From the NCBI GenBank assembly GCA_017399005.1, contig JAFQEO010000007.1, positions 1-64,000 of the forward strand: a DNA stretch of 64,000 nt. The letters run 5' to 3'. Positions 1-64,000 of this stretch are shown piece after piece. Origin of the DNA: Peptococcaceae bacterium. Its GTDB lineage: Bacteria > Bacillota > Peptococcia > Peptococcales > Peptococcaceae. The notes under the pieces are model-generated. The model was given only the letters and a program-made list of their open reading frames with translations. It ran no database searches and was not told where the DNA came from. The position numbers were made by a program, and so were the translations under genes. Numbering within the stretch: the stretch's first letter is position 1; the number at the start of each line of letters is the position of its first letter.

Positions 1-999
1 ACTGATTAAACTTGCCAGACTGGCCACCGGTGTGCCAAGCCCGCCGATATCACAGCCCAGCAGAAGCAGCCGTCCCTGTTCGGTAAAACCGGATAACAGC
101 ACCGCTGCCGGTACATTGCTGATTACCTGGCTGCACAGCGCCGCCACCCACAGTTCCCGGCCCTGCATCAGCTGTCCCAGTGTTTCCTGAATCCACGCAA
201 TCTGCCCCATATTGCCGGTAAACACAAAGAAACATATAAATGTTGCCAGAAGGCTGTAATCTACTTTGCGCAGAAGCGCGCGATCCACCATCAGATACAT
301 TGCCAGCACCACAAAAAAGGTAACCGGCCACGGCACCAGCCGGAACACCGTCCCCAGGCAGCACAGAAACATAACTGTAGATACAAGCAGCTCCGAGCGC
401 CGCATTCGCGGATGATAATCGGTTTTGTGCTGTTCCAGAGGGTTGGTTGGTATTAACATGCACAGCCCCATCAGCAGCACCAGGCTAAGCGCTGTCACCG
501 GAAATGTTGCCGAGAAAAATTCTCCAATGCCCATTTCATACCGGGCATACAAATACAGATTCTGCGGATTCCCCACCGGGGTTAACATACTGCCCAGATT
601 GGCTGCAATGGTCTGCAGTACAATAATATACGGCATTAATTTTTTCTGTTCTGTCATTGACAGTATCAGTACCGCAAAGGGCACAAAGGTAATCAGTGCC
701 ACATCATTGGTTACCGCCATGGAACTGAAAAAACAGAGCAGCACCAGAACCATGCCGATTTCCCTGGCATTGCCCGCCTTGCTGCATAGCCAGCTGGAAA
801 CCCTGTCAAACACACCGGACTGCTGAAACCCGGCAACCACCGTCATTAAACAGAACAAGAGTGCCAGCACCTGCCAGTCGAAATATTCTATATAAGAGGC
901 CGACACCGGCACAAACAGCATACTCAGCAATGCAGCAGCAGCCGCAATCACCAGCACCAGTTCATTTTTTATAAATGCTTTTATCCATTCCAGCTTCAT
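1..999 (-). CDS. SLC13/ArsB-superfamily anion permease (3' end outside window)
   Basis: The frame stays open for 333 codons from the ATG at 999 to the window edge, so the C-terminus is missing. The start follows an AGGTGAG ribosome site at about 8 bases. The protein is a run of hydrophobic segments with two family-typical stretches: a TNDVALITFVPF segment near residue 95 and a GNPQNLYLYARY segment near residue 140. Ion-transporter-superfamily permeases (ArsB, NhaD, CitM, YbiR types) have such motifs in their re-entrant loops. It should be an inner-membrane, cation- or proton-coupled transporter of an anion. The substrate cannot be told from sequence. It reads away from the tRNA genes and looks monocistronic at its 5' end. 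Confidence 0.85.
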   Translation of the reverse strand, partial: MKLEWIKAFIKNELVLVIAAAAALLSMLFVPVSASYIEYFDWQVLALLFCLMTVVAGFQQSGVFDRVSSWLCSKAGNAREIGMVLVLLCFFSSMAVTNDVALITFVPFAVLILSMTEQKKLMPYIIVLQTIAANLGSMLTPVGNPQNLYLYARYEMGIGEFFSATFPVTALSLVLLMGLCMLIPTNPLEQHKTDYHPRMRRSELLVSTVMFLCCLGTVFRLVPWPVTFFVVLAMYLMVDRALLRKVDYSLLATFICFFVFTGNMGQIAWIQETLGQLMQGRELWVAALCSQVISNVPAAVLLSGFTEQGRLLLLGCDIGGLGTPVASLASLIS

Positions 1000-1114
1000 A
1001 TTCTCACCTGTAAATTTATTTGCAGTTTCGTTTATAACCTGTTAAATCATATCTTATTATAGGCTTCTCTCTAATAGATTTCAATCTCTGTTGCAGGAAT
1101 CCTTTCTCATCCTA

Positions 1115-1143
1115 TTGACAACCGTAACCCTTTTCCCTATAAT
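1115..1143 (+). promoter_or_regulatory. Consensus sigma-A promoter of tRNA-Leu
   Basis: TTGACA at 1115-1120, a 17-base spacer and TATAAT at 1138-1143 match the consensus exactly. The tRNA-Leu gene starts 20 bases downstream, as expected for a strong stable-RNA promoter. Confidence 0.9.
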
Positions 1144-1163
1144 ATTACAGGTAATCTATTTAT

Positions 1164-1250
1164 GCCGAAATGGCGGAATTGGCAGACGCAGCGGACTCAA
1201 AATCCGCCGCCGTCAAAAGCGTACGGGTTCGACTCCCGTTTTCGGCACCA
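1164..1250 (+). tRNA. tRNA-Leu (anticodon CAA)
   Basis: An 87-base class II tRNA with a fully paired acceptor stem (GCCGAAA with TTTCGGC), a GCGGA/TCCGC anticodon stem around loop CTCAAAA (anticodon CAA, reading UUG), a long variable arm, a canonical T-arm and an encoded CCA end at 1248-1250. It sits under a consensus promoter and ends at a hairpin terminator. No structural defects are seen. Confidence 0.97.
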
Positions 1251-1253
1251 GGA

Positions 1254-1277
1254 GCACCGGGAAACCGGTGCTTTTTT
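1254..1277 (+). terminator. Intrinsic terminator of tRNA-Leu
   Basis: A 7-bp GC-rich stem (GCACCGG/CCGGTGC) with a GAAA loop is followed by six T residues, only 4 bases after the tRNA CCA end. Confidence 0.93.
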
Positions 1278-1344
1278 ATTTTTGTTCCATCTGTTTTTTC
1301 TATCTGCTTTTGTTCTATCTGTTATTCATCTGCATATAATAAAA

Positions 1345-1394
1345 AAAGAGCTGTCCACTCCTGTTGCATTTTCAACCGGACTGGACAGCTCTTT
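1345..1394. terminator. Bidirectional hairpin terminator between the two tRNA loci
   Basis: A 13-bp perfect inverted repeat (AAAGAGCTGTCCA/TGGACAGCTCTTT) has A-rich and T-rich flanks, so it can stop transcription from either side. It separates the plus-strand tRNA-Leu from the minus-strand tRNA-like gene. Confidence 0.75.
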
Positions 1395-1414
1395 GTAAAC
1401 TCCGAATATTTGCG

Positions 1415-1443
1415 TAAAAAAAACGCACCCATAGGAGGTGCGT
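1415..1443 (-). terminator. Intrinsic terminator of the tRNA-His-like gene
   Basis: On the minus strand an ACGCACC/GGTGCGT stem is followed by a run of eight T residues. It lies 7 bases past the tRNA-like element, so that element is a discrete transcription unit. Confidence 0.85.
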
Positions 1444-1449
1444 CACGAC

Positions 1450-1519
1450 AGAAAAAGACGGGACTCGAACCCATACCTCAGGCGCCACAACCTGTGTGAT
1501 TCCATTTCACCACAGTTTC
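1450..1519 (-). tRNA. Degenerate tRNA-His-like gene (anticodon GUG), possible pseudo-tRNA
   Basis: The element keeps a D-arm (GTGA/TCAC), an anticodon loop containing TTGTGGC (GUG, His) and a perfect T-arm (ATGGG/CCCGT around TTCGAGT). Three features are abnormal. The acceptor pairing GAAACTG with CTTTTTC has two mismatches. The anticodon arm is one base short, leaving CAGG/CCTG around an 8-base loop. The G-1 typical of tRNA-His is absent, and no CCA is encoded. It nevertheless has a near-consensus promoter and a terminator. It may be a decayed gene still transcribed, or a divergent tRNA-derived RNA. Confidence 0.6.
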
Positions 1520-1535
1520 TCTTCGGATTACCTAC

Positions 1536-1564
1536 ATTATAGCAACTATTCTGCGGTTGGGCAA
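1536..1564 (-). promoter_or_regulatory. Sigma-A promoter of the tRNA-His-like gene
   Basis: On the minus strand TTGCCC (1559-1564), a 17-base spacer and TATAAT (1536-1541) form a strong promoter. Transcription should begin a few bases before the tRNA-like element. Confidence 0.8.
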
Positions 1565-1687
1565 GCATTTTTCAAAAAAATTTCGCATTCCTTTTGCAAT
1601 TCTTTACATAAAATCCTATAAAATTTTTATTGGAAAATGATTTCTGCTGATTTTTTTCTTTCTCTTTAATTATTTTTTAATTTTTAA

Positions 1688-1716
1688 TTGAATCTTGGCG
1701 CAAAATTTTTTATAAT
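1688..1716 (+). promoter_or_regulatory. Sigma-A promoter of ychF
   Basis: TTGAAT at 1688-1693, a 17-base spacer and TATAAT at 1711-1716, within a very AT-rich stretch (1570-1790) upstream of ychF. No gene was seen in that stretch. Confidence 0.75.
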
Positions 1717-1791
1717 AAAAAGGATATTGTAATTACAAAATAAACATTTCTATTTTAAATATTCTATTAAAGAAAGCGAAGGTTTTTCATT

Positions 1792-2883
1792 ATGAAATTA
1801 GGTATTGTCGGTTTACCAAACGTAGGCAAAAGTACACTGTTCAACGCCCTCACCAAAGCTGGTGCAGAATCTGCAAACTATCCGTTCTGTACCATCGACC
1901 CGAATGTTGGTGTAGTAACTGTTCCGGACGAACGCTTAAACTGGCTGTGCGAGTTATACAACTCTGAAAAAATCATTCCTGCTATCATTGAATTCGTAGA
2001 TATCGCCGGTTTAGTACGCGGCGCGAGCAAAGGCGAAGGTCTGGGCAACCAGTTTTTGTCCCATATCCGTGAAGTTGATGCTATTGTTCACGTGGTTCGC
2101 TGCTTTGAAGACAGCAACGTTGTTCATGTGGAAGGTTCTGTCGATCCAATCCGTGACATTGAAACAATCAATCTGGAATTAATCTTCTCTGACCTGGATG
2201 TTCTGGAACGTCGTCTGATGAAAGCACAAAAAGGCCAGAAAAGCGGTGACAAAGCATTAATGGCAGAAGCAAAACTGCTGGAACGCCTGAAGGTGCATCT
2301 GGAAGACGGCCAGGTGGCTCGCCGTTTTGAACCGGAAAACGATGAAGAAGCAGCTATTCTGAAAGACATGAATCTGCTGACCTACAAAAAAGTAATCTAC
2401 GCTACCAATGTAAAAGAAGATGAACTGGCTACCGGCAATGAATTTGTAGAGCGTGTACAGGCGTTTGCTGCTGAAGAAGGCAGTGAAGCATTTATTGTCT
2501 GCGCACAGATTGAACAGGAAATCGCGGAACTGGACGAAGAAGAAAAACTGATGTTCCTGGAAGATCTGGGGATCAGCCAGTCCGGTCTGGACCGTCTGAT
2601 TGCTGCAAGCTACAAACTGCTGGGGTTAATCAGCTATCTGACTGCCGGGCCAAAAGAAGTTCGCGCATGGACTATTGTAAACGGTACCAAAGCGCCTGGC
2701 GCTGCGGGTAAAATCCACTCCGACTTTGAACGCGGCTTTATCCGCGCAGAAGTTGTGGCATACGATGACTTACACGCTTCCGGTTCCTACACCGCTGCAA
2801 AAGAAAAAGGCCTGGTTCGTGTGGAAGGGAAAGAATATGTGGTGAAGGATGGGGACATTATGCTGTTCCGCTTCAACGTCTAA
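1792..2883 (+). CDS. ychF: Ribosome-associated ATPase YchF (OLA1 family)
   Basis: A 363-residue protein, the normal family length. The P-loop GLPNVGKST is at residues 6-14, the DIAGLVRGASKGEGLGN switch region is near residue 68, a coiled helical insert lies in the middle, and a C-terminal TGS domain includes the TIVNGTKAPGAAGKIH segment. YchF is an Obg-related, ATP-preferring cytosolic NTPase that binds ribosomes and has been linked to stress responses. The gene is alone between its own promoter and terminator. Assignment is secure. Confidence 0.97.
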   Translation: MKLGIVGLPNVGKSTLFNALTKAGAESANYPFCTIDPNVGVVTVPDERLNWLCELYNSEKIIPAIIEFVDIAGLVRGASKGEGLGNQFLSHIREVDAIVHVVRCFEDSNVVHVEGSVDPIRDIETINLELIFSDLDVLERRLMKAQKGQKSGDKALMAEAKLLERLKVHLEDGQVARRFEPENDEEAAILKDMNLLTYKKVIYATNVKEDELATGNEFVERVQAFAAEEGSEAFIVCAQIEQEIAELDEEEKLMFLEDLGISQSGLDRLIAASYKLLGLISYLTAGPKEVRAWTIVNGTKAPGAAGKIHSDFERGFIRAEVVAYDDLHASGSYTAAKEKGLVRVEGKEYVVKDGDIMLFRFNV

Positions 2884-2947
2884 TATGGCCGCATGCTTTT
2901 TGCACATAGCTGCGTTGTCTTTGGCTGAAACATCTAATATTATATAC

Positions 2948-2978
2948 AGAGAGTTGCCGCATGACAGCTCTCTTTTTT
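2948..2978 (+). terminator. Terminator of ychF
   Basis: AGAGAG pairs with CTCTCT across a short loop and is followed by six T residues, 64 bases past the ychF stop. Confidence 0.7.
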
Positions 2979-3043
2979 CTTGCCGACAGATGTCAGGAAA
3001 TTATTAATTCTATATAGATTATATTACAATTCGTAATCGAATA

Positions 3044-3073
3044 TTGCAAAGGATTTGCGCTTTGTTGTATAAT
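3044..3073 (+). promoter_or_regulatory. Sigma-A promoter of the LTA-synthase-like gene
   Basis: TTGCAA at 3044-3049 and TATAAT at 3068-3073 are separated by 18 bases, 76 bases upstream of the GTG start at 3150. Confidence 0.7.
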
Positions 3074-3149
3074 TTCTATTGGCAGATGGTTCTGGCGAAG
3101 AACCGCTGTATATAAGGGTCTTGCATTATTTCTGAAAGGAATTGATTCT

Positions 3150-5651
3150 GTGAAATTCATCGAACAGATTGATCCGAATATTCTGGATCAGTGGAGGCAT
3201 AAGGTTAAAATGCTTCTTTACTATGTACTGGTTTTTGTATTTCTGGAGTTTGCATTACAGCTGCTGGTTTACCACAGTGTCAGTAATGTACTTGCCCATC
3301 TGTTATTTGCCTGTATTTCAGGCGGTGTGCTGTTTCTCTGCAGTTCATTGCTTCCGGATAAAGCCAACCGGATTATCTCCATTGCGTTGATTTCCGTGCT
3401 GGTTGTGTATTATGAAGTACAGTTTATCTATTACACGATTTTTAAAAGCTTTATGCCGGTTTCTCAGTTTTTTCTGGGGGCTGCTGCCATTTTTAATTTT
3501 ACCGCACAGATTCTGTTTGCGATTAAGCAGAACTTTATCGGTTTTGTGCTTCTTCTGCTGCCCATCCCGGCTACACTGCTGCTGTTAAACCGGGAAAAGG
3601 TAAAAGCGCTGCGGCTGAAGGCTGTGCAGATTCCGGTTTCGGTGCTGGCAATTGGTCTTATGTTTGGTTTTACCATGACCATTCTGATGTTTAACAATAC
3701 ATCACCGGCTTCTGCCTATGCTGTCTGGACCAATAAAACGGTTTCCACAGAAACCTCAGTAAAAACACTGGGCCTTGCCGCAACAACGGTGCATGAAACC
3801 AGCAGTTATTTTGTAAAAGGGGATTCCACTCCTGTTTTCTACGAAACAACACTGGATAATCTGAATAATGAGTCTCAGGAACGCAATGTAACCGATTTAA
3901 ATTTTGAAGTTCCGGAAGGCACAGCAAAAAACAACCGGTTAATCAGTGAATATCTGGCCAATGTTTCGGCAACATCGAAAAATGCTTATACCGGTATTGC
4001 TGAAGGATACAATGTGGTCACCCTCTGTGCGGAGGCATTTAATCCGCTTGTTATCGACCCGGAACTGACACCGACTCTGTATAAACTGGCTAACAGCGGC
4101 TTCGTGTTTAACAATTTCTATAACTCGTTCCGCAACACCACCACAAACGGTGAATATGCATTCTGCATGGGGCTCCTGCCGGACTTCTCTCACAATAAAA
4201 TCGAATCCTGCTTTAATGAATCGGCGGATAACTACCTGCCGTTCTGTCTGGGAAATGCGCTGAGAGAACAGGGATATGAGACTTATGCATACCACAACTA
4301 TTACGGTTCTTTCTATGACCGTTACATCACCCATCCAAATATGGGCTATGAATTCAAATCCGTTGGTATGGGATTAAATCTGCCAGCTACCAACCCGTAT
4401 TCCGACCATGACATGATGGTCGAATCCATGAAGGATTTTATCCACAGTGATAAACCGTTCCACGCATACTATATGACCTACAGCGGTCATTATCAGTACA
4501 ACTGGACAAACGACATGAGTAACAAACATAAAGATAAAGTTACCCATCTTCCATACTCGGAAGCGGTTCAGGCATATATCGCCTGCAACCTGGAAGTGGA
4601 ATATGCACTGCAGGCTCTGATGGAAGAGCTGGAAGCTGCAGGCAAGGCAGACGAAACCATTATTGTTCTGACTGCAGACCATTATCCTTACGGTCTGAAT
4701 GACGAAGACTTTAATGAACTGGCTGGAACGGAAGTGGATTCTGCATTTGAATGTTACCGCAACAGCTTTATCTGCTATGTGCCAGGCATGGAAGCAGTAC
4801 AGGTAGACGAATACTGCAGTTCCATCGACATTCTGCCGACTGTGCTGAATCTGCTGGGGGTTGAATACGACTCCCGTCTGCTGGCGGGGAAAGACGTGCT
4901 GTCGGATGCACCGCATCTGGCACTGCTGTATGACCGCAGCTTTATCACGGACGATTTCCGTTACAACGCAAATACCGGTGATGTTATCCCGCATGATGCT
5001 TCTGTAGAAATCGACAAGGAAACTCTGCAGAACTACATCAATTATGTAAGCAACATCTTTACATTATCCTCCTCTATTCTGGCAAACGACTACTACGGTT
5101 TCATCTACGGCGTAGAATCGACAGCAGAAGGAATTGTAAACTATGAGGATATCAAAGACCCTTATAAAGAATCTGCAGTCGTTTTCATGGTTGCCAACGG
5201 TTATATGGAACCAAAAAGTGAAACTACCTTTGGTGCAGAAACCAGACAGAATATTGGAGACTGTCTGAATGTTATGTATTTAATGGCCGGAGCTCCTGCT
5301 GTCGCAGAAAGCGAACAGGAACCTGCACTTACCTGGGCGCTGACAGAAGGACTGATTGACGATGCAGCTGTCTGGGAAGAACCGATTACCATCGGGCAGC
5401 TGTCACAATTCATGTATCAGCAGTGTCCTGACCCGTATTATGAATCTATGGATATCTCCCAGCTGATGGAAAATCATCCGGAACTGCCGGAGAAAGGCAT
5501 CCGGGCGTTAATCTGGAGTATGGATCATAAAATCGTTCTGGGTACCGGTGAAATCGATACCACTATGACTCTTTACGATAACACCATCAAACGTGCGACT
5601 CTGGCTCTGTATCTGCAGCGTTTCCACGCCGCAGCAAGCTACGAAGGTTAA
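3150..5651 (+). CDS. LTA-synthase-like phosphoglycerol transferase with an SLH-like C-terminal region
   Basis: An 833-residue membrane protein starting at GTG after an AAAGGA site. Residues 20-185 hold about five transmembrane helices. Residues 270-600 form an alkaline-phosphatase/sulfatase-fold domain. CAEAF with Glu295 resembles the first metal ligand of LtaS, the threonine cluster near 330-332 the catalytic Thr, and TADHYPY the later Asp-His ligands. The last ~165 residues look like one or two degenerate S-layer-homology repeats (paired VVFMVANGYMEP and LTWALTEGLI stretches). LtaS-type enzymes transfer glycerol phosphate from phosphatidylglycerol outside the inner membrane. An SLH-like tail is not part of standard LtaS (about 650 residues) and suggests attachment to peptidoglycan in a diderm envelope. 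The acceptor polymer is unknown. Confidence 0.8.
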   Translation: MKFIEQIDPNILDQWRHKVKMLLYYVLVFVFLEFALQLLVYHSVSNVLAHLLFACISGGVLFLCSSLLPDKANRIISIALISVLVVYYEVQFIYYTIFKSFMPVSQFFLGAAAIFNFTAQILFAIKQNFIGFVLLLLPIPATLLLLNREKVKALRLKAVQIPVSVLAIGLMFGFTMTILMFNNTSPASAYAVWTNKTVSTETSVKTLGLAATTVHETSSYFVKGDSTPVFYETTLDNLNNESQERNVTDLNFEVPEGTAKNNRLISEYLANVSATSKNAYTGIAEGYNVVTLCAEAFNPLVIDPELTPTLYKLANSGFVFNNFYNSFRNTTTNGEYAFCMGLLPDFSHNKIESCFNESADNYLPFCLGNALREQGYETYAYHNYYGSFYDRYITHPNMGYEFKSVGMGLNLPATNPYSDHDMMVESMKDFIHSDKPFHAYYMTYSGHYQYNWTNDMSNKHKDKVTHLPYSEAVQAYIACNLEVEYALQALMEELEAAGKADETIIVLTADHYPYGLNDEDFNELAGTEVDSAFECYRNSFICYVPGMEAVQVDEYCSSIDILPTVLNLLGVEYDSRLLAGKDVLSDAPHLALLYDRSFITDDFRYNANTGDVIPHDASVEIDKETLQNYINYVSNIFTLSSSILANDYYGFIYGVESTAEGIVNYEDIKDPYKESAVVFMVANGYMEPKSETTFGAETRQNIGDCLNVMYLMAGAPAVAESEQEPALTWALTEGLIDDAAVWEEPITIGQLSQFMYQQCPDPYYESMDISQLMENHPELPEKGIRALIWSMDHKIVLGTGEIDTTMTLYDNTIKRATLALYLQRFHAAASYEG

Positions 5652-5668
5652 AACCGAATACATGCTAA

Positions 5669-5708
5669 AAGGCGGCTGCCATGTAGAAATCTACACGGTA
5701 ACCGCCTT
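5669..5708 (+). terminator. Hairpin after the LTA-synthase-like gene
   Basis: AAGGCGG pairs with CCGCCTT around an inner ATGTAG/CTACA stem, 17 bases past the stop. The T-run is short. Confidence 0.6.
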
Positions 5709-5852
5709 CTTTGTTGCGTTTTTTTGGTAACATACCTCTATAATTATAACCGCTACTGTACTGCTGTCGTCTATATCGGTAAAAAGCAGTATTTTCGGTT
5801 CTAACGCTCCGTATTTCCCCGTTAATACCCTTGTAACAGTTAATAAGCTCTA

Positions 5853-5890
5853 TGTAAAAAAACAGCGTACCACCGAAGCGGTACGCTGTG
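5853..5890 (-). terminator. Terminator of the aminotransferase-alcohol dehydrogenase operon
   Basis: An ACAGCGTACC/GGTACGCTGT stem is followed by seven T residues on the minus strand, just past the dehydrogenase stop at 5911. Confidence 0.9.
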
Positions 5891-5910
5891 AATCAGTTCG
5901 TAAACTGAAA

Positions 5911-7047
5911 TTATTCCTGTGTAGCCAGGTAGTGATACATTTCATCTAACATTTCGTCAGTGATGTATACTGGGTTGTTACGCAGGTTTGGATGAACGCT
6001 GATGCGGCACAGGTCACCAATCTGTTCTTCAGTCAGATTCAGACCTTTCAGACCGTTTCTCAGACCTACTCTTGCTTTCAGGTCATGAATAGCGTCAGCC
6101 ATGTCGTTCATATCTTTGAAGCCTAATTTCTGTGCAAATTCGTTTACACGTGGACCAGCTTCTGGATCGTTTGCGTTGATGTGTGCAAAGTAGTCTAGAG
6201 TGATACCGCAAGCTTCACCGTGTGGAATGCCATGGATGTTTGTTAATGGGAAGGAACATGCATGGGAACCAGTTGTCAGAGGAATAGTGAATGCCAGACC
6301 AGCCATTACAGATGCTTCAGCCATTTTTTCACGAGCTTCTACATCGTTAGGGTCTTTGTATGCTCTTTCCAGGTATTTGAATACTAAGTGGCAAGCTTCC
6401 AGAGCTACAGCATCACAGATTGGCTGATGGTTTTTGCTCCAGAAACCTTCAACAGCGTGGCACAGTACGTCGATACCGCAGCCTGCAGTTACTTTTGGTG
6501 GGCAGCTGTAGGTTAATTCTGGGTCAACTACTGCCAGTGTTGGGTAGAAGTTCATGGAGTTGATTGGGCATTTTTTACCAATAGCATGGTTGGTTACTAC
6601 GGATACTTTTGTAACTTCGGAACCAGTACCGGATGTTGTTGGTACAGCAATCAGTGGCAGGTGTTCTGGTGGCAGAGCAACGCCAGTACCATGGTATACG
6701 GAAATAGAATCGTTTGTCATGCAAACGCTTGCAGCAGCTTTAGCAGCGTCCAGAGCGGAACCGCCACCCAGTGCTACTACGAAACCGTGTTTATTTTTTC
6801 TGATCAGTTCAGCACAAGCATCGATTTCAGTTACGTCTGGGTTTGGAGAAACATCACCGAAAGCAGCTGTTAAAGCGCCGTTGCTGCCGTCAACGATTTT
6901 CTGTGCCAGACCGTTGGTCATGAAGAATTTGTCTGCTACTAACAGACCATTGTCAACACCCAGTTCTTTTGCGAATTCATCGATTTTGTTGATTAAGCCA
7001 GCGCCGAATCTGATTTCAACTGGCTGAATATAGTTCCAAGATGCCAT
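5911..7047 (-). CDS. Iron-containing alcohol dehydrogenase, probable sulfoacetaldehyde reductase
   Basis: A 378-residue group III (Fe-dependent) alcohol dehydrogenase. The ATG at 7047 is preferred because an AAAGGTGG site lies 11 bases upstream; an in-frame GTG at 7062 overlaps that site. The NAD-binding GGGSALD motif is near residue 97. The metal ligands are visible in GIDVLCHAVEGF, in the spaced histidines of the TTGSHACSF region, and in GIPHGEAC. It follows a pyruvate-type class III aminotransferase in the same operon. That pairing matches SarD-type reductases, which turn sulfoacetaldehyde from taurine into isethionate with NADH. Phosphonoacetaldehyde or another short aldehyde is possible. 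Family is certain, substrate inferred. Confidence 0.8.
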   Translation of the reverse strand: MASWNYIQPVEIRFGAGLINKIDEFAKELGVDNGLLVADKFFMTNGLAQKIVDGSNGALTAAFGDVSPNPDVTEIDACAELIRKNKHGFVVALGGGSALDAAKAAASVCMTNDSISVYHGTGVALPPEHLPLIAVPTTSGTGSEVTKVSVVTNHAIGKKCPINSMNFYPTLAVVDPELTYSCPPKVTAGCGIDVLCHAVEGFWSKNHQPICDAVALEACHLVFKYLERAYKDPNDVEAREKMAEASVMAGLAFTIPLTTGSHACSFPLTNIHGIPHGEACGITLDYFAHINANDPEAGPRVNEFAQKLGFKDMNDMADAIHDLKARVGLRNGLKGLNLTEEQIGDLCRISVHPNLRNNPVYITDEMLDEMYHYLATQE

Positions 7048-7173
7048 GATTATAAAATCCACCTTTCAAGTATTTGAAAAAAAGTTATTAAACGGAAATT
7101 CTCCGTTTTAGTAAGACAGGCCATCTACTCATATTTAAATAGACAGCCTGTCAAAAAACCTTACGGTCTTAAA

Positions 7174-8559
7174 TTATTTTCTGATGTAGCCTACAGCTGT
7201 GCCATAGTTAGGGTCTTTTTCTAATGTTGGCAGCTGTTCGTCGATCCATGTCAGAACTTCATCGAATTTTGGCAGAATAGCTTTCAGCTGTTCTTCGGTG
7301 ATGATCAGTGGAGGACAAATGGACATGGTGTTTTCACGACCATAGGTGTGAATGTTGTATTCGTTTTCTAATTTAGCAATAGCCTGAGCTTTGATTGCAT
7401 TTGGTTTGCCGTAGAAATCCAGTGGTTCACGGGTTTCTTTGTCTTTAACCAGTTCGAATGCTGCGAACAGACCGATCTGACGAGCTTCACCAACGCAAGC
7501 ATGTTTTTCTTTCATTTCCTGCATCCAAGCGCCCAGTACTTTACCTACTTCTACTACATGGTCACAAACGTTGTTGTTCAGGTAGTAGTCAACAGCTGCG
7601 TTACCAGCTGCGCAAGCCAGTGTATGACCGGAGTAGGTCAGACCGCACTGCAGAACGTTTTCTTCGAAGTATTTGGAGATTTCTTTGGACATAACTACGC
7701 CGCCCAGTGGAACGTAACCGCAGTTAACACCTTTAGCGAATGTGATGATATCTGGAACGATATCGAAGTTCTGCCAGCAGAACATTTTACCTGTACGACC
7801 GAAACCAGCCATAACTTCGTCGCAGATCATCAGGATGCCGTATTTGTCGCACAGAGCGCGTACGCCTTCCATGTAACCTTTTGGTGGGATCAGAACGCCG
7901 TTAGCGCCTGTGATGGATTCCATCATGATAGCAGCTACGTTCTGAACGCCTTCGTAGTGCAGCTGTTCTTCTAACAGGTGCAGGTAGTAAGCAGCAGCTT
8001 TTTCTTCATCTTCTGGATCCCAACCATCATGATATGTGTATGGGTCGATGAATTTTACGAAGCCATTAGCGCCGCCAACTTCAGCAGCGAAACGTCTCCA
8101 GTCACCAGATGCGTTGGAAGCACCCAGGGAAGCACCGTGGTAGCTTCTGTAACGGTTGAAGATTTTTGTGCGGCCTGTGTAGTTACGAGCGATTTTCATA
8201 GCGTTTTCGTTCGCTTCTGCACCACCGTTGGTGAACAGTACGCGCTGGAAGTGATCTTCACCAGCGATACCAACGATTTTTTTAGCCAGAGTGGATTTAG
8301 CTTCTGTGGAGTAGCAAGGAGCTACGAAGCAGATCTGGTCAGCCTGAGCTTTGATAGCTTCAACCATTTCTGGCAGGCTGTGACCTAAGTTAGCGCATAC
8401 CAGCAGGGAGCTCATGTCAGCGATTTCGTTGCCATCGTAGTCATACAGATAGATACCTTTACCGCTTTTGATTGGTCTTGCAGCACCGCCGGATTTGGAC
8501 CAAGACTGTGCAATGTACTGCGCATGCATCTGAGATACTTCTTTACCTGTTAATGCCAT
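7174..8559 (-). CDS. Class III aminotransferase, probable taurine:pyruvate aminotransferase
   Basis: A 461-residue PLP-dependent fold-type I omega-aminotransferase with a GAAAGGATGG ribosome site. It shows the cofactor-binding GGAEANENA motif near residue 110, the ICDEVMAGFGRTG segment with the PLP-contacting Asp, and TFAKGVNCGYVPLGG with the Schiff-base lysine. Such enzymes move a terminal amino group from taurine, beta-alanine, GABA or diamines to pyruvate. The adjacent Fe-alcohol dehydrogenase and a PucR-type regulator suggest taurine to sulfoacetaldehyde to isethionate. No isethionate lyase or sulfoacetaldehyde acetyltransferase is in the window, so isethionate might be exported or used elsewhere. 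Family is clear, taurine is an inference. Confidence 0.8.
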   Translation of the reverse strand: MALTGKEVSQMHAQYIAQSWSKSGGAARPIKSGKGIYLYDYDGNEIADMSSLLVCANLGHSLPEMVEAIKAQADQICFVAPCYSTEAKSTLAKKIVGIAGEDHFQRVLFTNGGAEANENAMKIARNYTGRTKIFNRYRSYHGASLGASNASGDWRRFAAEVGGANGFVKFIDPYTYHDGWDPEDEEKAAAYYLHLLEEQLHYEGVQNVAAIMMESITGANGVLIPPKGYMEGVRALCDKYGILMICDEVMAGFGRTGKMFCWQNFDIVPDIITFAKGVNCGYVPLGGVVMSKEISKYFEENVLQCGLTYSGHTLACAAGNAAVDYYLNNNVCDHVVEVGKVLGAWMQEMKEKHACVGEARQIGLFAAFELVKDKETREPLDFYGKPNAIKAQAIAKLENEYNIHTYGRENTMSICPPLIITEEQLKAILPKFDEVLTWIDEQLPTLEKDPNYGTAVGYIRK

Positions 8560-8709
8560 TTTTGAATTACCATCCTTTCAAAATATAAAAATTATTTTTT
8601 AAGAAGGAACCGATACTGTTTATTTCGACCTTATCGGATTCCTCTCATACTACCTATAAATATAATATATCATAGCAAAAAAATTTCAATATCTTAAAGC
8701 ATAACTTTT

Positions 8710-8727
8710 GCTGTGCTTTAGCACAGC
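8710..8727 (-). promoter_or_regulatory. Perfect 7-bp palindrome between the PucR gene and the aminotransferase gene
   Basis: GCTGTGC-TTTA-GCACAGC lies 24 bases past the stop of the regulator gene and about 150 bases upstream of the aminotransferase start. It lacks a T-run, so a weak terminator of the regulator gene or an operator are both possible. Confidence 0.4.
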
Positions 8728-8750
8728 TGTCTTGATTTTCTGTGAACAAA

Positions 8751-9914
8751 TTACATAATTTTCTTTAACATGAACGCAATGCTGTATAAAAGCCGTGTGT
8801 CGAGCTCCGACAAGTCACAATTTAACATTTCTTCAATCTTGTTGATTTTATAGTTAATTGTGTTACGATGCACAAACATTGCCTCTGCTGTTTCCTTTAC
8901 ACTGCCGCTGTGTTCCAGATAACACTGCAGTACTTCACAGTAGTTGGTTTCGTTCAAGCGGTCGTATTCCACCAGGCGCTGAATGGTCTCGGCATAATAC
9001 TCGTTAATAACATCCTGATTTTCAATGTCCATTAATAACTTGTAAATACCCAGTTCCTGATATGCCACAACACCTTTATCGTTATGCAGGTTTTTCTGCA
9101 GTTTCAGCACCTGACATGCCTGCCGGTAGGATTTACTGATTCCCTGCGCACTCGGCATACAGCGGCCAATCCCTACAAAGCACTGTTCCCGCTGGAAATT
9201 GCAGCGTTTCAGCATATCGGCAACCGATTTTTTCACCATTCCTTCTGTATGGTCGGCAAACAGCACCACAATGCTGCTGCCCAGTTCAAACGCAAATGTT
9301 TTTCTGCGGGAGAAAATCAGGTAGTTTTCCATAATTTTCAGATATCGCTGCAGCTCTTCGGTTGATACAGTCTCTCCGTCAGTCAGAATATCAATGACAG
9401 TCACACAGTACTCCCAGCTGCGCAGAAAATTATTGCGTTCCAGCTGCGGAATATACAACTCCTCCTGTTCACCGAAGAAAATCGCATTTTTCACAGCACC
9501 GGACAATTCCAGATTATACTTGTCCGATTCCGTAATCAGGTAACTGATGTTTCGCATGATTTCTGCCATGTGCACTTTCCACGGCACTATAAACAGAGGA
9601 AAACCCTCCTGATTACAGTAATCAATAACCTCCTGCGGGATTTCCTGAATAAACGGGCCGATGTTTACTACCATACCGCTGGCTTTATGTTCAATATTGG
9701 ATTTTACCAGATCCAGCAGCGTTTCATCTTTTCCCAGAGCAACCCCGGTTGTAAAGGCAATTTCCTGCCCGCCCAGAAACGATGAAATCGCATTGCTTTC
9801 GACCATATGCAGCCAGCGGACAATGTTATTCATGCCCTGCTCCCCGGCCACCAGAGTCATGTCCTGGCTTTTCACGCTTTCATATAAATCAGATAATAAA
9901 ACTGCCATCCGCAT
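8751..9914 (-). CDS. PucR-family transcriptional regulator
   Basis: About 387 residues; the ATG at 9914 has an AAAGGA site 6 bases upstream. The N-terminal ~125 residues match the PucR-like sensor domain (VRWLHMVE and EIAFTTG stretches). A middle GGDEF-like region follows, and the C-terminal helix-turn-helix of the PucR/CdaR class ends in HSGSVKETAEAMFVHRNTI. These regulators often activate adjacent genes for nitrogenous compounds in response to the substrate or nitrogen status. It is upstream of, and on the same strand as, the aminotransferase-dehydrogenase operon, which it probably controls. Confidence 0.85.
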   Translation of the reverse strand: MRMAVLLSDLYESVKSQDMTLVAGEQGMNNIVRWLHMVESNAISSFLGGQEIAFTTGVALGKDETLLDLVKSNIEHKASGMVVNIGPFIQEIPQEVIDYCNQEGFPLFIVPWKVHMAEIMRNISYLITESDKYNLELSGAVKNAIFFGEQEELYIPQLERNNFLRSWEYCVTVIDILTDGETVSTEELQRYLKIMENYLIFSRRKTFAFELGSSIVVLFADHTEGMVKKSVADMLKRCNFQREQCFVGIGRCMPSAQGISKSYRQACQVLKLQKNLHNDKGVVAYQELGIYKLLMDIENQDVINEYYAETIQRLVEYDRLNETNYCEVLQCYLEHSGSVKETAEAMFVHRNTINYKINKIEEMLNCDLSELDTRLLYSIAFMLKKIM

Positions 9915-10015
9915 CACCAGTCCTTTTCCTGCTTACAGCATTACTTATTTGATTCTACACTGTCTATTTGATGCTATTTTTATTCTACGTTGGTTTTTAC
10001 TGATGCACAAGTAAT

Positions 10016-11293
10016 TTATGCTTCCAGTTTTAATTTATATTTTTTCCAGATCTGATAGCCGATGAAGCTGGAGAAAATCCCCACGCCGCCGCAGCAGATC
10101 CAGAAAATCATGGTCATATCCCAGCCGAATGCTTCAGAGAAAGCGCCGGTTGCAAACATCGAAGTTGCAATCCCCAGGTTTACAAAAGCATTCAGAATCC
10201 CCGAAACAGAAGAACTGCGGCCTTTTTTAGCAAAATATCCAGGTACAACCCCTACATAACAGGTGTTAACCGCCATCATAATAGTGGTTGCAATAGAGAA
10301 GAAGATAAACATTGGAATCAGACCAATGAACGATGTAATATACAGAATAACCAGCGAAGCTGTACCCGCCAGGAACAGCAGGAACGAGCAGCGGATTTCA
10401 TCACCGATAATTTTACGGGCTGCTGCTGCAATACTGATTCCGATAATGTTAAACATAGGAATCAGCGCAGTACTTACGATAGCCAGTGTAGTACCGATTT
10501 CGAATTTTTCGCCCATCAGGTTCGGCATCCATGCAGTAATGCCTTCTTTTAACATCCCCTGCATCATCAGAACCAGACACATGAAAATCATACCGGAAGA
10601 CAGCACCAGTTCGCCCAGAGGCGCCTTCTGCACTTCCTGTGCTTTTCCACCTGCAGCAGGAGCTGCCTCTTCAATGTCTACACGTTTCAGTTTCGGCAGA
10701 ATTGCACCAGTTGCAATCCACCAGCCCACTGCTGTAATCATCACTACAACAAAGGAGCCGAAGAATACCATTTTCCAGTTGCCGGTCACTTCCAGAATCA
10801 GAGCCGTGAAACCGTAGGTGGCAAGAGTCCCTACCGGAACCGTACTGTTAATATATACCCCCAGAGTACCGCGCACATGGCTGGTAAAATACTGGGCAAA
10901 TAAGCGAACGATTGGAGACCACAGCAGAGACTGCATAAAACCGTTGATACACCATACTGCGATCATCAGATTCAGAGTTGGTGCCAGTGCCATCCCCAGG
11001 TTGCAAAGGCTGGAGCCAATCAGACCCACTACAATCATTTTGCGGGGAGCTACATAGTCACCCAGGAACCCGCTGAAAATCTGGCCCAGACCATATGTGA
11101 TGAACAGACCGGTCCCTACCAGCCCCACCATCCCCTTGGAATATCCTTCTGCTACAATAATAGCTGCCATACAGGCCGAATAGTTCATACGGCCAAAATA
11201 GGCAAAGAAATAACCCAGCCAGCAGGTGGCAAACAGGGCGATATCTTTTTTCTCGATTTTTTCTGTCGCAACAGCAGTTGTCAAGTGACCCAC
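10016..11293 (-). CDS. MFS transporter, organophosphate:phosphate antiporter (OPA) type
   Basis: About 425 residues with 12 predicted transmembrane helices and a central cytoplasmic loop (KLKRVDIEEAAPAAGG region). The first helix carries GYFFAYFGRMNYSACM, characteristic of the GlpT/UhpT/UhpC branch. The frame extends to an ATG at 11350 with no ribosome site; GTG at 11293, or TTG at 11284, fits the purine-rich AAAGAAAGAAGA stretch better and leaves a normal short N-terminus. It lies directly upstream of the PucR regulator gene on the same strand. It may import the substrate of the aminotransferase pathway or export its organic-acid product. Substrate unknown. Confidence 0.75.
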   Translation of the reverse strand: MGHLTTAVATEKIEKKDIALFATCWLGYFFAYFGRMNYSACMAAIIVAEGYSKGMVGLVGTGLFITYGLGQIFSGFLGDYVAPRKMIVVGLIGSSLCNLGMALAPTLNLMIAVWCINGFMQSLLWSPIVRLFAQYFTSHVRGTLGVYINSTVPVGTLATYGFTALILEVTGNWKMVFFGSFVVVMITAVGWWIATGAILPKLKRVDIEEAAPAAGGKAQEVQKAPLGELVLSSGMIFMCLVLMMQGMLKEGITAWMPNLMGEKFEIGTTLAIVSTALIPMFNIIGISIAAAARKIIGDEIRCSFLLFLAGTASLVILYITSFIGLIPMFIFFSIATTIMMAVNTCYVGVVPGYFAKKGRSSSVSGILNAFVNLGIATSMFATGAFSEAFGWDMTMIFWICCGGVGIFSSFIGYQIWKKYKLKLEA

Positions 11294-11632
11294 TCTTCTT
11301 TCTTTTAAATATTCAAAATATGATTTCGTGCACAATGATGTCCCTGTCATAACACGTATTGTATGATTAATTCTTCATTCATATTGTTTATCTTATGCTC
11401 AGGCACATAAATATTGGCTTTTGTTCAGACTAGCACAATTCTTCCGCTTTGTAAATTCCTAAATTAAAAAAATTTATATTAGCATTTCCACTCTTGCAAC
11501 CTTTGTCTGTAACAACACAATGCATTCATGTGTTATACTAAACAGGATTTCATTTTTATAATTGTATTTTAATGAATCGTTTTCAATTTCATATTCATTT
11601 CATATTTAATCGATTTTTCAGGAGGTACTGTT
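11294..11632. other. Gene-poor divergent intergenic region
   Basis: About 340 AT-rich bases between the divergent OPA transporter and DUF1624-type genes. Both promoters should lie here, but no pair of hexamers stands out clearly. No RNA gene or conserved ORF was recognised. Confidence 0.5.
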
Positions 11633-12409
11633 ATGAATCAGCAGTCATCTTCATCCATATCTTCCAGACCAGGCTGCCGTCAGCGTTATGCGGTTCTGGA
11701 CTTTCTGCGCGGATTTCTGTTTCTTAATATGGTTGCTTACCACTTTCTATATGACTGGGTATATATTTTCGGGCAGAGTTTCCCGTTTATGCGTACACAC
11801 ACAGCCTATCTCTGGCAGCAGATCGTCTGCAGCGGCTTTATTCTTCTTGCAGGGTTCTGCTGCACACTAAGCCGTAATCCTGCAAGAAACGGAATGCGCA
11901 TATTTCTATGCGGTTTAATGGTTACAATCGTTACCTGGATTGTGACTCCGCAGGAGAAAATTTTATTCGGGATTCTGCACTTTATGGGTCTGGCCTATCT
12001 GATTACCGCTTTTCTGCAGCCACTCTTAAAAAAATGCCCGGGATTCGTGCTGTTTCTGACTGCACTAAGTCTGTTTGCATTTACACGAGGAATCTATTAC
12101 GGTTATCTCGGTTTTTTCCAGCATCCAGTTATTCCGCTGCCCGATAGTCTTTATCAGTATCCGTTTTTATTTCCGCTTGGCCTCCCGGATGCACAATTTG
12201 CCTCCAGCGATTATTTTCCACTGATTCCATGGCTGTTTCTGTTCTGGACCGGCTATGCATCGGCACCGAAAATTCTTTCCAGTTCTCTGTTTCACCGTAT
12301 TCAGCACTGGAACCTGCCTGTCTGCAACTGGCTCGGGCAGCATACACTGATTTTGTATATGCTGCATCAGCCACTGATTTTTGGAGTTCTATCGCTGATT
12401 TTCCGCTAG
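11633..12409 (+). CDS. DUF1624 (heparan-alpha-glucosaminide N-acetyltransferase-like) membrane protein
   Basis: A 258-residue protein with an AGGAGG ribosome site and about seven transmembrane helices. Near residue 24 it has the family pattern LDFLRGFLFLNMVAYHFLYD, with the conserved Arg and the His-Phe-Leu-Tyr-Asp stretch of DUF1624 proteins. The family is related to acyltransferases that act at the inner membrane, but the bacterial substrates are mostly unknown. It is a single-gene unit closed by a terminator. Confidence 0.8.
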   Translation: MNQQSSSSISSRPGCRQRYAVLDFLRGFLFLNMVAYHFLYDWVYIFGQSFPFMRTHTAYLWQQIVCSGFILLAGFCCTLSRNPARNGMRIFLCGLMVTIVTWIVTPQEKILFGILHFMGLAYLITAFLQPLLKKCPGFVLFLTALSLFAFTRGIYYGYLGFFQHPVIPLPDSLYQYPFLFPLGLPDAQFASSDYFPLIPWLFLFWTGYASAPKILSSSLFHRIQHWNLPVCNWLGQHTLILYMLHQPLIFGVLSLIFR

Positions 12410-12437
12410 TATTTCCGCCATAAAACGAACAACAAGT

Positions 12438-12496
12438 AAAAAGGACTACTACATTCCGGATATCTTACTATTCGGCAATGTAATAGTCCTTTTCTG
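12438..12496. terminator. Long hairpin terminator between convergent genes
   Basis: AAAAGGACTA pairs with TAGTCCTTTT, with an inner CTACATT/AATGTAA stem. A and T flanks allow bidirectional use between the DUF1624 gene and the convergent DUF2007-like gene. Confidence 0.8.
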
Positions 12497-12570
12497 AATC
12501 TTTTCCGTTTTTACAACCAGACAAAGCTGTACGTGCCCCCTTCGTCTATACAACTGTATCCAAAACCGTT

Positions 12571-12834
12571 TTACCATTCCAGATACTCCACCATAATGGT
12601 GTCTTCCGGGCCAATCTGCTGTACCAGCTGCGACGCTTTTTCAAAATCATCCTGGTGCACATAAATATAGTACTGCGCCAGCGGTTTCTGAAGCATATCG
12701 CTCTGCTCCTGATGCTGCAGTCTTGTCTGTTTACACTGCATTTTAATTCCATTCTGCTGCAGCAGCGCCCGTGCCCGTAAATAATATTCGGTGGATACCG
12801 TTACCAGCAATTCTTTCCGATGCCATACGAACAT
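12571..12834 (-). CDS. Small DUF2007-like hypothetical protein
   Basis: An 87-residue soluble protein with an ideal AAGGAGG site 9 bases before ATG. Its pattern is a short strand, a helix with YYLRARALLQQNGI, a variable middle, then QYYIYVHQDDFEKASQLV and a C-terminal strand. This resembles the ferredoxin-like 'putative signal-transducing' DUF2007 fold. Function unknown. Confidence 0.65.
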   Translation of the reverse strand: MFVWHRKELLVTVSTEYYLRARALLQQNGIKMQCKQTRLQHQEQSDMLQKPLAQYYIYVHQDDFEKASQLVQQIGPEDTIMVEYLEW

Positions 12835-12949
12835 GTCAAAAGTCCTCCTTATGGAAATACTAAATATTATTTATGGTTATATTGTACCGTAAAGCACCGA
12901 AGTGTGCAACCACTTTTTCTCAATTCTATGTATGTATACAATCTGTATA

Positions 12950-12984
12950 AAAAAACGCCTGTTATCCCAAAAAGATAACAGACG
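12950..12984 (-). terminator. Terminator of lgt
   Basis: A GCGTCTGTTATC/GATAACAGGCG hairpin followed by seven T residues on the minus strand, 15 bases past the lgt stop. Confidence 0.85.
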
Positions 12985-12998
12985 CAAATCATACTATT

Positions 12999-13787
12999 TT
13001 ATCCCAGCCGCTGTTTTCCGTCAATCAGAGGCCGTTCTTCGGCTTTTCCGGTTTTTCTTCGATAAAACATTACTGCCAGTGCACCAAAAAACAGCATAAG
13101 GCTCATCACCTGAGCCATACGCAGAGGTCCCAGCATTAAACTATCGGTCCGGAACCCTTCGATAACTACACGGCCCATCGAATACAGCATCAGATAACTC
13201 ATGGCAATTTCACCGCGACGCACCCATGCCTGCCGCGCCAGCCACAGCAGAATCAGAAATACAAGCACATTCCAGCAGGATTCGTACAGAAAGGTTGGAT
13301 GACGATATGCGCCGTCAATCCACATTGCCCATGGAACTACAGAAGGATCCACCTCATAACCGTAAGCCTCCTGGTTAAAGAAATTGCCCCAGCGGCCAAT
13401 GGCCTGGCCCAAAATCACAAACGGCGCCATGATATCAACAAACTGCCAGAACGAAATTTTATAGTGTCTGCAGCCCAGAATAATAGCCAGCACACCGCCA
13501 ATCAGCCCGCCGTGAATTGCCAGCCCTCCATGCCAGATTGCTATAATCTCACCCGGATTCTGCGCATAATACGGCCACTGAAAAATCACATAATAAGCGC
13601 GGGCACCTAATACAGCCCCCACCACAATCATCATAAAAATGGTTAAAAAATCATCCTCATCAATACCGGCACGGCTCATCACTTTACAACCGCCCACAGC
13701 TGCAATCACCATACCGCAAGCAATTAAAAGCCCGTACCAGCGAACCGTAAACGGCCCCAGCGTAAACGCAATCGGATCTATCATCAT
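12999..13787 (-). CDS. lgt: Prolipoprotein diacylglyceryl transferase
   Basis: A 262-residue inner-membrane enzyme with seven predicted helices, the usual family size. The Lgt signature GRWGNFFNQEAYG is present near residue 140, preceded by the HGGLAIHGGLIGG segment with the essential histidine. It moves diacylglycerol from phosphatidylglycerol to the lipobox cysteine of prolipoproteins. LivK and SpoIIP in this window carry lipoboxes it could modify. It is a single-gene unit. Confidence 0.97.
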   Translation of the reverse strand: MMIDPIAFTLGPFTVRWYGLLIACGMVIAAVGGCKVMSRAGIDEDDFLTIFMMIVVGAVLGARAYYVIFQWPYYAQNPGEIIAIWHGGLAIHGGLIGGVLAIILGCRHYKISFWQFVDIMAPFVILGQAIGRWGNFFNQEAYGYEVDPSVVPWAMWIDGAYRHPTFLYESCWNVLVFLILLWLARQAWVRRGEIAMSYLMLYSMGRVVIEGFRTDSLMLGPLRMAQVMSLMLFFGALAVMFYRRKTGKAEERPLIDGKQRLG

Positions 13788-13867
13788 GGAAAACCTCCCG
13801 GATAAAAGTTCCAGATTATTGTAACATGTTCTATGGCAAATGTCTAATCAGGGATTCCACATCACAA

Positions 13868-14971
13868 CTATTTAAGGGAATCATCCCAGTAACGAGGCGT
13901 GAGATTCACTGCACTCCATGTAAGCTGAAATGTAGCTGTATTATCCATAATCTCTGTACCCTCCGGCAGCCCTGTAATACCACCCAGATATTTACCCGCA
14001 GGAGGCTCTGCTTTCACCATAACTGTGCGGGAAGGGTAGTCAAAAGAGATAAGCTCTATACCATCGTTTAAAGCAATTCTGCCCCGTTCTTCGCTGCAGT
14101 GAAGCATTTCCAGCGAAGGAACATCAGCAATATTCAATTCTTCCAGCGGATTGTTCTTGCAATACAGATGTGTCAGTTTCGGTAAATTCTCTATTGTAAG
14201 TTCGGTAATCTGATTGTCATCACAAGTCAACCACTCCAAATTAGACAAATTCTTAACTTCCAATGCTGTTAACTGATTATTGCTGCAATGCAAATCTCTT
14301 AATAATGTTAAGCCTGTCACATCAAGCTTTTTCAACTGATTATTCTGACAATCTATCATACTTAAATATGGTGCCGTTTCTGGCAAGGTTAATTTTAACA
14401 GCTGGTTATCTTCGCAATACAACCACATTAAATTTTGACAATTTAAAAGATTCAGACTTTCTAACTGGTTTTCGCCGCAATATAACACTTCCAGTTCTGT
14501 CATTCCAGACATGTCCAGATTTTTCAGGTTATTTCCCATACAATTAATAATTCTCAAGTTTCGTGACAGCGAAATATCAATTTCTTCTATCTCGCTTTCT
14601 TCACAATGTAACTCTACAAGTTTTTCTGGAAGGATTACTACATTCGTTTTACGGACAGTCCAATGCAATTCTCTTAATTCTGTGAGTTTCGAAAAGTCAA
14701 CGGTATCATAAAATCTTTTCTCGTGTATATAATCCGGCTGCCATAATTCTATAATCCGTTTTGGAAAACTATCATTCCACATCACAAAATGCGCCCAATC
14801 TTCCGGTGTATTCTTAGAGAAATTCAGATTATTTTCCTCAATCAGCTGGTTGATAACCTCTACATCATTCCGGTCATACAGCCAATATGTTCGAAGCGCA
14901 AAAGCACTTAACCCTAAACATACACACAGCACAATGCATAATGGTACCAAACCTTTATATAACTGTTTCAT
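13868..14971 (-). CDS. Membrane-anchored leucine-rich-repeat protein
   Basis: A 367-residue protein with an N-terminal hydrophobic anchor (residues 8-28) and no cytoplasmic domain. Residues 100-300 hold about nine tandem leucine-rich repeats of roughly 21 residues with consensus L-x-x-L-x-C-x-x-N-x-L-x-x-L-x-[VI]. The Cys at the strand position recurs in nearly every unit, as in extracellular bacterial LRR proteins. A ~50-residue C-terminal cap follows. It probably acts outside the inner membrane as a binding scaffold; the ligand is unknown. The gene stands alone, and its AT-richness relative to its neighbours hints at a different origin. Confidence 0.8.
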   Translation of the reverse strand: MKQLYKGLVPLCIVLCVCLGLSAFALRTYWLYDRNDVEVINQLIEENNLNFSKNTPEDWAHFVMWNDSFPKRIIELWQPDYIHEKRFYDTVDFSKLTELRELHWTVRKTNVVILPEKLVELHCEESEIEEIDISLSRNLRIINCMGNNLKNLDMSGMTELEVLYCGENQLESLNLLNCQNLMWLYCEDNQLLKLTLPETAPYLSMIDCQNNQLKKLDVTGLTLLRDLHCSNNQLTALEVKNLSNLEWLTCDDNQITELTIENLPKLTHLYCKNNPLEELNIADVPSLEMLHCSEERGRIALNDGIELISFDYPSRTVMVKAEPPAGKYLGGITGLPEGTEIMDNTATFQLTWSAVNLTPRYWDDSLK

Positions 14972-15055
14972 CCAAACCGCCTCCTCTTGATGCCAATAAT
15001 TCTACTGATTGCGATTAAGATATCATAGAATTAGGTATCTGTCAATTTGCACAGC

Positions 15056-15096
15056 AAAAAACGGAACCCCGATTTGGAGTTCCGTTGATTTTTTAT
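15056..15096 (-). terminator. Terminator of the liv operon
   Basis: An AACGGAACTCC/GGGGTTCCGTT hairpin is followed by TTTTTT on the minus strand, directly after livF. Confidence 0.88.
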
Positions 15097-15107
15097 AGCG
15101 GTTCTGA

Positions 15108-15812
15108 TTAACCACCCAGGTATGCTTTTTTAACTGCATCATTTTCCAGCAGTTCGGCAGCGTTACCACTCAGTACGATTCTACCAGTTTCCAGTACATA
15201 ACCGCGATGTGCAATGGACAGCGCCTGTTTTGCGTTCTGTTCTACCAGCAGAATGGTGATGCCGTCATCGTTTAATTCTTTAATGATTTTAAAAATTTCT
15301 TTTACCAGCAGCGGAGACAGACCCATAGATGGTTCGTCTAAGAGCAGCATATCCGGATTTGCCATCATAGCACGACCGATAGCCAGCATCTGCTGTTCAC
15401 CGCCGGATAATGTACCTGCCAGCTGGCGTTTACGTTCTTCCAGACGAGGGAAGTGTTCAAATACATTCGCCAGAATTTTCTGATTGCGCGCTTTATCTTT
15501 AGAGATATAGGCACCCATTTCCAGGTTTTCCATAACCGTCATCTGAGAGAATACACGGCGGCCTTCCGGTACATGGGATAAACCGCATTCTACGATTTTA
15601 TGCGCCGGTGTAGTCAGCAGGTTGTGTTCCAGATAGGTTGCAGAACCGGTTCTTGGCTTTAACAGACCAGAGATTGCATGCAGGGTTGTGGTTTTACCCG
15701 CACCGTTTGCCCCTACCAGCGATACGATTTCCCCTTTATTAACTTCCAGAGAAATATCTTTGATGGCATGAATCATGCCATAATATACGTTTAAATTATC
15801 AACTTTAAGCAT
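15108..15812 (-). CDS. livF: Branched-chain amino-acid ABC transporter ATP-binding protein LivF
   Basis: 234 residues, typical for LivF. Walker A GANGAGKTT is near residue 36, the signature is LSGGEQQM, and Walker B is LLLDEPSMGLS. It is the last gene of livHMGF and forms the second ATPase subunit that powers uptake. Amino-acid specificity follows from the LivK component, not this subunit. Confidence 0.95.
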   Translation of the reverse strand: MLKVDNLNVYYGMIHAIKDISLEVNKGEIVSLVGANGAGKTTTLHAISGLLKPRTGSATYLEHNLLTTPAHKIVECGLSHVPEGRRVFSQMTVMENLEMGAYISKDKARNQKILANVFEHFPRLEERKRQLAGTLSGGEQQMLAIGRAMMANPDMLLLDEPSMGLSPLLVKEIFKIIKELNDDGITILLVEQNAKQALSIAHRGYVLETGRIVLSGNAAELLENDAVKKAYLGG

Positions 15813-15822
15813 GATTATCCTC

Positions 15823-16641
15823 CTATTCCCCCAGATAGCTGCGAATTACTTCCGGATTATTGATAACTTCCTGTGGTGTACCTTTCGCGATGATTTTACC
15901 ATAGTTCAGTACGGCAATCCCTTCGCAGATACCGGTTACAAACTGCATATCATGTTCGATTAACAGAATCGCAATCTGGAAGGTATCACGAATTTTACGT
16001 ACGTTCTGCATCAGTTCTTCTGTTTCAGAAGGGTTCATACCAGCTGCCGGTTCATCCAGCAGCAGCAGTTTTGGTTCGGTAGCCAGCGCACGTACGATTT
16101 CCAGACGACGCTGTGCACCATATGGCAGGCTGCCTGCTTTGTAATCAGCCAGATGTGCCATATCAAAAATATTCAGCAGTTCCAGTGCACGTTCATGGGT
16201 GCGTTTTTCTTCCTGCCAGTATTTTGGCATTCTCAAAATGCCTTCTAATGTATTATATTTTGTGTGATTGTGCATCCCCAGTTTTACATTTTCTTCTACA
16301 GTTAAAGAAGAGAACAGACGGATATTCTGGAAGGTGCGGGCAATCCCGGCTTTGTTTACCTGAATAGCATTCATACCGTGGGTATCTTTGCCATCCAGCA
16401 GAATAGTGCCGTGGGTTGGCTGATATACTTTTGTCAGCAGGTTGAATACGGTGGTTTTCCCTGCACCGTTTGGCCCGATTAAACCGGCAATTTCGGTACG
16501 GCCTACAGTAATATTAAAATCATCAACTGCTTTTAAACCGCCGAATTCGATACCTAAATGGGTTGCTTCCAGAACAGGAGTCTTGCCCATGTCGCTTTCT
16601 TTCATATATCCCTTGCTTGGGATTGGAACCATGTTACCCAT
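15823..16641 (-). CDS. livG: Branched-chain amino-acid ABC transporter ATP-binding protein LivG
   Basis: Walker A GPNGAGKTT, Walker B LLLDEPAAGMNPSE and the LivG-type extra segment with a modified signature (SLPYGAQRRLEI). The 272-codon frame starts at ATG 16641, overlapping livM by 8 bases behind a GAAGGGGG site. In-frame ATGs at 16605 and 16590 are alternatives, and the last gives 255 residues, the usual LivG length. The overlap implies translational coupling with livM. Confidence 0.93.
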   Translation of the reverse strand: MGNMVPIPSKGYMKESDMGKTPVLEATHLGIEFGGLKAVDDFNITVGRTEIAGLIGPNGAGKTTVFNLLTKVYQPTHGTILLDGKDTHGMNAIQVNKAGIARTFQNIRLFSSLTVEENVKLGMHNHTKYNTLEGILRMPKYWQEEKRTHERALELLNIFDMAHLADYKAGSLPYGAQRRLEIVRALATEPKLLLLDEPAAGMNPSETEELMQNVRKIRDTFQIAILLIEHDMQFVTGICEGIAVLNYGKIIAKGTPQEVINNPEVIRSYLGE

Positions 16642-17698
16642 TTACTTTTTCCCCCTTCTCAGAATTTCTTTTGAATTTCCCGGTGAAATTGCTGATTGCG
16701 TTTTTCAGAGTCGGGTTATTGGTAGCCAGCATCATAACAATCAGAACAATTGCATATACCAGCATACGATATTCGGAGAATTCGCGCAGTACTTCCGGCA
16801 GAACAGTCAGCACAGTTGCAGCGATGATGCTGCCGCGCATGCTGCCTAAACCACCTAATACTACGAATACCAGAACCAGAATCGAGGTATTGATATCAAA
16901 TTTACTTGCAACAACTGTGGAGAAGTTGGTCGCAAACAGCACACCTGCCATCCCTGCCATTGCTGCAGAAACTACAAATGCCATCAGTTTATAACTGGTT
17001 ACGTTAATACCAATGGACTGCGCCGCAATTTTGTTATCGCGCAGTGCCATGATTGCACGACCGCTCTTACTGTTTACCAGGTTAAAGATTACAATTAAGC
17101 AAACCATAATCAGTACAAAACCCATTGTAAAGGTTGCGATACGAGGAATCCCGGTTAAACCCATTGGACCGTTCAGCAGCATTTTGCCGCCTTCCATTTC
17201 CAGTGTATTTTTAATCATGCAGAAATGTAAGCCGTTTGCATCCATCCCTACATACAGGTTATTTACAATCCCTTTGATAATTTCACCAAATGCCAGAGTA
17301 ACGATAGCCAGATAGTCACCGCTTAAGCGCAGTACCGGCACCCCTACCAGAACCCCTACTACAGCAGCAAAGAAACCACCTACCAGCATAGCCAGAATCA
17401 TTACAACTACGGTGTTTTCGATGGTCTGACCAAAATACATGGCAGCAATTACACCGCTGAATGCACCAACACTCATAAAACCGGCATGACCTAAACTCAG
17501 TTCGCCCAATACACCAACGGTCAGGTTCAGAGAAATTGCCATAACGATATACGCACAGATTGGAACCAGCTGACCTTTCAGACTGCTGGAAATACCGCCT
17601 GTGCTTGCCATTGCCTGTACAATCACAAATACAGCGATTACCATCGCATAGGTAATAAAGTTGCTGCGAGTTGTTTTATTCATTGTTTTTAAGTTCAT
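16634..17698 (-). CDS. livM: Branched-chain amino-acid ABC transporter permease LivM
   Basis: About 354 residues with 9-10 hydrophobic segments and the permease EAA-like stretch around LAFGEIIKGIVNNLYVG. The ATG at 17698 has a GAGGTG site 7 bases upstream; the frame extends to a GTG at 17713 that overlaps the livH stop. It pairs with LivH to form the membrane channel. Confidence 0.94.
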   Translation of the reverse strand: MNLKTMNKTTRSNFITYAMVIAVFVIVQAMASTGGISSSLKGQLVPICAYIVMAISLNLTVGVLGELSLGHAGFMSVGAFSGVIAAMYFGQTIENTVVVMILAMLVGGFFAAVVGVLVGVPVLRLSGDYLAIVTLAFGEIIKGIVNNLYVGMDANGLHFCMIKNTLEMEGGKMLLNGPMGLTGIPRIATFTMGFVLIMVCLIVIFNLVNSKSGRAIMALRDNKIAAQSIGINVTSYKLMAFVVSAAMAGMAGVLFATNFSTVVASKFDINTSILVLVFVVLGGLGSMRGSIIAATVLTVLPEVLREFSEYRMLVYAIVLIVMMLATNNPTLKNAISNFTGKFKRNSEKGEKVNG

Positions 17699-17709
17699 GT
17701 CAAAACACC

Positions 17710-18603
17710 TCACACTTTCTCGCTGACTTTTTTGCCCAGCAGACCGGTTGGTTTAACCAGCAGAACCACAATCAGAACCGCAAATACAATTGCGTCCGAT
17801 AACTGTGTGGTAATATATGCTTTTGCAAAAATTTCGATAATACCTAACAGAATCCCGCCGATTAATGCACCCGGGATAGAGCCGATGCCGCCGAATACCG
17901 CAGCAGTGAAAGCTTTAATACCAGGCATTGCCCCGGTGGTTGGAACCAGAGTCGGATAAGCGGAACATAACAGAACCCCTGCAACCGCTGCCAGTGCGGA
18001 ACCGATTGCGAATGTCAGAGAAATGGTTGTGTTTACGTTAATACCCATCAGCTGTGCAGCGCCTTTATCTTCCGATACCGCACGCATGGCTTTCCCGGTT
18101 TTTGTTTTGTTTACGAAGGTTACCAGAGCAACCATAATTACAATACATACAATAATAGTAACAATTGTTACATAAGAAATGGACAATGCACCGTCAAACA
18201 GTTTCAGACCGGTCTGACCATTAATGGCACCAACAACAGACTGGAACACTTTTGGACTGGATGTCCATAACAGCTGCGCCGAATTCTGCAGAAAATAACT
18301 CATACCGATTGCAGTAATCAGTACAGCCAGAGCCGGAGCCTGACGCAGTGGTTTGTATGCCAGTCTTTCGATGATAATCCCCAGCAGAGTACAAACAACC
18401 ATCGACAGCAGCACACCTGCCAGCGGCGGCATCCCGAACCGCATGGTTGCGAAGAAACAGATATACGCACCAACCATGATAACATCACCGTGTGCGAAGT
18501 TCAGCATTTTTGCAATCCCGTACACCATGGTGTAACCCAGTGCAATGATTGCATAGATACTCCCTAAACTGATACCGCTGATCAGGTTGAAGAGAAACTC
18601 CAT
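17710..18603 (-). CDS. livH: Branched-chain amino-acid ABC transporter permease LivH
   Basis: About 297 residues. The ATG at 18603 is chosen for its GAGGTGA site 5 bases upstream; the frame runs on to 18636. It has eight or so hydrophobic helices, with the LivH-type opening NLISGISLGSIYAIIALGYT and AMLNFAHGDVIMVGAY-like segment. First gene after the livK-livH hairpin. Confidence 0.95.
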   Translation of the reverse strand: MEFLFNLISGISLGSIYAIIALGYTMVYGIAKMLNFAHGDVIMVGAYICFFATMRFGMPPLAGVLLSMVVCTLLGIIIERLAYKPLRQAPALAVLITAIGMSYFLQNSAQLLWTSSPKVFQSVVGAINGQTGLKLFDGALSISYVTIVTIIVCIVIMVALVTFVNKTKTGKAMRAVSEDKGAAQLMGINVNTTISLTFAIGSALAAVAGVLLCSAYPTLVPTTGAMPGIKAFTAAVFGGIGSIPGALIGGILLGIIEIFAKAYITTQLSDAIVFAVLIVVLLVKPTGLLGKKVSEKV

Positions 18604-18757
18604 ATCACTCACCTCAGTAAAAAATTTTGTGAACATACTGAAAAATACAGCATAACGTTAATTATAACAAGTGCAGTTCAGAAATACAAGTGTGCACCGA
18701 AACACACGATAAAAAATTTTTAACGAAACCCTCTGATTTTTCGAATGTTTTATGTAC

Positions 18758-18790
18758 AGAAAGACCGCCGCACAGGCGGCGGTCTGAACT
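18758..18790 (-). terminator. Intercistronic hairpin between livK and livHMGF
   Basis: A GC-rich AGACCGCCGC/GCGGCGGTCT-type hairpin with a short T-run on the minus strand lies in the 224-base gap between livK and livH. Partial termination here would raise binding-protein output over membrane subunits, a common arrangement. It may be a full terminator with a second promoter upstream of livH. Confidence 0.7.
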
Positions 18791-18827
18791 TATGTGGTTA
18801 TTTCACGATGCAGTTCGCAGTTATGAA

Positions 18828-20000
18828 TTACATACCTACGTATGCGCCGTTCTGGATTACCATACCTTTTGGATCTTTGCTTACCTGGCCGTTAGCATCC
18901 CATGTAGCACCTTCACCTGTTAAGCCGTCGAAGCTCATGGTTGTGAACTGTTCGATCATCAGAGCGTTCAGTTCTTCAGCGCTCATATCTGGTGTAGCAC
19001 CTGCAGCAGTGCAAGCCTGGTGCAGAGCGTAGATGCAGTCGTATGCGTCAGCAGCGAACTGGTTTGGAACTTCGCCGTATTTTTCCTGATATTTTGCTAC
19101 GAAGTTTTTGGTCAGTTCATCTTCAGCGTCAGCAGAGAATGGTGTTAACAGCATTACGCCTTCAGCTAAGGATGTGTCGAAACCTTCCAGTGTTAAGATA
19201 CCGTCCATACCGTCTACACCGAAGAATTTAGGAGCGTAGCCCATAGCGTTAGCCTGGTTCAGGATTAAGGAAGCAGCATCGTAGTACATTGGCAGGAACA
19301 GCAGGTCAGCGCCAGCGTTTTTAGCATCCTGCAGCTGTACGGAGAAGTCGTTCTGGCTGTCAGTTGTAAAGGTTGTTTCAGAAACAATTTCCAGACCTAA
19401 AGCAGCAGCTTCAGCTTTGAATGTTTCATAGATACCGGAAGAGTAAGCGTCATCGTTTTTGTAGATTACGCCGATTTTGCTGCCCAGCTGCTGTTCGCTG
19501 ATGTATTTAGCGGAAGCAGAACCCTGGTTAGGGTCAGCAAAGCACATCTGGAATACGTTGTTTTTACCTTCAGTTACGCCAGTACCGGAAGCAGATGGTG
19601 TTAAACCAAAGATGCTGTCCTGGCTGTTCAGTTCGGATGTTGCAATACCTGGTGTTGTGGTTACAGAGTTCAGAGACAGCTGCATACCCCAGTCTTTTAA
19701 TGCATTGTAAGCGTTAACAGCTTTTTCAGCGTCGTGAGCGTCGTCTTCCATTTTCAGTTCGAACTGTACGCCGCCTAAAGCGTTAACTTCTTCAACAGCG
19801 ATTTCAGCACCGCGCTGTACTGCGATACCGTAAATGGATGCACCGCCTGTTAATGGGCCTGTGCCGCCTACTTTAATTGCAGCTGCAGCTTCGCCGCCCT
19901 GTTCAGCTGCGCCCTGTTCTGCATCGCCGCCACCGCAGCCGAATGTTGTCAGTGTCATTGCACCAATCAGAGCTGCTGCTAATACTTTTTTCAGTTTCAT
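18828..20000 (-). CDS. livK: Branched-chain amino-acid ABC transporter substrate-binding lipoprotein LivK
   Basis: 390 residues with a lipoprotein signal (TTFGC, lipid-attachment Cys22), a Gly/Glu/Ala-rich linker, and a two-lobed type I periplasmic-binding fold (IKVGGTGPLTGG start, VGVIYKND-like and FFGVDGMDG stretches). Leu/Ile/Val-binding proteins of this class also bind other amino acids or amides, so the ligand is not fixed by sequence. First gene of the liv cluster. Confidence 0.92.
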   Translation of the reverse strand: MKLKKVLAAALIGAMTLTTFGCGGGDAEQGAAEQGGEAAAAIKVGGTGPLTGGASIYGIAVQRGAEIAVEEVNALGGVQFELKMEDDAHDAEKAVNAYNALKDWGMQLSLNSVTTTPGIATSELNSQDSIFGLTPSASGTGVTEGKNNVFQMCFADPNQGSASAKYISEQQLGSKIGVIYKNDDAYSSGIYETFKAEAAALGLEIVSETTFTTDSQNDFSVQLQDAKNAGADLLFLPMYYDAASLILNQANAMGYAPKFFGVDGMDGILTLEGFDTSLAEGVMLLTPFSADAEDELTKNFVAKYQEKYGEVPNQFAADAYDCIYALHQACTAAGATPDMSAEELNALMIEQFTTMSFDGLTGEGATWDANGQVSKDPKGMVIQNGAYVGM

Positions 20001-20224
20001 TGGAATCGTCCCCCTTGAGAAAATGATATTTGACTTTTCTGTACTATATCAGTTCTTGAAAAGTTTCTTGTATTATATGATACACAATTTTCTTACTTTT
20101 GCAAGGGTTTTTTCACTTTTTTTATTATTTTTTTTAAACATTTTGCAAACAATACTGTATACAAAATTCGCAATACAAAAAGGCTTTATATTTTCTGCAG
20201 CAGCAGTTCCAAAAAACCGCTCTG

Positions 20225-21214
20225 CTAACCGGTTTTCAGCACTTCATACACAACATGGGAAAAACATTCCAGCGCATAGTCGGCTTCCTCCTGCGTATTG
20301 AGATCTGAGCCGATTTCCAGCAGCACTGCATGAGGATGTATCTGCTGATTGTATCGTCCGGTTTCTCTTATATGAATATTTTCCCGCAGCAATCCCGGAT
20401 ATAATTCCTTGCATACCGCCTCAAGCCGCCGGGCAAAAGCCAGGTTTTCCTTCCAGTTTTCATGATTGGCCCCAATCACCAGCATAATCCGGGCGGCCTG
20501 TTTTCCATGAACGGTTGCTGTTGTCGTCTTTTTAGAGGTAAATCCTGCATCACGATGAATATCAAACACCGCCTTCACATCCGGATTTGCCTGCAGCATC
20601 TGCTGAACCGTTGCCAGCGAATTCTGATATGAACGGTTCCAGTCCGGGTAATCATGAAGTGTTGTATTATGAATCGTGCGAATTCCATATTTCTGTTGTA
20701 ATACAGATTGAAACAGTTTCGCCGCCTGTACCACTCCGCCATTCTGTCCGGTCACTTTACTGACACCATAGGTAGGCTGATAGGTTTCTGCATTATGCGT
20801 GTGATACAGTAGTACCTGTACTTCTTCTGAAACCGTCATACCATTTATTTTTTCAAATTTATGTTTCCAGCCTTCCGGCACAAATGCCGATGCATAAAAC
20901 GCCTCTTCCTCCAGGCTGTAACTTACACGGTCCTCTTCCATATTATTTTGCAGAACCGGGAATCCGCTAATCAGCTGATAATATACACTGGTTGGAACAG
21001 TGCCTGTCAGTATGCGCCATATTCCGTTCAAAAACGATTCTTCATTCTGACCAGACATCCATCCTGTTTTCATCCACTGCTGTGCCTGTCCGGTATCTTC
21101 GCCGGTAAACACTGCCGTCTGCCACAAACTGCCTCCGCAGCCAGTCAGAAAAAAAATCAGCAGACACCATGGCAGCATTTTCCCTAACTTTTTCCACACG
21201 CGCTGAAATATCAT
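20225..21214 (-). CDS. spoIIP: SpoIIP-family peptidoglycan amidase/endopeptidase lipoprotein
   Basis: About 329 residues from an ATG behind AAGGGACGAG. An N-terminal signal ends in the lipobox LTGC (Cys26). Its catalytic region matches SpoIIP: LLYHTHNAETYQP, VFDIHRDAG, GANHENWKENL and HAVLLEIGSDLNT with the conserved His and Glu zinc ligands. In Bacillus SpoIIP works with SpoIID and SpoIIM during engulfment. No SpoIID or SpoIIM is nearby here, so it may serve sporulation from elsewhere or vegetative wall remodelling in a non-sporulating diderm. Confidence 0.87.
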   Translation of the reverse strand: MIFQRVWKKLGKMLPWCLLIFFLTGCGGSLWQTAVFTGEDTGQAQQWMKTGWMSGQNEESFLNGIWRILTGTVPTSVYYQLISGFPVLQNNMEEDRVSYSLEEEAFYASAFVPEGWKHKFEKINGMTVSEEVQVLLYHTHNAETYQPTYGVSKVTGQNGGVVQAAKLFQSVLQQKYGIRTIHNTTLHDYPDWNRSYQNSLATVQQMLQANPDVKAVFDIHRDAGFTSKKTTTATVHGKQAARIMLVIGANHENWKENLAFARRLEAVCKELYPGLLRENIHIRETGRYNQQIHPHAVLLEIGSDLNTQEEADYALECFSHVVYEVLKTG

Positions 21215-21415
21215 AACTCGTCCCTTTTTTTTCGCCTGAATTTTTTTATATATCAATATATATGAACGAATTGCTTCGATTATTCTTGCTTTTTTTTAAA
21301 CTGCGTGTTAGAATATTATCTGTTAAAATTTCAGAGTAAATTTTTTCATCTTGTGAATCACACGGGAGCCACGTCCTGTTCCCGTTTTCCAAAGTTACTG
21401 AAGGAGGTGACAATC

Positions 21416-21676
21416 TTGGCTAACATCAAATCTGCAGCTAAGCGTGCCCAGATCGCTAAAGTTCGTACTTTAAGAAACAAAAGCGCTATGTCTAGAGTAA
21501 AAACCACCATTAAAGGTGTAGAAGCTGCTGTAGCAGCAAACGATGCTGAAGCAGCAAAAGCAGCTTTAGCAGTTGCTATCAAAACAATTGACAAAGCAGC
21601 ATCCAATGGTCTGCTGCATAAAAACAACGCAGCAAACAAAAAATCCCGTTTAACAAAAATGGTTAATGCTATGTAA
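21416..21676 (+). CDS. rpsT: 30S ribosomal protein S20
   Basis: 86 residues, very rich in Lys, Ala and Arg, with the S20 opening ANIKSAAKRAQIA and ending RLTKMVNAM. The TTG start at 21416 follows AAGGAGGTGA at 5 bases; the frame extends upstream to 21305, but that part does not belong to S20. TTG starts are common for rpsT. The 100-base leader contains an ACGGGA/TCCCGT inverted repeat that could take part in autoregulation. Confidence 0.96.
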   Translation: MANIKSAAKRAQIAKVRTLRNKSAMSRVKTTIKGVEAAVAANDAEAAKAALAVAIKTIDKAASNGLLHKNNAANKKSRLTKMVNAM

Positions 21677-21696
21677 TTCAAGCTTATGCTGCATAT

Positions 21697-21740
21697 AAAA
21701 AAGCTGTCCGCTCCAACCCTCGGACAGCTCTTTTTATTTT
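21697..21740 (+). terminator. Terminator of rpsT
   Basis: A 9-bp perfect AGCTGTCCG/CGGACAGCT stem followed by CTTTTTATTTT. Confidence 0.92.
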
Positions 21741-21766
21741 CTTTTACTTTTTATATCTGACGTTGC

Positions 21767-22096
21767 TTAAAATACAACTACCAGAAGCATTTTAAAATTC
21801 TCTTTTCCATATACAGCATGCGGATGCTGTGCCGGCATCACAATCGATTCTCCTTCATGAAGCTCATAATCCACACCATCAATCGTAATGCGGCCCACAC
21901 CATCCAGACAGGTTACAAATGCATCCCCTTTCGATTCGTGGGTACTGATTTCCTCATCTTTTGCAAAAGAAAACAACGTAACACTGACCGCGCTGTTCTG
22001 CACCAGTGTTTTACTTACAACCTGCCCTTCCTGATATGCTACCTGCTCCTTCAGTTTTACCACTTCTGCCATAGGAATATTTTTCATAATCGCCAT
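21767..22096 (-). CDS. Small single-domain cupin protein
   Basis: 109 residues behind an AAAAGGAG site. It has the two cupin motifs in compact form: STHESKGDAFVTCLDG and PAQHPHAV. This beta-barrel family often binds a metal through those His and Glu residues. No partner domain is present, so its role (isomerase, dioxygenase or sensor) cannot be stated. Confidence 0.82.
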   Translation of the reverse strand: MAIMKNIPMAEVVKLKEQVAYQEGQVVSKTLVQNSAVSVTLFSFAKDEEISTHESKGDAFVTCLDGVGRITIDGVDYELHEGESIVMPAQHPHAVYGKENFKMLLVVVF

Positions 22097-22171
22097 AGAG
22101 TTTCTCCTTTTCTACTTAATTTATCACAATATTTATACCCTGTTTCTATTTATCCATCACGCATTCATCAA

Positions 22172-22672
22172 TTAAATGAAATGATGCATTACATTAATGC
22201 CCTGCGGAATTACATACCAAACCAGATTGCTTGCCAGCACAAAAACCAGAAGCAGCACCAGAACCGCAACAATCCCCAGCGCAACCCAGAGTGTTTTTCC
22301 TGCCCCCGGCGGTTCTACAATATTTTTCTCCCGGTACTGTGACAGGGCTGTACCACAATGTGCACAGACATTCCATTCCGGCTGCACGGTTCTGCCGCAG
22401 GATGGACAGCTTGCCTGCAGACTGATTCCGCACTGCGGACATACCGAATAATCCTCCTCCACTACTGCACCGCATCTTGCACAGCGAAGCACTGAATATT
22501 TTGTGCGGGCAATCAGATAAATAATCAGTCCGATAAAGCTTGGTATCAAAACCGCTGCCAAAGTCCATAAAACCGGTTCCATCCCGCGGGCTCTGGCATC
22601 CCTGTACACATACACCCCAATACAGATTGGAATTAGTAAATTCAGAAATAATATCAGCAATGCAAACAGCAT
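22172..22672 (-). CDS. Membrane protein with double zinc ribbon
   Basis: 166 residues. Two N-terminal hydrophobic segments (residues 2-22 and 33-55) are followed by a cytoplasmic zinc-binding stretch with four Cys pairs (CARCGAVV, CPQCG, CPSCGRTV, CAHCG) and one more transmembrane helix near residue 130. Double-zinc-ribbon membrane proteins are common and poorly characterised. The neighbouring cupin and phosphatase give no clear functional link. Confidence 0.75.
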   Translation of the reverse strand: MLFALLILFLNLLIPICIGVYVYRDARARGMEPVLWTLAAVLIPSFIGLIIYLIARTKYSVLRCARCGAVVEEDYSVCPQCGISLQASCPSCGRTVQPEWNVCAHCGTALSQYREKNIVEPPGAGKTLWVALGIVAVLVLLLVFVLASNLVWYVIPQGINVMHHFI

Positions 22673-22765
22673 CTCTCATTCCACCTCTTATCATGTTTCA
22701 TCATACAAATTGCATTCTTCTTTTTATTCCCCGTTTTTTTACATCATTCCTGTTTTTATAACATA

Positions 22766-22806
22766 AAAGATGCTGTTTCGATTAAATCGACAACAGCATC
22801 TTACTT
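22766..22806 (-). terminator. Terminator of the tyrosine-phosphatase gene
   Basis: An AAGATGCTGTT/AACAGCATCTT stem around TCGATTTAATCG, immediately past the phosphatase stop. Confidence 0.85.
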
Positions 22807-22816
22807 TTAAACGTTT

Positions 22817-23833
22817 TTACATCTGTTCCAGATATAACTCTTTCATTTTTTCAAGTTCTTCATCGGTCAGACCCAGTGCGTTTTTCAGATAACCTTCTGT
22901 TCCGCCCCATCTGGTATCTACTTCATCAAAAAATGCTTCCAGATATTCCGCATGTACTTTTGTTAATGCAGCAAACATTTTCATCATTTCCGGTGTGATT
23001 TCCTGACCGGCACTCATAGCACCGGAACCCAGTTTTTTCGCCGACAGCTGATTTTCATTGCTCAGCAGATAATCCGCCATAATGGTTTCACGCGGTACGC
23101 CCAGCGCCATCAGCATAGTTGCCGAACCAGCACCTACACGGTCTTTCCCGGAAGTGCAGTGCTGTACAACCGGTACCTGTTCGGTATCCAATGCAATCTG
23201 CATCAGGCCGCGATAAGTTTTGTTGCAGTGAGGACTGGCTGCCAGCTGGCGATTAATACCTGTCAGCATTTTAATGGCATCTTCTGCACTGCGCATCTGT
23301 CTGTGCTGCTGTGTATCCAGAGTATTAGTAGCATTGCTCTCCTCAAACGGACACAATGTATGATACGCCACGCCTTCCAGTTTTACATCCGGATGGTCTG
23401 CACTTTCCACACTGGTACGGTAATCCACAACCGTTTTTAAACCCAGTTTGCGTAAAAATTCCGCATCGCGTTCGGTAATCCCGTCATGAGCTGCAGAGCG
23501 CAGCAGTTTTCCCCATTTTGTACGACGTCCATCTTCTGTCAGATAACCGCCTAAATCACGGAAATTCACTAGATTATCCATCTGCATAACACGTTCTGCC
23601 ACACGAATCCGGGCACCGTTTTCGGCTGCCAGAATAAAATATACGCGTTCATCTCTAGACAGCTCCAGTTCAAATTTCCCTTCTGCACGTTCTGCAATCA
23701 GAGCTGCATCCGTTTCTGCCGCATCCGGATTAGCAGACTGATAAATTTTTACCGTACCTAAATTATCGCCTTCCCAGCTGATTGTCAGTAAACCGTCCTG
23801 TCGTTTTATTTCTGCCTGTTTAAATCCTTCCAT
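22817..23833 (-). CDS. Tyrosine-protein phosphatase (Y_phosphatase3 family)
   Basis: 338 residues. The N-terminal ~85 residues form a beta-rich domain; residues 85-335 hold the dual-specificity-like phosphatase domain. NFRDLGGYLTEDGR precedes the active-site loop HCTSGKDRVG with the nucleophilic Cys. This lipid/tyrosine phosphatase group includes secreted mycobacterial MptpB and Listeria LipA. No signal peptide is present, so it is probably cytosolic. Substrate unknown. Confidence 0.87.
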   Translation of the reverse strand: MEGFKQAEIKRQDGLLTISWEGDNLGTVKIYQSANPDAAETDAALIAERAEGKFELELSRDERVYFILAAENGARIRVAERVMQMDNLVNFRDLGGYLTEDGRRTKWGKLLRSAAHDGITERDAEFLRKLGLKTVVDYRTSVESADHPDVKLEGVAYHTLCPFEESNATNTLDTQQHRQMRSAEDAIKMLTGINRQLAASPHCNKTYRGLMQIALDTEQVPVVQHCTSGKDRVGAGSATMLMALGVPRETIMADYLLSNENQLSAKKLGSGAMSAGQEITPEMMKMFAALTKVHAEYLEAFFDEVDTRWGGTEGYLKNALGLTDEELEKMKELYLEQM

Positions 23834-23998
23834 AATATAATCACCCCTTGATAAAATTCCCTATATTTATTATATAACTGTCTTTTTCAAAAAAACAGAA
23901 AAAAAATAGTCTGCGATACAACCGTTTTTTCTGCCTGTTTTTAATTTTTCCCAACCAATTTTTGTACCTTATTTTTCTGTAATCATTCATCACAGAAA

Positions 23999-24032
23999 AA
24001 CATCCGAAACAGCAGATGCTGTCCCGGATGTT
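23999..24032 (-). terminator. Terminator of the sigma-DUF4179 operon
   Basis: AACATCCGGGACAGC and GCTGTTTCGGATGTT pair on the minus strand, then a T-run, 8 bases past the stop at 24040. Confidence 0.75.
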
Positions 24033-24039
24033 CTATCGT

Positions 24040-25476
24040 CTAATCCATATACAGCGGCACAATCACCGGTTCTTCCAGCGTTTCCGGCGGTGCCCATGTC
24101 ACGTTAAATGTAATCGGGCCGTCTTCATAACCGGTCACGATAAACTGATTATAAAACCAGTAGATACCCTTTGCTTCATCTTCTTCATTATTTCGACCTC
24201 CAAACATACCTCCGATTACATGGCCACCCCCGCTCTGCATTACCGATTCATGCTGTAGAACTTCGCCATGTACTACCTCATCGGTGCTCTGGAATTCAAA
24301 CTGCATAAACAGCCCCGTATCACACGGTACTGCCTCTACCAGACGGGCATAATCTGGCAGATTAGTAAACGTATTGGTGGCATAATCATAGGTTACCGTC
24401 TGCTGTTCTTTTGGAATCATCGCATATCGCTCGATTGCCAGCTGATATTCGGTTTCGTAATCAAACCAGCTGCTTTCCAGCCAGATCTGTTGCGGTTCGC
24501 CCAGCATACCAATGCCGGTCACGCCGTTGCTGATACCTTCCCAGCGGCCATGTTCCCGGCTCTGCAGCGCAATTTTCATTCCATCAACCAGATGGGTGTT
24601 ATTTTCATCCGCATGCCATAAAATACGTACCTGTGTCGGATAAATCTCCACTTTATCGAAAATCACTTTCTGTCCTTCCAGTTCTACCGTGCGGTTTAAT
24701 TCTATGGTGCGCACATTAAACAGGCTTCCCTGGTCAATGGCAAGGGGTATCTGCATACACGCTACTTCTTCGTATTCCGGTCTTGGCTCTTCAAAATGAG
24801 CAATCGAATTCGCTGTGCCGGACAGTTCTCTTCCCGCTTCGATTTTTTTCTGTTCTTCATCGGAAAACGGCAGCGCCTTTTTCACAATCAGCTGTAATAT
24901 CACCTGTTCCGAAAGCGTATCCTCTCCGGTGAAATGAAATTTCACCTCATTCAGCGCCTGTTTTTCTTCTTCCGATAACGGATAATCCCAGGTAGCTCCG
25001 CATTTCAGTTCACTGCCGTCAGCGGCAAGCAGATTAAAATCAAACTGATAATCTTCACCGGTTTCGCTGTTTTTCTCCGTAATCTCCGGCATTTTATAAT
25101 AAACGGTCAGGTTACGCGGGTCTGCAACCAGATACTCCACATCCAGCTGATATCCGTTATCCTCTGCAGTCTGTTTTATCAGCTGCACATACTGATGCTC
25201 AATGGCTGCTTTCATACTAGGGTCAAAGGCTACAGCCAGTACAAGCTCCCGCACAATCGGCACTTTTGCTGCCGCCTGGGCAAAGGCAGGCGACAGATTG
25301 ACCGCTCCGGTAAACAGCAAAACAGTACATGCCGCAACTGCTGCCGCTTTCTGTACGCGAGGAATCCATTTCTGCGGCCGTGTTTCTGCCATACGCTGCC
25401 GGGTCTGAAACAGCAGTTCTTCCGATGGCTCAATAGTCTGATTCAGTTGCTGAAATCTGTTCTGATATTCCTGCAT
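24040..25476 (-). CDS. DUF4179-domain membrane protein, probable anti-sigma factor
   Basis: 478 residues: a ~45-residue cytoplasmic N-terminus rich in Gln/Glu, one transmembrane helix (residues 46-65), then the DUF4179 domain beginning near KVPIVRELV and a long extracytoplasmic C-terminus. It overlaps the ECF sigma gene by 47 bases and is co-transcribed. DUF4179 proteins are typically encoded next to sigma-70-family factors and are thought to hold them inactive at the membrane until an envelope signal arrives. That role is inferred from family and context. Confidence 0.82.
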   Translation of the reverse strand: MQEYQNRFQQLNQTIEPSEELLFQTRQRMAETRPQKWIPRVQKAAAVAACTVLLFTGAVNLSPAFAQAAAKVPIVRELVLAVAFDPSMKAAIEHQYVQLIKQTAEDNGYQLDVEYLVADPRNLTVYYKMPEITEKNSETGEDYQFDFNLLAADGSELKCGATWDYPLSEEEKQALNEVKFHFTGEDTLSEQVILQLIVKKALPFSDEEQKKIEAGRELSGTANSIAHFEEPRPEYEEVACMQIPLAIDQGSLFNVRTIELNRTVELEGQKVIFDKVEIYPTQVRILWHADENNTHLVDGMKIALQSREHGRWEGISNGVTGIGMLGEPQQIWLESSWFDYETEYQLAIERYAMIPKEQQTVTYDYATNTFTNLPDYARLVEAVPCDTGLFMQFEFQSTDEVVHGEVLQHESVMQSGGGHVIGGMFGGRNNEEDEAKGIYWFYNQFIVTGYEDGPITFNVTWAPPETLEEPVIVPLYMD

Positions 25477-26002
25477 CCGCTGTGCCCCCTTCCCATTGTT
25501 CTTTTAACAGTTTATCCTTTAACATGGTGCGTCCCCGGCTCAGCTGCATGCGCACGGTTCCGGCCGGAATCTGCTGAATTCGGCTGATTTCCTCTGCTGT
25601 AAGCCCTTCATAATAATGTAAATGCAGCACCGTTCTGTATTTTGCCGGCAGAGCCGCAAGCGATTCTGCCAGCATCTGTGTATCTTCATTTTCATAGCAA
25701 ACCGGCTGTTCCTCAGCTTCTGTCAACGTTGTGGTTTTCCGATGCCATGCCGACATCCAGAGATTCTTACAGCAGTTGATTGTGGTGCGCAGGAACCATG
25801 CCTTGCCGTGTTCATAACTTTCAAACACCGGTGCACGACGCACATAACGGAGAAACACCTCCTGAAAAATATCATCGGCATCGTGCCGGTTCTGCAGCCG
25901 GGCATACGCCAGCCGATACACCATATTGCCATAACAGCTTATCATATCGCTGTCATTGGACCAGTTTTCCGATACACTGGTCTGATTTTTCAGCTGTTCC
26001 AT
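25430..26002 (-). CDS. ECF-type RNA polymerase sigma factor
   Basis: 190 residues. Region 2 is at residues 22-90 with DADDIFQEVFLRYVRR. Region 4 is at 115-170 with LPAKYRTVLHLHYYEGLTAEEIS and GTVRMQLSRGRTMLK. No region 1.1 or 3 is present, which places it in the ECF group near SigW/SigM types. It should direct transcription of an envelope-stress regulon and be controlled by the DUF4179 partner downstream. Confidence 0.9.
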   Translation of the reverse strand: MEQLKNQTSVSENWSNDSDMISCYGNMVYRLAYARLQNRHDADDIFQEVFLRYVRRAPVFESYEHGKAWFLRTTINCCKNLWMSAWHRKTTTLTEAEEQPVCYENEDTQMLAESLAALPAKYRTVLHLHYYEGLTAEEISRIQQIPAGTVRMQLSRGRTMLKDKLLKEQWEGGTADAGISEQISATESDY

Positions 26003-26022
26003 CTCACCACCCCCTTTTACCT

Positions 26023-26051
26023 TATATACCAGACAACTCTGCCGTGTGCAA
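26023..26051 (-). promoter_or_regulatory. Sigma-A-type promoter of the ECF sigma operon
   Basis: TTGCAC (26046-26051), a 17-base spacer and TATATA (26023-26028) on the minus strand lie just upstream of the sigma gene. No clear ECF-type AAC/CGT promoter was seen, so autoregulation is not evident here. Confidence 0.65.
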
Positions 26052-26097
26052 CATCGTCAGAAAAATTTTTTAATTATTTTTTATTATTGGGAATCAA

Positions 26098-26140
26098 ATA
26101 AAAAACTTCTGTCACACAAACATGTATAACAGAAGTTTGG
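26098..26140 (-). terminator. Terminator of the lactate-utilisation operon
   Basis: AAACTTCTGT/ACAGAAGTTT hairpin with six T residues on the minus strand, 12 bases past the stop at 26152. Confidence 0.87.
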
Positions 26141-26151
26141 TAATACTATCG

Positions 26152-27234
26152 TCATTTAAATTCGTTTCCGGCAAATGCTTGTTTCACATCGTCTGCTGTA
26201 ATTCCAACCGGGCAGACAAAATCAGTAAGCGCATCCAGACCGTTTTCGACTGTCAGTTTTCCGTTTACTGCGCCCAGACCAACCTGTTTTGCGGTCAGCA
26301 GTGTATCCGGCCAGTTATTCTGTTCGGCCAGTGCTTTTAAACTGCTGTAACATGCGCCGCAATCCAGACATTTTAACAGATTTCCGCAGCCTTTTTCGAT
26401 TAATTTGCGGCGGCCGTTATCCAGCAGGATCAGATGCACTTCCAGAGGACCATGCACACCAAAGGCCATCTGATATTCAATATCTGCTGTGCGGCTCTGT
26501 CCGGAAATCAGCGAATAATAAGCCGGATTCTGTTTTCCCAGCCCGTAAATAGACGCTGTCTGAATTCCACGCAGTGCATGTTCCGCCGTATCATACAGAC
26601 GGTCATAACCAGCTACTACAATGTGCCGATACGGCATGTTGGATACCGTACGGCCATTGCCTTCACTCTCACCGATAATAATGGTGCCGCTGGCAGCCAC
26701 AATTGCCTGCACATTGGTAACACCGTAATCAGACGTCAGAACGGCCTGACGGATTTTCTGCTGCACCGCTTTGTTCAGTTTGAAAGGATTATCCGTTTCC
26801 TGTCCTGCGTAATCCTGCAGCGCTTTTATAATATCTTCCTGGCTCATCCCTTCCAGATTAGCCAGCTGCGGATGTTTATAGCCGGTTCTGCCTGCCTGTT
26901 TCACCACAATCTCACCCACATCCGTGAGGGCTGCATTCTTGTTTTCCTTTTGCATCAGCGCATCAAAACCGATTTCCTCCAGTTCCGGATTATAAAAACG
27001 CACCAGTTTCTGCTGACCGGCACACAGCCCGGAAATAATTTCACAAGCCTTTTCCGCATCTTCCGCATGATATACAATGGTCCCTTTTCCCTTCAGTGCC
27101 TCTTCCGTCTGCGTAAGATACGCATCCAGATGTTCAACCATATCGGCTCTTGCTTTTCCGGTAGAGGCAATCACATCTGCATAATCCGGAAGAAGCGCGT
27201 CTCGTTTTTCTGCAATTTTCTTCAACTGTTTCAT
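26152..27234 (-). CDS. LUD-domain lactate-utilisation protein (LutC/LutB-like)
   Basis: 360 residues with one LUD domain (residues 50-290, with DYGVTNVQAIVAASGTIIIGES as the typical core) and a short C-terminal Cys cluster (KCLDCGACYSS). It overlaps the upstream 721-residue partner by 4 bases, so the two are translationally coupled. LUD proteins are parts of the LutABC/LldEFG-type L-lactate dehydrogenase complexes that pass electrons through Fe-S centres. It probably serves in lactate oxidation, a common trait in Negativicutes. The exact subunit role is inferred. Confidence 0.82.
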   Translation of the reverse strand: MKQLKKIAEKRDALLPDYADVIASTGKARADMVEHLDAYLTQTEEALKGKGTIVYHAEDAEKACEIISGLCAGQQKLVRFYNPELEEIGFDALMQKENKNAALTDVGEIVVKQAGRTGYKHPQLANLEGMSQEDIIKALQDYAGQETDNPFKLNKAVQQKIRQAVLTSDYGVTNVQAIVAASGTIIIGESEGNGRTVSNMPYRHIVVAGYDRLYDTAEHALRGIQTASIYGLGKQNPAYYSLISGQSRTADIEYQMAFGVHGPLEVHLILLDNGRRKLIEKGCGNLLKCLDCGACYSSLKALAEQNNWPDTLLTAKQVGLGAVNGKLTVENGLDALTDFVCPVGITADDVKQAFAGNEFK

Positions 27235-29396
27235 CTGATTTTACCTCCCCGATATGCTGCAGCCAGAATCTGCGCCACATGTACAACTTCCTGCTTTCCG
27301 CCTGCACGATTCACACCGTCTTTCAGATGCATTACACAGCCCGGACAGCTGGCCACGATATAATCTGCTTCGGTAGCCTGTGCTTTTTTAATTTTTGCAT
27401 CGTTCACCCGTTTTGATAAATCGTAATAGAACAAGCTAAAACTTCCGCCAAACCCGCAGCAGCTCGCCGCATCTTCCATTTCCCGCAGTTCCGCACCGGC
27501 ACCCTGCAGCAGTTTTCGTGGTTCTTCCGTAATTTGCAGTCCGCGCGCCATATGGCAGGAATCATGATAAGTCACACTGACCGGTGTTTTCAGTTCCGGC
27601 ACCGATACTTTCAATACATTGAACAGATAATCGTTCAAATCAATCACTTTTGCCCGCACATTTTCATACTGAACGGTCAGCATTGAATTATTCTCCTGCT
27701 GAATCAGCGCTTCCCATTCCTCTTTCACCGTTGTTGCACAGGACGGGCAGGCAAATACAATATAGTCATACATATCGCCGTAAAACAGGCTGATATTCGT
27801 TTTCGCCAGTTTCAGCGCGGTTTCTCTGTCGCCGCTCATCAGAGCCGGCAGACCGCAGCAGGCCTCTTTCTGATAGGTCACCATCTGCACATTGTTTGCC
27901 GCCAGAATATCATACACATCCAGCCCCAGCTGCGGATTTGCATAATTAATCAGACAGCCGCCAAAAAAGGCCACACGAGATGCCGGTTTTGCCAGCGGTG
28001 ATTTTTTCTTCAGAAGTTCCGAAAACGATTCTTTTGCCAGTGTCGGCAGCAGACGGTCACTCGGAACCCCCATTTTTTCCAGGTTAAGACGCAGTGTAGC
28101 ACCTTTGTCATTCCGTTTTAAACCGATTCCCTGGACATTTCGCGCCACTTTCATCAGCGGAGCCAGATGATTGCTGCCCAGCACGTTAAATACAGACTGC
28201 TTTGCCGTGCCAAGCCCTTCTTCTTTTACAATTTTACTGCGCAGTTCCGAAATCATTTCCGGCGTATGCATTCCAACGGCACAGGCTTCTTCACATCGTT
28301 TACAACCGATGCAGAGCGACAGCCCTGCCTCCTGCGCCTTATCCAGACCGTTCCCGTGGAATGCCGAGAATACAGCCCCTCTGCCGCCCAGATATTTATA
28401 ACCATAATGCTGGCCAATTTCCGCATAAACCGGACAGAAATTCAGACAGCTGCCGCAGTTGATGCAGTATAACGCTTCACCAAAGCCTTCTTTTACCGCT
28501 TCCCGGCGTCCCTGTGTCATCAGCACCACATGAACCTCTTCCGGCCCCTGTGCGGAGCCCAAAAAGGCCAGTTCCTCATTGTTATACCGGCTCACACCGT
28601 CAATTACCGAAATATAGGTCCCGATATCCTGCCCTACCCCGTAAGTAGCAGCCGCTTTTACAACGGTTAATCCGTCTGTAAATTTCGGTACCACTTTCTC
28701 AATGCCGGCAATGGCAATATGTACCCGCGGCATACTGGTTACACAGCGGATGTTGCCTTCGTTTTCCGTCAAAAAGATAGAGCCGGTCTCCGCGTCAATG
28801 GCATTGGCACCGGAAATACCGATTTCTGCCGTTGTCAGATATTCGCGCAGGCTTTCTCTTGCTGCCCGCACCAGTGTTTTGAGGTCGCATTCTAGTTCAC
28901 GGCCTACGTTGTCAGATAAGAGTGTGGTAACATCCTCAATTGGAATATGAATCGCCGGTACCATTGTATGAGTAGATTTATCTTTCCCTTCCAGCTGTAC
29001 CAGACGGTCGCCCAGGTCGGTTTCTATCACTTTTGCGCCCTGCTCCTGCAGATATTTGGCAATGCCGATTTCTTTCCCTGCATTGGTTTTTGATTTTACG
29101 ACGAGCTGCTGCCCCACAATATCGGCAATATACTGCTTTGCCTGTTCTTCGGTTTCCGCCACATACACCTGCACCCCTTTGGCTTTCATGGATGCAATTG
29201 CCTGTTCCAGCAGTTCATCCATATGGGCAATGGAATATTCTTTCAGTTCTCGCAGCTGTTGTGTCAAATCAGGATGTTTCTGCACCATACGCTGCATCCC
29301 CGGACGAATAACACCAAACGCACGATGACGCCCCTTCCAGGCCTCCTGGTCATTTAAGCCTTCCTGAATCTTTCCGGATAAATCAATATGTGCCAT
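27231..29396 (-). CDS. Fused LUD / ferredoxin / CCG-domain lactate oxidation protein (LutB-LutA type)
   Basis: 721 residues in three parts. Residues 60-310 form a LUD domain. Residues 310-390 carry two 4Fe-4S cysteine clusters (CINCGSCLNFCPVY and CIGCKRCEEACAVG). Residues 465-715 hold two CCG domains ending in CCGLPALMSG and CCGFGGSFSL, the ligands of non-cubane Fe-S clusters. This joins what Bacillus encodes as LutB and LutA, as in other single-chain LdhH-type proteins. It likely oxidises L- or D-lactate to pyruvate, passing electrons to an acceptor or flavoprotein not in the window. Confidence 0.87.
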   Translation of the reverse strand: MAHIDLSGKIQEGLNDQEAWKGRHRAFGVIRPGMQRMVQKHPDLTQQLRELKEYSIAHMDELLEQAIASMKAKGVQVYVAETEEQAKQYIADIVGQQLVVKSKTNAGKEIGIAKYLQEQGAKVIETDLGDRLVQLEGKDKSTHTMVPAIHIPIEDVTTLLSDNVGRELECDLKTLVRAARESLREYLTTAEIGISGANAIDAETGSIFLTENEGNIRCVTSMPRVHIAIAGIEKVVPKFTDGLTVVKAAATYGVGQDIGTYISVIDGVSRYNNEELAFLGSAQGPEEVHVVLMTQGRREAVKEGFGEALYCINCGSCLNFCPVYAEIGQHYGYKYLGGRGAVFSAFHGNGLDKAQEAGLSLCIGCKRCEEACAVGMHTPEMISELRSKIVKEEGLGTAKQSVFNVLGSNHLAPLMKVARNVQGIGLKRNDKGATLRLNLEKMGVPSDRLLPTLAKESFSELLKKKSPLAKPASRVAFFGGCLINYANPQLGLDVYDILAANNVQMVTYQKEACCGLPALMSGDRETALKLAKTNISLFYGDMYDYIVFACPSCATTVKEEWEALIQQENNSMLTVQYENVRAKVIDLNDYLFNVLKVSVPELKTPVSVTYHDSCHMARGLQITEEPRKLLQGAGAELREMEDAASCCGFGGSFSLFYYDLSKRVNDAKIKKAQATEADYIVASCPGCVMHLKDGVNRAGGKQEVVHVAQILAAAYRGGKIR

Positions 29397-29462
29397 ACGA
29401 ACCCCTTCTTTCTTGTTCCGTTCTTTCTATTTTCACTGCTCGTAATTCTTTCACTTTCCTCT

Positions 29463-29490
29463 ATTGTAGCAGTTTGGCGTTAAAATACAA
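29463..29490 (-). promoter_or_regulatory. Probable promoter of the lactate-utilisation operon
   Basis: TTGTAT (29485-29490), a 16-base spacer and TACAAT (29463-29468) on the minus strand, about 65 bases upstream of the 721-residue gene. Confidence 0.55.
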
Positions 29491-29507
29491 TCCTTCATCT
29501 GCACAGA

Positions 29508-29552
29508 ACCCCCGGAATACACAGTATAAACTGAATATTCCGGGGGTCCGTT
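29508..29552. terminator. Hairpin between the DUF2812 gene and the lactate operon
   Basis: ACCCCCGGAATA pairs with TATTCCGGGGGT. The T-run is on the plus-strand side, although both flanking genes are on the minus strand. It probably still stops the DUF2812 transcript or shields the lactate promoter. Confidence 0.55.
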
Positions 29553-29584
29553 TTTTTGTGCTGTTGCTGTTATTGTAATTTATT

Positions 29585-31000
29585 TTATTCTGCCTGCTCT
29601 GCGCACAGAAGTTTCTGCCCGGCAATAGCCATCTGGTTTTCATCCAGCAGCCAGTCGGCATTCAGCAGAACAATGCGGTTGTCTTTGCAGAGAATCCACT
29701 CGTTTACATAAAGATTGCCATGAAAATACTGATATGCCGCATCGGCGCCCCACGGCTCCGCATCTACCGGCCGATAGCATACATCATCGCCCAGAATACG
29801 TTTTGCGCTTTCATCCTGTTCCAGATAATCATTCAGGCAGAACGCATAAAGCGCTTCCATTTTTACATCGGTAATCTCATATTCCAGTGTCGGCATTTTC
29901 GTTTCGCCCAGCGTATGCCACAAATGCTGCCGATATTCATAATGAGCCATCAAAGGAGAGCTGCTTCCATCCGCTTTATAGGAATAGTTTGGATGATACG
30001 CATCCAGCAGATCCTGAACGGTTAACGGAAGTTCATCCCGGTAGATTTCATATTTCCGGCCATCTTCTGTTGTATACACTGCCACCGATTCATCACTGAA
30101 CCAGTCATACTGCAGCGATGCAACCACAACGGCAGTAATCATCAGAAATGTCAATACAAATACTATCAGAATCGTAATAATCCAGTTGGCAGCTTTCGAT
30201 ACACCGGCTTTTTTGAGCCGCCGCTGCAGCAGTTCTATTACGGCGCACATAATTGTAAACTGGGTCAGATACACCACCATAAACAAACCTGCGCCATTGC
30301 CATTCGCCTGCAGAAAAGTAACCATAAATACGATGAGAAACAATACGGTAAGTACCAGTGTCACTTTCTGAATCGTCTGATATTTAGGACTTTCCGCACA
30401 GGTACCGCCCTCCGCCACCGCTTTCTCCGAACGGCGGCACCATCTGAAATAGCTGAACAGATTTGCAATGTTCGCAATGGTTACATATACCATAAACGCC
30501 ACCAGAAGCAGTTTATAGTTCTGGGCAAAAAACTCTACCGGGTCGGATAAATTAACCTGCTGTGCCAGCAATAGAAACATAAGTACAAGTACGGCAATCT
30601 GCCCCGGAAGAAAAGATTTTTTCATCGATTTCTTTATAACATCCAGACGCATTTTTTCATCGGTTTCTATCGGAATTGGATTTTCTTCCGCACTGCAGAA
30701 AATCTGCATCTGTTCCCAGTCACCGATTTTCTCCCAGCCGGCCTCTGCACAATAATCCTCCAGCGTCAGCTGGTTGTCGGTCGGCTCCGGATTTAAATCC
30801 GATGCATCGGGTACATAGGTGACCGCGTATTTTAAATCTGCCGGTTCTATTCTGCGATATTTCCAGCTGTAACGGCCTACTTTCTCCAGTTTCCAGCCAT
30901 TCTGCGCCATTTTACTTAAATGTTTTTCCACGCCGCGATAATCAAACAGCAGAAAGGTTTCCAGGCGGCGTTTTACATCTTTATCTCCAAACAGTTTCAC
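29585..31000 (-). CDS. DUF2812-domain membrane protein
   Basis: About 471 residues from a GTG at 31000 behind GAGGAGG; this start overlaps the padR stop by 4 bases. The N-terminal ~115 residues are the cytoplasmic DUF2812 domain (LLFDYRGVEKHLSKMAQNGWKL). Several transmembrane helices lie between residues ~135 and 310, followed by an extracytoplasmic domain. DUF2812 genes are commonly paired with PadR regulators, as here. No activity is known. Confidence 0.8.
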   Translation of the reverse strand: MKLFGDKDVKRRLETFLLFDYRGVEKHLSKMAQNGWKLEKVGRYSWKYRRIEPADLKYAVTYVPDASDLNPEPTDNQLTLEDYCAEAGWEKIGDWEQMQIFCSAEENPIPIETDEKMRLDVIKKSMKKSFLPGQIAVLVLMFLLLAQQVNLSDPVEFFAQNYKLLLVAFMVYVTIANIANLFSYFRWCRRSEKAVAEGGTCAESPKYQTIQKVTLVLTVLFLIVFMVTFLQANGNGAGLFMVVYLTQFTIMCAVIELLQRRLKKAGVSKAANWIITILIVFVLTFLMITAVVVASLQYDWFSDESVAVYTTEDGRKYEIYRDELPLTVQDLLDAYHPNYSYKADGSSSPLMAHYEYRQHLWHTLGETKMPTLEYEITDVKMEALYAFCLNDYLEQDESAKRILGDDVCYRPVDAEPWGADAAYQYFHGNLYVNEWILCKDNRIVLLNADWLLDENQMAIAGQKLLCAEQAE

Positions 31001-31320
31001 GATAATTCCTCCTCTCGCAGATAGCGCTGATAGTCCGCAATCTGTGCACACAGCCTCTGATATTCCTCGTCCAGACGGGTGCGGCCTTTCTCCGTTAACA
31101 GATAGCTCCGGCGACGTCCTTCCACTTTTGTTTCATAAATCATTTTTGCATCCACAAACTGTTCCAGCAGGTTATACAGCGTTCCGGGGCCAACCGTTAC
31201 TCGGCCTCCTGTCATCTGTTTTACCTGCTCCATTATATCCATACCGCAGCACTCAACACGCAGACACAGCAGAATATAAAACATTGGCTCCGTCAGTGTC
31301 TGAAACTTTTCTCTCGGCAT
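30997..31320 (-). CDS. PadR-family transcriptional repressor
   Basis: 107 residues from an ATG behind AAGGGGGCGAT. A winged-helix domain occupies residues 5-75, with MEQVKQMTGGRVTVGPGTLYNLL as the PadR recognition helix region, followed by a short dimerisation helix. It is the first full-size gene of a coupled operon with the DUF2812 protein. Palindromic sites overlapping the promoter suggest autorepression. Confidence 0.9.
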   Translation of the reverse strand: MPREKFQTLTEPMFYILLCLRVECCGMDIMEQVKQMTGGRVTVGPGTLYNLLEQFVDAKMIYETKVEGRRRSYLLTEKGRTRLDEEYQRLCAQIADYQRYLREEELS

Positions 31321-31321
31321 A

Positions 31322-31396
31322 TCATCGCCCCCTTTTTTCACTAAAGAAGACTATATACAGAGCAACACAAACAGCAATCCATACCGCTATTTCCAT
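31322..31396 (-). CDS. 24-residue membrane microprotein / upstream ORF of padR
   Basis: ATG at 31396 to TGA at 31322 encodes 24 residues. The first ~18 are strongly hydrophobic (MEIAVWIAVCVALYIVFF) and the tail SEKRGR is charged, a typical single-pass microprotein. A GGAAGGGGG ribosome site precedes it, and its stop is one base from the padR ATG, so it could couple translation into padR. It is too short for routine gene callers. Functional status is inferred from the ribosome site and spacing only. Confidence 0.5.
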   Translation of the reverse strand: MEIAVWIAVCVALYIVFFSEKRGR

Positions 31397-31430
31397 TTTG
31401 CTGCCCCCTTCCTCTATGTCCAGAACTTTA

Positions 31431-31484
31431 TATCGAATATCGTTATTATACTTTTATTGTATTATCGATATTCGTTATTGTCAA
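31431..31484 (-). promoter_or_regulatory. padR promoter with overlapping palindromic operators
   Basis: On the minus strand TTGACA (31479-31484), a 17-base spacer and TACAAT (31456-31461) form a near-consensus promoter. The spacer contains AACGAATATCGATAA, and a related AACGATATTCGATAT lies just downstream of the -10 box. These ATATCG/CGATAT-rich repeats are placed as expected for PadR autorepression. Confidence 0.65.
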
Positions 31485-31507
31485 TATTATTCTTGTGAAA
31501 GTACACA

Positions 31508-31540
31508 AAAAAGCAGCCTGTGTATCACAAGCTGCTTTTG
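31508..31540. terminator. Hairpin terminator after spoVS
   Basis: AAAAGCAGC/GCTGCTTTT stem with A and T flanks, between the spoVS stop and the padR promoter. Confidence 0.65.
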
Positions 31541-31664
31541 GAATCCGATTCTGTTTTGTCTGTTATCCGTTTAAAAGTATTCTGCTGCATATAAACTGTG
31601 TCTGTTGTTTCATCCAGTACTATATCTCAATTCTGCATCTGCTGCTGCGGTAACATGTTTTTGT

Positions 31665-31925
31665 TCAGCGCGGTTCTACAATTAATTTGATGGCTGTGCG
31701 CTCTTCCTCGTCAATCATGATGTCGGTAAAAGCGGGAATGCAAATCAGGTCAATTCCACTCGGTGCTACAAACCCTCGTGCAATCGCCACTGCTTTCACT
31801 GCCTGATTCAGTGCACCGGCGCCGATGGCCTGCATTTCTGCACCGCCACGCTCCCGGATGACTCCGGCCAGTGCCCCTGCTACAGAATTTGGATTCGATT
31901 TTGCTGAAACTTTTAATACTTCCAT
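31665..31925 (-). CDS. spoVS: Stage V sporulation protein S
   Basis: 86 residues matching the highly conserved SpoVS fold: MEVLKVSAKSNPNSVAGALAG, IGAGALNQAVKAVAIARG and a final AIKLIVEP. SpoVS is a small Alba-like protein that affects sporulation and septation in Bacillus. It commonly lies beside ymdB, as here. Its presence does not prove that the organism sporulates. Confidence 0.95.
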   Translation of the reverse strand: MEVLKVSAKSNPNSVAGALAGVIRERGGAEMQAIGAGALNQAVKAVAIARGFVAPSGIDLICIPAFTDIMIDEEERTAIKLIVEPR

Positions 31926-32046
31926 AAACGTTACCTCCTGAGTAATTGAAATAGTAATATCTGGAATATTAATATATATTCAACAACTCAGAAAATATTC
32001 CTGTTTCGGAACTATAAATTTTATCAGATTTTTCCAGTTAAAATTT

Positions 32047-32820
32047 TTATACCTGAATCGGTAGAATGGATTTTGCCATACCGGTTTTATCATCCAGTTC
32101 CACAACGACTGCACAGAGCTTTGCCTCGCCTTCGGCATGCTGAAACCGAACCGGAATCTGGGTTACAAACTGCTGCACCGACAGCTCGGTTTTCACACCC
32201 AGCACCGAATGAACGGCGCCGGTCATCCCCACATCACTGATATAAGCGGTACCTTTCGGCAATACACAGGCATCGGCTGTCTGTACATGGGTATGCGTTC
32301 CCAGCACCGCACCGGCACGGCCATCCACATAATTGGCAAAAGCAATTTTCTCAGATGTTGCCTCCGCGTGCAAATCAATAATAATGTGTCGAACCCCCTG
32401 CTGTTTCAGGTCTTTCAGCAAATCATCAATCATAGTAAACGGCGATGGCAGCGAGCTTACAAATACATTGCCCAAAAGATTCACCACAGCCACCTGCACA
32501 CGGCCCATATCTACAATGGTATAACCCTTGCCAGGTGTGCCTGCCGGATAATTAAGCGGCCGGATAATCGCATCTTCCCGGTCGATAAAATTGTAAATTT
32601 CCTGATTGGCCCAGGCATGATTGCCCAGAGTCACTACATCTGCACCGGCAAAGCGTAAATCGCGAAACTGTTTTTCGGTAATGCCGTTTCGTTCTGCCGC
32701 ATTCTCCCCGTTTACGATTACCAGATCTGCGCCATACTGCCGTTTTAACCGGCCCAGTTCCTGTGTCGCTTTATCCATACCGCATGTTCCGGTAATATCA
32801 CCAACAAATAATATCTTCAA
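32047..32820 (-). CDS. ymdB: YmdB-type metallophosphoesterase (TIGR00282 family)
   Basis: 257 residues with the dinuclear metal motifs of the family: GDITGTCG at the N-terminus, NGENAAERNG, GNHAW near residue 67, DLHAEATSEK near 150 and GTHTHVQTAD near 175. YmdB hydrolyses 2',3'-cyclic nucleotides and is reported to influence biofilm and motility decisions in Bacillus. It lies upstream of spoVS on the same strand, the common ymdB-spoVS order. Confidence 0.93.
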   Translation of the reverse strand: MKILFVGDITGTCGMDKATQELGRLKRQYGADLVIVNGENAAERNGITEKQFRDLRFAGADVVTLGNHAWANQEIYNFIDREDAIIRPLNYPAGTPGKGYTIVDMGRVQVAVVNLLGNVFVSSLPSPFTMIDDLLKDLKQQGVRHIIIDLHAEATSEKIAFANYVDGRAGAVLGTHTHVQTADACVLPKGTAYISDVGMTGAVHSVLGVKTELSVQQFVTQIPVRFQHAEGEAKLCAVVVELDDKTGMAKSILPIQV

Positions 32821-32838
32821 TCGTTGTTCCCCCTGCCG

Positions 32839-33306
32839 TTATTCCTCCTGTATAAATTCCCGCAGCATCACCTGCCGGGAAATCCGGTGCCCGCAGGCAC
32901 ACCAGTTTACAAAATGTTCACAGTTGTTCCAGAGAAAATGATATCCGCCAAACCGGCTTCCTACCTGACACAACGCCCTTCGTGCCACAAGTTCTTCCGG
33001 AAAGGCAAACCGCACCTCACAGGCTTCACAGACATCACCTGCTCTGGCAAAATCCGCAATGCCGGTTCTCTGAATCCAGGCATTGGCATGAATATCCTGC
33101 CGTTTTCCTCTGAAATGCACAACCGTTCCATCATCCAGCGCAATGCCGTAATGACGAAACGTTAAAAACCCATCCTCCATCTGCTGAAACAGGATTCGCT
33201 GCATGGTCTGCTGTTTCCAGTCAGAAACTGTTTTACGAATCAGTTCCCGCTCCATAGGGCTGATATGACGAACCACATAAATTGCACGGCAACGCATACA
33301 TCTCAC
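32839..33306 (-). CDS. LRAT/NlpC-P60-like thiol hydrolase
   Basis: 155 residues with HYGIALDDGTVVHF near residue 52 and NNCEHFVNWC near 127. These are the His and catalytic Cys blocks of the lecithin-retinol-acyltransferase branch of the permuted NlpC/P60 fold. Such enzymes act as acyltransferases or hydrolases through a Cys-His pair. The N-terminus lacks a signal peptide and carries two CxxC-like cysteines. Only 18 bases separate it from ymdB, so they may be co-transcribed. Substrate unknown. Confidence 0.78.
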   Translation of the reverse strand: MRCMRCRAIYVVRHISPMERELIRKTVSDWKQQTMQRILFQQMEDGFLTFRHYGIALDDGTVVHFRGKRQDIHANAWIQRTGIADFARAGDVCEACEVRFAFPEELVARRALCQVGSRFGGYHFLWNNCEHFVNWCACGHRISRQVMLREFIQEE

Positions 33307-33349
33307 CTCGCTGTTTTTTACAGCTTATGTGAGATAGCCGCCAAACGTG

Positions 33350-35077
33350 CTATCTGCCGTACCTTTTCATTTTTTCATACAATGCTGCACTGTCTGCGGC
33401 AGGAATCTCCTGCACCTGACCAATCTGCGCAGCCAGACATGCCGCTCTGGCACCATCCTCTAAAATCTGCGCCAGCATATAGGCACGTTCCATAGTATCC
33501 GATACCGCAACGGCGCCATGGTTTGCCAGAAGGCACCCGTTTGCTTCTTTCAGCGCTTCTGCTGTTTTCTGAGCCAGCATGTCACTGCCCGGCTGATAAT
33601 ACGTTACCAGCGGAATATTCCCCGGCGCAATCATACCCATTTCGCCAATAACCGGGCCAAGTGTTTTTCCGCTGGATGCATACGCTGTACAGTAAGCCGA
33701 ATGGGTATGCATAATGGCATTGCAGTCAGGGCGAGCCGCATAAACGGCACAGTGCATTGGAAGTTCCGATGATGGTTTATACCGGTTGCTTACGCCCTCC
33801 ACCATGCTGCCGTCTAATCGCAGCAGACAGATATCCTCCGGCTGCATAGAATCATATAACACCCCGGATGGTGTAATGGCCAGCAGATTATGTTCCCTGT
33901 CCACGGCGCTCACATTGCCGAAACTGCCGCTGCTTAAACCGTCTCTAGCCATATTTTTTGCCGCATCCACCACCTGCTGCTGCAATGTTCTGGCATTGCA
34001 CTGTATTGCCGGTTCTCCTCTGCGAAGTGCTTCCAGATTCTGCTGAAACGGCGGAAATGCTACACCTTTTTCTGTAATAATGGCTGTGATATAGCGTTCC
34101 GGTGTCACATCAAAGGCCGGGTTAAAAATCGCCGCCCCGTCCGGCACTGTCTGCCGCCCGTTAAACTGACGGATTTCTTCTTCTTTGCGCTGTTCAATTG
34201 GAATCTGTGTTCCGTTTTCAATCGCAAAATCCACTGTGGAAAGCGGTGCTGCCACATAAAACGGAATACCGTGTTCCTTCGCCAGAATGGCCACTGTGTA
34301 TGTGCCGATTTTATTGGCTGTATCCCCGTTGGAGGCAATCCGGTCTGCACCTACAATCACCGCCTGCACATTTCCCTGCGCCATCACAACACCGGCCATG
34401 TTATCGCAGATGCTTGTAACCGGGATGCCACTCTGGCTCAGTTCCCATGCAGTCAGCCGTGCACCCTGCAAAAGCGGACGGGTTTCATCCGAATATACAG
34501 CAATCGGCTTGTTGCGTTCCTGCATCATATAGGCAGGCGCCAGCGCTGTGCCGTACATACTGGTCGCCAGCGCCCCGGCATTACAGTGGGTCAGCATTGC
34601 CTGAAAACCCGGAATCTGTTCCAGAAGGTCTGCACCGTGTTCCCCGATGGCACGACATGCCGCAATATCTTCCGCCAGCATTTTTTCACATTCTTTTAAA
34701 AGGCCTTTCACCAGAGTTTCGGTATCATCTCCCGATTCTGCCAGCCGCTCCGCCACTTCCCCCATACGGGTAACCGCCCAGTGCAGATTTACCGCCGTCG
34801 GACGGGAAGTATCCAGATAGGCTCCGGTTTCTTTCACTTCTGCCGCAAAATTTTCCCGGTTTAAGAGGCCCGCCTCCAGTTTACGCGCTGCGCCCAGATA
34901 AACACCAAAGGCACCCGCCAGCCCGATTGCCGGTGCTCCGCGCACCACCAGCCGCTTAATGGCATCCCACATCTGTTCCGCTGTAACAATCTCCTGCACA
35001 TCCAGCTCCACTGGAAGCTTTGTCTGGTCAATTAAAAATACTTTATCGCCTTCCAGCCATATTGGTTTTGGCAGCAT
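33350..35077 (-). CDS. Fused methylthioribose-1-phosphate isomerase (MtnA) and class II aldolase
   Basis: 575 residues from an ATG behind AAAGGATG (the frame runs on to 35194 without support). Residues 1-345 are MtnA/eIF2B-like, with RGAPAIGLAGAFGVY, the THCNAGALAT Cys block and the GADRIASNGDTANKIGT Asp block. Residues ~355-575 are a class II aldolase/adducin domain with SGSFGNVSA, the zinc-binding HTHSAYCTAYA and LLANHGAVAVSD. In the DHAP shunt MtnA isomerises 5-methylthioribose or 5-deoxyribose 1-phosphate, and the Ald2-type aldolase splits the ketose to DHAP plus an aldehyde. Here both steps are on one chain. No kinase or nucleosidase is adjacent. A classic MtnB dehydratase activity is the alternative for the second domain. 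Confidence 0.87.
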   Translation of the reverse strand: MLPKPIWLEGDKVFLIDQTKLPVELDVQEIVTAEQMWDAIKRLVVRGAPAIGLAGAFGVYLGAARKLEAGLLNRENFAAEVKETGAYLDTSRPTAVNLHWAVTRMGEVAERLAESGDDTETLVKGLLKECEKMLAEDIAACRAIGEHGADLLEQIPGFQAMLTHCNAGALATSMYGTALAPAYMMQERNKPIAVYSDETRPLLQGARLTAWELSQSGIPVTSICDNMAGVVMAQGNVQAVIVGADRIASNGDTANKIGTYTVAILAKEHGIPFYVAAPLSTVDFAIENGTQIPIEQRKEEEIRQFNGRQTVPDGAAIFNPAFDVTPERYITAIITEKGVAFPPFQQNLEALRRGEPAIQCNARTLQQQVVDAAKNMARDGLSSGSFGNVSAVDREHNLLAITPSGVLYDSMQPEDICLLRLDGSMVEGVSNRYKPSSELPMHCAVYAARPDCNAIMHTHSAYCTAYASSGKTLGPVIGEMGMIAPGNIPLVTYYQPGSDMLAQKTAEALKEANGCLLANHGAVAVSDTMERAYMLAQILEDGARAACLAAQIGQVQEIPAADSAALYEKMKRYGR

Positions 35078-35190
35078 ATACAAACACATCCTTTGCGTAA
35101 TCATTTCTGTTTTTCTGATACGATTATACAATAAAATATTCCCCTGCAAAAGTAATAACCGCCGAAAAGATGCGATAAAATAAACACAAA

Positions 35191-35341
35191 ACAAAAAGAC
35201 TTACAGCAAACCAACTAACGGCAAAAGCCTTGCTGGTTTCTTCAAACACTGTAAGTCCTTCACAACCCCGCCAGAAGAGCACAGGTCGTTCCAGCAGGGT
35301 ATCTCTAGTATGTGCGGCACTGCCGAATTCATACTGGCAAT
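35191..35341 (-). promoter_or_regulatory. Structured 5' leader with terminator upstream of the mtnA-aldolase fusion (unidentified riboswitch candidate)
   Basis: The minus-strand RNA can form AGTATG/CATACT enclosing CGGC/GCCG, then a 10-bp stem between ACCCTGCTGG and CTGGCGGGGT. A long terminator-like hairpin follows (GACTTACAG/CTGTAAGTC at 35198-35257, inner AAACCA/TGGTTT) with CTTTTTG after it, about 115 bases before the start codon. Two compact stems plus an intrinsic terminator in a leader suggests ligand-controlled attenuation. It does not match the SAM, TPP, cobalamin, purine, guanidine, fluoride or T-box consensus patterns I can recall. Confidence 0.5.
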
Positions 35342-35375
35342 AAAAAACATCCTCCCTGTAACATACAGAGAGGAT
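35342..35375 (-). terminator. Terminator of thiT
   Basis: ATCCTCTCTGTA/ACAGGGAGGAT hairpin followed by six T residues on the minus strand, 27 bases past the thiT stop. Confidence 0.87.
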
Positions 35376-35401
35376 CTAATAAAATCATTTTCTTTTTCAG
35401 A

Positions 35402-35932
35402 TTATCTGCCGCCAATGGCATCGGCAAAACGCTGCAAAGGCAGCAGAAGCAGCACAATAATACTCAGTGCCCCTTCTAAGCCATTGCTCATCATGTTATA
35501 TACAATAGAATATACCCACGGGTTCATCCCCTCAGGTGCATAGCTTCCAAAATAGATTGCCCCGGACAGAATGTTGCAGCTTACGCTTAACAAAACCGCA
35601 ATCGCAGCACCCAGAAATACTTTTCCTTTGTGCTGACATCCCCAGAATCCGGCCAGACCAAGCAGTGTGTACGGCAGAATATAATCCAGCAGAAACTGCG
35701 CCGGATGCACAATATACACACCGTTAATCATAGAAAGCAAACCGAGAGTCAAACCTCCCAGCAGCCCGGCTTTATTGCCCAGCAATACTGCCAGAAGCAG
35801 TATGGGCATCATAGAACACAGACTGACGCTTCCGCCATAAGGCATAGTAAAAAGTTTAATGCTGTTCAGTACAAAAGCGATTGCAGCAAATAATGCAATC
35901 ATGACAATGGTTCTTACATTGGTGTTTCTCAT
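35402..35932 (-). CDS. thiT: Thiamine transporter substrate-binding (S) component ThiT
   Basis: 176 residues with six hydrophobic helices, matching ThiT-family ECF S components (GGSVSLCSMMPILLLAVLLGNKAG segment, PAQFLLDYILPYTLLGLAG and SWAYEGM-like YAPEGMNPWVYS region). It binds thiamine and works with a shared EcfA/A'/T module that is not in the window. A TPP riboswitch directly upstream supports the assignment. Thiamine supply is relevant to the two ThDP-enzyme genes 12-19 kb away. Confidence 0.93.
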   Translation of the reverse strand: MRNTNVRTIVMIALFAAIAFVLNSIKLFTMPYGGSVSLCSMMPILLLAVLLGNKAGLLGGLTLGLLSMINGVYIVHPAQFLLDYILPYTLLGLAGFWGCQHKGKVFLGAAIAVLLSVSCNILSGAIYFGSYAPEGMNPWVYSIVYNMMSNGLEGALSIIVLLLLPLQRFADAIGGR

Positions 35933-35937
35933 AGTGG

Positions 35938-36020
35938 TTTCCTCCGCTGGTATTATCCAGATCAGGTTTGAGGGTCGATAGAATTCTATCTCTCAGCCGT
36001 AGCGCCCCTACCTACTCTAA
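35938..36020 (-). promoter_or_regulatory. TPP riboswitch (THI element)
   Basis: The minus-strand leader carries the conserved blocks in order: AGGGGCGCT, GGCTGAGA, ACCCTC-AAACCTGATCTGG and ATAATACCAGCGGAGGAAA. The last block includes the ribosome-binding GGAGG just before the thiT ATG, consistent with TPP-dependent translational shut-off. Confidence 0.96.
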
Positions 36021-36043
36021 ATATTATTTTTTATCTGCCTCAG

Positions 36044-36072
36044 ATTATAGCACACGCTTCTTTTCTATGCAA
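36044..36072 (-). promoter_or_regulatory. Promoter of the thiT transcript
   Basis: TTGCAT (36067-36072), a 17-base spacer and TATAAT (36044-36049) on the minus strand, 24 bases upstream of the riboswitch. Confidence 0.75.
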
Positions 36073-36106
36073 CAAAATGAAATTTATGAGCAGTATTTCA
36101 AAACAT

Positions 36107-37024
36107 TTACGGTTGCTGTTTCTTTTCAGACAATTCATCGATGGTCTGTTCCATCATTTCCATAAATATTTTATCAATTCGACTCAATTTATATTTTCTG
36201 TTATAAATATAACCCACTTCAATCTCCAGTTTTCGGTCTGCAATCGGAATTGCCCGAATCAGGTCATGTCTCAGATAAAAATCATCCTGCGACATAAACT
36301 CTGGAAAAAATGCCACATAATCGCCTTCTGCAATCATCCGTTTCAGCAGTTCAAGGTTGTCGGTGCGAAATGTAATATTGGGAATCACATCTTTACCAAG
36401 AGCCTCTGTCCATACCGCCTTGTCTTTCTGAAATTCCTCACGGTATGCAATGTATGGCAGTTTTAACACATCTTCCATTCTTATACTCTCTGCATCCCAG
36501 AAGGAGGATTCAGGACCAACATACAGCAAATACCTGTCACTGAATAAAGGAACATATTCTAATTCATTACTCAGCATTTCATCATCATGAATAATAATCC
36601 CAATATTATCAATGCCGGTCAATACATTATGAATAATCTGAGAACTCTCCGCTGTTGTCGCATCCAGTGTAAACACCTGCCCAGCTTCTTTCAGTTTCAT
36701 AATGATGCGAGGCAGAAGATGATTATAAAACAGAACAATCGAAGACAGCTGAACAACACCTTTCTGCTCGTGACCGCTGACTTCCTGAATCATCTCTTCA
36801 ATCGTATTAAAAATAATTTCCGTTTTTTCCAGCACAACCTGCCCGGCCTCTGTCGGTGTAACACCGCGGCTGGTACGGCGCAGAAGTGTTACGCCCAGTT
36901 CTTTCTCAAGTTTTGTTATGCTGGCACTGAATGACGGCTGCGAAATAAAATTCTCCTCCGCAGCTACCGATATTGACTTATATTTCACCGCTTCTGAGAA
37001 ATGGTGCAACTGTTCTAATTTCAT
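36107..37024 (-). CDS. LysR-family transcriptional regulator
   Basis: 305 residues. The N-terminal winged helix-turn-helix includes SISVAAEENFISQPSFSASITKLEKELG. The rest is a periplasmic-binding-type effector domain. It is divergent from the DASS transporter and phosphodiesterase genes across 259 bases, so those are its likely targets. Effector unknown. Confidence 0.92.
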   Translation of the reverse strand: MKLEQLHHFSEAVKYKSISVAAEENFISQPSFSASITKLEKELGVTLLRRTSRGVTPTEAGQVVLEKTEIIFNTIEEMIQEVSGHEQKGVVQLSSIVLFYNHLLPRIIMKLKEAGQVFTLDATTAESSQIIHNVLTGIDNIGIIIHDDEMLSNELEYVPLFSDRYLLYVGPESSFWDAESIRMEDVLKLPYIAYREEFQKDKAVWTEALGKDVIPNITFRTDNLELLKRMIAEGDYVAFFPEFMSQDDFYLRHDLIRAIPIADRKLEIEVGYIYNRKYKLSRIDKIFMEMMEQTIDELSEKKQQP

Positions 37025-37283
37025 AGGAAGCGCTCCTTTTCTGGCACAACTGTGCTTTTGCAGACATCCGCCCGTTAATACTAATTACGAAATCCTTCTT
37101 TATCATAAACATTATAAACGAAAAAAGAGTTTCCGAAAAGATTTTATTATATCTCATATCGACAAAACACTCTTAAAAAATAAACATCAATTATGTATAC
37201 TATAAGCAAGATAAGAATTCCGGAATTCATATGAATACTTATAGTTTAAACGGTAACAAACAAAACAGGACGGTGAATGTACT

Positions 37284-38669
37284 TTGAATAACTCACAAAC
37301 ACTGAATAAAAATCAGCTCATAAAATGGGCTGTAGTCTTTATCGCCGCAGCAGGCATCTGGTTTATGCCAGGTAACGAGATTTATACACCAGAGGTTAAA
37401 AAATTCCTTTTCGTTACAGCAGTGGGAATTTTGCTGGTTGCTTTTGAACTGGTTGATCTGATGGCAGTTTCCATGATGTTCCCGGTTGGTTACATTCTCT
37501 TTGGGCTGGCACCAAATGCATCTGCCTATGGCGCATGGCTCGGCACAACTCCATTAGTCGTTATCGGCGGCTATATGATTGCAAATGTAATGGATCGTAT
37601 CGGTCTGTTAAAACGAATCGCCTACTGGTGCATTTTAAAGGTCGGCGGAAGCTATTACGGTCTGCTCTATGGTGTACTGATTGCCGGATGTGTATTGAAT
37701 ACCGCTACTGGCGGCAATGCATGGGTTATCATGGCTGCATTTACCTTTGGGCTTTGCAAAACATTCAATCTTGGAAAAACTATGGACTCTGCCTTGATTA
37801 TGTTCGTCGGGGCACTCTCAGCAGCAGCTTCCTGTGTATTTATCTACACGCCATATTTTCTTTCCATTCTGTTTAACTCTGCTGCAATGGCAGGTGCTGA
37901 CTACACTCCAAGCTGGACAACCTACTTTGTCCAGATGGCTCCATATCTCATTTTTATTCTGGCTCTGGTATTCATTCTGCCGAAAATCTTTAAACCTACC
38001 AAAAAATTACCGGGAAAAGAATTTTTCCAGCAGGAATATGAAAAACTGGGCCCTATGAGTAAAGATGAAAAAATCGGTACTGGTTTCATGATTCTGTTGA
38101 TTGCTTTCATGCTGACCGGTTCGATCCACGGTATGGAATTAGACTGGGCCTTCATCATTATTCCATGGCTCATGTTCCTGCCGGTTGTAAAAGTAGCCGA
38201 TGCGGAAGATGTGAAAAATGTGGATTTCAGCATGGTATTCTTCTGTGTTGCCTGCCTGTCTATCGGGAATGTGTCTAACTATCTGGGAATCGGTGCAATG
38301 GTGGCAAATCTTCTGATTCCAGTTCTGGAACCACTCTCCTCTACTGTTGTAGTGGGCGCTATTTATCTGATTGGTGTGGTTCTCAACTTCCTTCTGACAC
38401 CTTTTGCAATTCTTGGCGGTTTCAGTGAACCGATTGCACAGGTTGCAGCCGGGTTAGGAATTAACCCTGTTGGTGCATTGTACAGTCTGTATTTAGGCTG
38501 TGACCAGGTATTTCTTCCTTATGAATATCTGAGTTATCTGATTTTCTACGCTTTTGGTCTGATGAAAATGACAGACTTTATCAAACTGGCTGCCACCAAA
38601 ACCGTACTGGCCACTCTGGTTGCATTCTTCATTATGATTCCGTGGTGGACCTTCCTTGGTCTTCTGTAA
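37284..38669 (+). CDS. DASS/SLC13-type anion transporter
   Basis: 461 residues starting at TTG, with 11-12 hydrophobic helices. ATGGNAWVIMAAFTFG near residue 150 and a long re-entrant C-terminal half resemble the divalent-anion:sodium symporter superfamily. It is divergent from a LysR gene and followed 101 bases later by an NPP-type phosphodiesterase on the same strand, so it probably brings in that enzyme's anionic substrate. The substrate is not readable from sequence. Confidence 0.8.
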   Translation: MNNSQTLNKNQLIKWAVVFIAAAGIWFMPGNEIYTPEVKKFLFVTAVGILLVAFELVDLMAVSMMFPVGYILFGLAPNASAYGAWLGTTPLVVIGGYMIANVMDRIGLLKRIAYWCILKVGGSYYGLLYGVLIAGCVLNTATGGNAWVIMAAFTFGLCKTFNLGKTMDSALIMFVGALSAAASCVFIYTPYFLSILFNSAAMAGADYTPSWTTYFVQMAPYLIFILALVFILPKIFKPTKKLPGKEFFQQEYEKLGPMSKDEKIGTGFMILLIAFMLTGSIHGMELDWAFIIIPWLMFLPVVKVADAEDVKNVDFSMVFFCVACLSIGNVSNYLGIGAMVANLLIPVLEPLSSTVVVGAIYLIGVVLNFLLTPFAILGGFSEPIAQVAAGLGINPVGALYSLYLGCDQVFLPYEYLSYLIFYAFGLMKMTDFIKLAATKTVLATLVAFFIMIPWWTFLGLL

Positions 38670-38770
38670 AAAGCAACTCAAATGTTTAATCGCATTTTAA
38701 TCTCTGATTGCAAATAGTAATCACTCGATTGTATTTTAAAAATTTTCTGAATTTAAAGGAGCTATCTATT

Positions 38771-40816
38771 ATGAAAAGACAGGCTTTTACAAACAAATTA
38801 TTAATCCTGGGCGTTGACGGTATGGACCCTCGCATTAGCAAACGCATGATGGACGAAGGCAGAATGCCAAACCTGAAAGCTTTCCGTGAAAAAGGTTCCA
38901 CCCGTGATGATATGGTTCTGCTGGGTGCAATCCCGACTATTACACCTCCATGCTGGACAACTCTGGCTACCGGTGCATATCCTGGCACTCACGGTATCAC
39001 CTGCTACTGGAGACAGTCTCCAGAAAGTCTGGATGCAGTTGTTTATAATATGGATTCCAGAAACTGTACAGCAGAACAGATGTGGAATGTTACCACTGAG
39101 GCTGGTCTGAAAACACTGGTATGGCACTGGCCTGGTTCCTCCTGGCCTCCAACCTCTAACAGCGAACTGTTAAGCGTTGTTGACGGTACTCAGCCCGGGT
39201 CTGTAAATATGGGTGTTGCGCAGATGGACTGGGAAAAAATTATTGTTGCTGCTCCAGACATCGAATCTGTGAAATACGCTCCTCGTGTTGAAAAAGCTGC
39301 CGGTGTTGGCTGCATTATGACCGATATTGATGACATGATTGTAGGCGATAATGATGATGAAATGATGGAACTGTGGTGGGGTGACGAAGCCCGTAAAGGC
39401 GGTGAAATCCGTACCTATGTAACCTGTCTGGATGACACCGAAATGATGATTGGTGCAAAAGTTGCGTATGATATCATCAATTCTCCTCTGAAAGATGCAG
39501 AAAAATGGGCCGCTGCTCCAGAAGGTGCAAAAGAATTCACCATTTTAACATCCGGCGGTATTATGAGACGCCCTGCATTAATCCTGAAAAATGAAAACGG
39601 CGAATATGACCGTGTTGCTATTTATAAAAACAAAAAAGCAACCGAACCAATTGTTGTGGTTCCGGTTGGCGAAATGGTAAGTGCTGTTGACGATGTTACC
39701 AAAAAAGAAGAAACCAAACCTTGCTACCGTTCCTACAAATTATTAGAACTGGCTCCAGACGGTTCTATGGTTCGTCTGTGGATCAGTAACGCTCTGGATA
39801 TTGCCAACGATATGCTGTGGCACCCTGTAGCTCTGCACAAGCAGGTTATTGAAGGCGTTGGTCATGTTCCTCCTGTAAGTTTAATCGGCGGGGAAGAATC
39901 GGAGCTGGTTGATAAAATCTTTGAACCATCCTGGGATGTATACAACCAGTGGCAGGCGGACTGCTTAGAATACCTGATTAAAGAAAACGACTACGATGTT
40001 GTATTCAGCCATCTGCATAATGTGGACTGTGCCGGCCATCAGATCTGGCATTTAGGCAAAACTCTGGGCCCATGGAAACATACCGATGAAGTAACCTATC
40101 AGGGCTTAATTGAACGCTTCTATGAACAGACCGACCGTTATCTTGGGCGTTTCCTGCATCTGTTAGATGAAGGCTGGACCATTTTCGTTCTGTCTGACCA
40201 CGGTTTAATCGTTGGCGAAAATGTTCCACCAATTCTGGGCGAATACGGTGGTTTAAACACCAAAGTTATGGAAGAACTGGGTTATACCGTTATGAAAAAA
40301 GATGAAAACGGCAATTCCACAAACGAAGTGGACTGGGAAAAAACCCGTGCAGTACAGATTCGCAGCAACTATATTTATGTGAACCTGAAAGGTCGCGATA
40401 AAACAGGTATTGTAGACCCAGCCGATAAATACGATTTAGAAACTGAAATCATCAACGACCTGTATAATTACAGAGACCCTGAAACAGGCAAACGTGTTGT
40501 AGGCATTGCGCTGCGCAACAAAGACGGCGTTCTGCTGGGGGTAAACGGCCCTCAGTGCGGTGATATCTTCTTCTCTATCGAAGAAGGCTTCAACCGTCTG
40601 CATGGTGACAGCTTATCTACTTCTCTGGGCTATTTTGAAACATCGGTATCTCCGATTTTTGTAGCTGCCGGTTCCGGTATTAAAGAAAACTTTATTACCG
40701 AACGTACCATCCGTCAGGTGGATGTTACACCTACAATCGCAGCACTGTTAGGGGTTCGCTTCCCGGCTCAGTGTGAAGGTGCTCCGGTATATCAGATTCT
40801 GTCTGAAGAATTTTAA
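38771..40816 (+). CDS. Type I phosphodiesterase/nucleotide pyrophosphatase-family hydrolase
   Basis: 681 residues from the ATG behind AAAGGAG (the frame starts at 38708). No signal peptide is seen, so it is probably cytosolic. It belongs to the alkaline-phosphatase superfamily, NPP branch. Metal ligands are visible in GVDGMD, in VDCAGHQ, in LSDHG near residue 477 and in LHGDS. The nucleophile threonine is in PTITPPCWTTLATGAYPGTHGI-type sequence near residue 61. NPP enzymes cleave phosphodiesters or phosphonates; human ENPP6 releases phosphocholine from glycerophosphocholine. Next to SMR transporters and choline lyase, a choline-ester or phosphonate substrate is plausible but unproven. Confidence 0.8.
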   Translation: MKRQAFTNKLLILGVDGMDPRISKRMMDEGRMPNLKAFREKGSTRDDMVLLGAIPTITPPCWTTLATGAYPGTHGITCYWRQSPESLDAVVYNMDSRNCTAEQMWNVTTEAGLKTLVWHWPGSSWPPTSNSELLSVVDGTQPGSVNMGVAQMDWEKIIVAAPDIESVKYAPRVEKAAGVGCIMTDIDDMIVGDNDDEMMELWWGDEARKGGEIRTYVTCLDDTEMMIGAKVAYDIINSPLKDAEKWAAAPEGAKEFTILTSGGIMRRPALILKNENGEYDRVAIYKNKKATEPIVVVPVGEMVSAVDDVTKKEETKPCYRSYKLLELAPDGSMVRLWISNALDIANDMLWHPVALHKQVIEGVGHVPPVSLIGGEESELVDKIFEPSWDVYNQWQADCLEYLIKENDYDVVFSHLHNVDCAGHQIWHLGKTLGPWKHTDEVTYQGLIERFYEQTDRYLGRFLHLLDEGWTIFVLSDHGLIVGENVPPILGEYGGLNTKVMEELGYTVMKKDENGNSTNEVDWEKTRAVQIRSNYIYVNLKGRDKTGIVDPADKYDLETEIINDLYNYRDPETGKRVVGIALRNKDGVLLGVNGPQCGDIFFSIEEGFNRLHGDSLSTSLGYFETSVSPIFVAAGSGIKENFITERTIRQVDVTPTIAALLGVRFPAQCEGAPVYQILSEEF

Positions 40817-40847
40817 TATTTGTGTTCTATCATCTCTTTCTTAAGCA

Positions 40848-40884
40848 GAACCCCGCCAGTCACTCTGACAGGCGGGGTTCCCTA
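40848..40884 (+). terminator. Hairpin between the phosphodiesterase and SMR genes
   Basis: A 9-bp AACCCCGCC/GGCGGGGTT stem 32 bases past the phosphodiesterase stop. The T-run is poor, so it may only reduce read-through into the SMR genes. Confidence 0.65.
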
Positions 40885-40923
40885 TTAGAATCTGTTATTG
40901 ACTCTCTGAAAGGAGGATTTATC

Positions 40924-41235
40924 ATGCATAATCTATTTTTAGCCGGGGGGATCCTCACTGAAATCATCGGTTCAACGCTGTTGAAATTCACAGATGGTTT
41001 TCGCAATAAACCACTGGCTCTGTTCTGTCTGCTGGCATACGGTATCTCTTATTATCTTGTAGCGCTGGCTATGCGTGTGCTTCCGCTTAACGTAGCATAT
41101 GCCACATGGAATGGTGCCGGTACTATGCTGACTATGGTTATTGGTATGGTGCTGTTTAAAGAAAAATTCCGCCCTTCCGGTTATATAGGGCTTATACTCC
41201 TGCTGGGCGGTATTGTTGCTCTGAATCTGCTGTAA
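40924..41235 (+). CDS. Small multidrug resistance (SMR) transporter, copy 1
   Basis: 103 residues with four transmembrane helices; the start is set by GAAAGGAGG. It keeps the essential membrane glutamate (Glu13 in ILTEIIGST) of EmrE-type proteins, and AYATWNGAGT matches the family's second signature. SMR proteins exchange protons for quaternary ammonium or guanidinium cations as dimers. First of three tandem SMR genes facing the choline lyase operon. Confidence 0.88.
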   Translation: MHNLFLAGGILTEIIGSTLLKFTDGFRNKPLALFCLLAYGISYYLVALAMRVLPLNVAYATWNGAGTMLTMVIGMVLFKEKFRPSGYIGLILLLGGIVALNLL

Positions 41236-41299
41236 TCTCAGAAATAATTTATTTACTTCCGTTCTATTTTAAACATATTCGCAAGAAAGAAGGTCTAGT

Positions 41300-41635
41300 A
41301 TGTACATTGCTTTGCAAATGACTGGAACAGTTCTGCTCAGTCTTATTGGCTCTACTATGTTGAAGTTATCTGACGGATTTTCAAATCTGCCTCCAACATT
41401 ACTTTTTATTGTCACCTATTGTCTGGCATTTTATCTGTTTTCTCTGGCTCTGCGCACACTTCCGCTTTCCGTCGGTTATGCAGTCTGGTCGGGATGCAGT
41501 ACTGCAGGTAATGCACTGGTAGGGCATATCTGCTTTAACGAATCACTTGGCATTGCTCATATTTTTGTATTGCTAGTTATCATTCTTGGTATTATACTGA
41601 TTAACAATGCCCGGATTACAAACGAACTATCATAG
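41300..41635 (+). CDS. SMR-family protein lacking the essential glutamate, copy 2
   Basis: 111 residues, four transmembrane helices, clearly homologous to its neighbours (IGSTMLKLSDGF, VGYAVWSGCST). At the position of the catalytic membrane Glu it has Ser14. SMR homodimers without this Glu cannot couple to protons, so it likely works as one half of a heterodimer with a flanking copy, or has a different role. It keeps a good ribosome site (AAGAAAGAAGG) and is not truncated. Confidence 0.85.
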   Translation: MYIALQMTGTVLLSLIGSTMLKLSDGFSNLPPTLLFIVTYCLAFYLFSLALRTLPLSVGYAVWSGCSTAGNALVGHICFNESLGIAHIFVLLVIILGIILINNARITNELS

Positions 41636-41648
41636 AAAGGACGTCCTC

Positions 41649-41975
41649 ATGCAATATTATTTATATCTTGCCATTGCAATTGTTGGTGAGCTGGTTGGTA
41701 CAACATGTCTAAAATACTCCGCCGGTTTTACAAAATTCTTTCCAACACTGCTGACAATTGTCGCCTATACCATCTGTTTTTTCTTCTTTTCGCGTGCTCT
41801 AAACGGAATCAATCTAAATATCGCCTATGCCACCTGGTCAGCACTTGGAATTGTGGTTGCCACTCTACTCTCCGTATTTCTGTTTAGCGAACAGATTACA
41901 CCAATGGGAATTCTGGGAACTATTATTTTAATCATCGGTGTACTGATTCTCAATCTGGCTGGAAGCCCTCACTAA
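41649..41975 (+). CDS. SMR transporter, copy 3
   Basis: 108 residues with four transmembrane helices; the start at 41649 follows AGAAAGGAC and is 13 bases past the copy 2 stop. It keeps the essential Glu14 (IVGELVGTTCLKY) and the AYATWSALG signature. It is the likely dimer partner for copy 2, as in paired SMR systems (EbrAB, YkkCD types). Cationic substrates such as choline or TMA are suggested only by location. Confidence 0.88.
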   Translation: MQYYLYLAIAIVGELVGTTCLKYSAGFTKFFPTLLTIVAYTICFFFFSRALNGINLNIAYATWSALGIVVATLLSVFLFSEQITPMGILGTIILIIGVLILNLAGSPH

Positions 41976-41979
41976 ACAA

Positions 41980-42014
41980 AGAAAACACACAGAGAACTAC
42001 TCCCTGTGTGTTTC
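41980..42014. terminator. Bidirectional terminator between SMR genes and the cut operon
   Basis: AAACACACAG/CTGTGTGTTT hairpin with A and T flanks between the convergent SMR gene and shell-protein gene. Confidence 0.8.
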
Positions 42015-42059
42015 TGCATTTATTCGATTATTCCAAATTTTTCTTTTATCTTTCCTCGC

Positions 42060-42365
42060 CTATGCATACAGCCTCTGCATAGCATTCTCTTCTTTTATTT
42101 TTTCAATAGCTGCCTCTACTGCTGCAATATCCCCAAAAATCGCAAGTAAAATCATATTCTGCGGACAGCTCCCCCGCACATCACACACGGTTACATCAGA
42201 CATTTTTTCTGCAGTGTCTGCCGCACAAATCATATCTATCAGTTTGCCCTGTACCAGTCCAACTGCATGAGCGTAATCAACTGTTTCATCCGTCGGAATA
42301 CTGATTCGGCTTTTCAGAATATCCATTGTGCCGTAGGATGGCGATTTAATAATACGAATATCCAT
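42060..42365 (-). CDS. Microcompartment shell protein, EutS/PduU-like
   Basis: 101 residues from the ATG behind AGGAGG. The order of its elements matches the circularly permuted BMC-H group: a leading RIIKSPSYGTMDIL strand, a GLVQGKLIDMICAADTAEKMSDV core and a closing LLAIFGDIAAVEAAIEKI helix. EutS/PduU-type proteins form hexamers with a small beta-barrel over the pore. Last gene of the cut operon, 11 bases after cutD. Confidence 0.87.
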   Translation of the reverse strand: MDIRIIKSPSYGTMDILKSRISIPTDETVDYAHAVGLVQGKLIDMICAADTAEKMSDVTVCDVRGSCPQNMILLAIFGDIAAVEAAIEKIKEENAMQRLYA

Positions 42366-42375
42366 ACAATTCCTC

Positions 42376-43320
42376 CTAATGCCGAATAACACGAACCGGC
42401 AGATTATACTGACGAATCCAGCTTTCAATGCGGTCTAAATCTGTCTCACTCAGGCTTGGATCACCTTCTATGGCATATGTTTTACCGAGTTGCTGGTATT
42501 TGTTCACGCCTAATTTATGATAGGGAAGTAAATCAATCCCCTGAAAATTCGGCATAGTTCTATATGGTTTCAGGGTTTCTGCTACCGCCTGAATTTCTTC
42601 ACGGCTGTCATTAATATTTTTTAACAGCGGCATTCGGATTTTTACGTTGTAGTTCTTTATCAGCAGTGTTTCCAGGTTTTCGAGAATCTGTTCATTTGCT
42701 ATACCAGTCAGTTCTTTATGCCGTCTGCCATCCAGATGTTTTAAATCAAACAAAAACAAATCTACATACTGCGCCACATTCAGGATGTCTTCCCGTCTGG
42801 CAAATCCACATGTTTCAATAGCTGTATGAATTCCTTCCTGTTTGCAGGCTTTCAGAAGTGCTGCCGCAGCCTCAGGCTGCATCAGCACCTCGCCACCGCC
42901 CAACGTAACCCCGCCTCCGGAAATATCATAGAAAAGCTTGTCTTCCATAATGATATCCACCAGTTCGGAAACAGTTTTTGTTTCCCCGACAATCGACAAC
43001 GCATTCTGCATGCATGCCGATACACATGCTCCGCAACCGGTACAGGTATTGCTCCACTGCCAGTCAATCACATGATTGCCCTGCTCATTCAGCTTGTGAA
43101 TGCCCTGCGGACAGGCTACCACACAGGCTGCACAGTTTATGCAGGAGGCAGCCTTGAACATCAGCCTTGGTCTGCGTTCCAGTCCTTCCGGATTGGCACA
43201 CCATTTACAGCGCAACGGACAGCCCTGAAAAAAAATCAGAGTTCGCACACCCGGACCATCATACAGATTATATTTCTGAATATTAAAAATAGTCGCTTTC
43301 TGTTCCATTCTGTTCATCAT
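42376..43320 (-). CDS. cutD: Choline TMA-lyase activating enzyme (radical SAM)
   Basis: 314 residues of the glycyl-radical-enzyme activase family. The radical SAM cluster motif CPLRCKWC is near residue 34, preceded by GPGVRTLIFFQG. A two-cluster ferredoxin insert follows (CINCAACVVACPQG and CTGCGACVSACMQ), then GGGEVLMQPE and the barrel. It makes a 5'-deoxyadenosyl radical that abstracts a hydrogen from the CutC glycine. It is 35 bases downstream of cutC in the same operon, which sets its partner. Confidence 0.95.
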   Translation of the reverse strand: MMNRMEQKATIFNIQKYNLYDGPGVRTLIFFQGCPLRCKWCANPEGLERRPRLMFKAASCINCAACVVACPQGIHKLNEQGNHVIDWQWSNTCTGCGACVSACMQNALSIVGETKTVSELVDIIMEDKLFYDISGGGVTLGGGEVLMQPEAAAALLKACKQEGIHTAIETCGFARREDILNVAQYVDLFLFDLKHLDGRRHKELTGIANEQILENLETLLIKNYNVKIRMPLLKNINDSREEIQAVAETLKPYRTMPNFQGIDLLPYHKLGVNKYQQLGKTYAIEGDPSLSETDLDRIESWIRQYNLPVRVIRH

Positions 43321-43354
43321 AGTTCTTCATCTCAATTCTTATTTGAAACAATGA

Positions 43355-45868
43355 TTAAAAATGAGTCAGCATCGTACGGCTGATAATCTCATCCTGCACA
43401 TCCTTGCACAATTCCACAAAGAATGCACTGTAGCCTGCTACACGAACAATTAAATCTCTGTACTGTTCCGGATGTTTCTGCGCATCCAGTAACGTTTCAT
43501 TGCTCAGATAATTAAACTGCATTTCACCGTTGCCCATCATGCTGGCACTTCTCAGCAATGTGATAATGCCGTTTTCGCCTTCCGGAGTATCCAGAAGCCC
43601 TGCCATCAGTTTGAAGTTATGCACCATCCCAATGTTCATATTATCACAGGCCATTTTAGACACCGATTTAATAATAGCAGTCGGACCTTTATAGTCAGCA
43701 CCCTGTGTCGGGCTGATACCGTCCGATAATGGCATCCAGGCTTTTCTTCCGTTGGCAGAAGCACCGGTAATCTGTCCAAGCGGTGTATTATTGGAAATCG
43801 ACAATGTGCCATGACTTAATACCGAGTACAATGTTTTGTAACGGCGATGATCTTTTTCCGTAAAGCTGATAATATCTGCGGCAATGCGGTCAGCATAATC
43901 ATCATCATTTCCGTATTTCGGCGCTTCCAGACAGTCTTTTCGAATCTGTTCGTAACCGATAAAATCGGCAACCAGAGCTTCATTCAGCTGTTCCAGAGTA
44001 TATTTTTTATCATCAAATACCAGCTTTTTAATTGCAGCCATAGAATCCGCATAAGTTGCCAGCCCGCTCCATACAACGCCAGGCCCAAAATTATACATAG
44101 CACCGCCGGCTGACACATCACGCCCGTTTTCCATACATCCTTCGTACATGATAGACATCAGTGGTTTCGGTGCCAGTTCTTTATGAACACGCTGCGTAAT
44201 AACGGTTGCAACACTGGACCATTTTGTGATATATTCCACCTGTTTTTTTACAGCTGCCTCAAACTGTTCATAAGTTTTAAACTGGCTTAAATCGCCTAAA
44301 TCCGGGCAGACCTGTTTGCCATACCATAAGGTTTTCCCGTGGTTCAGCACCAGTTCAATACAGATTGGCCACTGTGTATATGCTGTGGATGTCCACTGGT
44401 ACAGGCGACCTGCTTTCTGCGGTTCTACGCAGCCCATTAAACAGTAATCACGGGCATCTTCCATAGAAACCCCTTTTGCCAGCATCATTTTGATATGCAC
44501 ATCATCAAAATGACAGGCCGGGAATCCCATACCGGAACGGATAACCTCCACAATTTTTTTCATATATTTCTGTGGAGACTGGTTATGAATCCGGCATGCC
44601 AATGAAGGCTGATAGATTTTCACATGACGCACCGCATCCATTAACAGATAAGTCAGGTCATTGGTAGCATCTGTCCCTTCCCGGGTTACACCGCCCACGC
44701 ACATATTGACAAACGGCTGATAACCTGCAAAGAATTTAGAACCGCCTTCACTGGTAATCCACATCATTTCAGACATTTTTATCAGCATACAGCCTGCCAG
44801 TTCAAATGCCTGATAATCTGTTAAACGGCCAGCCTCTTTGTCTGCTTTATAAAATGGATACATATACTGGTCTACGCGGCCGATAGACATCCCTGTCTGA
44901 TTTTCTTCCACCACCAGAAGAGATTCCACTGTCCAAACAGCCTGAATTGCCTCCCAGAAGGTTTCCGGTTTATGTGCCGGTACACGGGCATTGATTTCAG
45001 AAATTTTCTGCAGTTCCGCTTTTCTCTGTGGATTCGTTTCCCGAGCCGCCAATTCAGCTGCATACTGTGACAGACGGCGGGCATAAATCATAACCCCTTC
45101 CGTTGTATCAATAACTGATTTATAAAAATAAATCTTCTCAATATCTTCCGGATTCCCGTAATCAAGCTGTTCCAGATATGCCTTTGCCTCCTGCTGAATA
45201 TCCAGCATCCCTTTTTTCATCAGAATTACATCATAACCTGGATTAGAGTCCCCGCCGCCGTTTAATGCATGATAAGAACAGTCTGACACCAACGATTCAC
45301 CGGATAATTCCCATAACCCAGCTTCACGGAACTGGTCTTCACAATATTCATCAACCGATTTGCCTTTCCAGTATGGGAAAAGTTCCTCCCGCATGATACG
45401 TTTATCTTCTTCTGAAATATAAAACGGGTCCTGCGGACGATTTCCGATAGTATCAATTTCTTCTTCCATCCAGCGCCATGCCAGGTCAGGCGAAAACGCA
45501 CCTGCGCGGGGAGCACCGCACGGATGCCCTACAATCAGCTCATCATCCTGAATAACCAGCGGTACTGTTTCACAGCAATAGCGAAAACATTTCGCCCGCA
45601 GCATAATTTTCGGCATCCCCGGATTTTCTTTAGCAATTTTGGTAATCGCCCTCGCACGATAAGTCGTAATACTTGGCACCTGTTTCATATAATTGGCTTT
45701 CAGCCGTTTCAGACGTTCTGTCATGCCATCCGGAATTTCTGCAGTCTGCTTTTCCTTTTCCATTTCAGCTGCAACTCTCTGAAAAGCCTCCAGCATTCTC
45801 TTACGTTCTTCCACCGGCATAGCCTTTACCGCCGCTTCAAATTTATCCGATAAATCATACACATTCAT
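43355..45868 (-). CDS. cutC: Choline trimethylamine-lyase (glycyl radical enzyme)
   Basis: 837 residues. The glycyl-radical motif RVAGYSAFF places Gly812, the thiyl motif GCVEP gives Cys480 and Glu482, the GGGD loop gives Asp207, and QWTST gives Thr493. As I recall for the Desulfovibrio alaskensis enzyme, the matching residues are Gly821, Cys489, Glu491, Asp216 and Thr502, a constant offset of 9, which separates it from isethionate lyase and diol dehydratases. It cleaves choline to trimethylamine and acetaldehyde under anaerobic conditions. It is flanked by a tandem BMC shell protein upstream and cutD downstream. No aldehyde or alcohol dehydrogenase and no vertex protein is nearby, unlike typical choline microcompartment loci. 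Confidence 0.96.
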
Positions 45869-45904
45869 AATTCATACCTCCATCTCTAAAGCACACAAGC
45901 CTCA

Positions 45905-46528
45905 TCATCGCAGTGATTTTACTGCATATCGTTCTGTAATCTTTCGCAGAGCCGGATGCGGACTTGCAATTACAGCAGAACTATATATCTGACCACCCAT
46001 ATCTTCTACAGCTTTTATCCCGGCTTCCACTGCAGAACGACAAGCTGCCACATCCCCCTCGGCCAGCACAGAAATATAACCGGAGGCCACATTTTCATAA
46101 CCGATAATCTCTACATCGGCTGCCTTTCCCATTGCATCTGCAGCCTGCAGAATATATGCCAGCCCGAAAATTTCAATCATGCCGAGAGCATTCCCGTGTC
46201 TTATTCTTTCCGAATAACATTCTTCCGATTCCTCTTCTACAATTCTATGAACATTTAAGATATGATTCACTGCGTTAACAGGCCGCGGAATAACGCTGCT
46301 GGCTGTCAGTCTGCCAATAGACGCTGCTGCTCTTGCGCCGGCCTCCATTGCAGATTTACAGGCTGCCACATCGCCCTGTACAACTATCGTTACCAGTGTA
46401 GAACCTACATTTTCATATGATACCAGTTCCACATTGGCCGCTTTTAACATATAATCTGCTCCATAAACTGCTGGAACCATGCCCAGCGTCTCGATAAAGC
46501 CAATTGCCTCTCCTGTTTTTTTCTGCAT
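45905..46528 (-). CDS. Tandem-domain microcompartment shell protein (BMC-T)
   Basis: 207 residues made of two BMC repeats. The first is at residues 5-90 (GFIETLGMVPAVYGADYMLKAANV, GDVAACKSAMEAG) and the second at 115-200 (GMIEIFGLAYILQAADAMGKAADV, GDVAACRSAVEAG). BMC-T proteins assemble as trimers that mimic hexamers, often with gated or Fe-S-bearing pores; no extra cluster cysteines are seen here. First gene of the cut operon, 36 bases before cutC. Confidence 0.92.
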   Translation of the reverse strand: MQKKTGEAIGFIETLGMVPAVYGADYMLKAANVELVSYENVGSTLVTIVVQGDVAACKSAMEAGARAAASIGRLTASSVIPRPVNAVNHILNVHRIVEEESEECYSERIRHGNALGMIEIFGLAYILQAADAMGKAADVEIIGYENVASGYISVLAEGDVAACRSAVEAGIKAVEDMGGQIYSSAVIASPHPALRKITERYAVKSLR

Positions 46529-46671
46529 ATAATCGCTCCATTTCTATATCCTATGTATAAACAAATTCATACACTCATGCCATTCTTCTCTATATCTAGT
46601 ATAACGAAAGATGATACTTGCGGACATAACCGTATCTCTATGCCGGGTATCAGAAAAATCGTGGATAACAG

Positions 46672-46712
46672 AAAAAACCACCCGGCAACCGAATGGTTGC
46701 GGATGGTTTATA
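46672..46712 (-). terminator. Terminator of the first ThDP/dehydrogenase operon
   Basis: An AAACCA...CAACC-GAAT-GGTTG...TGGTTT hairpin on the minus strand just past the small Cys-rich gene, then TTTTTTC. Confidence 0.65.
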
Positions 46713-46721
46713 CAAAATATC

Positions 46722-46895
46722 TTATTTTTCTGAAACTGCTTTTTCGTTCTTTTTCCCCATAGGCAGTAACTCAGCCAGTAAGGTCATCATACCTTTCGGG
46801 CATGGGCAGCCTTTCATGTTAACAATCGTACCCTGATGAAGCTCATAGGTTACATGACAATGATTGGGGCAGTTTGGACAGGTAAATTCCATCAT
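46722..46895 (-). CDS. 57-residue Cys-rich protein, module A (DUF1667-like)
   Basis: ATG-ATG at 46895 to TAA at 46722, one base from the dehydrogenase stop. Six cysteines lie in two clusters, CPNCPNHCHVTYE at residues 6-18 and GCPCPKG at 29-35, followed by a short helix and a charged tail. The pattern resembles a compact metal-binding knuckle and recalls DUF1667 proteins. A related 59-residue gene closes the paralogous second module, so it is a conserved component, not a chance ORF. A metal or Fe-S cluster delivery, redox or regulatory role is possible; none is known. Confidence 0.75.
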   Translation of the reverse strand: MMEFTCPNCPNHCHVTYELHQGTIVNMKGCPCPKGMMTLLAELLPMGKKNEKAVSEK

Positions 46896-46896
46896 C

Positions 46897-47844
46897 TTAT
46901 TTGTTTCTCAAAATTTCTTTTGTAGTTCTGGAGATTTTCAGAACATTCAGAGTTCTCTGTGCATTCAGTTCTTCCCTGGTTTTACCGGAATAATCTTTTA
47001 AACCTTTCCCGGTTTTGATACCCAGTGTCCCTGCCTGCAGCATTTTTACCGCCATAGGGCTTGGCTGTTTATCGTCACACAGAGTTGGATAAATCAGCTG
47101 ACCAACGCCTGCTGCCACATCCCATCCGATGTAGTCCATCAGTTCCAGCGGCCCTTCAAAGGATGCTTTTAAGCCCTGATTTGCCATAAATGCAGTATCT
47201 ACATCTTCCGGACTGGCCAGACCGTTATCTACCAGATAGCTGCATTCACGCAACAGAGCAGCTGTTAAACGGTTTACGATAAAACCTGGCACATACTTGT
47301 TTAAGACTGCCGGTGCTTTTTCAATGCTTAATAACAGTGCGCGGATATCATCCAGCAGGTCTTTTTCGGTCTGAGGACCTGCTACAACTTCTACCAGAGG
47401 AATTACATGGGACGGGTTGTTGAAGTGTGCAATCAAAACACGTTCCGGATGACTTACTTTTACAACATCGTACACATTCATAGCGGAAGTGGTACTTGCT
47501 AAAACAGTATCCGGACGACATGCCTGATCCAGAGAAGCAAATACATTTGCTTTGATTTCCGGAACTTCCGGAACCGCTTCGATTACCAGGTCTGCATCTG
47601 CCACTGCACTGTATTCTGTGGAGTAAGACAGATATTTTTCGGTATTCGCTGCCTGTTCTGCTGTAATAAATTCGTTTTCCAGCATAATCTGAACATTAGA
47701 AGCCACCATTTTTTTTGCTACTTCCAGTGCTTCTTCTTTTACATCAATGACTACCGTTTCATAGCCATGGGCTGCAAATGTCTGCGCAATGCCGTGACCC
47801 ATAGTACCGGAACCTACAACACCGATTTTTTTAAATTCTCTCAT
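46897..47844 (-). CDS. 3-hydroxyacyl-CoA dehydrogenase-family oxidoreductase, module A
   Basis: 315 residues. The Rossmann NAD site is GVVGSGTMGHGIAQTF with a terminal Asp that favours NAD. The catalytic His lies in IAHFNNPSHVIPLVEVV near residue 141, and the C-terminal helical domain holds GFIVNRLTAALLRE and the LMDYIGWD segment. It is ~30 residues longer than 3-hydroxybutyryl-CoA dehydrogenases. No thiolase, enoyl-CoA hydratase or CoA ligase is nearby, so a free hydroxy-acid substrate (as for the related gulonate or carnitine dehydrogenases) is as likely as a CoA ester. It is 14 bases past the ThDP gene. Confidence 0.85.
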   Translation of the reverse strand: MREFKKIGVVGSGTMGHGIAQTFAAHGYETVVIDVKEEALEVAKKMVASNVQIMLENEFITAEQAANTEKYLSYSTEYSAVADADLVIEAVPEVPEIKANVFASLDQACRPDTVLASTTSAMNVYDVVKVSHPERVLIAHFNNPSHVIPLVEVVAGPQTEKDLLDDIRALLLSIEKAPAVLNKYVPGFIVNRLTAALLRECSYLVDNGLASPEDVDTAFMANQGLKASFEGPLELMDYIGWDVAAGVGQLIYPTLCDDKQPSPMAVKMLQAGTLGIKTGKGLKDYSGKTREELNAQRTLNVLKISRTTKEILRNK

Positions 47845-47858
47845 TTTGAAAACGCCTC

Positions 47859-49502
47859 CTAGAATGCAAAGCCGATTTTCACATCGGTCATAACATTGAT
47901 GATAGATGGTTTATCCTGAGCCAGAGCGCGGTCAATTGCAGGACCGATTTCTTCCGGTTTTGTTACCTGTTCGCCATAGCAACCAACAACTTCTGCCATT
48001 TTTTCGTAGTTGGTATCGCGCAGATACAGGCCTACGAAATCTTTCTCCTGACCGCTGCGTTTTGCTTCGGAGTTTTTAATCATGCCCCAGCAGGAGTCGT
48101 TCAAGATAACGGTTGTGATGTTAATACCATAACGCATCATGGTATCGTATTCCATAGCGCCGTAACCAAATGCACCGTCACCGGTCAGCAGAATTACTTT
48201 TTTATCCGGATGCGCCAGTTTTGCAGCCATTGCATATGGAACACCAACACCCAGAGGGCCAAAGCTGCCGGTTGCGATGGTTAACAGCTGGCCAGGACCC
48301 ATTGCCGGCAGCAGCATGTTACCCCAGGAAGCAGTATCGCCGCCGTCAATTACCACGATAGTATCTTTATCGATACGCTGACGCAGTTCCGCACACAGTC
48401 TTAATGGATGAATTGGAACCTGAGGGCTTGTAAATGCCTGGCCCATGAAACCAACCATCGCGTCGCGGGATTCTACCAGCTGGCCAACCCACTCTTTATG
48501 GTCGCCAGGCTGCATGGCTTCTGTCAGCTGCGCTACGATTGTTTTTGCATCGCCAACCAGACCCAGCGCGATATCCAGCTGGTCGGTGATTGCAGCGCCG
48601 TTGATATCGATTCTTAAAATTTTTGCTGTTGGAGGGAATGCTTCTTTGGATAAGGTATAACCGGTACGGGTACCAATCATGATAATTAAATCCGCATTCT
48701 GTAACGCTGCTGCACATACTGGATGTTTATCGGAACCGATGCACATAGCCAGCGGATGATAATCCGGAACCAGACCTCTTGCAGCGTTTCTTGTAAATAC
48801 AGGAATATTCCCTTTTTCAACAAAAGCTGTTACTTCTTCTGCTGCACCAGACCAGAATGCTCCAGAACCAACAATTGCAACTGGCATTTTTGCATTCTGA
48901 ATCATTTCTACCGCTTTTTCAATATCTGCCTGAGATGCTGCCGGGCGTGTTTCGCACTGCCATGTATTCTGCAGATATACAGTATCTTCTTCGTAAACAC
49001 AAGCTTCTACTTTATCTCTTGGAATTTCTACATAAACAGGGCCAGGAGTGTTTCTGCGCGCTTCTGCAAACGCTCTGCCAAAATATTCAGGGATACGGTT
49101 GCCGTCTGGAACCTGTCTTGCATATTTGGTACACGCTTTGAACACATCCATGGTGTTAAAGTCCTGCAGCTGGTTGCTTTCGTATTCACATACTCTTGCT
49201 TTACCGCCAACGCAGATCATTGGAGCCTGGTTGCAGTAAGCGTTAGCTGCACCTGTTACCATATTAGTAGCACCCGGGCCGGCGGTACCGGTACATACAC
49301 CCGGCTGGCCGGTTGCAAATGCCCAGCCTTCTGCCATAAATGCCGCATTCATTTCATTACGTGTGCCGATAAATTTGATACCTGCCGCTTCACATGCTTC
49401 CATCATTGGATAGATGTGACCGCCTGGAATACCGAAAATATATTTTACGCCTTCTTTTTCAAATACTTTCTGAATCAGTTGCCCACCGTTTACCAGTGCC
49501 AT
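47859..49502 (-). CDS. ThDP-dependent lyase/ligase of the acetolactate-synthase superfamily, module A
   Basis: 547 residues with the three domains of the superfamily: a pyrimidine-binding N-terminus with catalytic Glu50 in GTRNEMNAAFMAEGWA, a central domain from about 190, and a diphosphate-binding C-terminus with GDGAFGYG...ILND. The partner motif GKARVCEYESNQLQDF places it with the benzaldehyde-lyase, oxalyl-CoA-decarboxylase and hydroxyacyl-CoA-lyase-like branch, not with IlvB, which is ~570 residues with an FAD motif and an IlvH partner. The reaction (decarboxylation, C-C cleavage or carboligation of a 2-keto or 2-hydroxy acid) is unknown. Confidence 0.85.
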   Translation of the reverse strand: MALVNGGQLIQKVFEKEGVKYIFGIPGGHIYPMMEACEAAGIKFIGTRNEMNAAFMAEGWAFATGQPGVCTGTAGPGATNMVTGAANAYCNQAPMICVGGKARVCEYESNQLQDFNTMDVFKACTKYARQVPDGNRIPEYFGRAFAEARRNTPGPVYVEIPRDKVEACVYEEDTVYLQNTWQCETRPAASQADIEKAVEMIQNAKMPVAIVGSGAFWSGAAEEVTAFVEKGNIPVFTRNAARGLVPDYHPLAMCIGSDKHPVCAAALQNADLIIMIGTRTGYTLSKEAFPPTAKILRIDINGAAITDQLDIALGLVGDAKTIVAQLTEAMQPGDHKEWVGQLVESRDAMVGFMGQAFTSPQVPIHPLRLCAELRQRIDKDTIVVIDGGDTASWGNMLLPAMGPGQLLTIATGSFGPLGVGVPYAMAAKLAHPDKKVILLTGDGAFGYGAMEYDTMMRYGINITTVILNDSCWGMIKNSEAKRSGQEKDFVGLYLRDTNYEKMAEVVGCYGEQVTKPEEIGPAIDRALAQDKPSIINVMTDVKIGFAF

Positions 49503-49586
49503 AATAAATTCCTCCTAAAATTAAATATCAGATAGCTGTTTCATTATCAGCCTTCAAAAATTTTTAAACTTTTCACAAATTAAATC

Positions 49587-51008
49587 CTAGCGATCTCTCG
49601 CCACTTTTTTTGCAGCCAGACGAATCCAGCCGTAGAATACAAAGAACATCACCACAAAGATTGCCAGTGCAATCATTACCCATGTGATAGATCTTGGTAC
49701 AAAACCCATCAGCAGAAGCAGAGGGAACCCGGTTAAACAAGCCCACAGTGTCTGGAAAATCAGGTTGGTACTTGCCGGTGTTTCCAGTTTCGGGTCAATC
49801 TGACGAAGCAGAATAATACCGGTACCTACTACCCCGGTCAGCATCCCGTACAGAGCCAGGAACGATTCTTCGCTGTAATCCGGGAACAGCAGTTTTGTAA
49901 CATGATCCACATATACATAAGTCGCAATGGTTGCCACAATACAGGACAGAACCAGCGGAATAATAAAGGACTGTTCCTTGAATGCGCTCAGGTTGATAGC
50001 TGCGATGGATGCTACAATCATGATGTCATAGAATAAACCGGAAATACGGTCCATAAACATGTTATTGACATACTGTTTTTCAATAACACCCCGTTTGCCA
50101 AAGAAGGCCAGGAATTTTTTCGTAATAATCCCGCCCAGTGCTGCAAAGATAAAGTTAAATCCCCACAGCAGCGGTTTTACCGTACTGATTAACAGTTCCA
50201 CACCGGAACGGTCACACAGAGTACTCAACACAAATGTAATTCCGTACGCAATCGCGTATGTGATAAATACCAGAGCCATTTCCACAGTCAGTTTGTCCAG
50301 AGAATCAGACATTGGAATATCGTTCGGCCCTGCTACTTCTTCCAGAGTGATTTCTTCACAGACATCATCCTCTACACGGCAGGTTACTTTACGATTCTTT
50401 TTCATACGCATGATATTCAGGTAGATAACGCCCCCGATAGAACATGCGATAAAACCAATCGATGCAACGGTTAAACCGTAGCTGGTACCGTTTGCAAAGC
50501 CCCAGCTCATTTCGTAGGTATGACCCCAGTTATACGCCTGCCCCGGTCCCTGACCGAAGCCCATCGGCACCAGCATACCGGATGCCGGCCATACATTCAG
50601 CAACACAAACGATAATGCAAAAGTAACACCTAAACCGCACAGCGCCTGTACAATATAAGAAGATGTTGTTACAAGCGAGGAGTTAAAAATATCCCGCTGT
50701 GCATGTTTGCGCTCCGACTTTTTGTCCGTTTTCAGAGCAACAGCTGTACAGCCCAGACCCAGCCCATGATAGGTGAGCAGTTCCAGAGTTGATGCATCTA
50801 CCAGTGTTGAACCGGTAGCCGCTTTATAGGCAGAGAAAATACCCAGCAGCAGAAAACCGCCCAGTACCGAGCCAGGAATCAGCAGATTCCGCAGCGGTTT
50901 AATCAGACGAATCATTGCATTGGCAACAATCATCCCGGTCATCAGAATTGTAATCGCGATAACAAATTCCCATACCGTAAAGTCCCATAAATTATAATCA
51001 GAAACCAT
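49587..51008 (-). CDS. GltS-like sodium:carboxylate symporter, module A
   Basis: About 473 residues; the ATG at 51008 lies behind AGGAGGG. Ten or more hydrophobic helices, with GMLVPMGFGQGPGQAYNWG near residue 150 and a matching re-entrant half (GMLTGVVGTGIILLR near 390). This GPGQ/GVVGTG pairing is typical of the sodium:glutamate symporter family. It is encoded directly upstream of the ThDP gene and is probably the importer for its pathway substrate, a glutamate-like dicarboxylate or a related anion. Confidence 0.83.
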   Translation of the reverse strand: MVSDYNLWDFTVWEFVIAITILMTGMIVANAMIRLIKPLRNLLIPGSVLGGFLLLGIFSAYKAATGSTLVDASTLELLTYHGLGLGCTAVALKTDKKSERKHAQRDIFNSSLVTTSSYIVQALCGLGVTFALSFVLLNVWPASGMLVPMGFGQGPGQAYNWGHTYEMSWGFANGTSYGLTVASIGFIACSIGGVIYLNIMRMKKNRKVTCRVEDDVCEEITLEEVAGPNDIPMSDSLDKLTVEMALVFITYAIAYGITFVLSTLCDRSGVELLISTVKPLLWGFNFIFAALGGIITKKFLAFFGKRGVIEKQYVNNMFMDRISGLFYDIMIVASIAAINLSAFKEQSFIIPLVLSCIVATIATYVYVDHVTKLLFPDYSEESFLALYGMLTGVVGTGIILLRQIDPKLETPASTNLIFQTLWACLTGFPLLLLMGFVPRSITWVMIALAIFVVMFFVFYGWIRLAAKKVARDR

Positions 51009-51049
51009 ATACAATCCCTCCTGTTTTGGAATTGATAAAATAATTGCGT

Positions 51050-51370
51050 TTATTCAGCCAGTTTATACCCTTCGTAAGTGCCTTCCATTTTCAGTGCTTT
51101 CCCTTCACCGGAGCATTTGCCGTCATCGGTGTAATCGCCTTCCAGATGGAAGTTGAACGGTACCAGACCAAATTTAATTACCATATCGTAAGAAATATGA
51201 TGGTCATTCAGTACACCGTTCATTACTTCATAAGTTTTATTGTTGTTTTCGTCAAATACACTGCCGGTAAATGCTGTCGCATCTTCATTGGCTGCAAAAT
51301 CTGCTACCAGATGCATTTCGCCCAGTGGAGTTTTTGCGGTGATTTTCCATTTTCCTGTTAACATATGCAT
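51050..51370 (-). CDS. Small beta-rich hypothetical protein, module A
   Basis: 106 residues behind an AAGGAGACG site. It alternates short strands (GKWKITAKTPLGEMHLVADF, AFTGSVFDENNNKTYEVMNG, FNFHLEGDYTDD, GEGKALKMEGTYEG) and should form a small antiparallel barrel or lipocalin-like fold. It has no signal peptide, no cysteines and no known motif. It is first in the module A operon. No counterpart is seen in module B. Function unknown. Confidence 0.65.
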   Translation of the reverse strand: MHMLTGKWKITAKTPLGEMHLVADFAANEDATAFTGSVFDENNNKTYEVMNGVLNDHHISYDMVIKFGLVPFNFHLEGDYTDDGKCSGEGKALKMEGTYEGYKLAE

Positions 51371-51688
51371 AATCTTCGTCTCCTTAATTGTGTCTGATTC
51401 TCATTTTTCAGACAAATCTCTCATTTGTTCCGTTTTTTTCAGGCAATACGGACAGCCTCTATCGGTTTATAGATTATATAAGTGCACCTTATCTTAATAA
51501 CATTATAATCCCTGCGTTATCTATTTGTAAAAGACATGGTTTCTATAGTTTATTATAGGTAATGCCTATACAAAAATTAAAACATGGACGCAAAAATAAA
51601 ACAGCCGATGTATTTTCAAAACCCTTTCATGCGGTTTGAAAACACATCGACTGTTCTTCCGTTTCATTATTTTATGTTCTATTCTGTT
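51371..51688. other. Intergenic region with module A promoter and LysR terminator
   Basis: About 318 bases without a gene. The left part should hold the module A operon promoter, though no clear hexamer pair was found. The right part (51596-51655) holds a CGATGTRTTTTCAAA-type inverted repeat with a T-run on the minus strand, the probable terminator of the LysR gene. Confidence 0.6.
51596..51655 (-). terminator. Terminator of the module A LysR gene
   Basis: CGATGTGTTTTCAAA pairs with TTTGAAAATACATCG around GGGTTTCATG-like loop sequence, then GGCTGTTTTATTTTT on the minus strand. Confidence 0.75.
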
Positions 51689-52615
51689 TTATGCATCTGG
51701 CTCATGCGGGATTTTCTGCAGCAGCAGTGCGGTAAATTCTTTCTGTTCAATCGATTCCGCCTCATCCTGCCGGTAAATCATGCCTACCTGTGTTACCCAT
51801 TCAAAGTCAAGAATCTGCAACGGTTTCACAATCCCGTTCAGATAATAATCATCCTGGCTCAGCGTACACATTGGCATTACCGTAATCGCCTGCGATTTGC
51901 GCAGATATTTATATAAACTTTCTCTATCATCCAGCTGGATAATATCCAGACTTTTATTATATTCCAGCAGCATACTGCGGTTATAGTTATTCAGCACATT
52001 ACGATATGTGATAAACGGATACTGCAAAGCCTCCGCCATGGTGATACTTTCCTGCGGATACAGCTTATGCGCCTGCCCCACCCAGAAATACATACGGTCG
52101 TTAAACAGCTTCCGGTATTCCAGCTGATAATTCTGCAGCATCGCTTTCCAGCTTTCCTTTTCCAGATTCGACATCATTATAATACCTAAATCCAGTTCCC
52201 GCTGATGCACTTTTTCTGCCAGGCCATAGCTGCTGTCTTCCTGCAGACGGGTATTCAGTTTTGGATACTGCTGCTTCATTTCCATCAGCGTATCCAGAAT
52301 AATGCTGTGATACACATACGGCACACAGCCGATAGTCAGGGTGCCCTGCAGCATAGAGGCTGTCTGACCGCTCAGTTTCTGTATTTCTTCTATTTCCTGC
52401 AGAATTTTCTGGCTGTGTTCCAGCACCTGTTCACCCTGTGCTGTAAATACCACACCCTTACGGGTTCGTTTCACCACTTCAAAGCCCAGTTCCTCTTCCA
52501 GCTCTTTTATCGCAGCACTCAGCGACGGCTGGCTGATATACAGCTGCTGCGCCGCTCTGGAAATGGTGCCATATTTTTTTAACGCAACTAAAAACCGAAA
52601 CTGATTCAACCGCAC
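51689..52615 (-). CDS. LysR-family regulator of module A
   Basis: 308 residues from a GTG behind AAAGAGGGTG (the frame runs on to 52705). The HTH region TISRAAQQLYISQPSLSAAIKELEEELGF and effector domain are very similar to the LysR of module B (HRTISKTAQVLYISQPSLSTAIKELEEELGF). It sits directly upstream of the module A operon on the same strand and probably controls it. The parallel LysR pair supports a duplication of the whole module. Confidence 0.88.
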   Translation of the reverse strand: MRLNQFRFLVALKKYGTISRAAQQLYISQPSLSAAIKELEEELGFEVVKRTRKGVVFTAQGEQVLEHSQKILQEIEEIQKLSGQTASMLQGTLTIGCVPYVYHSIILDTLMEMKQQYPKLNTRLQEDSSYGLAEKVHQRELDLGIIMMSNLEKESWKAMLQNYQLEYRKLFNDRMYFWVGQAHKLYPQESITMAEALQYPFITYRNVLNNYNRSMLLEYNKSLDIIQLDDRESLYKYLRKSQAITVMPMCTLSQDDYYLNGIVKPLQILDFEWVTQVGMIYRQDEAESIEQKEFTALLLQKIPHEPDA

Positions 52616-52726
52616 TGCTGCACCCTCTTTCCCGCAATTAATTCGCCTATCTCGGAATACTAGTATCATTATATTCATCATAACACATATACCAGATTTC
52701 TGCAAAACCTTTGCAAAAACAACCGA

Positions 52727-52906
52727 TTATGCTTCTTCTGGCAATGCCGTGTTTGTATTCTGTTCCGAAAAAAGAATGTGTGTAATCCATTCTGTCATTC
52801 CACTCCCGCACAGGGAGCCATCCATAGATACAAGTGTATCCGCATTCATTTCGTATGTCACCTGACAATGATTCGAACAACGCGGGCAAATAAAAACTTC
52901 TTTCAC
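52727..52906 (-). CDS. 59-residue Cys-rich protein, module B (paralogue of the module A protein)
   Basis: A GTG at 52906 (or TTG at 52918) starts a small protein with CPRCSNHCQVTYE at residues 7-19 and a weaker second cluster GSLCGSGM. The first cluster is nearly identical to that of the module A protein; the second has lost two of its three cysteines. It is the last gene after the module B ThDP enzyme. Start choice is uncertain, but the reading frame is supported by homology. Confidence 0.65.
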   Translation of the reverse strand: MKEVFICPRCSNHCQVTYEMNADTLVSMDGSLCGSGMTEWITHILFSEQNTNTALPEEA

Positions 52907-53074
52907 ATTTCCAACCAACCTTCATATTTTTGTCTTTAACTATTCATGAAAATTCCCATAAACAAAAGAAAAGTAGTCCGGTATCTGATGGGTTACTTTA
53001 GTATACCCCTCACACAGACACCGAACTGCTTTCTTATTGTTTTACTTAAACATCATTTTTCAGATTCTGATAAC

Positions 53075-54718
53075 CTAGCAGCCAGCACCTTTTGGACCGA
53101 TAGCAGGGTTAACCATAACGTTAACACAGCCAGGTTTGCCAGATGCAACCGCTCTCTGGATAGCTGGACGTAAGTCTTCAATATGGGTCACCAGTTCCCC
53201 ATAACCACCGAAACCTTCTACAACTTTTTCATAATGTGTATTCTGTTCCAAATCCAGACCAATGAAATGAGTTTCATCCGGTGCTTTACGTTGCTCTGAA
53301 CGTTTAATCATACCCCACAGACCATCATTAAAGATAACAGCTGTAATATTAATGCCATAACGCATACAGGTATCATATTCAGCAATACCGTAACCAAATG
53401 CACCGTCACCGGTAATCAGCAGAACCTTTTTGTCAGGATGGGCCAGTTTTGCAGCCATGGCATAGCCCATACCAACACCCAGAGGACCAAACGCATTACC
53501 TGCAATCCCCATCATCTGACCAGGACCATAAGATGGCAGGAATGTATAGGACCATGTCGCAGAATCGCCACCATCAATAACTACGATTGTATCCTCATCA
53601 ATTTCCTGCAACAGTTCCTGATAAAATGCAATTGGATTAATTGGATACGCTTTTGGATCAGGACATAACATCCCAAACATTTCCATAACTTTACCGTGCA
53701 CCGCTTTCGGCATAACTGCCCATTCTGGATAGCTGTTTTCCGGTAATGCCTCCGTTAACTGAGCCAGAACCATTTTTGCATCTCCAACTATGGTCAATAC
53801 GGCATCCCATTGATTTGTCACTTCAACCGGGTCAATATCAATGCGAATTACTTTCTGGTCTTTCCGAATCATTTTCTGGCTCAAAGTATAACCAGCTCTA
53901 GTACCAATGATAATAATTAAATCACTCTGTTCCAGAATTGGCCCTTTTGCGGCATAACTTACATACAATGGACTTTTTTCATCATAACAGCCTCTCGCTG
54001 CATTTCTGGTAAAAACAGGAATACCCGTTTTATTTACCAGAGCTGTCAATTCATCTTGTGCCTGAGACCACCATACGCCACTCCCTGCAACCAGCAGTGG
54101 TTTTTTTGCCTCTTTGATCAGTTCCACTGCTTTTGCAATATCCATATCATCTGCTTTCACGCGGTTTTTAGCACGATGATTTTCTGCAAAATTCACTTCA
54201 TCAAAATCTACCATAGAGTCAGTAATATCACGTGGAATCTCAATATATGCCGGACCAGGGGTCCCATTTACTGCATGCGAAATCGCACGAGCTGTATATT
54301 CTGGAACACGTTTTGGTTCATATACAGTGCGGGCATGTTTGCTCATTGTCTGAATAATCGAAATCTGATCAAAATCCTGCAGTTCATTACGATCATATTC
54401 TGTGACACGCGCTTTCCCGCCAATATAGAATACCGGATAACGCCCCATCCATGCATTTGCAATTCCGGTTAACAGGTTTGTTACACCAGGACCAGCTGTA
54501 CCGGTACATACACCCAGTTCCCCTGTCGCCAGTGCCCAGCCTTCCGCAGCATATGCAGCAGCAGCTTCATCTCGTGTGCCAATAAATTTAATCCCCAGCT
54601 TTTCTGCTTCTTCCATAGTCGGATAAATATGTCCACCTGGTAAACCAAAAATATATCTTACACCTTCCTGTTTTAGTACATGCGAAATCAATGCACCTGT
54701 TTTAACTTCTCTAGTCAT
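53075..54718 (-). CDS. ThDP-dependent lyase/ligase of the acetolactate-synthase superfamily, module B
   Basis: 547 residues, the same length as the module A enzyme and alike along its whole length, for example RYIFGLPGGHIYP, RVTEYDRNELQDFD and GDGAFGYGIAEYDTCMRYGINITAV. The catalytic Glu is Glu51 in TRDEAAAAYAAEGWA. Different residues fill the mid-domain, so substrate specificity may differ. It follows the DASS transporter gene in the operon and precedes the Cys-rich gene. Confidence 0.85.
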   Translation of the reverse strand: MTREVKTGALISHVLKQEGVRYIFGLPGGHIYPTMEEAEKLGIKFIGTRDEAAAAYAAEGWALATGELGVCTGTAGPGVTNLLTGIANAWMGRYPVFYIGGKARVTEYDRNELQDFDQISIIQTMSKHARTVYEPKRVPEYTARAISHAVNGTPGPAYIEIPRDITDSMVDFDEVNFAENHRAKNRVKADDMDIAKAVELIKEAKKPLLVAGSGVWWSQAQDELTALVNKTGIPVFTRNAARGCYDEKSPLYVSYAAKGPILEQSDLIIIIGTRAGYTLSQKMIRKDQKVIRIDIDPVEVTNQWDAVLTIVGDAKMVLAQLTEALPENSYPEWAVMPKAVHGKVMEMFGMLCPDPKAYPINPIAFYQELLQEIDEDTIVVIDGGDSATWSYTFLPSYGPGQMMGIAGNAFGPLGVGMGYAMAAKLAHPDKKVLLITGDGAFGYGIAEYDTCMRYGINITAVIFNDGLWGMIKRSEQRKAPDETHFIGLDLEQNTHYEKVVEGFGGYGELVTHIEDLRPAIQRAVASGKPGCVNVMVNPAIGPKGAGC

Positions 54719-54855
54719 CCCAATAACCTCCTTTGAACCTTCACTTTAAAATAGAGTTCTGCAATTTTTCAAAGACTGCTTTTACAACTTACAATATCAC
54801 ATCATACAAACTGTAGCAATAGCGCAGTCTGCAGAATACTTCTCTTCCTGCTGTC

Positions 54856-56304
54856 CTAGAAAATCAGACTCATTAATACATACGCAATCGGCAGGAATAC
54901 GATAATACCAACCACCGAGAACAGAATCCCGACTTTAAACGCTGTTTTCTTATCGGACCATTCATTTGCAAAGCACATTGCCGAAGCGGTGGATGCAGAT
55001 GGAGTCGCAAATGCGAAACTGATAATCAGAACGATAGCACAGGAAATCGCCATAATGTCCAGGTTCAAACCGCCTGCTACCATGTTCATCAGAGTCACGG
55101 TAATGGAACCTACTACCATGTTGTTTGCAAAGTTTGTCAGAACACCGGCAAAAAGCAGAATCAGAACGATAAACATCAGTTCGCCTTTCCCTGCTAAGAT
55201 TGGCCCTAAGGTACTGATAACAGCCGGACTCACACCGGTAGCTTCATGGGTAAACAGTGTTGCAAATGGCAGCACAAAGGCGAAAATCATTACGATGTCC
55301 CACTGAATACCACCAGCCGCACATTTCTGCAGACTTACAAATGGTTTGCCATCAATTTTTATCCAGCACATGGATGCCAGTAAAATAAAGGTAATCCCAA
55401 CATTGCCCTGCTGTTTCAGGAATGCGCGAATAACATTGCCCTCTGGCAGCATATTTGGAACTAACAGCAGTACCAGGAATAATAACAGGTAAATTGCGCC
55501 GACTTTCTGTTTTTTATTCAGAGTCAGTTTGCTCTTATCGGAAACGTCAAAGTCCAGACCTTCCAGTTGAGATACATCAAACCGGAATACATATTTACCC
55601 ATTGCAATGTACAGTAACATTGCTGCAATTGCTGTCGGAAATGCAAACAGCATATACTGTAAGAAGTTAACTTCTACACCAGTTACACCACTGGCTACCC
55701 CTAATACTACCAACGGAACCATATGGAACGGAAATACAATTCCGCCAAACTGAGTTGCACAACCAACCCCCATAATCATCCAGGTTACCCACGGGTTCCC
55801 TTTCTTCATGCCAGCTTTTTCTGCGGTGGAATAAATAATAGCCCAGAATACCAGCACAGCAGCCAGCATATTAATATTCGCTGTAAAGAACGATGCCATC
55901 AGAACAGCTGCAGAATAGTTCCAGGCATTCCCCTGACAGAATTTCCGGCTCAGAATCCAGTTGGCAATAAAATCAGTCAGACCAGATTCAGCCAGCACAC
56001 CTGTAAAAATACTTGCAAAAATAATAAACACGATTGTATCATTACCAAAACTAGATTTGATATAATCTGCAACCGGCAGCATACCGGTACTGCAGATTGC
56101 TACCCAGCCCATAATGGACGGCCACAGAATTCCGCAGAATGTCCAGCCATATAATACACCAATAAATACACCCAGCAGTTTCATCCCTAATGGTGTTAAA
56201 GTACTTACAGGGGCAAAAATACGTCCAAAACCGAACATAAAGAATAAAATTACCGCAATATGAACATAAAACATATAATCTTTTGATTTACTCTGACTTG
56301 ACAT
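54856..56304 (-). CDS. DASS/SLC13-family carboxylate transporter, module B
   Basis: 482 residues and about 12 helices. Its paired NDTIVFIIFASIFTGVLAESGLTDF and LLFAGVLTNFANNMVVGSITVTLM segments and final FATPSASTASAM motif are diagnostic of sodium:dicarboxylate (DASS, CitT-like) transporters. It takes the place of the GltS-like transporter of module A, so the two modules probably import related but different anions. It lies between the dehydrogenase and ThDP genes. Confidence 0.88.
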   Translation of the reverse strand: MSSQSKSKDYMFYVHIAVILFFMFGFGRIFAPVSTLTPLGMKLLGVFIGVLYGWTFCGILWPSIMGWVAICSTGMLPVADYIKSSFGNDTIVFIIFASIFTGVLAESGLTDFIANWILSRKFCQGNAWNYSAAVLMASFFTANINMLAAVLVFWAIIYSTAEKAGMKKGNPWVTWMIMGVGCATQFGGIVFPFHMVPLVVLGVASGVTGVEVNFLQYMLFAFPTAIAAMLLYIAMGKYVFRFDVSQLEGLDFDVSDKSKLTLNKKQKVGAIYLLLFLVLLLVPNMLPEGNVIRAFLKQQGNVGITFILLASMCWIKIDGKPFVSLQKCAAGGIQWDIVMIFAFVLPFATLFTHEATGVSPAVISTLGPILAGKGELMFIVLILLFAGVLTNFANNMVVGSITVTLMNMVAGGLNLDIMAISCAIVLIISFAFATPSASTASAMCFANEWSDKKTAFKVGILFSVVGIIVFLPIAYVLMSLIF

Positions 56305-56399
56305 AATGAACCCTCCTTCACTAAACTTTCCCTTCTTGTTGTAATAGCCTGGCCCTATAACGATTACAGAGCCAGACTATTCAGTGTCAGTTTATTTTC

Positions 56400-57344
56400 T
56401 TATTCTACTTCAATACCATGATAGTGTTTGTTCCACAGCTTCAATTGATCCAGTAAACGGTCGATACGCTGCTCACTGGTTGCCTGTGCCTCTTCCGGTG
56501 TATATTTAGCAAAACCTTCACCAGTTTTCAGCCCCAGCTTACCTTCTTTCACCTTGTCGGTTACACAGGCTGGAACTTCTGTATCGTTACACAGTTTCGG
56601 ATACAGAAGATTATATACATGTGCCACGGTATCCAGACCGATAAAATCCATCGTCTGGAAAGAACCCTGCCATACCGACTTAAAACCAATAGAAGCAGGT
56701 GTCGCCAGATTCATGTCTTCTGCCGAAATAACACCTTCATTTACCAGATACAATGCCTCACGAGCCGATGCAGTCTGCAGACGGTTGATTACAAATCCTT
56801 CGATAAATTTATTCAGCACGATAACAGTTTTGCCGCAGTCTTCCAGAACTTTTCTCAGCCATGTGATTTTTTCCATATCAGCATCATCATTTTTTACAAT
56901 CTCAACCAGTGGCAGAATTGGTGGCGGATTATAAAAATGTGCCACGCAGAAATTTCCTTTACGGAAATCCGGAAAGATTTCCGGCAGCGGCAGAGATGAC
57001 GTATTACTTGCAATCAGAGCATCCGGTTTGCAGTATTCATCTAATTGATCATAAATCTGTTTCTTTAAGTCAATTTTTTCCGGAACAGCTTCGATAACCA
57101 CATCTGCATCAGAAACCGCTTCTTTCATGTCAGTTGTTGTTTTCAGATTTTTCAGGTAATATTCCGGTTTCTCAGCAATAATTTTCTTCTCATACTTCTG
57201 AGTTAAAACCAGTTCAATCATGTCGACACCTTTTTTCAGCTGCTCTTCCGAAATATCCATCAGAACGGCATCAAAACCACCTTCTAGAAATACTTGAGCA
57301 ATACCAGGGCCCATAACACCAGCACCAATTACAGCCGCTTTCAT
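56400..57344 (-). CDS. 3-hydroxyacyl-CoA dehydrogenase-family oxidoreductase, module B
   Basis: 314 residues from an ATG behind AGAGGTG. NAD site AVIGAGVMGPGIAQVF with terminal Asp, catalytic His block VAHFYNPPPILPLVEIV, and GFVINRLQTASAREAL in the helical domain. It parallels the module A dehydrogenase in length and in its extra C-terminal ~30 residues. It is first in the module B operon behind the LysR gene. Substrate unknown; the absence of other beta-oxidation genes argues against ordinary fatty-acid metabolism. Confidence 0.85.
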   Translation of the reverse strand: MKAAVIGAGVMGPGIAQVFLEGGFDAVLMDISEEQLKKGVDMIELVLTQKYEKKIIAEKPEYYLKNLKTTTDMKEAVSDADVVIEAVPEKIDLKKQIYDQLDEYCKPDALIASNTSSLPLPEIFPDFRKGNFCVAHFYNPPPILPLVEIVKNDDADMEKITWLRKVLEDCGKTVIVLNKFIEGFVINRLQTASAREALYLVNEGVISAEDMNLATPASIGFKSVWQGSFQTMDFIGLDTVAHVYNLLYPKLCNDTEVPACVTDKVKEGKLGLKTGEGFAKYTPEEAQATSEQRIDRLLDQLKLWNKHYHGIEVE

Positions 57345-57492
57345 ACAAAACACCTCTTTCTTTTTTATCAAATTAAAATTGTTGTGTTTTCGGTTTCACA
57401 ATGCGCGCGCCTTCTTTATATTTATTATAAAACCAACTTATCCAAAGGGTAAAATACGGAATTCAGTATAGCGTTTATAGCCAGTAACTATA

Positions 57493-57577
57493 ACAAAAAA
57501 GCTGCACTACATACCTGTGTCTGATAACATCTCATAGAATGTATGCTATCAGACTGGCATATAGTACAGCTTTTATC
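57493..57577 (-). terminator. Terminator of the module B LysR gene
   Basis: A long imperfect hairpin, AAAAGCTGTACTATATGCCA...GTATGTAGTGCAGCTTTT in parts, with inner GTCTGATA/TATCAGAC, and a T-run on the minus strand past the LysR stop at 57604. Confidence 0.75.
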
Positions 57578-57603
57578 ACCACAAATTTATATACAATTGT
57601 ATT

Positions 57604-58527
57604 TTAGAAATTATACTCAAAAATTTTTTCTTCTAACAATTCCACAAATTCCTCTTCCTCTACTGAATAATGTTCAGCCTTCGGGAATATCCATCCAATT
57701 TTCGTTGTCCAGACAAACTCTTCAATTTGAATTGCATGTAGTTCTTCACCTAAACGATAATTACTTTTCCAGAAAGAACACCTTGGCATTACACAAACAG
57801 CTTGCGAATTTGCAAGATATTTTTTTAAACTTTCTCCATCATCAATTTGAATAAATTCCAGATTTTCATTATATTGAATCAACATATTTTTATTATACTG
57901 ATTTAGAATTTTTCGCCTTGTTAAAAACGGATACTGCAACAGTTCCTGCATCGTTGCAGATTGCCGACCATACAATGGGTGTTTTTTTCCCACAATAAAA
58001 TGCATCTGATCATCAAACACTTTATAAAACTGCAAATTGTATTTATCAAACACTTGCTGGAAATTCAATTCTTCAATATTAGAAATCATGACAATACCCA
58101 AATCGATTTCCTTATTGGCAAGCATTTCAACCATATCATAGCTGTTTTCTTCACGGATTGTTGCTACCATATCCGGATACCGGTTTTTCAGCTCCAAAAA
58201 TGCATCCATCACAACTGTCGAAAAAATATAGGAAACAGAACCAATTGAGAGATACCCCTTTCTTGTGCGTTCAAGTTGTTTTCCCATTCGCTCAATACTG
58301 GTAATTGACTGCATAACCTCCTGGCTGTATTTTAAGACCATCGCACCACGTTTTGTAAACGCCACACCTTTATTACTTCTCTCAAGAATATCAAATCCCA
58401 ATTCTTCTTCCAGCTCCTTAATCGCTGTACTCAAAGATGGCTGACTAATATATAAAACCTGTGCCGTTTTAGAAATTGTTCTATGTTTACTTAATTCTAC
58501 AAGATACTTCAACTGACTTAATCGCAT
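57604..58527 (-). CDS. LysR-family regulator of module B
   Basis: 307 residues with an N-terminal winged HTH (residues 3-63) and an effector-binding domain. Nearly the same sequence as the module A LysR in the HTH and much of the effector domain (ENLEFIQIDDGESLKKYLANSQAVCVMPRCS matching the sister protein's stretch). It precedes the module B dehydrogenase gene on the same strand. Confidence 0.9.
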   Translation of the reverse strand: MRLSQLKYLVELSKHRTISKTAQVLYISQPSLSTAIKELEEELGFDILERSNKGVAFTKRGAMVLKYSQEVMQSITSIERMGKQLERTRKGYLSIGSVSYIFSTVVMDAFLELKNRYPDMVATIREENSYDMVEMLANKEIDLGIVMISNIEELNFQQVFDKYNLQFYKVFDDQMHFIVGKKHPLYGRQSATMQELLQYPFLTRRKILNQYNKNMLIQYNENLEFIQIDDGESLKKYLANSQAVCVMPRCSFWKSNYRLGEELHAIQIEEFVWTTKIGWIFPKAEHYSVEEEEFVELLEEKIFEYNF

Positions 58528-58599
58528 GATTCCCGCCCCTTTTCTAATACATAAAAGCTATATCAAACAATTCTGTCAAATATAATTGTCTAAATCGTC

Positions 58600-60048
58600 T
58601 TAAAATTTCGCTTTTCGCACTTTTCTTACCTTTGCTTTAATCGGTTTTTTCTGCAATGTTTTCAGCACCAGTTCGCCTTTTCCGTTTAAAATTTCCACAG
58701 TACTGGTCCAGTCCATAATATGAATGACTCCGATATCGTCAGCTTCCACGCCCGGAATAGCGCAGATGGTGCCCACAATGTCTACCGGACGGATTTTCGC
58801 TTTTTTGCCGTCATCAATCTGCAGTTTCATAATCTGTTCATGCAGTGCTGCATTTTTGTTGCCTTTTGCCTCCGGTTCCTCATCCATTTTTGCCCGGAAC
58901 GCAGCTTCGGCATCCGTCACCTGTTGTTCGGTCGGCACATCCAGCTGCTTAATTTCCTGCTGCAGCAGTTTTTCAATGTATGTTAAATCGGATTTTTCCC
59001 AGCCTTCCAGCAGCGAAATCGCTTCACCGTTTAACCCGGCACGACCTGTACGGCCAATGCGGTGAATATAGGTTTCCCGCTCTGGCGGCAGTTCATAGTT
59101 AACCACCAGCGAGATATTTTCCACATCAATGCCGCGTGCGGCTACGTCGGTAGCCACCAGATAACGGAACAGCCCTTTTTTGAAATCCCGCATTACCTCC
59201 GTGCGTTCCCACTGTTCCATGCCGCCATGCAGCCTTGCACAGCTGAAACCGTCATCCCACAATGCATCATAAATGGCCTCTACTTCTGAGCGCATATTGG
59301 CAAAAATAATGCAGCTGTCCGGATTATGCACTTTCAGCAGATTCATCAAAAGTTCCATACGGTCCGTGTCGGCACAGTCATACCAGCCGTGAGAAATTTT
59401 CCGGCTGCTGATGGCTTCTCCCTCGATTTTTATCCGCAGCGGCTCTTTCAGATACTGCTGCGCCAGCCGTTCCACTTCTTTTGGCATAGTTGCAGAAAAC
59501 AGCAAGGTTACACGGTCATCCGGCAGATAAGATAAAATCTGCTCCACCTGCTCGATAAATCCCATATGCAGCATTTCATCAGCCTCATCAATAACCAGAT
59601 ATTTTATATAGCCGGTGTACAAAGTTCCCCGTTCCAGATGGTCCAGCACACGGCCCGGTGTTCCCACCACCATATGCGATTTCTGTTTTAAATCTTTTTC
59701 CTGCATCCGGAAGGAGTGTTTGCCGTATAGCGCCGGAATTTTAATTCGTTTTAATTTACCGATATCCAGCACTTCCTGCTGCACCTGCATAGCCAGTTCG
59801 CGGGTTGGCGTTAAAATCATCACCTGCGGTTTGTTTTCGTCCCAATCCACCAACTGGCACAGCGGAATGGCATATGCTGCTGTTTTGCCGCTGCCTGTCT
59901 GCGCCTGTGCAATTAAATCCTTCTGCACCAGCACCTGCGGAATTACCTGCTGCTGCACCGGTGTGGGCTGTTTCAGCCCCAGTAAATCCAGTGCCTTTAA
60001 AATCGTTTTATGTAATTTGTATTGTTCAAATGTCTGCACTTCTGCCAT
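58600..60048 (-). CDS. DEAD-box RNA helicase, DbpA-like
   Basis: 482 residues with all motifs: AQTGSGKT near residue 53, PTRELA, DEAD in VIDEADEMLH, SAT, and HRIGRTGR near 330. Residues ~410-482 form a DbpA-type RNA-binding domain (PVDIVGTICAIPGVEADDIGVIHI), which recognises hairpin 92 of 23S rRNA in the known enzyme. It probably helps large-subunit assembly. Single-gene unit. Confidence 0.9.
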   Translation of the reverse strand: MAEVQTFEQYKLHKTILKALDLLGLKQPTPVQQQVIPQVLVQKDLIAQAQTGSGKTAAYAIPLCQLVDWDENKPQVMILTPTRELAMQVQQEVLDIGKLKRIKIPALYGKHSFRMQEKDLKQKSHMVVGTPGRVLDHLERGTLYTGYIKYLVIDEADEMLHMGFIEQVEQILSYLPDDRVTLLFSATMPKEVERLAQQYLKEPLRIKIEGEAISSRKISHGWYDCADTDRMELLMNLLKVHNPDSCIIFANMRSEVEAIYDALWDDGFSCARLHGGMEQWERTEVMRDFKKGLFRYLVATDVAARGIDVENISLVVNYELPPERETYIHRIGRTGRAGLNGEAISLLEGWEKSDLTYIEKLLQQEIKQLDVPTEQQVTDAEAAFRAKMDEEPEAKGNKNAALHEQIMKLQIDDGKKAKIRPVDIVGTICAIPGVEADDIGVIHIMDWTSTVEILNGKGELVLKTLQKKPIKAKVRKVRKAKF

Positions 60049-60209
60049 ATTATTTCCTCGTTTCGTATTCAGCCTTTACTATCATCATACCTGTTTTCTG
60101 AGAAAAAGCAAATACATTCCTGTTTTCAAAATATTTTATTCGCAATTTCATTCATTTTGGAGTACAATAGAGGCAATGATTATTGGCATATCTCTGGAGG
60201 ATTATTTTT

Positions 60210-60479
60210 ATGGCGAAAAAAGAAGTTACCGTATATACCATGAACCGCTGCCCGTTCTGCCTGCAGTTAAAACTGTTTCTGAAACGCAAAGGCGTAGAAT
60301 TTACAGAAATCAACACATCCGAACATCCGGAAGTATTAAAAATGCTGCAGGATGAAACCAGCTTTTTAACCCTGCCGCAGGTATTTGTAGACGGCGACAC
60401 CTTCCTGGGCGGTTACGACAACATCATCGAACTGCATCAGAACGGTAAATTCAATAAATTATTCGGTCTGGAAGACTAA
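60210..60479 (+). CDS. Glutaredoxin-family protein
   Basis: 89 residues from the ATG behind TGGAGGA (the frame begins at 60183). It has the redox motif CPFC near residue 13, the cis-proline in TLPQVFV and the GGYDN glutathione-site loop. A dithiol glutaredoxin-like thioltransferase. Whether glutathione is used is unknown; Firmicutes often lack it, in which case thioredoxin reductase or other thiols would reduce it. Confidence 0.9.
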   Translation: MAKKEVTVYTMNRCPFCLQLKLFLKRKGVEFTEINTSEHPEVLKMLQDETSFLTLPQVFVDGDTFLGGYDNIIELHQNGKFNKLFGLED

Positions 60480-60481
60480 CA

Positions 60482-60516
60482 CAAAAGGCAGAAACCAAAT
60501 CATGGTTTCTGCCTTT
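60482..60516. repeat. Terminator hairpin, copy 1 of a 35-bp direct repeat
   Basis: A perfect GGCAGAAACC/GGTTTCTGCC hairpin with A and T flanks, directly after the glutaredoxin stop. The same 35 bases recur at 61182-61216, on the other side of the toxin-antitoxin pair. It functions as a terminator as well as a repeat. Confidence 0.92.
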
Positions 60517-60558
60517 ACTATTTATATATACAAAATACAGCTTTTACAGTGTATTGCA

Positions 60559-60587
60559 TTGCAAATTTCGTGCAAACCACATATAAT
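60559..60587 (+). promoter_or_regulatory. Promoter/operator of dinJ-yafQ
   Basis: TTGCAA at 60559-60564, a 17-base spacer and TATAAT at 60582-60587. TTGCA/TGCAA inverted elements (60554-60575) overlap the promoter and could be the antitoxin's operator, as in other DinJ systems. Confidence 0.7.
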
Positions 60588-60616
60588 GTAAGTACCAGCT
60601 GAAAGGAGATGATTGT

Positions 60617-60895
60617 ATGGCAACCTCTACTACCAATATCAGCATTCGAATGGATTCCGAACTGAAAGCACAGGCCGATGCATTATTTAATGAATTAGGT
60701 ATGAATCTTTCTACTGCATTCAATATTTTTGTACGTCAGTCCCTCAGAGAAGGTCGGATTCCTTTTGATATCTCTCTCAACCAGCCCAATAAAGAAACCA
60801 TCGCAGCCATGTTAGAGGCCGAGCGGATTGCAAAAGATCCATCTGTAAAATCCTATACTGATTTAGATGAGTTATTCGCCGATTTAGAGAAATGA
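60617..60895 (+). CDS. dinJ: RelB/DinJ-family antitoxin
   Basis: 92 residues with the ribbon-helix-helix N-terminus TTNISIRMDSELKAQADALF and GMNLSTAFNIFVRQSL. The C-terminal ~40 residues are the toxin-binding tail. It overlaps yafQ by 4 bases (ATGA). DinJ-type antitoxins neutralise YafQ and repress the operon. Confidence 0.93.
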   Translation: MATSTTNISIRMDSELKAQADALFNELGMNLSTAFNIFVRQSLREGRIPFDISLNQPNKETIAAMLEAERIAKDPSVKSYTDLDELFADLEK

Positions 60896-61170
60896 CAAAA
60901 TATCAGGTAAAGACCACTACTCATTTTAAAAAAGACTATAAGCTGGCAATGCGTCGTGGTCGTAAAATGAACTTGCTGAAAGAAGTTATTACTCTACTGG
61001 CAATGGGGAAACCTCTTCCCGAAAAATACAAAGACCATGCTTTAACGGGTAACTGGTCAGGACATCGAGAATGTCATATTCAGCCCGACTGGCTGTTAGT
61101 GTATCGAATTGAGGATGATGTACTGGTTCTGACTTTATCTCGTACAGGTTCTCACAGTGATTTATTCTAA
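60892..61170 (+). CDS. yafQ: YafQ-family mRNA interferase toxin
   Basis: 92 residues of the RelE/YafQ fold. The catalytic set is present: the YKDHALTGNWSGHRECHI block with two key His residues, the PDWLLVY strand, and the terminal RTGSHSDLF with the last catalytic His. It cleaves ribosome-bound mRNA. Intact, so probably active and held by DinJ. Confidence 0.93.
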   Translation: MTKYQVKTTTHFKKDYKLAMRRGRKMNLLKEVITLLAMGKPLPEKYKDHALTGNWSGHRECHIQPDWLLVYRIEDDVLVLTLSRTGSHSDLF

Positions 61171-61181
61171 TCGTAGTATCG

Positions 61182-61216
61182 CAAAAGGCAGAAACCAAAT
61201 CATGGTTTCTGCCTTT
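61182..61216. repeat. Terminator hairpin, copy 2 of a 35-bp direct repeat
   Basis: Identical in all 35 bases to 60482-60516, with a longer T-run on the plus strand (TTTTTTATT). It lies between yafQ and the convergent recG and can stop transcription from both. Confidence 0.92.
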
Positions 61217-61217
61217 T

Positions 61218-63263
61218 TTATTCTCCTAAATCCATTTTTCGCTGATAAATGGCTTCTGCTTTTTTTCGAAGCAGTTCATATTGCGGCTGTTCCAGGCCGA
61301 TTTCGGTAATCTCGTCTGCCAGCATACGGCTCTGCTCCAGAATTTTGACATCATGTACTAAATCGGCGATTTTTAAATCAGGAAGACCGTGCTGCCGGGT
61401 GCCAAGTACTTCCCCGGCTCCGCGAAGCAGCAAATCTTCTTCCGCAATTACAAATCCGTCAGTACTTTTTACCATTACCTGCATACGCCGCTTGCCTTCA
61501 TCGGTTTTCGGCTCCGAAATCAAAAAACAATGTGCCTGTGTGGTTCCGCGCCCTACCCGGCCTCTCAACTGATGCAGCTGTGCCAGACCAAATCGTTCCG
61601 CATTTTCGATAACCATCACATTGGCATTGGGCACATCCACGCCAACCTCGATAACCGTGGTGGATACCAGAATCTGCAGCTGATTATCCCGAAACTGCTC
61701 CATAATTTCTGCTTTTTCCTGCGGTCGCATTTTTCCGTGCAAAAGCCCTACCGCATATTGCGGAAACACATTTGCTGCCAGATGATCGGCCAGTTGTGTG
61801 GCATTTTCTAAATCCATTTTCTCCGATTCTTCCACCAGCGGACAAACGACATACACCTGATAGCCCGATGCAATCTGCTCGCCTAAAAACCGATACAAAT
61901 CCCTGCGTTTGTTTTCGCCCATACAGTAGGTTTTTACCGACTGCCGCCCCGGTGGCAGTTCATCAATAATGGATAAATCCATATCACCGTATAAGGTCAG
62001 TGCCAGCGACCGCGGAATCGGTGTAGCGGTCATCACCAGAACATCGGGAGCCATGCCTTTGTTTTCAAGCGCCAGACGCTGCCTTACACCAAAGCGATGC
62101 TGTTCGTCAATCACCACAACACCCAGATTTGCAAACTGCACCTGTTTCTGAATCAGCGCATGGGTTCCCACTGCAATTCTGCAGGTACCGTCACTGATTT
62201 TCTCATAGATTGTTTCCCGCTCTTTTCTGGTAAGGCTTCCGGTCAGTAGTACCGGTTCTATACCCAGCGGCTCTAACATCCGTTTCAAGTTCAGATAATG
62301 CTGTTCTGCCAGAATTTCTGTTGGTGCCATCATAACCGCCTGATAGCCGCCCGTTACTGCTTTCAAGAGCGCATACACCGCAATCATGGTTTTGCCGCTG
62401 CCCACATCGCCCTGCACCAGCCGTTTCATGGCCACAGGACGTTCCATATCTTTTTTTACTTCCAGAATCACTTTTTTCTGCGCATTAGTTAAACCAAAGG
62501 GAAGCCCTTTAAAAAACTGCGCCGCCAGAGATTCCTCCTGCACGTGGGCAATGCCTGTTTTCTTCTCGATAAGGCTGTGCAGCTGCAGCCCCAGTGTCAG
62601 TTCCAGAAACTCATTAAACACCAGCCTGTGCCGTGCCCGGTTCAGCTGCTGCCATTCCTCCGGAAAATGAATCTGCTGTACGGCATCGCCGTAATCCATC
62701 AGATGATACTTCTGAAGATGTTCGTCCGGCAGAAATTCCTCCAGCCCCTCAATTTCCTGTGCCATCGTCTGAACCACCAGTTTGCGAATCTGTTTGCCGC
62801 TGTTACGTTCCGTTCCCCGATAAACCGGCACAATCCGCTGAAAATCAGCTAAATCATCCTCATCCTCGATTAATTCAAAATCGGTCACCGAAATCTGACG
62901 CAGAGAACCTTTTCCCACTTTGCCGGTAGCCACAATCTGCAATCCCGGCTGCAGTTTATTTTTTAAATGATTCTGATTAAACCACACCAGCACCGCATTG
63001 CCATCCGCGCAGCGAATACTCACACGCAGAATTTTCAGACCCCGTCTGGGATAAATATCCTGTGCCTGTACAATGATACCGGTAACGGTTTCGGTGTCGC
63101 CCTCTTTCATGTCCCGCAGAGGCTTCAGCTGTGAACGGTCCTCATAACGATACGGATAATGCCCCAGCAAATCGCCCACGGTAACAATGCCTAGCTTCTG
63201 CAAATCTGCCGCCCGCTGTTTACCCACTCCTTTTAAAACAGTAATGGAATCATTCAAATGCAT
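61218..63263 (-). CDS. recG: ATP-dependent DNA helicase RecG
   Basis: 681 residues, typical length. The N-terminal wedge/OB domain spans residues 1-180 (GVGKQRAADLQKLGI and HYPYRYEDRS). Helicase motifs: GDVGSGKT near 283, TEILAEQHYLNLK, the DEQH box in VIDEQHRFGVRQR, TATPIPRSLALT and HQLRGRVGRG. RecG regresses stalled forks and branch-migrates Holliday junctions. Monocistronic here. Confidence 0.97.
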   Translation of the reverse strand: MHLNDSITVLKGVGKQRAADLQKLGIVTVGDLLGHYPYRYEDRSQLKPLRDMKEGDTETVTGIIVQAQDIYPRRGLKILRVSIRCADGNAVLVWFNQNHLKNKLQPGLQIVATGKVGKGSLRQISVTDFELIEDEDDLADFQRIVPVYRGTERNSGKQIRKLVVQTMAQEIEGLEEFLPDEHLQKYHLMDYGDAVQQIHFPEEWQQLNRARHRLVFNEFLELTLGLQLHSLIEKKTGIAHVQEESLAAQFFKGLPFGLTNAQKKVILEVKKDMERPVAMKRLVQGDVGSGKTMIAVYALLKAVTGGYQAVMMAPTEILAEQHYLNLKRMLEPLGIEPVLLTGSLTRKERETIYEKISDGTCRIAVGTHALIQKQVQFANLGVVVIDEQHRFGVRQRLALENKGMAPDVLVMTATPIPRSLALTLYGDMDLSIIDELPPGRQSVKTYCMGENKRRDLYRFLGEQIASGYQVYVVCPLVEESEKMDLENATQLADHLAANVFPQYAVGLLHGKMRPQEKAEIMEQFRDNQLQILVSTTVIEVGVDVPNANVMVIENAERFGLAQLHQLRGRVGRGTTQAHCFLISEPKTDEGKRRMQVMVKSTDGFVIAEEDLLLRGAGEVLGTRQHGLPDLKIADLVHDVKILEQSRMLADEITEIGLEQPQYELLRKKAEAIYQRKMDLGE

Positions 63264-63396
63264 CGGATTTCACCTGCCTTTTCCCTGTTTTGCCGCTATA
63301 CAAAACAGAACATACTTTTGCTTTTTATTGTAACACGATAGTTCGTGCTTTTCCAGTATAAAAATGTTTGCCAGAGCACAAGAATGACTCTGCGAC

Positions 63397-63427
63397 TTGA
63401 CAACCCTCCGCTGTGGTATAGTATAAT
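63397..63427 (+). promoter_or_regulatory. Promoter of the PHP-family gene
   Basis: TTGACA at 63397-63402 and TATAAT at 63422-63427, with a 19-base spacer (slightly long); an overlapping TATAGT at 63417 gives a short one. Confidence 0.6.
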
Positions 63428-63460
63428 AATATGTAGATTTTTCTGAAAGGAAGGGGTTCT

Positions 63461-64000
63461 ATGCTGATTGATTATCATCTGCATTCGCAGTTTTCCTGTG
63501 ACAGTCATACCAATATGGAAGCAATCTGCCAGGCAGCATTGAACACCGGCCTGAACGAAATTGCTTTTACCGACCATATGGATTTCACCTGGCCGCACCA
63601 GTATGAAAACCATTATGTGCACGATTTAGATAACTATCTTCATACCATTGCCATTTTTCAGGATAAATATGCCGGGCAGCTGACCATTCGTGCCGGACTG
63701 GAGATTGGCCTTGAAAAACACCGGTTAAATGAATATGAAAAAATTCTAAGAAAATATCCGCTGGATTTTGTCATCGGCTCAGTGCACGAAATCGGCGGCA
63801 TTGCGGTAAGTCAGAAAGCCTTTTTCCAGGGCAAAACAAAAGCGCAGGTATATCGGCAGTATTACAGCAATCTGCTGGAATGTATCCGTATGTTTGATAA
63901 TTTTGACGTAGTTGGGCATCTGGATTACTGCAAACGCTATGCGCCATTCTGCTACGAACCAGGAGACCATCTCATTGCTATGGATTTAATCACCGAGATT
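63461..64000 (+). CDS. PHP-domain histidinol-phosphatase-like protein (3' end outside window)
   Basis: 180 codons visible from an ATG behind GAAAGGAAGGGG; the gene runs off the window. Metal-binding motifs of the PHP HisJ/HisK branch are present: DYHLHSQFSCDS at residues 3-14, FTDHMDF near 35, the GLEIGLE Glu block and SVHEI, with VGHLDYC near 150. Such proteins usually dephosphorylate histidinol phosphate, though related paralogues act on other phosphomonoesters. No other histidine genes are nearby. Confidence 0.88.
   Translation, partial: MLIDYHLHSQFSCDSHTNMEAICQAALNTGLNEIAFTDHMDFTWPHQYENHYVHDLDNYLHTIAIFQDKYAGQLTIRAGLEIGLEKHRLNEYEKILRKYPLDFVIGSVHEIGGIAVSQKAFFQGKTKAQVYRQYYSNLLECIRMFDNFDVVGHLDYCKRYAPFCYEPGDHLIAMDLITEI

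Follow-up and report, generated by a model that had tools for sequence, protein, structure and literature searches.

Layout of the locus

On the minus strand of the 64,000-nucleotide window (the whole stretch of DNA that was analysed), thiT (35932-35402) is followed by a structured element and then by a gene encoding a fusion of MtnA with a class II aldolase (35077-33350). A TPP riboswitch is located directly upstream of thiT (36019-35922, minus strand) and was the sole riboswitch found in the window by a scan with Rfam covariance models. The fusion gene (33350-35077, minus strand) encodes the domains IF-2B (45-340) and Aldolase_II (367-546) and probably serves to metabolise 5-methylthioribose or 5-deoxyribose phosphates; relatives, fused or adjacent, are present in several other genomes. 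The features of the locus are as follows.

35375-35349, minus strand: terminator of thiT, the upstream neighbour of the element (terminator scan)
35330-35334, minus strand: -35-like element GTATG of a putative forespore-type promoter, arranged as GTATG-N14-GCACATACTA, the N14 spacing being shared by most family members
35306-35315, minus strand: -10-like element GCACATACTA, containing CATACTA (promoter match)
35193-35303, minus strand: small RNA gene, whole predicted transcript, with the start taken from the promoter spacing and the end from the terminator; full-length match to covariance model R1
35265-35300, minus strand: 5' hairpin with a 12-bp stem (35300-35289/35276-35265), from folding; only in the window's genus
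35193-35262, minus strand: conserved family core (R2, E = 6.3e-16; R3, E = 3.6e-12; the window sequence was among the training sequences of R1, as 1 of 5, and of R2 and R3, so its own matches are not independent)
35249-35258, minus strand: P1 5' strand GGACTTACAG, with both-side changes in every P1 pair of the 28-sequence alignment
35197-35206, minus strand: P1 3' strand CTGTAAGTCT, which is also the terminator stem and is followed by a T-run (35196-35193)
35232-35238, minus strand: P2 5' strand AACCAGC (covariation alignments)
35209-35215, minus strand: P2 3' strand GTTGGTT, including a G-U pair that never varies (27 of 27 rows)
35230-35231, minus strand: 5' side of the conserved internal loop, RA (AA in the window; alignments A3 and A5)
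35216-35219, minus strand: 3' side of the conserved internal loop, GWUA (GUUA in the window; alignments A3 and A5)
35220-35229, minus strand: P3 hairpin GGC-TTTT-GCC (covariation counts and fold)
35150-35123, minus strand: candidate sigmaA-type promoter of mtnA, TTTGCA-N16-TATAAT, between the element terminator and the mtnA start codon
33350-35077, minus strand: MtnA-class II aldolase fusion gene, a neighbour judged not to be controlled by the element

The region 35350-35191 (minus strand) folds at -58.2 kcal/mol, compared to -42.5 ± 3.8 for shuffled sequences (z = -4.1), and the predicted transcript 35303-35193 folds at -48.3, compared to -29.0 ± 3.3 (z = -5.8; 0/200 shuffles). The folded pieces are a small hairpin at approximately 35334-35306, the 12-bp hairpin, and a long terminator hairpin (35258-35197) with its T-run extending to 35193. 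A first-pass annotation had described two hairpins and a terminator forming the leader of the MtnA-aldolase gene. The hairpins and terminator as such are real (minus strand, 35304-35193), but the first small hairpin is promoter DNA and probably not transcribed.

The assignment of this structure to the MtnA-aldolase gene did not hold. The gene has a promoter-like site of its own downstream of the terminator, and, since a promoter scan gave 2 promoter-like sites vs 2.7 in shuffles, this site is weak taken alone; it is supported because relatives have TATAAT-type boxes at the same place, such boxes preceding mtnA also in G001, G002, G004, G005, and G007 when the sequences are read. With the thiT terminator upstream and the mtnA promoter-like site downstream, the element is therefore bracketed as its own unit.

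A nucleotide search found the element once in the window genome, which ruled out a mobile repeat, and found copies in 4 of the 7 other genomes of the genus. The element follows thiT in the window and in G001, and a DEAD-box helicase gene in G003 and G004. In G005 it follows an ABC-F gene and lies 3.4 kb from mtnA, which there keeps a TATAAT-type promoter. The rest of the genus (G002, G006, and G007, all three only 76-80% complete) gave no element match; the G006 contig ends inside mtnA, and in G002 and G007 the region upstream of mtnA has a TATAAT-type promoter without a model match. Two further observations were made in these genomes. Just upstream of mtnA in G007 (L041), CAATGAATCATTGAGGCTGCCG resembles the P2-P3 part beside a T-run and is perhaps a decayed copy. 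In G005 (L039), a unit around GATTATACGGTCGGC is directly repeated several times downstream of the RNA gene.

A conserved structured RNA family

We built covariance models from 5 genus sequences (R1), 14 sequences (R2), and 28 sequences (R3). R1 matched 11 of the 21 genomes of the order, each once and at full length, and 15 of the 46 genomes of the class; one locus (L111 in G036; R1 E = 0.0016) was dropped before the counts as it falls within an apparent argB coding sequence. At the level of the phylum, 31 of 398 genomes were matched by R2 and 41 of 398 sampled genomes by R3, with one strong match each. Ten of the 41 R3-positive genomes had not been used in any model (E = 1.4e-11 to 1.8e-5). 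The RNA is present in 25 of the 26 genomes in the class of G182, and in total 56 genomes from 15 families are positive (f1, f3-f8, f15, f48, f96, f99, f111, f119, f139, and f148). R3 and its alignment A7 were built on 28 of 36 loci, leaving out L103-L108, L126, and L139; reverse-strand matches of 6 loci are a palindrome effect, which was avoided by omitting L103-L108.

Several candidates were discarded. Weak second matches in three genomes (E = 0.005) lacked closed stems, and matches in Clostridium sp. MD294 and a Mediterraneibacter genome (E = 0.06-0.26) were not accepted. Carriage by phages was rejected, as 4 pattern matches in viral contigs showed the stems in none. A small open reading frame was likewise rejected: the conserved AAGGA leads no conserved reading frame in the sequences as read, unscored. 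No match to the RNA was found in five Bacilli genomes.

Single folds of 12 members formed the outer and middle helices in every case tested (z = -5.4 to -8.3), and the inner stem of L107 folded differently from the others. Both-side changes were found in 14 of 23 pairs in the 14-sequence MAFFT alignment (44 cells vs 12.6 in shuffled alignments) and in 19 of 23 pairs in the model-fitted alignment of 28 sequences (160 vs 45.4). A separate MAFFT alignment of 15 sequences of a second subtype gave 70 such cells vs 22.7. None of 500 shuffles attained the cell count in any of the three alignments, and every slid control was far lower. Covariation also extends outside the terminator stem, in line with the first-pass annotation: in the 5' hairpin, 6 of 7 modelled pairs have changed on both sides among the 5 genus members, a count that leans on the hand-set alignment A2, the MAFFT alignment A1 having misaligned that hairpin. 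Its sequence is almost wholly different between genus members, with the pairing kept. The element is a conserved structured RNA gene, as demonstrated by covariation.

The family has three helices, P1 to P3, and two subtypes. In the first, which includes the window's class, P1 is set apart from P2 in the folds by a 5' bulge of 6-9 nt; in the second, the two form nearly one helix, the apical loop varies, and little else is single-stranded. The internal loop between P2 and P3 (5'-AGC-RA-GG/CC-GWUA-GUU) is nearly invariant while the flanking helices covary, and one pair beside it is the G-U found in all 27 rows. Within the window's genus, the linker GUGAAGG is invariant across 5 members.

The earlier remark that the element fits no known riboswitch pattern was borne out by the Rfam search. 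A known riboswitch (SAM, SAH, or others) was rejected for want of a covariance model match on the element, and in Rfam 15 no family matched the element or the scanned members, on either strand, beyond chance level. Literature searches of open-licence papers recovered no earlier description that was recognised from titles and abstracts. The RNA family is apparently undescribed so far.

Promoter and genomic context

The B. subtilis sigmaF consensus is GYWTA-N15-GGnnAnAnTR and the sigmaG -10 consensus is CATnnTA. Promoter scoring used these strings, for which the cited papers supply spacing and similarity only. Upstream of nearly every family member we found nYATR-N14-GGnnAnAnTR, with N16 in one clade. 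Outside the genus, 39 of 40 members have a best joint -35/-10 site whose end lies 0-4 nt upstream of the model start, compared to 5.3% of 4,000 random windows, with ties broken toward the element in members and controls alike and L108 omitted as its upstream sequence is lacking; with other tie-breaking, the site is at the fixed place in 38 of 41. The 10 genomes that no model had used carry a perfect -10 in 6 cases, vs 1.3% of controls.

The window's genus has the same -35 and N14, followed by GCACATAMTA-like boxes that are nearer to the sigmaG form. This -10 variant agrees with the sigmaF -10 (GGnnAnAnTR) at 5 of its 6 fixed positions, is without the sigmaF GG, and fits the sigmaG CATnnTA. Four of the 5 genus members score 10/11 on the promoter, and G003 fits less well. 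The 5' hairpin lies between promoter and core in this genus. A spacing of 15 is described as usual, against 14 for PsigG (PMC5942855), and in C. difficile the sigmaF and sigmaG promoters are similar to one another and to their B. subtilis counterparts, the sigmaF promoters having a conserved G ahead of the -10 (PMC7438776, PMC3789822). Taken together, a promoter at a fixed distance and the P1 stem with its U-run delimit an independent transcription unit in silico. As a separate observation, a block (TTGTCTTAAAATTCTAATCATAA) that is nearly identical in 5 genomes from several genera (L104-L108) lies upstream of the core, starting ahead of the -35 and overlapping it; it may be where a forespore regulator binds.

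The sporulation gene spoIVA was found in 340 of 398 genomes, including all 41 RNA-positive ones and the window genome, and the RNA in none of the 58 spoIVA-negative genomes. The probability of 41/41 by chance is approximately 0.0016, by hand arithmetic that ignores relatedness, and shared ancestry confounds the co-occurrence. As 299 of the 340 spoIVA-positive genomes are without a match, the RNA is not a general feature of sporulation. The window genome also has a sigG-like gene, at 456.4 bits vs a cut-off of 457.

The genomic neighbours of the RNA vary from clade to clade. In the class of G182, a divergent Ku motif lies 113-168 nt upstream in 17 of the 22 loci examined (25 positives) and one further locus has LigD; a Pfam check of these Ku-LigD neighbours covered one Ku and one ligase. 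Ku and LigD are reportedly under forespore control in B. subtilis. The upstream gene in f5 encodes the sporulation protein YtaF (above cut-off in 3/3 tested), and the downstream gene in f15, f99, and f111 encodes a penicillin-binding protein with SpoVD as best model (below cut-off in 3/3 tested). At L104-L108, L110, and L112, a gene for a secreted beta-propeller-like (TolB/WD40-like) protein is convergent and ends beside the RNA terminator; such a gene is widespread in the window's class, and its family match is weak, with none for L110.

A candidate forespore small RNA

These findings suggest that the element is very probably an independent forespore small RNA gene from a conserved family, its transcription being deduced from promoter and context. 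RNA polymerase carrying sigmaF, sigmaG, or both would start the RNA in the developing spore from a promoter of the type GYATR-N14-GGnnAnAnTR, of which the window has the variant GTATG-N14-GCACATACTA, and transcription would stop at the RNA's own P1 stem and U-run. We strongly infer both forespore transcription and self-termination. The product would be a closed, stable hairpin of approximately 75 nt, or of approximately 110 nt with the extra 5' hairpin of the window's genus. Its 5' end would be tucked against the terminator stem, and we speculate that this could make the RNA long-lived, suiting storage in the spore.

How such an RNA would act is a matter on which our confidence is about even: it may work through a protein bound at the internal loop rather than by antisense pairing, sequestering or scaffolding proteins in the forespore or the dormant spore. 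Protein binding is favoured because single-stranded stretches are scarce in the second subtype and the loop is invariant while the helices are rewritten. A sporulation small RNA that base-pairs with mRNAs, using the linker or the loops as seed, is possible but rather unlikely. An independent small RNA with a terminator and a sporulation-type promoter would suit such a role, as would the invariant linker of the genus, and antisense action via loops or linker would apply mainly to the first subtype, which has the 5' bulge; against it, the second subtype is one nearly continuous helix with a variable apical loop, and the invariant bases sit in an internal loop with paired bases on either side.

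CsfG, a sigmaF/sigmaG-dependent RNA of Bacillus, is the nearest comparison. Both are small independent RNAs with a sigmaF/sigmaG-type promoter, here assigned in silico with the consensus strings, and with conservation in spore formers. CsfG is described as conserved among spore formers, with no mRNA target identified at the time of that description; it is said to correspond to the reverse strand of the ylbH motif and to carry conserved CU-rich loops (PMC3574147). Homology with CsfG, for which the shared independent gene and expected expression pattern would speak, is very improbable: alignments A3 and A5 have no CU-rich conserved loop, CsfG being compared by description only, and the searches of Rfam, on either strand of the scanned members, and of the five Bacilli genomes gave no match. 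Our RNA is apparently analogous, not homologous, to CsfG.

Other Bacillus sporulation small RNAs, such as Bvs196, SurA, and SurC, share sporulation-tied expression, which is predicted for our RNA. These are described from Bacillus species, Bvs196 has a length of 294 nt, and 66 of the 152 independent RNAs of B. subtilis depend on sporulation sigma factors. A long hairpin with an internal loop is also shared with 6S RNA. The latter is longer and has a large central bubble, and our RNA has no Rfam match.

It is also highly unlikely that the element is merely a strong intrinsic or bidirectional terminator of neighbouring genes. P1 with its U-run is a terminator and a convergent gene ends nearby in several clades, but a plain terminator would not be expected to keep its internal-loop sequence across 15 families as a single copy, nor to have a promoter at a fixed distance. 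The attenuation riboswitch of the first-pass annotation, in which ligand-dependent termination would control the MtnA-aldolase gene, is largely refuted and exceedingly improbable. In its favour, the window, G001, G003, and G004 all have the hairpin and terminator ahead of mtnA. Against it, the same-gene association is absent in G005 and neighbours are others in other clades, mtnA was not seen among the listed neighbours of members outside the genus (sequences read, some family-checked), the genus has promoter-like sites of mtnA after the terminator or without an element match, and the terminator stem is the widely conserved helix, with no alternative antiterminator in the folds.

Returning to the forespore small RNA, we tentatively propose, with somewhat less than even confidence in the whole, a deeply conserved family that would be near-universal across one or more spore-forming classes, bind protein through its invariant internal loop (RA/GWUA and the adjacent G-U), perhaps be stored in the dormant spore, lie beside Ku-LigD, YtaF, or SpoVD-like genes depending on the clade, and form a functional counterpart of CsfG of independent origin.

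Few RNAs are known to work within the developing spore, and the cited ones come from Bacillus or act when sporulation begins in C. difficile. Strong covariation, a single copy, a forespore-type promoter at a constant position, and near-complete coverage of one class (25 of 26 genomes) point to a function under selection. A selected RNA function at this stage would be one that protein-centred views of sporulation have overlooked. A covariance model of the family is ready for use, its loop gives a precise target for mutation, and the prediction is simple, namely that the RNA would depend on sigmaF/G.
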